36,115 nucleotides of DNA from Candidatus Nomurabacteria bacterium (GTDB lineage Bacteria > Patescibacteriota > Minisyncoccia > Phycocordibacterales > UBA9973), in assembly GCA_026395965.1 (NCBI GenBank), contig JAPLXS010000012.1, forward strand, positions 1-36,115, in the 5' to 3' direction. A model generated the notes under the pieces. That model saw only the letters and a program-made list of their open reading frames with translations. It was not told the origin of the DNA and did not search any database. A program made the position numbers and the translations under genes. Each line of letters starts with the position of its first letter. The first letter of the stretch is position 1. Shown piece after piece: positions 1-36,115 of this stretch.

Positions 1-1
1 A

Positions 2-3000
2 ATTTCTCCACATTCTAAAATAATGGCTATTAAGTCATCTTTAACAACAACAAATATTATTAAAGGTATTAATTTTGCTCAAAATAATGGAGCCAAGATT
101 ATAAATGCAAGTTGGGGTGGCTCTTATTTCGATGAAACACTAAGAGCATCAATGGCATCTTTTACAGGATTGTTTATTGTTGCTGCAGGTAATTGTGGCG
201 GAAGTAATTATTCTTTGAATGGATGTGATGTTCAAAATCAGACATTGTATCCTGCGGCTTTCGATTTACCTAATATTATTTCTGTTGCTGCTACAGATCA
301 AAACGACGCATTGGCTTCATTTTCAAATTATGATTCATCGTCTGTTGATGTGGGAGCACCTGGTACAAATATTTATAGTACTATAGGGCCAGCTGAGTCT
401 TATACTTATAGTGATGGTACTTCTATGGCTGCTCCATATGTAGCTGGTCTAGCTGCTCTAATAGAGGGTTATAATCCAAACCTTAGTTCTCTCGAATTAA
501 AAAATATAATTTTGATTTCAGGTGACAGTATTGCTTCTTTGTCTGGAAAAACATATACAGGAAAAAGAATTAATGCTTATAATTCATTGTATCTAGCTAA
601 TTATTCAAATACTGTTTTACCATCATCTCAAATAAAAAAGGGCGGTGATGTTGTGAATATAATTTCTTCTGGAAATATTGGCAATAATATCTGGTTTGCA
701 CCTGCCAATACAAATTTTTTTGTAGAAGGCAATAATATGACCAAAGCTGTAAATGGAACATCAACATCAATTTTGGCTCCTACTCCTGAAGGAGTTTATA
801 AACTTTTTGTTGTAGATTCACAAAATCATATATTTACATCGTCATCTATTTTATCAGTAGATACAACCCCACCTGCGCTTCCTGTTATTGCATCTATAGC
901 TGCTGATAATATTATTGATAATAATGAAAAATCAGCTATTCATATTGTGGGAACTGCAGAGGCAAATTCTCTAGTTGCTGTTAGTCTGACAGATGGGACA
1001 AATACTAAGACAGGTTCACAACAGCTATCTGGAGGTTCAGTAGATTATGATATTGTTATCGATGGAACAACGGCAATACCAGCATCTTTGAATGATGTTT
1101 TAATTACTGTTTCTGTTGTTGCTACTGATGCAGTAGGAAATAATTCTACTCCTGCCACTTTAACCGCTAGTCAAAATATATTTTCAATTAGCTCCATAGA
1201 AACTAAAGATTTAAATACCAATGGTAAAATCGATGCTCTGAAAATTACTTTTAATAAAAATATAAATGATTCGACTGTTTTGATTTCTGATTTTAATATT
1301 TCAGGTTATACGATTGATACTTTTTCTTCTTATACAAATGGTGATATTTTAAATGACAATATTATTTATTTAAAATTATTTGAATCAGGTGTATTTGATT
1401 CAGGAATAACTCCTACTGTTGTTTATACAAAAGGTTCTTTGTCTACAACTCTTGGTAATTTATTATCAAGCAATAGTATCTCGCCTACTGATAAAATAAA
1501 TCCTATTGTTAGTAAATTGGGTGATGGCGCTTCGGATTTAATTTTACCTATTGGTGATACAGATTTAATTTTTAGCGAAGTACTTTCAGATACAACTAAA
1601 ACAAATGTACAAAAAGCATTATCAAGCGGAGCAGATAAAACACTTAATTATTTATGGTCAGGTGGCACTCTTACTATAAATGCAACTGAAGCAACTACAT
1701 TTGCCAATGATGTTATTGTAGATATTTCCGATTTGAGTAATAATTCAAATTTAAGTCTTATGGTAGTAGATTCTATTTTGGAAATAAATCAAACTTCCCC
1801 AAATGAAGCTGGTATTGCTACTGTTAATAATGTTACACCCAAAGTTATTATAACTAATCCAAATCAACCGGTTAGTTTAACTGTTGATACTGGAACAATA
1901 AATCCTACAATCAATGTTAAATCATTTGTTTTAAATGGCACAGGCATTTTACCTGCAATAACAATAAATTCAATCAATACAAACAATATTAATGTTGCGA
2001 TACCAGCAGGAGTTACTGTAACAAGTTCTGTAAGTAATTGGGACGGTGAAATAATTACTCCAATTACAACAACAGCAAATATCCCAGTAGTATCGGGAGT
2101 TACAAAAATACCGAGCATAACAGTTGAATTAGGAGTTTCGAATATTAGATTGTATTTTGATAAAGCTGTCAGAATATTGTTTCCAGATGAATCTGGCAAA
2201 AGAGCAGGTTATACTGTAGATAATGGATCTACTTTTACAGAGATAACTTCAATTTGTTCATCAGACAATCAGTCTGCTGGAGACGCTTTGCCTGTAGAGA
2301 GCGATTGTCTAATAAACAGTGGGTCTGATTTGGTAATTTGGACTAAACATTTTTCAACTTTTTCTACTTATACTCAAACAATAAATCCTGTTTCAAGTGG
2401 AGGAGGCGGTGGCGGAGGTGGTGGGGGAGGCTCTTCGTTTACACCAGTAATATCTACAAAAGCAGTCAGGTATTTGTATAAAAACCAGTTTAATAAAAAA
2501 ATTGAATATATAAACCCTACAAATAATATATCAACAGAAATAAATAGTATTTGCCAGTCAGATAGTCAGACAGTAAATGATCTATTGCTTTTAGATACAG
2601 AATGTAAAATAAATTCGAGCGGCGATTTAATCGTTTGGGCAAGATATTCAAATAAAAACATTCTTAATATAAAGATTTCTAGTAATACCATAGTAGATAG
2701 TATTAATAAAGATGAAGGTATAATATATTATCCTATAACTATACCGTCTTATACTTTTACAAATATTCTTAGTTTGGGCTCAAAAGGAAATGAAACAAAA
2801 GAGCTCCAGAAATTTTTAATAAATAAAGGATACCTTAAGGGTGTTGCTGACGGAATTTTTGGAAAAGGAACACAGTCTGCTGTAAAGATATTTCAATCTG
2901 TAAATAATTTGAAAATAGATGGGGTTATAAGTGGAGATGATATTCTTGTTCTTAATAAGAAAGATATTACACCTAACCCTATAATTGATAAATCAGACTC

Positions 3001-3283
3001 TGGTTGTTCTCCTGGTGATGTTTTTAATAAAATTACAGGTGCTGTATGTACAACTGTAGTGATTGAACCTGTAAAAAATAAAAGAACATTAAAATTGGGT
3101 ATGACTGGAAACGATGTAAAAGAATTACAAATTCGACTAAAATCTAAGGGTTATTTTACTGGTATTACTAGTGGTGTATTTGGAAAGATTACACTTGTAG
3201 CTGTTAAAAAGTTTCAGTCAGACCAGCTATTTAAAGCTGATGGGATAGCTGGACCTAAAACAATGTTGGCTCTCGGAAATTAA
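2..3283 (+). CDS. Subtilisin-like (S8) serine protease, 5'-truncated by window edge; Gly-rich linker and two C-terminal peptidoglycan-binding (PG_binding_1-like) domains
   Basis: Frame is open to the left edge (ISPHSKIMAIKS... before the ORF-track Met at 23). Subtilase motifs NASWGG, VAAGN, GTSMAAPYVAG. C-terminal repeats LGSKGNETKELQKFLINKGYLKGVADGIFGKGTQSAVKIFQ and LGMTGNDVKELQIRLKSKGYFTGITSGVFGKITLVAVKKFQ. Confidence 0.9.
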   Translation: MSPHSKIMAIKSSLTTTNIIKGINFAQNNGAKIINASWGGSYFDETLRASMASFTGLFIVAAGNCGGSNYSLNGCDVQNQTLYPAAFDLPNIISVAATDQNDALASFSNYDSSSVDVGAPGTNIYSTIGPAESYTYSDGTSMAAPYVAGLAALIEGYNPNLSSLELKNIILISGDSIASLSGKTYTGKRINAYNSLYLANYSNTVLPSSQIKKGGDVVNIISSGNIGNNIWFAPANTNFFVEGNNMTKAVNGTSTSILAPTPEGVYKLFVVDSQNHIFTSSSILSVDTTPPALPVIASIAADNIIDNNEKSAIHIVGTAEANSLVAVSLTDGTNTKTGSQQLSGGSVDYDIVIDGTTAIPASLNDVLITVSVVATDAVGNNSTPATLTASQNIFSISSIETKDLNTNGKIDALKITFNKNINDSTVLISDFNISGYTIDTFSSYTNGDILNDNIIYLKLFESGVFDSGITPTVVYTKGSLSTTLGNLLSSNSISPTDKINPIVSKLGDGASDLILPIGDTDLIFSEVLSDTTKTNVQKALSSGADKTLNYLWSGGTLTINATEATTFANDVIVDISDLSNNSNLSLMVVDSILEINQTSPNEAGIATVNNVTPKVIITNPNQPVSLTVDTGTINPTINVKSFVLNGTGILPAITINSINTNNINVAIPAGVTVTSSVSNWDGEIITPITTTANIPVVSGVTKIPSITVELGVSNIRLYFDKAVRILFPDESGKRAGYTVDNGSTFTEITSICSSDNQSAGDALPVESDCLINSGSDLVIWTKHFSTFSTYTQTINPVSSGGGGGGGGGGGSSFTPVISTKAVRYLYKNQFNKKIEYINPTNNISTEINSICQSDSQTVNDLLLLDTECKINSSGDLIVWARYSNKNILNIKISSNTIVDSINKDEGIIYYPITIPSYTFTNILSLGSKGNETKELQKFLINKGYLKGVADGIFGKGTQSAVKIFQSVNNLKIDGVISGDDILVLNKKDITPNPIIDKSDSGCSPGDVFNKITGAVCTTVVIEPVKNKRTLKLGMTGNDVKELQIRLKSKGYFTGITSGVFGKITLVAVKKFQSDQLFKADGIAGPKTMLALGN

Positions 3284-3340
3284 TAATATTTAATAAAATA
3301 TATATTTTGAAAATATCCATATTTTTGCTATATTAACTCC

Positions 3341-4453
3341 ATGTCATTATCTATAGGAATCGTAGGATTACCAAACGTAGGAAAATCAACACTTTTTAAT
3401 GCCCTTACAAAGAAGGGTGTTCCAGCAGAGAATTATCCTTTTTGTACAATAGATCCATCTGTGGGTGTTGTTGCTGTTCCCGATGAAAGACTTTATCAGC
3501 TTGCTGATTTTTCTAAAACAAACCGTACTATTCCCGCTGTTGTAGAATTTGTAGATATTGCTGGTCTTGTGGCAGGAGCAGCTAAAGGGGAAGGTCTTGG
3601 CAATAAATTCCTGGCCAATATTCGTGAGGTAGATGCTATTTTGGAAATAGTAAGAATTTTTCCTTTAAAAAATGAAAAGGGTAATGAAATAATACACGTT
3701 TATGGGGATATTGATCCACTTCGTGATATCGAAGTTATAAACTTAGAACTTATACTTGCTGATTTGGAAACTGTGGTAAAACGCAGGAATAATATTGTTA
3801 AAGATATTCGTAAAGGAGACAAAGATGCAGTTATTGAAGATGAATCTCTAGCGAAACTTGAGATTGCTTTTGAAAAATCAAAATTAGCGAATACAGTTGA
3901 TCTAAATGAAAAAGAGTTAGAAAAAGTAAAAATGCTAAATTTACTCACTTTGAAACCATTCATTTATGGTCTAAATAAAAAAGGTGGCGTACAAAATCTA
4001 GATGAAATGAATCCCGAAATTTTTAAAGAATTAACAGACTACATAGAAAGTATGGGTTCAAGATATGTAGTTATAGATGCTAAGATAGAAGAAGAATTAA
4101 AAGACTTCGAAGGTGAAGAAAAAGAAATGTTTCGTAAAGAATTGGGAGGCAATGATGATGGTATAAACCAGCTTATCTCTGAAGGTTATAAACTGCTGGA
4201 TTTAGATACATATTTTACAACTGGAGTTGAAGAAACTCGTGCTTGGACAATCAAAAAAGGAAGTACTGCTCCTGTAGCAGGTATGGCTATTCATACTGAT
4301 TTTAAAGATAAATTTATTCGTGCAGAAATAGTCTTTTGGAAAGATTTGCTTGATTCTGGGAGTTATGCTGAAGCTCGTTCAAAAGGTAAAGTAAGAACAG
4401 AAGGCAAGGAGTATATAGTCAAAAATGGTGATGTTATAGAATTTAAAATTTAA
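3341..4453 (+). CDS. ychF: Redox-regulated/ribosome-binding GTPase YchF (OLA1 family)
   Basis: [34 protein letters not shown]...; C-terminal TGS-like domain ending [19 protein letters not shown]. Confidence 0.97.
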
Positions 4454-4460
4454 TTTTTGA

Positions 4461-4561
4461 ATCTTTTTAAATTTAATAAAGCTCCTCTTCGCAAAGTCCT
4501 CGGACGAGGGAAGAGATGTGCCAGACCATTGCTCATAGGACTTTATTTAATTTAAAAAGAT
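4461..4561. repeat. Palindromic element family 1, copy 1 (core 4496-4527)
   Basis: Arms atctttttaaatttaataaagctcct / aggactttatttaatttaaaaagat; core gtcctcggacgagggaagagatgtgccagacc shared with copies at 18907 and 21889. Confidence 0.8.
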
Positions 4562-4564
4562 ATT

Positions 4565-5146
4565 ATGCAAAACAATTGGTTAAAAGCTGAAAATATTTTA
4601 GAAAATGATGGAGTGGTAGTACTACCTACAGATACTTTGTATGGTGTAATAGGAAAAGCTTTATCAAAGAAAGCAGTAGAAAGAATATATAAAATAAAAG
4701 GGCGAACAGAGAGTAAGCCTTTTATTGTACTTATAACATCCTTTGAAGATATAGGATTATTTGGAGTAAAGATAAATAACGAACAGGCCAAATTTTTGGA
4801 AAAAATTTGGCCTGGTAAAGTAAGTGTAATATTATCTTGTAGTCTAGCTAAATGGCGATATATTCACCGTGGTGAGGAATCTATAGCTTTCCGTATGATT
4901 AGTTCTAAACATAAGAATCTATTTAATCTTATAAATAAAGTTGGTCCTCTGGTTGCACCGAGTGCAAATAAACAAGGGGAAATACCAGCAGAAAATATAA
5001 CTAAAGCAAAATATTATTTTAATGATGAAGTCGATTTATATATAAATGGCGGAAATAAAACAAATAAGCAATCTACTATAATCAAGTTTGAAAATAATAA
5101 ATTAATTGTCCTAAGACAAGGTGCAGTTAAAATAAATAAAAAATAA
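4565..5146 (+). CDS. Sua5/YciO/YrdC-type L-threonylcarbamoyladenylate synthase
   Basis: VVVLPTDTLYGVIGKAL...KGRTESKPFIVLI...GPLVAPSANKQGE. Confidence 0.88.
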   Translation: MQNNWLKAENILENDGVVVLPTDTLYGVIGKALSKKAVERIYKIKGRTESKPFIVLITSFEDIGLFGVKINNEQAKFLEKIWPGKVSVILSCSLAKWRYIHRGEESIAFRMISSKHKNLFNLINKVGPLVAPSANKQGEIPAENITKAKYYFNDEVDLYINGGNKTNKQSTIIKFENNKLIVLRQGAVKINKK

Positions 5147-5170
5147 GAGCTCTAGGCTCTTATTTTTTAT
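5141..5170. terminator. Bidirectional hairpin terminator between convergent genes
   Basis: aaataagagc-tctag-gctcttatttttt. Confidence 0.75.
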
Positions 5171-5702
5171 TTTTCATTTCTTGTTGTTGTTTTTTGAGCT
5201 CCATAACTTCTTCTATGAGCTTTCCCATGGTGTCTTCAATTCTATTGAGTATCTCATCGTCTTTTTTTTGTTCCATCTCTTCCTCCTCGTCATCTTCATT
5301 GATTTCATCGACGTCTTCCTGAATCTCATCAACGTCTTTTTGAATCTCATCAACATCTTTTTCGATTTCATCGACGTCTTCCTGAATTTCATCAACGTCT
5401 TTTTGAATTTCTTCAACATCCTCTTGAATCTCTCCGACATCCAGAGCGACAGCACTCAATTTGTCGTCTTGACGATTTACAGACATTTGAATAAATATAG
5501 ATAAGTAAATTGCTTCAAGTGATACGATGGTTGTAACCACTAGGAGTATCTGTGTAAAATCATATCCGAAAAAATATAAGGAAAATGAAGCTATAAATAA
5601 TACAGTATGTACAAAAAGAGAGCCAGTAGAACCCATTAATTTGGTTACTTTTATTGATGCTCTCTCTAGGGCATTACTTGATTTTGTAATTATCTTATTC
5701 AT
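5160..5702 (-). CDS. DUF1003-like membrane protein with C-terminal heptad-repeat coiled coil
   Basis: GSTGSLFVHTVLFIASFSLYFFGYDF...SLEAIYLSIFIQMSVNRQ resembles DUF1003. Repeats EIQ/EK/KDVD. The ORF-track start at 5708 is a TTG; ATG at 5702 preferred. Confidence 0.7.
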   Translation of the reverse strand: MNKIITKSSNALERASIKVTKLMGSTGSLFVHTVLFIASFSLYFFGYDFTQILLVVTTIVSLEAIYLSIFIQMSVNRQDDKLSAVALDVGEIQEDVEEIQKDVDEIQEDVDEIEKDVDEIQKDVDEIQEDVDEINEDDEEEEMEQKKDDEILNRIEDTMGKLIEEVMELKKQQQEMKNKK

Positions 5703-5746
5703 ATACAATGTTTATTATACACTATTTTTTTGCTATACTAAATAGC

Positions 5747-6304
5747 ATGGATACACAAATACAAAACCCTCAAATAACTGAGAAGAAATCATTAAAATTT
5801 GTTCATGTTTCTATTATCGTAGCTATTGTTATTGTTATAAATTTACTTTCTAATTATGCTGTTTCTCTTGTGTACAATGAACCATCTTACGATACTTTTA
5901 TAAAACCAACACAAATAGTAGAAGATATTAAAATAAAAGATAAATGTATCGCTGTTGGAGGTCAGTGGAGTGAAAATGCATATCCTACAGAAAAAGGCCA
6001 ACCTAAAGTTGAAGGATACTGTAATGTAAATTATACAAATCAATTAAATTATGATAAAGCTCGTGCTTCATACGAAAAGAAAGTATTTATCACTTTGACT
6101 ATTTTAGGAGTACTATTGATCGCTCTTGCTGGATTTTTGTCTATAGAGATTTTGTCTGTATCATTTGCATGGGCTGGAGTGCTGTCTCTTTTGATTGCTT
6201 CAATGCGTTACTGGTCTTTGGCCGACGGTATTGCAAAGGTTGTAATTCTTACTCTTGCTCTCGCTATGCTTATATGGATTGCAGTAAAAAAATTTAATAA
6301 ATAA
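5747..6304 (+). CDS. Hypothetical multi-pass membrane protein
   Basis: Hydrophobic segments; ATG 7 nt after an extended -10 (TGCTATACT). The ORF-track start at 5708 lies upstream of the promoter. Confidence 0.7.
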   Translation: MDTQIQNPQITEKKSLKFVHVSIIVAIVIVINLLSNYAVSLVYNEPSYDTFIKPTQIVEDIKIKDKCIAVGGQWSENAYPTEKGQPKVEGYCNVNYTNQLNYDKARASYEKKVFITLTILGVLLIALAGFLSIEILSVSFAWAGVLSLLIASMRYWSLADGIAKVVILTLALAMLIWIAVKKFNK

Positions 6305-6315
6305 AACTATTTTTG

Positions 6316-8814
6316 ATGAAAATGAAAAATTACGACCATACAAAAATAGAAAAAAAATGGCAGAAAGAATGGGATAAAAATGAAGTATATAAAACCCAAA
6401 ATAAAGGTAAAAAAATGTATGTACTTGATATGTTCCCATATCCTTCAGGTGTGGGTCTTCATGTTGGGCACCCACGCGGATATATAGGTAGTGATGTATA
6501 TACTCGCATGAAAAGAATGGAGGGTTTCAATGTTCTTCATCCTATGGGGTATGATGCTTTTGGTTTACCAGCTGAACAATATGCACTACAACACAAGATA
6601 CATCCAAGAAAAGCAGTAGAGGTAAATGTAAAGACTTTTGAGAGACAGCTTTCAATCATGGGTATTTCTTATGATTGGACTCGTAAGGTAAATACAACTG
6701 ATCCAAAATACTATAAATGGACACAGTGGATATTTTTACAAATTTTTAATTCTTGGTACGACAAATCTAAAAATAAAGCACGACCCATATTAGAACTTGA
6801 GAGTCTTTTTGAAAAAAGTGGAAATATAAAAGTAAATGCAGTTTGTGATTTTGATACAAAAATTTTCACTGCAAAAGAGTGGTGTCTTTTTTCTAAAATA
6901 GAAAAACAGAATGTTCTCATGAAATACCGTCTAGCTTATGAAGGACATAGTGAAGTAAATTGGTGTGAAGAGATGGGTACGGTACTAGCCAATGATGAAA
7001 TAGTAAATGATACCAATGGTAATCCTGTTTCAGAACGTGGAGGTTTTCCTGTTGTGAAGAAATCTATGAGACAGTGGTTTATGCGTATCACAGCTTATGC
7101 CAACAGATTACTTGCTGGTCTTGATGGATTAGAGTGGAGTGACCATATAAAAGAAATTCAAAAGAATTGGATAGGAAAGAGTGAAGGATCAGAGATAGAA
7201 TTTAGAATTAAGAATTACGAATTAGGAATTAAAATATTTACAACTCGCGCGGATACTATTTTCGGAGCTACTTACGTAGTCCTCGCACCAGAGCAACCTC
7301 TAGTCAAGAATCTAGAATCAAGAATTACGAATTTAGATGAAGTAAATAAATATATAAATTCTATCAAAAATAAGACAGATGAAGATCGTACAAAAAGTGA
7401 TAAAGAAAAAACAGGAGTAGAATTAAAAGGTATAAAGGCTATCAATCCTGCAAATGGAGAAGAAGTATCAGTTTGGATAGCTGATTATGTGCTTGCTACA
7501 TACGGCACAGGTGCTGTAATGGCTGTACCTGCACATGATGAACGGGATTATGAATTTGCAAATAAATATGATTTACCAATAAAAAATGTTGTAAATAATA
7601 ATTTAGATTCAAAAAATCCTTACTTAGATGATGGAATATTGATTAATTCTGATAATTTTTCAGGAATGACTTCAGAGGAGGCTCGAGTTAAAATTACAGA
7701 ATTCGTTTCCGGTAAAATTGTTACAAAATATAAAATGCGGGATGCTATCTTTGCTCGCCAGAGATATTGGGGAGAGCCTATTCCTCTAAAACATAATTCT
7801 GAAGGAATTATCACACAACTAAAAGAAAAAGATTTACCATTAGAATTACCAAATGTTAAATCATATGAATCTACTGGTACGGGGGAGTCTCCACTTGCTG
7901 GAGTAAAATCATGGGTAAAAGAAGGTTATGAGACAAATACAATGCCTGGATGGGCAGGATCTTCTTGGTATTTCCTTCGTTATATGGACCCACAAAACTC
8001 TAAAGCATTCGCCTCCAAAAAGGCTATAGATTATTGGAAGGATGTAGATGTATATGTGGGTGGACAAGAGCATGCTACTGGTCATTTACTCTATTCTCGT
8101 TTTTGGAATAATTTTCTTTTTGATTTAGGTCATGTTCCAACCAGAGAACCATTTAAAAAGCTTAGGAACAATGTAGTAAATCCTGATGATATAGTAAATA
8201 ATTATGGTGCTGATACACTGCGTATTTATGAGATGTTTATGGGTCCATTTGAACAGAGTCTTCCTTGGTCTACAGAGAGTATCATTGGTTCACGAAGATT
8301 TATAGATCGTGTATACAGACTTCAATCTAAAATTGTAGATAAAAAAAGTAGTATAGATGTAGAAAAAATTATTCATAAAACTTTAAAGAAAGTTACCGAG
8401 GATATTGAAGACTTTGCTTTTAATACAGCAGTTTCTTCTATGATGATATTGGTAAATGAGTTAGAAAAGAGTGAAAGTATAGGGAAAAAAGATTTTAAAA
8501 TTTTATTACAAATGCTTGCGCCATTTGCTCCACACATTACAGAAGAAATTTGGATCGATTTAGGAGAAAAAAAATCTATACACAAAAGTATTTGGCCAAA
8601 ATGGGATAAAAATAAGATTGTAGATGAGTTGCTTAAAATAGCTGTTCAAGTCAATGGAAAAGTCCGAACAGAAATTATGATTTCAAAAGATATGACAGAT
8701 GAAGAAATAAAAGAAATGGCTACAAAAGACAAGAACGTAGAGGTATGGATAGAAGGAAAAGAAATAAAAAGAATTATTTATGTTCCAAATAGAATTGTAA
8801 ATATTGTTGTTTAG
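6316..8814 (+). CDS. leuS: Leucyl-tRNA synthetase (apparently lacking the KMSKS loop)
   Basis: FPYPSGVGLHVGHPRGYIGSDVYTRMKRMEGFNVLHPMGYDAFGLPAEQYA; GWAGSSWYFLRYMDP; NVVNPDDIV.NYGADTLRIYEMFMGP. Confidence 0.95.
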   Translation: MKMKNYDHTKIEKKWQKEWDKNEVYKTQNKGKKMYVLDMFPYPSGVGLHVGHPRGYIGSDVYTRMKRMEGFNVLHPMGYDAFGLPAEQYALQHKIHPRKAVEVNVKTFERQLSIMGISYDWTRKVNTTDPKYYKWTQWIFLQIFNSWYDKSKNKARPILELESLFEKSGNIKVNAVCDFDTKIFTAKEWCLFSKIEKQNVLMKYRLAYEGHSEVNWCEEMGTVLANDEIVNDTNGNPVSERGGFPVVKKSMRQWFMRITAYANRLLAGLDGLEWSDHIKEIQKNWIGKSEGSEIEFRIKNYELGIKIFTTRADTIFGATYVVLAPEQPLVKNLESRITNLDEVNKYINSIKNKTDEDRTKSDKEKTGVELKGIKAINPANGEEVSVWIADYVLATYGTGAVMAVPAHDERDYEFANKYDLPIKNVVNNNLDSKNPYLDDGILINSDNFSGMTSEEARVKITEFVSGKIVTKYKMRDAIFARQRYWGEPIPLKHNSEGIITQLKEKDLPLELPNVKSYESTGTGESPLAGVKSWVKEGYETNTMPGWAGSSWYFLRYMDPQNSKAFASKKAIDYWKDVDVYVGGQEHATGHLLYSRFWNNFLFDLGHVPTREPFKKLRNNVVNPDDIVNNYGADTLRIYEMFMGPFEQSLPWSTESIIGSRRFIDRVYRLQSKIVDKKSSIDVEKIIHKTLKKVTEDIEDFAFNTAVSSMMILVNELEKSESIGKKDFKILLQMLAPFAPHITEEIWIDLGEKKSIHKSIWPKWDKNKIVDELLKIAVQVNGKVRTEIMISKDMTDEEIKEMATKDKNVEVWIEGKEIKRIIYVPNRIVNIVV
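7201..7231. repeat. Short AT-rich repeat tttagaattaagaattacgaattaggaatta inside leuS (frame 1)
   Basis: Shares agaattaagaattacgaatt-type unit with 7311-7338 and, inverted, with 16965-16994. Confidence 0.65.
7311..7338. repeat. Second copy of the AT-rich repeat inside leuS, in a different codon frame
   Basis: tctagaatcaagaattacgaatttagat. Confidence 0.65.
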
Positions 8815-8890
8815 TTGTATTGATATACACTGTGATATAATTATCCAATCATATTTTATTTATTAAAGATAACAATTATTAAAATCATCA

Positions 8891-10579
8891 ATGGTTAACC
8901 GTCTTATTTCATTTTTAAATAAAGAATTCAAAGGAGTAAATGAAGCCGCCTTATTGCTTGGCGGCTTTGCCTTTTTATCTCAACTATTGGGCTTACTTCG
9001 AGATAGGACACTAGCTCATGTGGTAGGGGCTGGACCTATACTAGATGTCTATTATGCGGCATTTAGAATACCCGATTTTTTATATATATCCATAGCTTCA
9101 CTTGCTTCAGTTACTGTGCTCATGCCATTTTTAATGGATAAGATAAATGATAACGATGACACTAGAGACAAGGCCCGCGCATTTATAAATAATATTTTCA
9201 GTGCATATATGTTATTTATGGTAGTTATTAGTTTGTTGATTGCTATTTTTATACCTTATATAGTTCATTATATGGTTCCTGGTTTCGATGAACATCAGGT
9301 TAGTTTACTTATAACTACTAGTAGGATAATGCTTCTTTCTCCAATTTTTATTGGGTTATCAAATCTTATTGGTACTATTACTCAGTTATATAGGAATTTT
9401 ATAGTCTTTTCGTTGTCCCCAGTGTTTTATAATATTGGTATTCTTTTTGGAATAATATTTCTATATCCAAGATTTGGTATCTATGGACTAAGCGGCGGAG
9501 TAATAATCGGAGCAATATTTCATTTTTTGGTACAGGTTCCTGTTGTTTTAAAACATAAGTTTTTTCCTAAATTTGTTTTTCATATAAATTGGAAAGAAAT
9601 ATTTGAAGTAATAAAATTATCTGCACCAAGAACTCTTACTCTTTCGTGCAACAGTTTGGCTTTTATTTTTCTTATTGCTATGGCATCCACTTTAAAACAA
9701 GGATCAATATCTTTGTTTACTTTTGCTTTTAATCTTCAATCAGTTCCTGTGGGAATAATAGGTATTTCTTATTCAGTAGCCGCTTTTCCTGTTTTGGTTA
9801 AGTCATTTTCTTCTAAAGATATAGATAGTTTTATTAATCAAATAATCTTTACAGCAAGGCAGATTGTATTTTGGTCTTTACCAATAATTTCTCTCTTGAT
9901 TGTTCTAAGGGCTCAGATTATTCGTGTTGCTTTAGGTTCAAATACATTTTCTTGGTCTGATACTCGTTTAACAGCTGCATCAGTTTCTCTTTTTATTATA
10001 TCTTTAGCATCACAAGGACTTGTGTTGCTATTTGTTCGTGGTTATTATGCAGCAGGAAATACCAAAAAACCTTTATTTATAAATGTATTTTCTTCTATTA
10101 TGGTTATAGTTTTTGCTCAAATGTTTATTTATATTTTTAAAAATTATCCAGAGATACTAACAAAATTAGAATTAATCCTGAGAGTAGGGGGTGTTCCAGG
10201 GACCATCATGTTGGCATTACCACTTGCATATGCAACAGGATCGCTTTTGAATTTCACATTAATCTGGATTATGTTTAAAAAAGATTTTCTTCAAATCAAA
10301 AAGATAAACTTATCTAAAACTTTTGTACAGAGTTTTATAAGTGCAATAGTTATGGGGTTTGTTGCATATATTTCTTTAGGTTTTTTTGATAATGTATTTA
10401 ATACAGAAACTGGGATGGGTATTTTCTTTCAAGGATTTGTTTCTGGGATTTTAGGAATAGTATCTGGAGTTATTATTTTATTTTTATTTAAAAATGATGA
10501 GTTATTTGGAATTATACACGCTCTTAAAAATAAATTTTGGAAAAATAGAGTTATTATTCCAGAACAGTCAGAGTTATAA
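8891..10579 (+). CDS. murJ: Lipid II flippase MurJ (MviN family)
   Basis: Multi-pass membrane protein; FLSQLLGLLRDRTLAHVVGAGPILDVYYAAFRIPDFLY... Confidence 0.93.
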   Translation: MVNRLISFLNKEFKGVNEAALLLGGFAFLSQLLGLLRDRTLAHVVGAGPILDVYYAAFRIPDFLYISIASLASVTVLMPFLMDKINDNDDTRDKARAFINNIFSAYMLFMVVISLLIAIFIPYIVHYMVPGFDEHQVSLLITTSRIMLLSPIFIGLSNLIGTITQLYRNFIVFSLSPVFYNIGILFGIIFLYPRFGIYGLSGGVIIGAIFHFLVQVPVVLKHKFFPKFVFHINWKEIFEVIKLSAPRTLTLSCNSLAFIFLIAMASTLKQGSISLFTFAFNLQSVPVGIIGISYSVAAFPVLVKSFSSKDIDSFINQIIFTARQIVFWSLPIISLLIVLRAQIIRVALGSNTFSWSDTRLTAASVSLFIISLASQGLVLLFVRGYYAAGNTKKPLFINVFSSIMVIVFAQMFIYIFKNYPEILTKLELILRVGGVPGTIMLALPLAYATGSLLNFTLIWIMFKKDFLQIKKINLSKTFVQSFISAIVMGFVAYISLGFFDNVFNTETGMGIFFQGFVSGILGIVSGVIILFLFKNDELFGIIHALKNKFWKNRVIIPEQSEL

Positions 10580-10621
10580 GTATCCTTTTGTTTTTAGGTT
10601 CTTTTTGGTAGTATAGACCTA

Positions 10622-10747
10622 TGTCTCCCGTTAGAGATGTGTATGTCATAATCTACGGGATAGTTTACAACAGAAATAAGGTTTATATTACTAAATAAAA
10701 TTAATAAGATACGTCCCGTCTAACGAGGGACTATCTCTAACGGGATG
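10622..10747. repeat. Nested inverted-repeat element ending at the lepA start codon
   Basis: tcccgttagagat ... atctctaacggga (13-bp perfect outer stem). Alternative local hairpins tcccgttaga/tctacggga and tcccgtcta/taacggga. Confidence 0.75.
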
Positions 10748-12568
10748 GATATAAAATCAATAAGAAATTTTTCAATCATTGCTCATATTGATCACGGCAA
10801 GAGTACTCTAGCTGACAGAATGATAGAAGTGACTGGAACTATAGAAAAACGCAAGATGAAAGATCAGGTTTTAGACTCGATGGACCTAGAAAGAGAAAGA
10901 GGTATCACTATAAAGATGCAGCCAGTTCGCATGGAGTATAAGCTAAACAATGAGAATTATATTTTAAATCTCATAGATACACCTGGTCACATAGACTTCT
11001 CTTATGAAGTATCTCGAGCATTAAAGGCAGTAGAAGGGTCTATATTACTTGTAGACGCAACTCAGGGTGTACAAGCACAAACACTCACTACTTTACAAAT
11101 GGCACGTGATTCTGGGCTTGTTATTATTCCTGTACTTTCAAAGATCGATTCTCCTTTAGCTCGTGTAGATGAGATTAAAATGGAAGTATCTATTTTATTA
11201 AACATAGACCCAGATACTGTTTTGCTTGTATCTGGAAAAACAGGGGAAGGGGTAAATACTTTACTAGAAGAAATAATTAAAAAAGTTCCTTGTCCTCATG
11301 TTGAAGACCATACTTTATTACCACAAAATAGTGGTCGTGCTTTGGTCTTTGATTTTAAATACGATAACCATAGAGGTGTTATTGTTTATATTCGTGTAAT
11401 CGACGGAAAATTTAAAAAAGGAGAATCTCTTTTGTTTGCTGTCTCCGAGGAAAAATTTATATCGCTAGAAGTTGGAATATTTTCCCCTCAAGAAGAATCT
11501 CGTGATTCTATAGGTAATGGTGAAATAGGTTATATTGTTACTGGAATTAAAAAACCAGGAATCGCATCTGTCGGAGATACTATTACTTTTTTGAAAAACC
11601 CAATGCCAGCATTGGCGGGATATCAGAATCCTAAGCCAGTTGTTTGGGCTTCTATCTACCCAGAAAGTCAGGATGATTTTCCTGGTCTTAAACAAGCATT
11701 AGGACGTTTACGCCTGTCTGATTCTTCATTTTCATACGAAGAAGAAAATTCTGGCTCACTCGGAAGAGGATTTAGATGTGGTTTTCTAGGTATGCTTCAC
11801 CTTGAAATTATTACAGAAAGACTAAATCGCGAATTCAATTTAGAATTGATAGTTACAATGCCTTCTATTACTTACAAAGTGCAACTTCGTAATGGCACAG
11901 AACAGATTGTATATTCTCCGCACCTTTTCCCTGATGATGGAAATATTCTAAAAGTATATGAACCATGGGTAAATGCAAAGATAATTTGCCCATCAATATA
12001 TATTAGTTCACTTATGCCTTTTTTATATGACCATGAAGGCTTAGTAAAAGAAACAGATAATTTTGGAGACAATAGATCTTCTATAGATTTAGAAATGCCA
12101 CTACGTGAATTGATGCGTAACTTCTTTGATGATATGAAAAGTATTACATCTGGGTACTCATCTATATCTTATGAGATAGGTGAATACAAAGAAGCCGATG
12201 TTGTAAGACTCGACATAATAGTAGCAGATGAACCCATGGCTGCTTTTTGTAGAGTTGTGTCACGTAGAAAAGTAGAAGAGGAAGCCAAACAACAAGTTGA
12301 AAAATTAAAAGATATTATTCCAAGGCAGCAATTTAACTTTAAAATACAAGGTAAGGCTTTGGGGAGGATTATATCTTCTGAATCTGTTTCCGCCTTTCGT
12401 AAAGATGTTCTTATGCATGGTAGTAAAATGGTAGGAGGAGGGGATGTAAGTCGTAAAAAGAAACTACTTGAAAAGCAGAAAAAGGGCAAGAAAAGGATGC
12501 AAGCCAATGCAAAAATAAACATTTCTCACGAAGTGTTCTTGAAGATGATGAGAGGTACAAATAACTAG
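10745..12568 (+). CDS. lepA: Elongation factor 4 (LepA)
   Basis: NFSIIAHIDHGKSTLADRMIEVTG...DLERERGITIKMQ...; C-terminal GKKRMQANAKINISHEVFLKMM. Confidence 0.97.
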   Translation: MDIKSIRNFSIIAHIDHGKSTLADRMIEVTGTIEKRKMKDQVLDSMDLERERGITIKMQPVRMEYKLNNENYILNLIDTPGHIDFSYEVSRALKAVEGSILLVDATQGVQAQTLTTLQMARDSGLVIIPVLSKIDSPLARVDEIKMEVSILLNIDPDTVLLVSGKTGEGVNTLLEEIIKKVPCPHVEDHTLLPQNSGRALVFDFKYDNHRGVIVYIRVIDGKFKKGESLLFAVSEEKFISLEVGIFSPQEESRDSIGNGEIGYIVTGIKKPGIASVGDTITFLKNPMPALAGYQNPKPVVWASIYPESQDDFPGLKQALGRLRLSDSSFSYEEENSGSLGRGFRCGFLGMLHLEIITERLNREFNLELIVTMPSITYKVQLRNGTEQIVYSPHLFPDDGNILKVYEPWVNAKIICPSIYISSLMPFLYDHEGLVKETDNFGDNRSSIDLEMPLRELMRNFFDDMKSITSGYSSISYEIGEYKEADVVRLDIIVADEPMAAFCRVVSRRKVEEEAKQQVEKLKDIIPRQQFNFKIQGKALGRIISSESVSAFRKDVLMHGSKMVGGGDVSRKKKLLEKQKKGKKRMQANAKINISHEVFLKMMRGTNN

Positions 12569-12569
12569 T

Positions 12570-12680
12570 CTATTTAAGAAGACCAGGAATATACAATAAA
12601 ATCATACTTAAAATAACAAGTATTGAAATAACTGTAAAAATTTTCTCTATTTTCTTTTTATTCTTTGAATTAAAATTCAT
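12570..12680 (-). CDS. Small (36 aa) predicted single-TM protein, not in ORF track
   Basis: Translates MNFNSKNKKKIEKIFTVISILVILSMILLYIPGLLK*; divergent from 12702 gene. Confidence 0.55.
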   Translation of the reverse strand: MNFNSKNKKKIEKIFTVISILVILSMILLYIPGLLK

Positions 12681-12701
12681 GATATAATACTAGCATTAAT
12701 T

Positions 12702-13082
12702 ATGATGAAATCAAATAAAAATAATTACAGATTTTGGCATTCGCCTATAGCTCTTGCCCTCCTTTTTTTATTAGTGGTATTATTTGGATATAAAATTATA
12801 TTTCTAATCGAGAAGCAAAGAGAGACATCTCATAAAAAAGAGGTATTTTTAAACGAAATAAATGAATTAAAAAAGAAAGAAGCTTCGCTCTTATTGGACA
12901 TGAAGAAACTAGAAACAGATGAGGGTAAAGAAGAAGTGATAAGAAGTAAGTATCAAGTTATTAAAGATGGAGAAAAAATGGTAACTATAGTAGACGAAGA
13001 AGAAAAAGTAAATTCTACTACAGAGTCAGATAATACAAATCACGGTTTTTGGAATTGGTTAAAGAATTTTTTTAATAAGTAA
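12702..13082 (+). CDS. Septum formation initiator family protein (FtsB/DivIC-like)
   Basis: N-terminal TM then coiled coil; EEVIRSKYQVIKDGEKMVTIV. Confidence 0.75.
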   Translation: MMKSNKNNYRFWHSPIALALLFLLVVLFGYKIIFLIEKQRETSHKKEVFLNEINELKKKEASLLLDMKKLETDEGKEEVIRSKYQVIKDGEKMVTIVDEEEKVNSTTESDNTNHGFWNWLKNFFNK

Positions 13083-13089
13083 ATGTAAA

Positions 13090-13162
13090 GCGGAATTAGT
13101 TTAATGGTAGAACTTCTAAAATAGAATAACATGCTATTTTAGTTCCCGAGTTCTGATACAAA
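13090..13162 (+). pseudogene. tRNA-Gly-like 5'-half pseudogene
   Basis: gcggaattagtttaatggtagaactt matches bacterial tRNA-Gly 5' half; then a 9-bp hairpin ctaaaatag/ctattttag and a degenerate T-arm; no complementary acceptor 3' strand. Confidence 0.6.
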
Positions 13163-13164
13163 GT

Positions 13165-13235
13165 GTGGGATTGTTTTAGTGGTAGAATGCGACCTTCCCA
13201 AGGTTGAGGCACGAGTTCGATTCTCGTATCCCGCA
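13165..13235 (+). tRNA. tRNA-Gly (anticodon CCC)
   Basis: Acceptor gtgggat/atcccgc, D-arm, anticodon loop ttcccaa, T-arm acgag ttcgatt ctcgt. Confidence 0.93.
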
Positions 13236-13289
13236 CATATTTTAAAAATACACTCTTAATAGAGTGTATTTTTAAAATATGTGCGGGAT
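13228..13289. terminator. 29-bp perfect hairpin overlapping the tRNA-Gly 3' end; probable bidirectional terminator
   Basis: atcccgcacatattttaaaaatacactct-taat-agagtgtatttttaaaatatgtgcgggat. Confidence 0.85.
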
Positions 13290-13417
13290 AGCAAGCCAAC
13301 TTCTTGGCTTGCGTACGAGAATCGAAAAGCTTTTCGTTCTCCGATGGATATCGGAGCGAAAAGGTGTACTGAACCAGTAAGGTTCGATAAGTGTATTCAC
13401 GGTCTCGTTCCCCGTAT
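13281..13417 (-). ncRNA. Candidate structured RNA/element copy 1 (tRNA-Gly-associated, tRNA 3'-half mimic)
   Basis: P1 tgcggg/cccgta; P2 gcaagcca/tggcttgc; P3 acgaga-cg/cg-tctcgt; P4 cttttcg-tt-ctccgat-ggat-atcggag-cgaaaag; P5 gaacc-agtaa-ggttc. Same architecture as 14633-14754. Strand inferred. Confidence 0.6.
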
Positions 13418-13509
13418 TTAACATTACGAATCCCTGTCAATATTTGCATATTTTATCACTATGCTATAATAAACCTACAATAAATTATAAGTTAATATAA
13501 ATATATATT

Positions 13510-13749
13510 ATGAAAAAAGTAACAGTATACAGTACGCCTACATGCCACTTTTGTCACATGGCAAAAGATTTCTTTAAGGAGAAAAATATAGCATTCGAAG
13601 ATTTCGATGTTTCTGTAGATCTAGAAAAAAGAAAGGAAATGGTAGATAGAAGTGGTCAGATGGGAGTTCCAGTTATCATGATTGATAATCAAATAGTTGT
13701 TGGGTTCAATAAACCAACAATCGTAGACCTTCTAGGAATTACAGAGTAG
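13510..13749 (+). CDS. Glutaredoxin-like protein
   Basis: VTVYSTPTCHFCHMAKDFFKEKNIAFEDFDVS...GVPVIMIDNQIVVGFN. Confidence 0.9.
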   Translation: MKKVTVYSTPTCHFCHMAKDFFKEKNIAFEDFDVSVDLEKRKEMVDRSGQMGVPVIMIDNQIVVGFNKPTIVDLLGITE

Positions 13750-13774
13750 TAATTTACTCAGTTATGACGTATTA

Positions 13775-13808
13775 TAAGAGCATTCTGATTTAGGTCAGAA
13801 TGCTCTTA
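13775..13808 (+). terminator. Hairpin terminator-like structure after glutaredoxin gene
   Basis: taagagcattctga-tttagg-tcagaatgctctta. Confidence 0.65.
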
Positions 13809-13810
13809 TG

Positions 13811-13827
13811 TATTTGCCTTAGTAGTT
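13811..13827 (+). repeat. Partial upstream copy of the tRNA-Arg 5' end
   Basis: tatttgccttagtagtt vs tatttgcctccgtagtt at 13849-13865 (15/17). Confidence 0.5.
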
Positions 13828-13853
13828 TTTTTGGGTTAACCCTTTATTTATTT

Positions 13854-13925
13854 GCCTCCGTAGTTCAATGGATAGAACAGTTCCGTCCTAAGGAATAGAT
13901 GCACGTTCGATTCGTACCGGAGGCA
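13854..13925 (+). tRNA. tRNA-Arg (anticodon CCT/CCU)
   Basis: Acceptor gcctccg/cggaggc; anticodon loop gtcctaa. Confidence 0.92.
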
Positions 13926-13975
13926 CCCTTGTGAGCACCTTTTATTTTTAATCAAAATATGATAATTTCCTTTAT

Positions 13976-14275
13976 ATGGATCAGGAAACAAAGCAGTTAT
14001 TGGAGGAAAACCTAAGGTTATCTAAAGATAATAATGTTATGCTTAATAGCCTTGTTCATGCAAAAAAGTTAAATACCATTTATCGTTTTGTTTATTGGAG
14101 TATAATTATATTATTAACAATAGGTTCATACTATTTTATACAACCATATCTAGGGACTCTAATGAGTTTGTACTCAGGTGGAGCTACAGATATACAAAAT
14201 GTTGGAAATGTTAAAGCAAAATTAGGTGATCAACAACAGATAGATGAATTATTGAAACAGTTAAAAGAAAATTAG
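13976..14275 (+). CDS. Small hypothetical single-TM protein
   Basis: MDQETKQLLEENLRLSKDNNVMLNSLVHAKKLNTIYRFVYWSIIILLTIGSYYFIQPYL... Confidence 0.7.
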   Translation: MDQETKQLLEENLRLSKDNNVMLNSLVHAKKLNTIYRFVYWSIIILLTIGSYYFIQPYLGTLMSLYSGGATDIQNVGNVKAKLGDQQQIDELLKQLKEN

Positions 14276-14302
14276 TTTTATGTAAATAGGAATGTAGAAT
14301 AA

Positions 14303-14445
14303 GGAATGCCGAGATATGCTGTTTTGGTAGAAAAGCATGTTATGTTAAAGTAGATTATAAATTTTTTAGATGAGGAATGTTGAGATATGCTGTTTTGGTA
14401 GAAAAAGCATGTTATGTTAAAGTGGATTGTAAAGTTTTTAGATAG
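14303..14445 (+). repeat. Two tandem degenerate units (periods ~71 and 72 bp), each starting with a tRNA-Phe 5'-end-like segment
   Basis: ggaatgccgagatatgctgttttggtagaa... and ggaatgttgagatatgctgttttggtagaa..., then the true tRNA after ggaatgccgagatagctcagttggtagag. Confidence 0.75.
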
Positions 14446-14450
14446 GGAAT

Positions 14451-14523
14451 GCCGAGATAGCTCAGTTGGTAGAGCGCTCCCCTGAAGAGGGATAGGTCCC
14501 CAGTTCAAATCTGGGTCTCGGCA
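14451..14523 (+). tRNA. tRNA-Phe (anticodon GAA)
   Basis: Acceptor gccgaga/tctcggc, D-arm gctcagttggtagagc, anticodon loop ctgaaga, T-arm cccagttcaaatctggg. Confidence 0.93.
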
Positions 14524-14634
14524 CAAATGATATTAAACCGTGTATGAAAAAGTATTTACCTTCAGTTAGATAGCCAGTCCAAAGTCTTACGTCTCTACTC
14601 AATAAAAAAATACCCGTCAGGGTATTTTTTTATT
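14508..14634. repeat. Direct repeat A: tRNA-Phe 3' end plus trailer plus terminator
   Basis: aatctgggtctcggcaca...ttaccttcagttagatagccagt.caaagtctt.cgtctctact...; second copy at 14736-14861. Confidence 0.85.
14601..14634. terminator. Intrinsic terminator (bidirectional)
   Basis: aataaaaaaatacccgtcagggtatttttttatt. Confidence 0.85.
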
Positions 14635-14754
14635 GTGCCGAGACAACACATGAACTACTTCATTTGTGTCCAGATTTGAAAGACTTTTCATTATCAGCTT
14701 TGCTGATTGAAAAGTACCCGACTAAGTAGTAGTCTAATCTGGGTCTCGGCACAA
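14633..14754 (-). ncRNA. Candidate structured RNA/element copy 2 (tRNA-Phe-associated, tRNA 3'-half mimic)
   Basis: P1 ttgtgccgagac/gtctcggcacaa; P2 acacatgaa../ttcatttgtgt; P3 ccagatt/aatctgg; P4 cttttca-tt-atcagc-ttt-gctgat-tgaaaag; P5 gacta-agtag-tagtc. Minus-strand -10-like TACTAT is 7 nt before GCCGAGA. Strand inferred. Confidence 0.62.
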
Positions 14755-14861
14755 AAATAGTAAATCATGCATGAATAAGTGTTTACCTTCAGTTAGATAG
14801 CCAGTTCAAAGTCTTTCGTCTCTACTAAATAAAAAAATACCCGTTAGGGTATTTTTTTATT
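14736..14861. repeat. Direct repeat B: second copy of tRNA-Phe 3' end plus trailer plus terminator
   Basis: Offset ~228 bp from repeat A, high identity by eye. Confidence 0.85.
14827..14861. terminator. Intrinsic terminator (also downstream of hsp20 on the minus strand)
   Basis: aaataaaaaaatacccgttagggtatttttttattt. Confidence 0.85.
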
Positions 14862-15358
14862 TATATTGATTTAATCTTTAACTTTGTCTCTCTATTCTTA
14901 TCCAGCTTAGGAAGTTTGATAATAAGCAATCCGTGTTTTTCTATTGCTTCTGCTTCTTCAGGGTCTACTTCTTCTGGTAGGGAAATAGTTCTAGAAAATG
15001 AACCCCAGTATAACTCTTGTACAAAATAGTTATCTTTATCGATGGATTGATTTTCTTCACGTTTTCCACGAATAGTGATCATATCACGAGTAATAGTTAT
15101 AGAAAGGTTATCAGGCTGTACTCCAGCTACCATTGTTTGTACGATGATATCTGACGGAGTCTGATATAAGTCTACTGTCAGTTCTGCGTCTATTTCTTCT
15201 TCCCATTGAGATTCTCTTTGTGCGTTATTTTCCTTGGGTTCAAAAATATCTTTTTTACCCAATCTATTAGGCGTTGTTTCTTGTTCCTCGTTTTCTTGAT
15301 TGTCTTCTAATCTAATACTACCTGTTAGTCTCTCTAAAAATGATTTCTTTTTTAACAT
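14861..15358 (-). CDS. Hsp20/alpha-crystallin family small heat shock protein
   Basis: AELTVDLYQTPSDIIVQTMVAGVQPDNLSITITRDMITIRGKREE...GSFSRTISLPEEVD. Confidence 0.92.
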   Translation of the reverse strand: MLKKKSFLERLTGSIRLEDNQENEEQETTPNRLGKKDIFEPKENNAQRESQWEEEIDAELTVDLYQTPSDIIVQTMVAGVQPDNLSITITRDMITIRGKREENQSIDKDNYFVQELYWGSFSRTISLPEEVDPEEAEAIEKHGLLIIKLPKLDKNRETKLKIKSI

Positions 15359-15363
15359 ATAAT

Positions 15364-16077
15364 TTATTTAAGTACGGTAACATCTCTGCCCATACGTTTT
15401 AATTTCTCAAATATAAGTATATTGATAATCGTGACAACCCATAAAAATCCAAAAACAGAAAGGAAATTCTCGCCACTTCCTTTCATTATAAAAAAATTAA
15501 AGACACTATGCAATAGAATAGCACAAGATATTCCTATAAAAATATATAAAGCTCTACTTTCTTCTAGGTAAAATGATAATCCTATTGCACTACCTATCAT
15601 AGAACTTGACATAGCATGTAATAGGGTAGAACCTAAAAATCTCAAGTTTCCAGTAAGCATTCCAACGACTGCTCCACTAACACCAAAAGGGTTTATTAGA
15701 TATAGGGTATTTTCGAGTGCAGCAAAACCGAGAGCTGTTGCGATAAAATACATTGGGTAGTCTATTGGCCTATCAACATTTTGATTTCCTGAAACAATTA
15801 TCATAACACCAAAAAATTTCAATAATTCTTCAATAGCAGCCCATATTATTATTTGAACTGTATTGTCTTTAACAAAATTAACAGTGGCTTTTTCTAACCA
15901 AATAGCCAGAAAAACAAGTAGTCCACCTAATATGAAAGATATAACAATAAGACCCAATGATTCATGATTTTCATCATCTTCTTCTTTTAACCAAAACCAT
16001 AGCCAAAATATAGCTGGAACCAATCCACTCAATACCGCTAGAATTAACATTTTAGGATTTTTTAGTAATTCAACCAT
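15364..16077 (-). CDS. PrsW-family intramembrane metalloprotease
   Basis: IWAAIEELLKFFGV, GFAALENTLYL, LLHSVFNF motifs. Confidence 0.8.
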   Translation of the reverse strand: MVELLKNPKMLILAVLSGLVPAIFWLWFWLKEEDDENHESLGLIVISFILGGLLVFLAIWLEKATVNFVKDNTVQIIIWAAIEELLKFFGVMIIVSGNQNVDRPIDYPMYFIATALGFAALENTLYLINPFGVSGAVVGMLTGNLRFLGSTLLHAMSSSMIGSAIGLSFYLEESRALYIFIGISCAILLHSVFNFFIMKGSGENFLSVFGFLWVVTIINILIFEKLKRMGRDVTVLK

Positions 16078-16092
16078 GTAATATATTTTGAA

Positions 16093-18327
16093 TTAAATTG
16101 GCCATTTTTCTACAATTAGTAATTTCTTTTCATCTATAGGCATCATTCCCCATATTTCTTCAGTGACAAATGGCATAAATGGATGAAGGACTTTTAGAAT
16201 TTTTATCAAAGTATCCAAAAGAAATTGCGCGCGGGATATCTTTGATTTGTCATCAGATTCTAAAAGTATATTTTTACTTTCTTCTATTATGACATCCGCA
16301 AAACGGGTCCATGTGTATTGATATATTTTTTCTCCAACGATATAAAACTTGTATTCTTCCATTTCTTTTGTTGTTTCTTTAAGGAATTCATCACGTTCAT
16401 TTATCAATACTTTGTCAATATCAGTGTACTCAGAAAAATCTGCATCATATTTTATATTTGAAGTACTACTTAAAACAAATCTTGTAATATTCCAAAGTTT
16501 ATTTGCATAGTTTTTATATGCACGTATTTTATCCTCAGACATTCTGCTATCATTTCCAGGCCCTGTGCCTATGATAAGAGACATACGTACAGCATCAGCC
16601 CCATATTTCTCACTGACCACAAGTGGGTCTATAGCATTGCCTAGTGATTTACTCATTTTTTTACCTTGTGCATCACGAACTAAACCATGGAAGTATACAT
16701 TTTTAAATGGGACTTCTCCTAGTAGATAAGTGCTCATAAGTATCATGCGAGCTACCCAGAAAAAGATAATATCAGAACCTGTCTCGAGCATATTTGTAGG
16801 GTGATATGTTTTGAAATCAAGCGCATTTAAATCAGGCCAACCTAGAGTTGAAAAAGTCCAAAGACCAGAAGAAAACCAAGTATCTAGTGTGTCTGGATCT
16901 TGATCCCAGTTTTCAATATCTTCAGGAGGGTTTATTCCGCAATAAATTTCTTTTGTATTTTCATTATTAATTCCTAATTCTTCATTCGTAATTGTCTTCT
17001 TGTACCAAACAGGTATTCTGTGTCCGTACCATATTTGTCTAGATATACACCAGTCGCGAAGATTTTCGATCCAGTTATAATAAACCTTTTCAAAACGGTC
17101 AGGTATTATGTTTATCCCACCACTACGGACTGCATCAAGCATAAGCTCTTTAAGAGTTTTGTTGTTACGGTCTTTTATTGGTTTGTTTACATTTATGAAC
17201 CATTGAAGTTTTGGTAATGGTTCTACTATTCCTCCTGTTCTTTCTGCGATAGAAATATTTTGAGTTATGTCTTCTTCTTTTTCAAGTAATCCTTCAGTAC
17301 GTAGCCATTCAACTACGACATTTCTGGCTTCGGTTGTTTTCTTATTTAAAATTCTCTCATCTCCTACAATCATTTTTGCATATTCATTTATAACTTGAAT
17401 AGTAGGAAGATTGTGGCGTCCAGCCATTTCAGCATCTATTTGACTATGAGCCGGAGTAACTCCAAGAGCACCAGTACCAAAATCTTTATCAATAGATTCA
17501 TCAGCGATTATTTTTATATTTAATTTAACCCCACAAAAATCTTCAATTGTATAAGTTTTACCAATAAAATCTTTATAACGATCATCTGTTGGGTTTACTG
17601 CGACAGCAGTATCTCCAACTTTGGTTTCAGGGCGAGTAGTAGCAATAGAAATAGGGAAGTCTTTGCTGTATTTAAATGTATACATCTTTGCTTTTCTTTC
17701 TTCATGTATAACTTCGTCATCAGAAATAACAGTTTGACCTTTTGGATCCCAGTTTACAATACGATGACCTCTATATATAAGGCCGTCTTCATACATTTTT
17801 TTGAATGCAGTTCTAACTGCAAGGTTGCGTTTTCCGTCTAGCGTAAATGCTTCACGAGACCAGTCGACAGATGCTCCAATTTTTTTCATTTGGCTTACGA
17901 TCGTGTCATGACTGTCTTGGGCAAATATATTTACCCGATTTAAAAATTCTTCTCTTCCTAAATCATTTTTCTTTATTCCTTCTTTTTCTAGAATTTTTTC
18001 CACCTTAGACTGTGTTGCAATAGCAGCATGATCTGTACCAGGTAGCCATAGAGTTCTCTTGCCTTGCATACGAGCAAAACGAACCATTATGTCTTCTATT
18101 GTTAGCATTGCAGCATGACCTACGTGTAGTGTTCCTGTTACGTTTGGGGGAGGAAGAACCATAGAAAAAGGTTTTGCATTCTCATCAGTTACTCCTTTTT
18201 CGATACATACATCAGGGTTAAAAAAACCACTATCTTCCCAGAGTTTATATATATTGTCCTCCGTAGATTGTGGGTTATAGGGATTTAAAAACTTTGGGTT
18301 TATATTGTTATTTTGCTCAGTATCCAT
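16093..18327 (-). CDS. valS: Valyl-tRNA synthetase (short form)
   Basis: PPPNVTGTLHVGHA; GKKMSKSLGNAIDPL; DTWFSSGLW. Confidence 0.96.
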   Translation of the reverse strand: MDTEQNNNINPKFLNPYNPQSTEDNIYKLWEDSGFFNPDVCIEKGVTDENAKPFSMVLPPPNVTGTLHVGHAAMLTIEDIMVRFARMQGKRTLWLPGTDHAAIATQSKVEKILEKEGIKKNDLGREEFLNRVNIFAQDSHDTIVSQMKKIGASVDWSREAFTLDGKRNLAVRTAFKKMYEDGLIYRGHRIVNWDPKGQTVISDDEVIHEERKAKMYTFKYSKDFPISIATTRPETKVGDTAVAVNPTDDRYKDFIGKTYTIEDFCGVKLNIKIIADESIDKDFGTGALGVTPAHSQIDAEMAGRHNLPTIQVINEYAKMIVGDERILNKKTTEARNVVVEWLRTEGLLEKEEDITQNISIAERTGGIVEPLPKLQWFINVNKPIKDRNNKTLKELMLDAVRSGGINIIPDRFEKVYYNWIENLRDWCISRQIWYGHRIPVWYKKTITNEELGINNENTKEIYCGINPPEDIENWDQDPDTLDTWFSSGLWTFSTLGWPDLNALDFKTYHPTNMLETGSDIIFFWVARMILMSTYLLGEVPFKNVYFHGLVRDAQGKKMSKSLGNAIDPLVVSEKYGADAVRMSLIIGTGPGNDSRMSEDKIRAYKNYANKLWNITRFVLSSTSNIKYDADFSEYTDIDKVLINERDEFLKETTKEMEEYKFYIVGEKIYQYTWTRFADVIIEESKNILLESDDKSKISRAQFLLDTLIKILKVLHPFMPFVTEEIWGMMPIDEKKLLIVEKWPI
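16965..16994. repeat. AT-rich repeat inside valS (inverted relative to leuS copies)
   Basis: Reverse complement acaattacgaatgaagaattaggaattaata, encoding TITNEELGIN. Confidence 0.55.
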
Positions 18328-18430
18328 ATGTAGAATATAGCATTTATTTAATATATATTCAAAAATGTTATTTACTTACTTGATGTAAATAGCGAAGTAT
18401 ATTTTTGGTAAGTACAACAAAGTCTAATAA

Positions 18431-19702
18431 CTATAACGACAAATTACCTTGAGCTACAATTGTATTTAAGTTTTTTACTGTTTTCTTGTTTTTAAACTGA
18501 AAATATCCAGCAATAGCTATCATGAGAGCATTGTCTCCAGTTAATTCTTTAGAAGGGAAATGAGCTTTAGTTTTAAGTTTATTTTCTTTAATCTTTTCAA
18601 TCATCATTTCCTGCAGGTATTTATTTGCAGATACTCCACCACCTACTATAAGTGTTTGGATTTTGTGTTGCTTTATAGCTTTGATTGTTTTGTAAGTGAG
18701 TACTTCAACAACAGAATCCTCAAATTCTTTTGCGATTTTATATTTAATATTTAAATCATCTAATATGTTAGGATTTTTTTCTTTTAAATCTCTTACTAAA
18801 TACAAAACTGCTGTTTTTAATCCAGAAAAAGAAAAATCATAATCCTTAGAATATATCATCGGACGAGGGAGAATTATAGGCTTCAATAATATGCTTGATT
18901 TTTTAGGTCCTCGGACGAGGGAGGACGAGGTACCAGACCGTAAAAAAATAGGCATATTATTTTCGATATCACGTTCTATTGCTGCCATATTTGATATCTC
19001 CGGTCCTCCAGGATATGGCAACCCAAGCATGCGAGCCACTTTATCAAAAGCTTCACCAGCTGCATCATCACGAGTCTGGCCAATCTTTTTATATTTCATC
19101 CAATCTTTTACCAAGATGAGTTCTGTATGTCCGCCAGACACAAGAAGGGTAAGCATGGGAAATAATATTTTTTCAGAATCAACTGAGAATGTTTTTCCTT
19201 TTTTGGGAAATATAGAAAATACATGTCCTTCCATGTGATTTACTTTTACTATTGGAATATCCCAATATACGCTTAGAGCTTTTGCAAAACTTATTCCTAC
19301 CCATAGAGCAGGTACAAGTCCTGGGCCAGTTGTGACAGCTATGGCATCAATATTTGGTTTCTTTATAAATGGAATTATCTGTGGCCACAACTCTTTGAGT
19401 TCTGTTTCTCTATCTAAAAATTTATCTATTTTTTTTGAATCTTTATCACTATATATTGTAGTTTTATTTTTCTTATATAATTTGGCTTCTTTTAGTACTT
19501 TTTCTAATATACTTATTATATTTTTTCCATGTTCGCGTTTTGCCATCATGGGGAACACACCACCATACTCTCTGTGTATAGCTATTTGAGAGGATATTTC
19601 ATTACCCAAAATTTTGAACTTAGTATTAGAGCCTACTTTCTGTGCTTCTATTATTGAAATAGCTGTTTCATCACAAGAGGTCTCTATAGCCAATATTTTC
19701 AT
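18431..19702 (-). CDS. tsaD: tRNA N6-adenosine threonylcarbamoyltransferase
   Basis: MKILAIETSCDETAISI; VNHMEGH; SGGHTELI; LPYPGGPEIS; PRPM...DFSFSGLKTAVLYLV. Confidence 0.96.
   Translation of the reverse strand: MKILAIETSCDETAISIIEAQKVGSNTKFKILGNEISSQIAIHREYGGVFPMMAKREHGKNIISILEKVLKEAKLYKKNKTTIYSDKDSKKIDKFLDRETELKELWPQIIPFIKKPNIDAIAVTTGPGLVPALWVGISFAKALSVYWDIPIVKVNHMEGHVFSIFPKKGKTFSVDSEKILFPMLTLLVSGGHTELILVKDWMKYKKIGQTRDDAAGEAFDKVARMLGLPYPGGPEISNMAAIERDIENNMPIFLRSGTSSSLVRGPKKSSILLKPIILPRPMIYSKDYDFSFSGLKTAVLYLVRDLKEKNPNILDDLNIKYKIAKEFEDSVVEVLTYKTIKAIKQHKIQTLIVGGGVSANKYLQEMMIEKIKENKLKTKAHFPSKELTGDNALMIAIAGYFQFKNKKTVKNLNTIVAQGNLSL
18885..18961. repeat. Palindromic element family 1, copy 2, in frame inside tsaD (core 18907-18939)
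   Basis: Arms aataatatgcttgattttttag / taaaaaaataggcatattatt; core gtcctcggacgagggaggacgaggtaccagacc. Encodes PIFLRSGTSSSLVRGPKKSSI. Confidence 0.85.
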
Positions 19703-19757
19703 CCTAGTACTATAACATAAGGGTTTTTATTTGACTATTTTTATGATATTCTTAGAT

Positions 19758-20336
19758 ATGGATAAAAAACATATTATAACTATTGCTGGTAAATTGGGGA
19801 GTGGTAAGTCCTCCACAGCAAAAAATATTTCAGAAATTTTAAATTATAAACATTACTCTACTGGGGATTTTATGCGTTCTATTGCAAATGAGAGAGGGAT
19901 TACACTGTCAGAATTAAGTAAAATAGCAGAGGCCGATAACTCTATAGACAAAGCATTGGATGATAGAAATTTAGAAATCGGAAAGATGGAAGATATTGTT
20001 TTGGATTCAAGACTTGGTTTTTATTTTATTCCAGATTCATTTAAAGTTTTTTTAGAACTCGATACAAATACGGCTTCAGAGAGAATTTTAAAAGATATGA
20101 AATCAAATCCAAATAGGCAAAAAGAAGATACTGGTATGTTTGATACAAAAGAAAGTATAATAGCAAGTATAGACAACCGACTTTTGAGTGAGAGAAAAAG
20201 ATATAAACAATTATATTCTATCGAAGACCTTACATCTCACAACAATTTTGATTTAGTTATTGATACATCAAATACACCACTTCATGAAGTATCTAAAAAA
20301 ATAATTGATGAATATAATAATTGGCTTAATAATTAA
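19758..20336 (+). CDS. Cytidylate kinase-like nucleotide kinase
   Basis: HIITIAGKLGSGKSSTAKNISEILNYKHYSTGDFMR...; internal ATG at 19758 preferred. Confidence 0.8.
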   Translation: MDKKHIITIAGKLGSGKSSTAKNISEILNYKHYSTGDFMRSIANERGITLSELSKIAEADNSIDKALDDRNLEIGKMEDIVLDSRLGFYFIPDSFKVFLELDTNTASERILKDMKSNPNRQKEDTGMFDTKESIIASIDNRLLSERKRYKQLYSIEDLTSHNNFDLVIDTSNTPLHEVSKKIIDEYNNWLNN

Positions 20337-20341
20337 ATACC

Positions 20342-20455
20342 TGTCCCGTACTAAATTTCAGATTAGTCTAGATTAAAGGAATAGACAAAATATATTATTG
20401 AATATAAAATTAAATTATAAATTATTATTAAAATTTTAGTACTGGGATGAAAATA
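20342..20455. repeat. 105-bp inverted-repeat element (family 2), copy before murE
   Basis: tgtcccgtactaaattt ... aaaattttagtactgggATGAAAATA. Confidence 0.8.
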
Positions 20456-21844
20456 TTAAGTGAAATATTGGAAGATATTAAAATAATAGAAAGTCACGGT
20501 GATGTTGAGAATCATGTATCTTCATTATCACTTAATTCAAAAAATATCGAACCGCACTCAGTCTTCGTTGCTATAGAGGGCAATATTATAGATGGGCATA
20601 TTTTCATTGATGAGGTTATCGAGAAAGGAGCTACTTCAGTAGTTTATGAACGTAATATAGATAAATTTAAAAATGGCATAACTTATATAAAAGTAGCAGA
20701 TACTCACAATGCAGCTGGAATAATGGCTTCCAATTTTTATGGCAATCCTTCACGTAAGCTTAAATTAATAGGAGTTACTGGTACCAATGGCAAAACTACA
20801 ACAGCCACACTATTACATCAGCTATTTCGTGATTTAGGTTATAAAGCAGGAATGATAGGTACTGTAGTAAATAAAATAAATGATAAATCACATGAATCTA
20901 TTCGTACAACACCTGACCCAGTAAATCTAAACAAATTACTTGCCGAAATGGTAGACAATAATTGCGAATATTGTTTTATGGAAGTTTCATCCCACTCTGT
21001 TTGTGAAAAGAGAATAGATGGGCTTACTTTTGCGGGTGGAATATTTACAAATCTTACACTTGATCATTTGGATTATCACAAAACACTTGAAAATTATTGT
21101 GAAGCAAAGAAAAGTTTTTTTGATATTTTACCAGTATCTGGATTCGCGATTTCAAATATTGACGACGACAAAGGGGAATACATGTTAAATAGTACAAAAG
21201 CTCATAAATATACTTTTAGTTTAAAAAAAGATGCAGATTTTAACGAACGATTTGATAGTTCTCTTATTGGTGAATTCAACGCATATAATATTTTGGGAGT
21301 TTATGCTGTCGCTGTTTTACTTGGTCAAGACAAGGAAAAAGTTAAAGAATATATAAAAAAATTAAAATCAGTAGATGGAAGATTTCAATCTATTAAATCC
21401 TGTAGTGGAATTATTGGTATTGTAGATTATGCACATACCCCAGATGCACTTGAAAACGTTTTGAAAACTATCAACAAAATTAAAGGTAAAAATAAAGTTA
21501 TTACAGTTGTAGGTTGTGGTGGAGATAGAGATAAAAGCAAACGCCCTATAATGGCTAGTATTGGTTATGAATTAAGCGATATTCTCATTCTTACATCAGA
21601 TAATCCTCGCACAGAAACACCAGAAGACATTTTAAATGATATGCAAAAAGGTTTACCTCTTGAAAATGTTAACAATACACAAATCATAATAGATAGACAT
21701 ATCGCTATATCAAAAGCTTGTGGTCTAGCTCAAAGTGGAGATTATATTTTAATCGCAGGCAAGGGCCACGAAAAATATCAAGAAATTAATGGAATAAAAA
21801 CATATTTTGATGACGTGGAAGAATTTGAAAAGAATTTTTTATAA
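20447..21844 (+). CDS. murE: UDP-N-acetylmuramyl tripeptide synthetase MurE
   Basis: GVTGTNGKTTTATLLHQ; TTPDP; SDNPRTETPEDIL. Confidence 0.95.
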   Translation: MKILSEILEDIKIIESHGDVENHVSSLSLNSKNIEPHSVFVAIEGNIIDGHIFIDEVIEKGATSVVYERNIDKFKNGITYIKVADTHNAAGIMASNFYGNPSRKLKLIGVTGTNGKTTTATLLHQLFRDLGYKAGMIGTVVNKINDKSHESIRTTPDPVNLNKLLAEMVDNNCEYCFMEVSSHSVCEKRIDGLTFAGGIFTNLTLDHLDYHKTLENYCEAKKSFFDILPVSGFAISNIDDDKGEYMLNSTKAHKYTFSLKKDADFNERFDSSLIGEFNAYNILGVYAVAVLLGQDKEKVKEYIKKLKSVDGRFQSIKSCSGIIGIVDYAHTPDALENVLKTINKIKGKNKVITVVGCGGDRDKSKRPIMASIGYELSDILILTSDNPRTETPEDILNDMQKGLPLENVNNTQIIIDRHIAISKACGLAQSGDYILIAGKGHEKYQEINGIKTYFDDVEEFEKNFL

Positions 21845-21850
21845 AATAAT

Positions 21851-21960
21851 TTAAAATAAAAAGCTTCGTAAATTATATTCTAAAAAAAGTCCTCGGACGA
21901 GGGGGACGGGAGCCAGTGCCAGACATTTTTTTATAAAATAATTTACTACGCTTTAAAATA
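21851..21960. repeat. Palindromic element family 1, copy 3 (core 21889-21924)
   Basis: Arms aagcttcgtaaattatattctaaaaaaag / atttttttataaaataatttactacgcttt; core gtcctcggacgagggggacgggagccagtgccagac. Confidence 0.8.
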
Positions 21961-21962
21961 TA

Positions 21963-23321
21963 ATGCAAAACTACAAAAATAAATTCAAAGGAAAGAAAAT
22001 AACAATTATGGGGTTAGGTATTTTAGGGCGTGGTCTTGGCTACACTAAATTTTTGGCAGAATGCGGTGCTGATATAATAGTCACAGATTTAAAAACAAAA
22101 GAACAATTAGCAACTTCAATAAAAGCTTTGAATAAATTTAAAAATATTAAATATATTTTAGGTGAGCACAGACTAGAAGATTTTAAAAATAGGGATATGG
22201 TCATAAAAGCAGCAGGTGTGCCTTTTGATTCTATTTATATAGAAGAAGCAAAGAAAAATTATATTCCTATTGAAATGGATGTATCTCTGTTTTCAAAATG
22301 TGCCCCTGGTGTAATGTTGATAGGAGTTACTGGAACAAGAGGCAAGTCTATGACAACTACTCTCATATATGAAATATTAAAATCAAATGAAAATTTTTTA
22401 AATAAGAAAGTCTATCTAGGTGGCAATATACGTGGAGTCGCAACTCTCCCATTATTAAAAAAAGTAAAAGAAGGGGATATTTTAGTTTGTGAGCTAGACT
22501 CATGGCAACTACAAGGTTTTTGTGATTCCAAAGTTTCTCCGCATATTTCTGTATTTACTACATTTATGCCAGACCATATGAATTATTATAAAAATTCGAT
22601 GGATAAATATTTTAATGATAAGGCAAATATTTTTAAATTTCAAAACAAAAACGATATTCTAGTTATACGTCCAAATATGAAGAAATTGATACCTAAAAGT
22701 ATTAAAAGTGAGTTAGTAGTTATAAACAAAAATGGGTTAGATGGCTGGAAATTTATCGTTCCAGGAGATCATCAGAGAGAAAATCTAGCTTGTGCTGTAA
22801 AAGTAGCAGAAGAACTAGGTGTTCCGATATATAAGATTAAAAAAGCTGTAAGTAATTTCAAAGGACTGGAAGGACGTTTGGAACTTTTAAGAGTCTATAA
22901 AGGAATCAAAATATATAATGACAATAATGCAACAACACCCGAAGCAACTATAGCCGGGATTGAAGCATTAAATAACAATAAGAAAAATATCATATTAGTT
23001 TGTGGTGGCTCTGACAAAAAGCTCATACTAGACGATTTTGTAAAAACTATAAATAAATATTGCAAAACTATAGTACTAATTCCTGGTTCAGGAACAGAAG
23101 TATTAATTAACCCAGTAGGTGATTTTACTAAATCAAAATTAAAATTAAAAATTAAGAATGAGGTGGGGAAAGATTTAAAAGATGTAATACAAAAGGCTCT
23201 TGTTCAAGCAAAGAAAGGAGATACAATTCTATTTTCACCAGCCTTTGCTTCTTTTGGGATGTTTAATAATGAATACGAGCGCAACGACCTTTTTATTGAT
23301 ATTATAAAAAGGTTAAAATGA
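21963..23321 (+). CDS. murD: UDP-N-acetylmuramoylalanine--D-glutamate ligase
   Basis: GVTGTRGKSMTTTLIYEIL; ELDSWQLQGF; GLEGRLE; NDNNATTPEA. Confidence 0.93.
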   Translation: MQNYKNKFKGKKITIMGLGILGRGLGYTKFLAECGADIIVTDLKTKEQLATSIKALNKFKNIKYILGEHRLEDFKNRDMVIKAAGVPFDSIYIEEAKKNYIPIEMDVSLFSKCAPGVMLIGVTGTRGKSMTTTLIYEILKSNENFLNKKVYLGGNIRGVATLPLLKKVKEGDILVCELDSWQLQGFCDSKVSPHISVFTTFMPDHMNYYKNSMDKYFNDKANIFKFQNKNDILVIRPNMKKLIPKSIKSELVVINKNGLDGWKFIVPGDHQRENLACAVKVAEELGVPIYKIKKAVSNFKGLEGRLELLRVYKGIKIYNDNNATTPEATIAGIEALNNNKKNIILVCGGSDKKLILDDFVKTINKYCKTIVLIPGSGTEVLINPVGDFTKSKLKLKIKNEVGKDLKDVIQKALVQAKKGDTILFSPAFASFGMFNNEYERNDLFIDIIKRLK

Positions 23322-23331
23322 TTTATTTACG

Positions 23332-23445
23332 TGTCCCGTAATAAATTTTCAATTAAGTAATATTAATTAAAAGAAATAATTATATAACATGATAAAATAT
23401 AAAAATAAGATAAATATCAAAAATTTTAGTACTGGGATGAAAATA
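23332..23445. repeat. 105-bp inverted-repeat element (family 2), copy before murC
   Basis: tgtcccgtaataaatttt ... aaaattttagtactgggATGAAAATA; same 105-nt distance from TGTCCCGTA to ATG as the murE copy. Confidence 0.8.
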
Positions 23446-23463
23446 ATTAAAAATTTAAAATAA
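23437..23463 (+). CDS. Putative 8-codon leader/mini-ORF (MKIIKNLK) ending 1 nt before the murC ATG
   Basis: atgaaaataattaaaaatttaaaataa; start codon lies in the family 2 element end. Confidence 0.3.
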   Translation: MKIIKNLK

Positions 23464-23464
23464 A

Positions 23465-24805
23465 ATGAATTTAGATTTATCAAAAATTAAAAATGTGCAT
23501 TTTATAGGAATAGGAGGTATCGGTATATCGGCTATTGCTCGTATGATGATTCATAATGGCAAGAAAGTTAGCGGTCAGGATATGCAAGAAGGAGAAGTTG
23601 TAAAAGAGCTTAAAAAAGTTGGAGCCAGCATAACTATTGGTCAATCATTTAGTAATATTCCCGAAGGCACAGATTTGATTGTGTACACGATAGCCATAGA
23701 TACTTATGACCCAGATTTGGCATTGAAAATAAAAACTCAGACAGAAATTCCAATTCGTTCTTATCCAGAAATGCTTGATATTATAAGTCGTGATAAATAC
23801 ACAATTGCGGTTTCTGGTACCCATGGGAAAACTACGACTACAGCTATGATTGCACAGATTCTACGTGGTATGAAGTACGACCCTACTGTGATAGTGGGAA
23901 GCTTACTTACAGGAGACTCTATGAATGATGGGCAAGGAAAAAGTAATTTCATTGCAGGTAATAGTAAATATTTTGTAGTTGAGGCATGTGAATACAGAAG
24001 ATCATTTTTAAATATAAATCCAAAAATTTTAATAATTACAAATATTGATAACGATCATTTGGATTATTATAAAGACATAGAAGATATAAAAAGTGCATTT
24101 AGGGAAATGATAGCTAGACTACCTGTAGGTGGTTATGTGATTTGTAATCCAAATGATAAATATATTGGAGATGTAATAAAAAATACGAAAGCCAAAATTA
24201 TTAATTGGGAGGATTTTTTCGATTCCAATTTAAATCTTAAGATTCCTGGAATTCACAATAAAAAGAATGCGGCGGCTGCTATTGCTGTGGCAGATATTTT
24301 AGGTATATCAAAGTCAGATTCAAAAAAATATCTAGCAGAATTTCTAGGTACATGGAAGCGTTTTGAATTTAAAGGAAATATTTCTCAAGGGTCCATGGTA
24401 TACGATGACTATGCTCATCATCCTACAGAGATAAAGGCATCACTCGATGGATTCCGAGAATTATATTCAAAAGATGATGGGTGGAAGCTCACTGTTATCT
24501 TTCAGCCACATTTATTTAGTCGCACAAAGTTACTGTTGGACGATTTTGCAAAAAGTTTTTCTGATGCAGACAATGTAATACTTTTACCTATCTATCATGC
24601 AAGAGAAGTTGACAATGGCACTATAAGCTCAGAAATTTTGGCAAATGAAATAAATAAAAATACAAATAATTCAAAGGCATTTATAAATCTTGGTGATGTA
24701 GAAATTTATTTAAAAAATAATCTTTCCAATATGAACGAAAAAGATATTGTTATAACTATGGGAGCGGGGGAAGCATCTAAAGTTGGTGATTTTTTATTGG
24801 AATAA
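23465..24805 (+). CDS. murC: UDP-N-acetylmuramate--L-alanine ligase
   Basis: VHFIGIGGIGISAIARMM; VSGTHGKTTTTAMIAQIL; DDYAHHPTEIKA. Confidence 0.96.
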   Translation: MNLDLSKIKNVHFIGIGGIGISAIARMMIHNGKKVSGQDMQEGEVVKELKKVGASITIGQSFSNIPEGTDLIVYTIAIDTYDPDLALKIKTQTEIPIRSYPEMLDIISRDKYTIAVSGTHGKTTTTAMIAQILRGMKYDPTVIVGSLLTGDSMNDGQGKSNFIAGNSKYFVVEACEYRRSFLNINPKILIITNIDNDHLDYYKDIEDIKSAFREMIARLPVGGYVICNPNDKYIGDVIKNTKAKIINWEDFFDSNLNLKIPGIHNKKNAAAAIAVADILGISKSDSKKYLAEFLGTWKRFEFKGNISQGSMVYDDYAHHPTEIKASLDGFRELYSKDDGWKLTVIFQPHLFSRTKLLLDDFAKSFSDADNVILLPIYHAREVDNGTISSEILANEINKNTNNSKAFINLGDVEIYLKNNLSNMNEKDIVITMGAGEASKVGDFLLE

Positions 24806-24835
24806 TTAATATTTAATGTGCTATAATTAACACAT

Positions 24836-25567
24836 ATGGAAAACAACAACAAAGCTCTTTTGTGGCTCAACACAAAATTTATACTAGGTCTAGCCATTAT
24901 TATAAGTACAATTATCGGTGCATATGTTTTTTATCAAATACGTTCATTTGATAATACTCTAACTGTTACAGGTTCAGCTTCAAAACAAGTTACAAGTGAC
25001 CATGTAAAATGGGTTGGTGTTATTAGTCGCGTTGTAAAGATAGGTACTCTAAAAGAAGGTTATTCAGAATTAGCTAAGGATTTAGTTTTTACACAAGACT
25101 TTTTAAAGAGTAAAAATATAGGATCAGATCAGATTGTTATTTCTCCTGTACTTATGGAGCAAAACTATGATCAAACTCAAGGACCAGAAAGAACTTATAC
25201 TCTCAGACAGACAATCGATATAAATTCTTCCGATATAAATAATATTTCAGAAATTGCTAAAAATATTAATCCACTCATCGAAAAGGGTGTTGTTTTCTCA
25301 ACTCAATCTCTTGAGTACACTTATACAAAACTTCCAGAAGAAAGAGTAGAAATGCTATCTTCAGCTGTAAAAGATGCAAAAGCACGTGCTTCTAAATTGG
25401 CCGAATCTAGTGGTAAATCCGTAGGTCAGCTCAAAAGTGCTTCATCTGGAGTAGTTCAAGTTATGTCTGCAAATTCTCTAGATATATCTGATTATGGTTC
25501 ATATGATACTTCTAAAATAGAGAAGAATATAATGCTAACTGTTAAAGCTTCATTTACATTAAAATAA
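24836..25567 (+). CDS. SIMPL (DUF541) domain membrane-anchored protein
   Basis: LTVTGSASKQVTSDHVKWVGVISR...AVKDAKARASKLAESSGKSVGQL. Confidence 0.85.
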   Translation: MENNNKALLWLNTKFILGLAIIISTIIGAYVFYQIRSFDNTLTVTGSASKQVTSDHVKWVGVISRVVKIGTLKEGYSELAKDLVFTQDFLKSKNIGSDQIVISPVLMEQNYDQTQGPERTYTLRQTIDINSSDINNISEIAKNINPLIEKGVVFSTQSLEYTYTKLPEERVEMLSSAVKDAKARASKLAESSGKSVGQLKSASSGVVQVMSANSLDISDYGSYDTSKIEKNIMLTVKASFTLK

Positions 25568-25575
25568 AAATTAAA

Positions 25576-26406
25576 ATGAAAAAATATTTTTTATTTATAT
25601 TATTTATATTTAATACATTATTAGCAGTTCCTGTATACGTTCAAGCCTCCACCAATTCTGGATTTATACCAGGACAAATTTGGTATTCAAAAGATACCCT
25701 TGTAGAAGGAGACACAGTAAACATACATACTGCTGTTTGGAACGGAGAAAAAGATTCTTTTGCTTTTAAAGTAGAGTTTTATGACAAGAATGTAATTTTG
25801 GGACATAGGGATGTTACCCTTGGTTCTTTGGAGTTAAAAGATATATATATTCCATGGAAAATAACATCAGGAGATCATGTTGTATCAGCAAAGATTGTTT
25901 CTTCTCAAGTAAATGTTTCTGGCAAGAAAGAGTCAGTTGTAATAGATAGAAATATAACATCAGATGATAGGCAGTTTATTTCTGTCGTTGTAAAAAATTA
26001 TTTAGGTGAACCTATATCTCAAACAGATGTACTAAAGAGTCAGCTAGAAAAGACTGGACTAGAGATAAATAGTATTGTTCCTGATAGTATTAGTTCCTCT
26101 TTGTCAGGTAATATTTCAAGTATAGATAGTTTTAGAGACAAAACATTTACTCAAGTAGATAGTGTTGTTAAAAATACACAAAAAGAAATAAATTCATTTA
26201 AAAATGATATAAAAGGTACATCACAGTCTGTTGATAAAAAAAGTAATATTCAAGATGCCACAAAAAAGCCTATTACTTATCTTAAGCTTTTCTTCTTGTC
26301 TATACTTGCATTCATATTTGGGAGTAAAATTGTATTTTATACAATTTTAATACTTATAATATTTTTTATATTACGCTTTATTTATCGTAGTATAAGAAAT
26401 AGATAG
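25576..26406 (+). CDS. Secreted/membrane hypothetical protein with signal peptide, beta-rich region and C-terminal TMs
   Basis: MKKYFLFILFIFNTLLAVPVYVQAS...; C-terminal hydrophobic tail. Confidence 0.6.
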   Translation: MKKYFLFILFIFNTLLAVPVYVQASTNSGFIPGQIWYSKDTLVEGDTVNIHTAVWNGEKDSFAFKVEFYDKNVILGHRDVTLGSLELKDIYIPWKITSGDHVVSAKIVSSQVNVSGKKESVVIDRNITSDDRQFISVVVKNYLGEPISQTDVLKSQLEKTGLEINSIVPDSISSSLSGNISSIDSFRDKTFTQVDSVVKNTQKEINSFKNDIKGTSQSVDKKSNIQDATKKPITYLKLFFLSILAFIFGSKIVFYTILILIIFFILRFIYRSIRNR

Positions 26407-26574
26407 TATAGATTACTATATAACAACGGCATTCGGACATTAAGCAAAAGAATTGGTATTCATTTGCTTCTGCTCCTCACTTGTTGTTATATAGATTACT
26501 ATATAACAACGGCATTCGGACATTAAGCAAAAGAATTGGTATTCATTTGCTTCTGCTCCTCACTTGTTGTTATA
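26407..26574. repeat. Tandem duplication, period 83 bp, about 2 copies with no mismatch seen by eye; each unit a nested hairpin
   Basis: tatagattactatataacaacggcattcggacattaagcaaaagaattggtattcatttgcttctgctcctcacttgttgt x2; stems tatataacaac/gttgttatata and aagcaaa/tttgctt. Confidence 0.95.
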
Positions 26575-26585
26575 ATAACCCAATA

Positions 26586-26858
26586 ATGAAAAGGGCTATT
26601 TTTGATATCATATTATTTATTTCTATATATATATTCCCTTGGTGGGTAACTGTTTTATTGTTACTCATTGGAATTTTTATATTTGATAGTTTTTACGAAT
26701 TTATGATTTTTAATGTTGTTATTTTTGCATTATATTCTGCTAGTGGTGATAGGGTTATTTCATCTCTAGTATTTTTTCCTATAATTATCATTACTATTTA
26801 TGCAGTCATACAGTATATTAAAAACAATATGATTATATATAAAAATAAAACACAATAA
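26586..26858 (+). CDS. Small multi-pass membrane protein (possibly MreD-like by position before PBP2)
   Basis: MKRAIFDIILFISIYIFPWWVTVLLLLIGIFIFD...; the ORF-track start at 26481 reads through the tandem repeat. Confidence 0.5.
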   Translation: MKRAIFDIILFISIYIFPWWVTVLLLLIGIFIFDSFYEFMIFNVVIFALYSASGDRVISSLVFFPIIIITIYAVIQYIKNNMIIYKNKTQ

Positions 26859-26884
26859 AAAGCACAGGCATTATTTTAATTTAG

Positions 26885-28582
26885 ATGAGATTTCATATTA
26901 ATAAAAAAAGAATAAAAAAAGATATAGACCCAGATGAAATTTTTCTGGACTCCAAGAATCTACCCAATTTCAATACCCAACAATTTGAGGGTAGGCTTGA
27001 AAAAGCAATTCCAAAACACTCAGTGTTTATTATGGGTATTTTTTTTATCGGAGTTTTATTTATTTTTATTTGGCAAATTGTAAATCTTCAAATTATAAAA
27101 GGAAATAGCTATTTCAAAAAAAGTGAAAATAATACACTTATAAAAATACCGATTTTTGCAGATAGAGGTTTAGTTTATGACCGTAAGGGAGTAATGCTCA
27201 CTTGGAATAAGTGGCAGATAAATGATATTAATAAATTGTCATCACCAGAGAGAGCATACGAACCTTCTCCTGGTTTTGGATTATTGCTCGGATATGTAAG
27301 TGCTCCCGCAAAAGACTCCGCGGGTCGTTATTGGCAAGATAATTTTATTGGTAAAGATGGTGTTGAAAAAACTTTCAATGATTCTTTGACAGGTACAAAT
27401 GGAGTTAGAATAACCGAAACAGATGTAACAGGTGTTGTTCAATCTGAAAACATGATATTACCACCAGTTGCTGGTGCAAATATAAATCTTTCTATCGATT
27501 CTCAGATACAAAAGAAAATGTATGATTCTATTTCTTTGATGGCAAAAAATTCCAATTTTATGGGAGGATCTGGTGTTCTTATGGATATTAAATCCGGTGA
27601 ATTACTAGCTATTACAAGTTTCCCGGAGTACAACAACAATGTTCTGTCTTTGGGTAATGATACCAAAACTATTAAAGGATACTTTTCCGATAAACGTAAG
27701 GTCTTTTTAAATAGAGCTGTTTCTGGTCTTTACAGTCCTGGTTCTATTGTAAAACCATTTTTGGGATATGCAGCTTTGGTAGAAGATGTTATTACTCCAT
27801 TTAAATCAATATTTGCAAATGGTTCTATTTCTATACCAAATCCATATTTCCCAACCAAGAGTACTGTATTTAAAGACCATGGTACTTTCGGTTATGTAGA
27901 TATGAAGAAAGCCATAGCAATATCTTCCGATGTTTACTTTTACGAGATTGGTGGAGGTTTTGAAAATCAAAAAGGTTTAGGAATCGTAAATATCGATAAA
28001 TACACAAGAATGTTTGGAATAGGAGAAAAAACAGGTATAAATCTCAATGGTGAAAAAGATGGAACAATTCCTACTCCAGAATGGAAAGCAAAAACATTTA
28101 AGGGTGAGCCTTGGAGAGTAGGAGATACTTACAACACATCTATCGGTCAGTATGGTTTACAAGTAACTCCAATACAAATGGCTCGTGCAGCAGCAGGTAT
28201 TGCCAATATGGGTGTAATATATACTCCACATATAACACTAGCCGATAAAGTTTTTGAATCAAAAGTTACAACAATTCCAATTGATAAAAATAATATGAAA
28301 GTTATATACGAGGGAATGAGAATGGCTGTAACAGAAGGAACATGTCAGGCATTAAATATCCCTTCTGTGAAGGTTGCAGCCAAGTCAGGTACAGCCCAGG
28401 TGGGACTTGGTAATACGAATACAAATTCTTGGATTGTAGGATTTTTCCCGTACGATAATCCCAAATATTCTTTTGCTTTAGTTATGGAAAGAGGCCCCAA
28501 AGCAGCAAGTGGAAATGCCACTAGAGTTATGAGTGAAGTCATCGATTATATGAGTGTTTATACACCAGAATATTTGAAATAA
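26885..28582 (+). CDS. mrdA: Penicillin-binding protein 2 (transpeptidase)
   Basis: YSPGSIVKPF (SxxK), SSD, KSGTAQV; PBP dimerization domain DRGLVYDRKGVML. Confidence 0.9.
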   Translation: MRFHINKKRIKKDIDPDEIFLDSKNLPNFNTQQFEGRLEKAIPKHSVFIMGIFFIGVLFIFIWQIVNLQIIKGNSYFKKSENNTLIKIPIFADRGLVYDRKGVMLTWNKWQINDINKLSSPERAYEPSPGFGLLLGYVSAPAKDSAGRYWQDNFIGKDGVEKTFNDSLTGTNGVRITETDVTGVVQSENMILPPVAGANINLSIDSQIQKKMYDSISLMAKNSNFMGGSGVLMDIKSGELLAITSFPEYNNNVLSLGNDTKTIKGYFSDKRKVFLNRAVSGLYSPGSIVKPFLGYAALVEDVITPFKSIFANGSISIPNPYFPTKSTVFKDHGTFGYVDMKKAIAISSDVYFYEIGGGFENQKGLGIVNIDKYTRMFGIGEKTGINLNGEKDGTIPTPEWKAKTFKGEPWRVGDTYNTSIGQYGLQVTPIQMARAAAGIANMGVIYTPHITLADKVFESKVTTIPIDKNNMKVIYEGMRMAVTEGTCQALNIPSVKVAAKSGTAQVGLGNTNTNSWIVGFFPYDNPKYSFALVMERGPKAASGNATRVMSEVIDYMSVYTPEYLK

Positions 28583-28742
28583 TAAGCTAGTTTATCCTTT
28601 GACTTATTGGCCAAAAACGAGTAATATACATCTAATATATATCCCGTTAAATTACGGTATTTTATATTATTTTAATAATTAAACATTGGATTTTATTAGT
28701 TAATTAATGTATAAAATTAAACGATTTTATACCTATAAAGTG

Positions 28743-29207
28743 ATGGATGAAATAAATTATATAACAGAGGAAAAAAAGTTAGCATTACAAGAAGAACTTA
28801 ACTATCTAAAAACCACAAAACGCAAAGAAATACTTGAGTCTTTGGAAGCAGCTCGTGCACTAGGAGACTTGTCTGAAAATGCAGAATACCATCAAGCTCG
28901 TGAAGACCAAGGAAAGACAGAAGACCGTGTACATCAGATAGATCATATGCTCAAAAATGCTGTAGTTGTTAAAAAACATTCAAGTACAAATGTTGAGATA
29001 GGTACTACTGTAAAAGTAAAAAAAGAAAATTCAAAAGATGAAATTACTTATAGTATAGTAGGAGCAGAAGAAGCAGACATGGTACATAATAAAATTTCAA
29101 ATAAATCACCACTTGGAGAAGCATTATTTGGCAAGAAAAAAGGAGATGTTGTTTCTATCAAAACTCCAAAGGGACTAGTCAAATACACTCTTATTGATAT
29201 ACAATAG
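28743..29207 (+). CDS. greA: Transcription elongation factor GreA
   Basis: LEAARALGDLSENAEYHQAREDQGKTEDRVHQIDHML. Confidence 0.95.
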   Translation: MDEINYITEEKKLALQEELNYLKTTKRKEILESLEAARALGDLSENAEYHQAREDQGKTEDRVHQIDHMLKNAVVVKKHSSTNVEIGTTVKVKKENSKDEITYSIVGAEEADMVHNKISNKSPLGEALFGKKKGDVVSIKTPKGLVKYTLIDIQ

Positions 29208-29212
29208 AGTAT

Positions 29213-30700
29213 ATGGCATCAATAGAAGAATTACGCGACGCGCGTATCAAAAAAATCGAATTATTAACAGAAGCAGGTATGGATTCATACCCAGCTTCTG
29301 TTCCTCATGATTATTCAATAAAAGAAGTAAAGGATTCTTTTGATCAACTTGCTTTAACTTCAGAAGAAAAAAATGTTTCAATAGTAGGTAGAGTTATCGT
29401 TGTCCGTGGACAAGGGGCTATTTTGTTTATTGTATTACAAGATGGAAATGAAAGACTCCAAGCTGTTTTGAAAAAGGATATACTATCAGAAGATTTATTT
29501 ACTCTATTTGTAAATACTATAGACAACGGAGATTTTGTCTCTGTAACTGGTTCACTTTTTGTTACACAAAGAGGAGAGCAGAGTATCTTGATAAAAGATT
29601 GGAAGATGGCTACAAAAGCACTTTTACCTCTACCAGATAAATGGCACGGTTTACAAGATGTTGAAGAAACTTACCGTAAAAGATATTTAGATATCTTGAT
29701 GGACAAAGAAGTCTACGATAGATTTGTAATGCGTTCTAAGATAGTAAAATTTATTAGAGCTTTTTTTGATAACAAAAATTTTCTTGAAGTAGAAACACCT
29801 ATATTGCAAAACCAAGCCGGGGGAGCAATGGCAAAAGTTTTTGAAACTCATCACAATGATTTTGATATGAATATGGTTCTTCGTATTGCGCTTGAGTTGG
29901 AACACAAGACTATTATGGTTGGTGGCTATGAAAGAATATATGAAATAGGTAAGAATTTTCGCAACGAAGGTTCTGACCCAACCCACTTACAAGAATTCAC
30001 CATGATTGAGTGGTATGCAGCATATGAATCTCTTGAGACCAATATGAAATGGACAGAAGATCTTATTAAATCTATTTCAATAGATTTAATAAAAAAGACT
30101 GTATTTAAAGTTTATGATAACGATGGCAATGTGTGTGACGTAGACCTTTCTTGCGAGTGGCCTAGAATAACATTTAAAGAATTATTGAAAAACGATGCAG
30201 GTATAGACATAGAAACAATCACACTAGAAGAAGCGAGAGAAGCTGCTCTCAAGTGGGGAGTAAAAGAAGATGAAGTAAAAAGATTAGGAAGAGGAAATCT
30301 TCTAGATAAGATTTATAAAAAATCATCAAGAGGTAAAATAATCAATCCTACTTTTGTGACTGATTTCCCAGGTGACTTAAAACCTTTAGCTCAACAAAAT
30401 GAAAATGGAACAGCAAAAGTTTGTCAGCTTATAATAGCAGGAGCTGAAATCACAAATCAATATGCAGAACTAGTAAATCCAATAAAACAAAGAGAACTTC
30501 TTGTTTCTCAATCTAAAGCAAAAGAGGGAGGAGATGAAGAAGCTATGGACACAAATGATGATTTTATAACTGCCATGGAGCATGGTATGCCACCTATGAC
30601 AGGTTTTGGAATGGGTATAGATCGTCTTGTTTCAATATTTACTGAACAGAAAAATCTGCGGGATGTTGTATTTTTCCCAATTATGAAGCCGAGAGAATAA
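29213..30700 (+). CDS. lysS: Lysyl-tRNA synthetase (class II)
   Basis: DVEETYRKRYLDIL; FVMRSKIVKFIRAFFDNKNFLEVETPIL; GFGMGIDRLVSIFTEQKNLRDVVFFP. Confidence 0.96.
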   Translation: MASIEELRDARIKKIELLTEAGMDSYPASVPHDYSIKEVKDSFDQLALTSEEKNVSIVGRVIVVRGQGAILFIVLQDGNERLQAVLKKDILSEDLFTLFVNTIDNGDFVSVTGSLFVTQRGEQSILIKDWKMATKALLPLPDKWHGLQDVEETYRKRYLDILMDKEVYDRFVMRSKIVKFIRAFFDNKNFLEVETPILQNQAGGAMAKVFETHHNDFDMNMVLRIALELEHKTIMVGGYERIYEIGKNFRNEGSDPTHLQEFTMIEWYAAYESLETNMKWTEDLIKSISIDLIKKTVFKVYDNDGNVCDVDLSCEWPRITFKELLKNDAGIDIETITLEEAREAALKWGVKEDEVKRLGRGNLLDKIYKKSSRGKIINPTFVTDFPGDLKPLAQQNENGTAKVCQLIIAGAEITNQYAELVNPIKQRELLVSQSKAKEGGDEEAMDTNDDFITAMEHGMPPMTGFGMGIDRLVSIFTEQKNLRDVVFFPIMKPRE

Positions 30701-30731
30701 AAATAGGACCCTTACTGGGTCCTATTTTTTT
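30701..30731 (+). terminator. Intrinsic terminator after lysS
   Basis: aaataggacccttactgggtcctatttttt. Confidence 0.9.
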
Positions 30732-30811
30732 GAGTAATATTTTATTATAACTAGATTATTCTAGTTAATTTTTTTTGTATAGTTATCCACATATTAAGTA
30801 GGGGATTGTAT

Positions 30812-30863
30812 TTGTATTGTGGGACGAAGTGGTTTATAATTATATCAAGTGGGATATAGTGGG
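30812..30863 (+). promoter_or_regulatory. mraZ promoter (TTGTAT-N17-TATAAT) with phased GTGGG boxes (MraZ-operator-like)
   Basis: -35 30812-30817, -10 30835-30840; boxes at 30819, 30829 (GTGGT), 30849, 30859, multiples of 10 bp apart. Confidence 0.75.
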
Positions 30864-30905
30864 GCAAATCTTTTTGCAATAATAACTATATTTCACAATA
30901 TTATT

Positions 30906-31340
30906 ATGCTCATAGGCGAATACATTCACACACTAGATGACAAAAACAGAATGTCACTACCCGTAAAGTTCCGAAAGGAGATGGGGAAGAGTGTTGTTGT
31001 TACCCCTGGGCTTGATAATTGCCTTTCAATTTTTACCACAAAAGAATGGCAAAAAGTTTCAGGTAAATTATCTGAAGCATCTATGTTTACAAGTGACAAT
31101 AGAAGTATTTCGAGATTTATATTTGGACAAACTGTTGTAGTAGATGTTGATAGTAACGGCCGAATACTGATCCCGGAAAATTTAAAAAATCGTTCAAACC
31201 TTACAAACAAGGTTGTTGTTATTGGTGTGCAAAATAGAGTAGAAATTTGGAATGAAAAAGTTTGGAATGATTATAAAAAAGTAGTTGAAAAACAGGCCGA
31301 TGCTCTTGCAGATAAATTAGGGCAAATAGGAGTTCTTTAA
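30906..31340 (+). CDS. mraZ: Transcriptional regulator MraZ
   Basis: MLIGEYIHTLDDKNRMSLPVKFRKEMG...; start corrected from 30849, which lies in the operator region. Confidence 0.95.
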   Translation: MLIGEYIHTLDDKNRMSLPVKFRKEMGKSVVVTPGLDNCLSIFTTKEWQKVSGKLSEASMFTSDNRSISRFIFGQTVVVDVDSNGRILIPENLKNRSNLTNKVVVIGVQNRVEIWNEKVWNDYKKVVEKQADALADKLGQIGVL

Positions 31341-31341
31341 T

Positions 31342-32238
31342 ATGAAACATATTTCTGTATTACTAAATGAATCGATAGATGGATTAGAAATAAAATCTGG
31401 AGATGTTATTGTCGACGGAACTCTAGGAGGTGGAGGTCATACTCTAGAGATAATAAAACGTTTTGGTTCAAAGGTAAAAATTATTTGTTTGGATTTAGAC
31501 TCTGATGCTATAGCACGTTCAAAGAAATTAATAGATGAAACAGAATCAAATGTTGTTTTCAAAAATATTGGATTCCAAGATATAGATAAGGTTCTCTTAG
31601 ATTTAGGTATAGAAAAAGTAGATAAAGTATTGCTCGACTTAGGATTAAGCTCATTTCAATTAGAAGAAGGCAACAGAGGATTCTCATTTTCTAAAAACGA
31701 ACCACTTTTGATGACAATGAAGAAAAATCCAGAAGACTCTGATGTGACAGCATATTCAATAGTAAATACTTGGGATGAAGAAACTATTGCGGACATCATA
31801 TTTGGTTTTGGAGAAGAAAGATTTTCTCGCAAGATAGCCAAAGCAATAATAGATGCTCGAAAAGAAAAAGATATAGTAACCACATTTGATCTTGTAGAAA
31901 TATTAGAAAAAACAGTCGGAAAATATTATAGAGGTAAAAAAATAAACCCTTCAACGCGAACATTCCAAGCCCTACGTATAGCAACAAATAGCGAATTATC
32001 AAATTTAGATCAAGTTGTTCAAAAAGGTTTCAGTCATTTATCTAAGGGGGGACGTATGGCGATAATATCCTTTCATAGCTTAGAGGACAGAATAGTAAAA
32101 AAAGCATTTGTAGATTTAAAAGAAAAAGGACTCGCTACTGTTATAACCAAAAAGCCAATAGTACCAAGCCCAGATGAAATAAAATCAAACCCACGTTCAC
32201 GTAGTTCAAAATTAAGATTAATAGAAAAAAATATATGA
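31342..32238 (+). CDS. rsmH: 16S rRNA (cytosine1402-N4)-methyltransferase RsmH
   Basis: HISVLLNESIDGLEIKSGDVIVDGTLGGGGHTLEI; GLSSFQLEEGNRGFSF; AIISFHSLEDRIVK. Confidence 0.97.
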   Translation: MKHISVLLNESIDGLEIKSGDVIVDGTLGGGGHTLEIIKRFGSKVKIICLDLDSDAIARSKKLIDETESNVVFKNIGFQDIDKVLLDLGIEKVDKVLLDLGLSSFQLEEGNRGFSFSKNEPLLMTMKKNPEDSDVTAYSIVNTWDEETIADIIFGFGEERFSRKIAKAIIDARKEKDIVTTFDLVEILEKTVGKYYRGKKINPSTRTFQALRIATNSELSNLDQVVQKGFSHLSKGGRMAIISFHSLEDRIVKKAFVDLKEKGLATVITKKPIVPSPDEIKSNPRSRSSKLRLIEKNI

Positions 32239-32558
32239 CAAGAGCAAAAGAAATAACAAATGATATAGCACAAAATATGAATACTCAAAAAGTATTATTT
32301 CGCATTCTTCTTATTAGTTCAGGTGTTTTATTTTCAGTGTATATCTATATGGTGGGCTCTATTACATTTAATGTAATAGCAAGAAAATCTTTGGAAAATA
32401 CTATCACAGAGCTAACTAGTCATGTAAATAAACTTGAATTAACTTATTTAAATAATATAAACCTAATAGATAAAAATTATGCAGTTTCAAAAGGTTTTGT
32501 AGATGTACATGAAAATATATTTGCAGAACGTAGTACTAATCGTGTTGCTATTCGCTAA
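32235..32558 (+). CDS. FtsL-like small division protein
   Basis: Single TM, position between rsmH and ftsI, ATGA overlap with rsmH. Confidence 0.65.
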   Translation: MTRAKEITNDIAQNMNTQKVLFRILLISSGVLFSVYIYMVGSITFNVIARKSLENTITELTSHVNKLELTYLNNINLIDKNYAVSKGFVDVHENIFAERSTNRVAIR

Positions 32559-34264
32559 TGAAAAATCTATCGTTTCAATCTAGAATAAGAATTGTAATAG
32601 TTTGCTTTTTTGTTGTTTCAGCTATCTTGATAAGTAGGCTTTTTTTTGTTCAGGTTATACACCAAAATTTTTATGCTGAACGTGCCGATAAACAATATGT
32701 AACACCTTCTAGTAACATATTTAACCGCGGGTCAATATTTTTCTCAAAAAAGGATGATTCCCTGGTGGCAGCTGGAACGGTAACTTCTGGTTTTAAGCTA
32801 GCTATTATTCCAAAAGATATTGTAGATAGTGAATCTACTTATTTGAAATTAGACCAATATATAGAAATAGACAAAGAAACATTTTTATCTAAAGTATCAA
32901 AAAAAAATGACCCATACGAAGAAATCGCTACGGGTTTAACAAAAGAACAGATTGATGAAATAGAAAATTTTGGATTAAAAGGTGTTTCTATTTTTAAAGA
33001 TAATTGGCGATTTTATCCAAATGGTAGTCTAGCTGCTCATGCACTAGGATTTTTAGCATACAAAAATGATTCACTGGTTGGTCAGTATGGATTGGAGCGT
33101 TTTTATAATTCAACCTTGTCCAAACCCAAAAATGAATCATATGTAAATTTCTTTGCTGAAGTTTTTTCAAATATAAGTAATACAATATCCAATACAAATA
33201 CGGGAGATATTGTAACTACTATTGAACCATCTGTCCAATATAATTTAGAATCAGAATTGTTATCAACTTTAAATAAATGGGATGCAGATCAGGCTGGTGG
33301 AATAATAATAAATCCTCAAAATGGCGAAATATATGCAATAGCAGGTTTGCCAAATTTCGATTTAAATAATTTTAAAAAAGTTTCTGATACAAGTGTTTTT
33401 CGTAATCCATTGGTAGAAAATGTATTTGAATTTGGTTCTGTTATCAAACCACTTGTTATGTCAGGTGCTATCAATGAAGGAGTTATAACACCAGAAACAA
33501 CATATTTTGATGCAGGTTCTGTAATTGTTGATAAAAAAACAATAAATAATTTTGACAAAAAAGGACGTGGCAAAATAAGTATGCAGGGAGTTCTAGATCA
33601 GTCTTTGAACACTGGTATGGTTTTTGTTGAAAATAAACTAGGACATGATAGATTTCGTACATATATGAAATCCTATGGAATAGGAGATAAAACAGGCATA
33701 GATCTTCCAAATGAAACTTCAGGACTTATAAATAATCTAAATAGTCCAAGAAATATAGAATACGCAAACGCTTCTTTTGGCCAAGGAATAGCTCTGACCC
33801 CAGTTGAAGCTATTAGAGCTTTCTCTGTTATAGCAAATGGTGGTAAGTTGGTAACCCCTCATTTGGTAAAAGAAATTAAATATGACAACGGCATATCTAA
33901 AAATATCGATTATCCAATAGTTAAAGAAAATTTACTCAAAAAAGAAACAACAGATACTGTAACTCGTATGCTAATTCATGTTTTTGAAACATATGATGGA
34001 GGTATTCATAAGCTTGAAAACTATAGTGTTGCATCAAAAACAGGAACTGCTCAAATTGCATTAGAGAGCGGAAAAGGGTATTATCCAGATCGTCACATGC
34101 ATTCATTTTTTGGATATTTTCCAGCATATGATCCAAAATTTTTAGTCTTTCTTTTTTTGAAAAATCCTAAACAAATCAAATATGCATCTCAGACTTTAAT
34201 CCCACCATTTCTAGACATTACAAAATTTATTTTAAATTATTATAATGTTCCACCAGATCGATAA
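32558..34264 (+). CDS. ftsI: Penicillin-binding protein 3 / FtsI-type transpeptidase
   Basis: FGSVIKPL (SxxK), QSLNTG (SxN), SKTGTAQIA; TAATG overlap with the upstream gene. Confidence 0.9.
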   Translation: MKNLSFQSRIRIVIVCFFVVSAILISRLFFVQVIHQNFYAERADKQYVTPSSNIFNRGSIFFSKKDDSLVAAGTVTSGFKLAIIPKDIVDSESTYLKLDQYIEIDKETFLSKVSKKNDPYEEIATGLTKEQIDEIENFGLKGVSIFKDNWRFYPNGSLAAHALGFLAYKNDSLVGQYGLERFYNSTLSKPKNESYVNFFAEVFSNISNTISNTNTGDIVTTIEPSVQYNLESELLSTLNKWDADQAGGIIINPQNGEIYAIAGLPNFDLNNFKKVSDTSVFRNPLVENVFEFGSVIKPLVMSGAINEGVITPETTYFDAGSVIVDKKTINNFDKKGRGKISMQGVLDQSLNTGMVFVENKLGHDRFRTYMKSYGIGDKTGIDLPNETSGLINNLNSPRNIEYANASFGQGIALTPVEAIRAFSVIANGGKLVTPHLVKEIKYDNGISKNIDYPIVKENLLKKETTDTVTRMLIHVFETYDGGIHKLENYSVASKTGTAQIALESGKGYYPDRHMHSFFGYFPAYDPKFLVFLFLKNPKQIKYASQTLIPPFLDITKFILNYYNVPPDR

Positions 34265-34299
34265 AATAATTATAATTCAGCATATAACAAAAATATAAA

Positions 34300-35601
34300 A
34301 TGAAAAAAACCTTCAAAAAAATTATAGTTATCATAATAACTTGGCAAGCCAAGATTGTTTTATCTAAATATAAACCCAAGATAATAGCTATCACAGGTTC
34401 CGTTGGTAAAACATCTACAAAAGATGCAATTTTTGTAGTTTTATCTAAATTTAAAAATGTTAGAAAAAGTGAAAAAAGTTTTAATAGTGAGATAGGACTA
34501 CCTCTAACTATTTTAGGATTACCAAATGGTTGGGATGATCCATTTATTTGGTTCGAGAATATTATGCATGGATTTTATCTGATGTTACGTAAACAACCAT
34601 ATCCAGAGTATTTAGTTCTTGAGATAGGAGTAGGGAAGCCAGGTGATATAAAAAATAATGTTATTCCTTGGCTTAAACCAGATGTAGTTATTGTAACCCG
34701 TTTTCCAGATAAACCAGTTCATGTTGAATTTTTTGGTTCAGTAGAAAAAATTATCGAAGAAAAGAGTTCTCTTGTTTCCGCATTGAAAAAAGACGGTATA
34801 CTTATACTTAATCACGACGATGAAAAAGTATATGCTCTACATCAAAAATCTAAATACAGAACAGTATCATATGGAATGCATAACAATGCTACTTATCATT
34901 CTATATATCCTACTTATTTATATTCATCACGTGGCAATATAAAAATTCCTAGTGGTATCAATTTCAAATTGGAATATGAAGGTAATACATTTCCTGTGAT
35001 GCTTCCAAATATATTGGGAGTGCACAATATCGGCCAAGCTGCCGCAGCTATCGCGTGTGCTCGTGAGCTTGGTTGTGATTTGCTTGAGTCAATAAATGCA
35101 GTTAGTGAATACGTTACACCTCCAGGTAGACTCTCGCTTGTTGAGGGTATAAATAACTCTGTAATAATAGACGATACTTACAATTCATCTCCTGTTGCTA
35201 TGAGTGCTGCTATCTTAGTTTTGAAAGAAATTGAAGGAAAAAGAAAGATTGCAGTTATTGGAGATATGCTTGAGTTGGGCAAATTTACTGAAGATGAGCA
35301 TTATTTAGTAGGTGAAAATATATATGGCGTTGCAGATATCCTAATCGTCGTTGGGCCACGTGCCAAGACTGTTGCAGAAGGTGCGCTTGAAAAGGGTTTT
35401 AAAATAAAAAATGTATATAGTTTCGACTCTTCTAAAACGGCAGCAAAATTCCTAGAAGGTATAGTAGAAGAAGGCGATATTATTTTAGTAAAAGGGTCTC
35501 AAGGAGTACGTCTAGAGAGAGCTGTAGAGGCTATTATGGAGGATAAAAAGCACAAAAGGACTCTTTTGTGTCGCCAAGACAAAGAGTGGCTAAATCGATA
35601 A
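34300..35601 (+). CDS. murF: UDP-N-acetylmuramoyl-tripeptide--D-alanyl-D-alanine ligase
   Basis: AITGSVGKTSTKDAIFVVLS; IIDDTYNSSPVAMSAAILVLK; VIGDMLELG. Confidence 0.92.
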   Translation: MKKTFKKIIVIIITWQAKIVLSKYKPKIIAITGSVGKTSTKDAIFVVLSKFKNVRKSEKSFNSEIGLPLTILGLPNGWDDPFIWFENIMHGFYLMLRKQPYPEYLVLEIGVGKPGDIKNNVIPWLKPDVVIVTRFPDKPVHVEFFGSVEKIIEEKSSLVSALKKDGILILNHDDEKVYALHQKSKYRTVSYGMHNNATYHSIYPTYLYSSRGNIKIPSGINFKLEYEGNTFPVMLPNILGVHNIGQAAAAIACARELGCDLLESINAVSEYVTPPGRLSLVEGINNSVIIDDTYNSSPVAMSAAILVLKEIEGKRKIAVIGDMLELGKFTEDEHYLVGENIYGVADILIVVGPRAKTVAEGALEKGFKIKNVYSFDSSKTAAKFLEGIVEEGDIILVKGSQGVRLERAVEAIMEDKKHKRTLLCRQDKEWLNR

Positions 35602-35609
35602 AATACTCG

Positions 35610-35636
35610 TTGACATTTTAGATTATATGCTATAAT
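35610..35636 (+). promoter_or_regulatory. Promoter TTGACA-N15-TATAAT with extended -10 (TGC)
   Basis: ttgacattttagattatatgctataat. Confidence 0.7.
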
Positions 35637-35669
35637 CTAAAGTAAATTCACAATTAAATATTTATAGAT

Positions 35670-36115
35670 ATGAAAAATTTTGAGGTTATTTTCGAATTTA
35701 TTTTTTATTGGTTTGCTATTGGTTGGATATTTACTTTCATTAAAATGAAGTACTGGCACAATGTTCTAATAAAAAAGAATATTGTTAGTCTTTTCTCAGA
35801 CCTAAGCGATCCTAATCTGGGGTTTAAAATTTATTTTCCTATCAGCCTTATATGGCCGATGCAAACATTTAGTTGGTTACTAAGTGATTATGATAAAGAA
35901 AATAAATATCGTAAACCTACGATGCCTATAACGCCCCTAGGTTACCAAGGTTTAGAAGAATACGGTAGAATATCTAGAAGTAATATTAATTATGCTATTA
36001 TCCACAATGAATCAACTTATGTTGGTAGTTATGATTTTGTTAATATCAAAATTAGTAAAACAAAATATATAAGAAATGAGTTCATACTTGGTACTTTGTT
36101 TGGGGGATTTCATAT
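35670..36115 (+). CDS. Hypothetical protein, truncated by right window edge
   Basis: Open frame to window end: MKNFEVIFEFIFYWFAIGWIFTFIKMKYWHNVLIKKNIVSLFSDLSDPNLGFKIYFPISLIWPMQ...; not in ORF track because there is no stop. Confidence 0.6.
   Translation, partial: MKNFEVIFEFIFYWFAIGWIFTFIKMKYWHNVLIKKNIVSLFSDLSDPNLGFKIYFPISLIWPMQTFSWLLSDYDKENKYRKPTMPITPLGYQGLEEYGRISRSNINYAIIHNESTYVGSYDFVNIKISKTKYIRNEFILGTLFGGFH

Follow-up and report, generated by a model that had tools for sequence, protein, structure and literature searches.

Structured elements with arms matching the neighbouring tRNA, probably mobile, behind tRNA genes of Patescibacteria and other phyla

The window analysed here covers bases 1 to 36,115 of contig 8 in a 698 kb Patescibacteria genome (G000), with Nomurabacteria, Kaiserbacteria, Yonathbacteria and other Patescibacteria among its kin. 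Within it, the genes for tRNA-Gly (13165-13236) and tRNA-Phe (14451-14524) are each followed by a structured element, at 13281-13417 and 14633-14754, respectively, and the positions given for this pair in an earlier note were borne out in the sequence. On the tRNA-sense (plus) strand, the order starts with X, i.e., the 3' part of the tRNA, which a hairpin often follows. Next come an inverted copy of X, interrupted by the P2 hairpin, then a core made of the P4 and P5 hairpins, and finally a direct copy of X (hereafter X1 for the first X and X2 for the second). The parts of both elements are the following:

tRNA-Gly, 13216..13237, plus strand: X1, made of the tRNA-Gly T-loop, T-stem 3' strand, acceptor 3' strand and CA
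tRNA-Gly, 13238..13279, no strand assigned: perfect palindrome (hairpin) joining the tRNA end to the inverted copy, resembling a bidirectional terminator
tRNA-Gly, 13280..13289, plus strand: inverted copy of the acceptor 3' strand, discriminator and CA of tRNA-Gly, matching at 10/10 positions
tRNA-Gly, 13290..13314, plus strand: P2 hairpin insert of 25 nt with loop AACTTCTT, seen by covariation
tRNA-Gly, 13315..13326, plus strand: P3 5' strand, an inverted copy of the tRNA-Gly T-arm
tRNA-Gly, 13330..13363, plus strand: P4 core hairpin with a TT bulge of 2 nt, seen by folding and covariation
tRNA-Gly, 13371..13385, plus strand: P5 core hairpin, seen by folding and covariation
tRNA-Gly, 13391..13400, plus strand: P6, a small hairpin inside the direct T-arm copy, seen by covariation (helix 7)
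tRNA-Gly, 13383..13416, plus strand: X2, the direct copy of the tRNA-Gly 3' part (T-loop, P6, T-stem), its acceptor portion decayed
tRNA-Phe, 14504..14525, plus strand: X1, the 3' part of tRNA-Phe
tRNA-Phe, 14559..14633, plus strand: extra copy of the tRNA-Phe 3' part, decayed, then a hairpin; intact in the relative G023 (L193)
tRNA-Phe, 14634..14644, plus strand: inverted copy of the tRNA-Phe acceptor 3' strand and CA
tRNA-Phe, 14645..14669, plus strand: P2 hairpin insert of 25 nt with loop AACTACTT
tRNA-Phe, 14670..14680, plus strand: P3 5' strand, an inverted copy of the tRNA-Phe T-arm
tRNA-Phe, 14684..14734, plus strand: core hairpins P4 (14684-14714) and P5 (14720-14734), seen by folding, covariation and model match
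tRNA-Phe, 14736..14753, plus strand: X2, the direct copy of the tRNA-Phe 3' part (repeat identity of 96% over 23 nt)

The 25-nt inserts claimed for both elements are exact, AGCAAGCCAACTTCTTGGCTTGCGT occupying 13290-13314 and AACACATGAACTACTTCATTTGTGT 14645-14669. Other parts of the original description had to be amended. The P1 stem is complete at the Phe copy, whereas at the Gly copy its 3' strand is decayed and pairs via G.U. The stem named P3 is that of the tRNA T-stem, and it also encloses a short extension (ATCG/CGAT type) and, in its 3' strand, the P6 hairpin (GTG-TATT-CAC). The hairpin taken for a shared terminator is instead the centre of a palindrome linking the tRNA end with its inverted copy; at the Gly locus, its arms (13227-13256 and 13261-13290, 30 nt each) are 100% complementary. 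The covariance-model match at this locus stops at 13408, within X2.

The 5' sides of these tRNA genes also carry tRNA-like sequences. A degenerate tRNA-Gly-like sequence, probably a pseudogene, lies immediately 5' of tRNA-Gly (13090-13164), and tandem decayed copies of a tRNA 5' end (acceptor 5' strand and D-arm-like hairpin) with leader sequence are found at 14308-14450. Decayed tandem 5'-end copies also precede tRNA-Lys, Arg, Met and Val (L001, L003, L005, L007), the arrangement being the mirror image of that on the 3' side, and the copy preceding tRNA-Ser(tga) (L003) has a AACTGCTT hairpin of its own.

The stretches around tRNAs of the window genome were read directly and the remainder was searched with a covariance model built from 12 of its copies. 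At a threshold of E<1e-3, 32 copies were retrieved across the genome, instead of only the two initially noticed. With few exceptions, each lies immediately 3' of a tRNA gene, of a decayed tRNA remnant or of the tmRNA, and the strand is the same in every case. Behind most of the 37 tRNA genes scanned, a palindromic hairpin precedes an inverted copy of the acceptor end of the same tRNA, which in turn precedes a hairpin with a AACTGCTT-like loop. In this inverted copy, the whole acceptor 3' strand is represented, together with the discriminator base and, depending on what the gene encodes, CA or CCA. The tRNA genes of this genome mostly encode the discriminator and CA (e.g., at window positions 13236 and 14524), a few encode CCA, and elements reproduce whichever end their tRNA gene has. 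Copies away from called tRNAs adjoin remnants of tRNA-Glu (L026, L039), of a tRNA-Arg 5' half (L030) and of tRNA-Ser (L035), the remaining ones being part of an array (L040) or located at the end of a contig (L028), and one copy lies downstream of the tmRNA (L310). At L035 (G000:C2, ~520-610), a tRNA-Ser-like gene with intact arms has lost its acceptor 3' strand and is still followed by an element, which outlives the tRNA.

Compared with shuffled sequences, both elements fold strongly on the plus strand (z of -5.5 for Gly and -8.3 for Phe) and on the minus strand (-6.7 and -9.0, respectively). In the alignment of the 12 copies from one genome, 89% of the cells were paired and two-sided changes occurred in 28/37 pairs, with 99 covarying cells vs 32 in shuffled alignments and 9-15 when the pairing partner was slid. 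In a second alignment, made of distant copies with apical loops trimmed, two-sided changes were found at 24 of the 39 pairs. Compensatory changes thus exceeded chance in both alignments (0/500 shuffles), as expected for a structured non-coding RNA, and the covariation noted in the first two copies proved strong. In the P2 stem, seven pairs vary with compensation and the loop is near-invariant. In the distant copies, the P4 core reads GCC-[GGA]-GCG-[AU]-stem ... CGC-[GA]-GGC, and P5 reads GGUCGCG ... CGUGACC with a bulge of one base; the cores of the window copies are a variant of this core in which the 2-nt bulge is retained.

Over 186 copies, the tRNA-sense strand was more stable than its complement by a mean of 4.2 kcal/mol (0.5 in control windows) and was the better fold in 155 of them. 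G.U pairs numbered 546 on the plus strand vs 392 on the minus strand and, in the distant-copy alignment, P5 retains a conserved G.U at two positions on the plus strand. These features argue that the RNA, if made, would be of tRNA sense. The minimal form (L308), made of the tRNA with CCA, an inverted T-arm, the core and X2, starts right after CCA. No terminator separates tRNA and element in L308 or in L196, so that co-transcription of both would be possible there.

These observations bear on the earlier proposal of either a tRNA-linked RNA gene or a mobile element, in which the RNA gene was a terminated minus-strand transcript mimicking the tRNA 3' half. Such a convergent RNA, ending in the tRNA 3' half and sharing its terminator, would target charging or processing enzymes. 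The minus strand does end with the T-loop, T-stem, acceptor strand, discriminator and CA/CCA of the cognate tRNA, followed by a symmetric hairpin, and the copy includes the discriminator bases. We nevertheless consider this reading very unlikely: the better fold and the G.U pairs lie on the plus strand, some forms lack the terminator or the acceptor copy, and the TACTAT box at the Phe locus does not amount to a demonstrated general minus-strand promoter. It is the mobile-element option that found support.

The relation between arms and tRNAs was quantified on 234 non-redundant P2 hairpins, of which 181 lie on the same strand and at most 300 nt behind a tRNA or tmRNA, nearly all isoacceptors being represented. 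The inverted acceptor arm matched the cognate tRNA at 9/9 positions in 77/181 copies, vs 6/874 comparisons with non-cognate tRNAs, and the inverted T-arm matched at 7/8 positions or better in 153/181 copies, vs 50/874. As anticipated in the earlier note, copies beside different tRNAs therefore reproduce the local acceptor and T sequence, and the derivation of the arms from the target tRNA is well supported.

Homologs, which had been expected, proved to be numerous in Patescibacteria and beyond; detection relied on models derived from the window genome and on P2, and the counts below are not independent because element copies are related sequences. A first model (R1) was positive in 84 of 100 relatives and 52 of 64 genera, with up to 35 copies per genome and a very uneven copy number, from 1 to 35 detected inside one genus. 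With a second, general model (R2), 32 of the 240 genomes sampled across the phylum were positive, and 9/10 listed loci from distant Patescibacteria were directly 3' of a tRNA on the same strand. Loci picked by the P2 sequence alone gave a similar picture, 57/80 following a tRNA or tmRNA encoded on that same strand. Genomes with Elusimicrobiota loci hold 4-21 copies each; 12 of the 14 loci are behind a called tRNA, the other two behind uncalled tRNA- or tmRNA-like 3' ends, and in most of them the tRNA end is cleanly repeated, in direct orientation, at the close of the element. Among Chlamydiota, nine copies were found in one Parachlamydiales genome and one weak match in another Chlamydiae genome. 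A pattern match in Thiohalobacter was discarded as due to chance, since the model gives no hit in that genome. The family thus amounts to a short non-coding unit scattered in many copies, as MITEs are. Besides, a related element with P2 and P4 lies behind protein genes in Campylobacterales (L080, L146), with fixed arms of its own and in tandem in L146.

The syntenic Gly-glutaredoxin-Arg-Phe-Hsp20 region was compared in 20 genomes of the genus. At tRNA-Gly, 4 of the 16 genomes scored have the element and 12 have an empty site, the tRNA being intact in all; the tRNA-Arg and tRNA-Phe sites are likewise mixed, with intact tRNAs either way. In L199, the flank following the second X is that of the empty sites, and the added DNA therefore corresponds to the first X plus the element. 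Hence, empty orthologous sites and a target duplication, both looked for in MITEs, are found here. For 74/102 copies, the nearest core belongs to a different genome and follows a different tRNA, and strict vertical descent at each tRNA was rejected on this ground. This is illustrated by the highly similar cores found behind tRNA-Lys (L225, G006), tRNA-Gln (L234, G004) and tRNA-Trp (L246, G012), the arms and T-loop residues of each copy being those of the tRNA that it follows. Mobility of the family is thus well supported, and gene conversion between resident copies, by swapping cores, could resemble movement.

This leads to the main alternative, that of an old resident RNA inherited behind most tRNAs, in which complementarity would be kept by a function such as pairing with the tRNA precursor or its processing, while gene conversion homogenises cores and slippage between X1 and X2 causes frequent precise loss. 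In the window genome, most tRNA units are followed by an element, which would fit, as would the Phe and Leu-taa copies of G000 and G023, which look vertically inherited, the inverted acceptor copy that stays exact even where its direct-copy partner has decayed, and the uncoupling of P2 from the core. However, the spread of copy number inside one genus, the empty sites behind intact tRNA-Gly genes, the highly similar cores shared by different species behind different tRNAs, and the tandem and decayed copies adjoining tRNA remnants all speak against it, and we regard it as rather unlikely.

The preferred reading, which we consider probable, is that of a non-autonomous mobile element that duplicates the 3' part of a tRNA on entry and has its stems built from that part. 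The family would comprise non-coding, non-autonomous units of ~100-200 nt that enter tRNA and tmRNA genes specifically at the 3' end. What moves would be the structured core, i.e., P4 and P5 closed by P3, in tRNA-sense reading. At insertion, X, which runs from C56 in the T-loop along the acceptor strand to CCA, would be duplicated, leaving the tRNA intact upstream and a second X downstream. The new copy would also gain an inverted X, usually split by P2 at the acceptor/T-stem boundary, so that the P3 and P1 stems would consist of host tRNA sequence and differ at each site. The direct repeats X1 and X2 flanking palindromes would also promote precise loss.

The moving unit does not appear to be simple, as the P2 stem does not move with the core: it is equally divergent whether cores are highly similar (6.9/14 positions shared) or unrelated. 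Moreover, P2 is missing in some lineages and from the tmRNA copy of the window genome. In L292, L319 and L330, X2 is followed on its 3' side by a further hairpin, inverted acceptor and P2 5' arm, ending at the P2 loop before unique flank. P2 may therefore be a joint and not a component of the moving unit. The X2 junction almost always falls near C56 of the T-loop, and the opposite end of the duplication ranges from CCA to positions within the flank. Such a pattern fits a first cut at a constant site and a second cut whose site varies. Separately, the duplicated tRNA part that accompanies related cores (CCTTGA...GAAAGG) at tRNA-Arg (L196, L201) and tRNA-Phe (L207) starts within the anticodon arm, which makes a second target position.

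More tentatively, every insertion may copy the target tRNA 3' part, inverted, into the element body, an idea of self-re-templating that we rate as slightly less likely than not. Since the inverted arm facing the X2 junction is complementary to the adjacent X, a strand running from X through the core and folded back would create it; for instance, a cDNA primed at a T-loop nick could snap back to copy X, or another fold-back synthesis could operate. Such copying of the arms from the target during insertion would explain why they fit each tRNA while cores stay alike. The RNA would come from the tRNA promoter, and the enzyme would presumably be encoded elsewhere, in the genome or the population. 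If so, the stems would always be of host tRNA sequence and the element would adapt instantly to any tRNA or tmRNA.

Searches for RVT_1 and Y1_Tnp returned no autonomous partner. A reverse transcriptase, the enzyme expected with a SINE-like retroelement, is absent from the window genome and from many carriers, several rich ones among them, and the window genome has a single weak Y1 transposase. Neither tracks element copy number, and both candidates were rejected as present partners for want of correlation, although they may have acted in the past. Nor did terminal inverted repeats of constant sequence, such as an autonomous transposon would share, turn up, the end arms varying by tRNA.

Local template switching at palindromes of tRNA ends, i.e., tandem inversion duplication without any element, would yield the X - inverted X - X order, and the turning-point hairpin is indeed a near-perfect palindrome. 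However, random rearrangement would not yield a constant core, and both the core and P2 show conservation, with compensatory changes, from one phylum to another. Pure rearrangement is rejected because of this conservation, and we consider it extremely unlikely as a full account; template switching may still describe the origin of the inverted arms.

With respect to known families, only tRNA reached threshold in Rfam 15, the other matches being far below gathering scores, and a known RNA family was thus rejected. Exact matches to the P2 pattern were absent from viral contigs, and phage and plasmid records gave no match to the element, so that an origin from a phage or plasmid integrating at tRNAs was discarded. 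No description of the family was found in the open-access literature searched. Together with the many homologs and the strong covariation, the absence of an Rfam match agrees with the undescribed structured family initially proposed, and the family is large and apparently undescribed. Its novelty depends on the arms being copied at insertion, and would be less if they are old and co-evolved. The family, present in three phyla or more, would represent a class of mobile elements that have their own structure rewritten by the target. In the tiny genomes of Patescibacteria, elements can number about one for each tRNA unit, raising the questions of the moving enzyme, of arm copying and of the effect on tRNA transcripts, and offering a model for a structured family overlooked by annotation pipelines.

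As each element holds inverted and direct copies of its own tRNA end, it resembles a mobile element rebuilding its stems from the tRNA it entered. We know of no element whose arms are made of host tRNA sequence instead of fixed terminal repeats. Like MITEs and the palindromic repeats of bacteria, e.g., Rickettsia palindromic elements, these elements are short, non-coding, palindromic, multi-copy, non-autonomous and insertion-polymorphic; unlike them, they strictly target tRNA/tmRNA 3' ends, duplicate ~20-30 nt of tRNA, and possess an internal inverted copy of the target, a covarying three-helix core and site-specific arms. Integrases and genomic islands at tRNA 3' ends also duplicate the tRNA 3' part and leave a functional tRNA, whereas the present elements are of ~150 nt, have neither integrase nor cargo, and have inner arms fitting each tRNA. 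With target-primed non-LTR retrotransposons and SINEs they share one fixed junction (here the T-loop), a variable target duplication and a structured sense-strand RNA, here predicted, but poly-A is absent and the window genome lacks a reverse transcriptase; to our knowledge, the target-complementary inner arm has no counterpart among them. Finally, tandem inversion duplications show the same X - inverted X - X order and palindromic turning points, from which the present elements differ by the conserved P2, P4 and P5 hairpins held at fixed positions within the copies.
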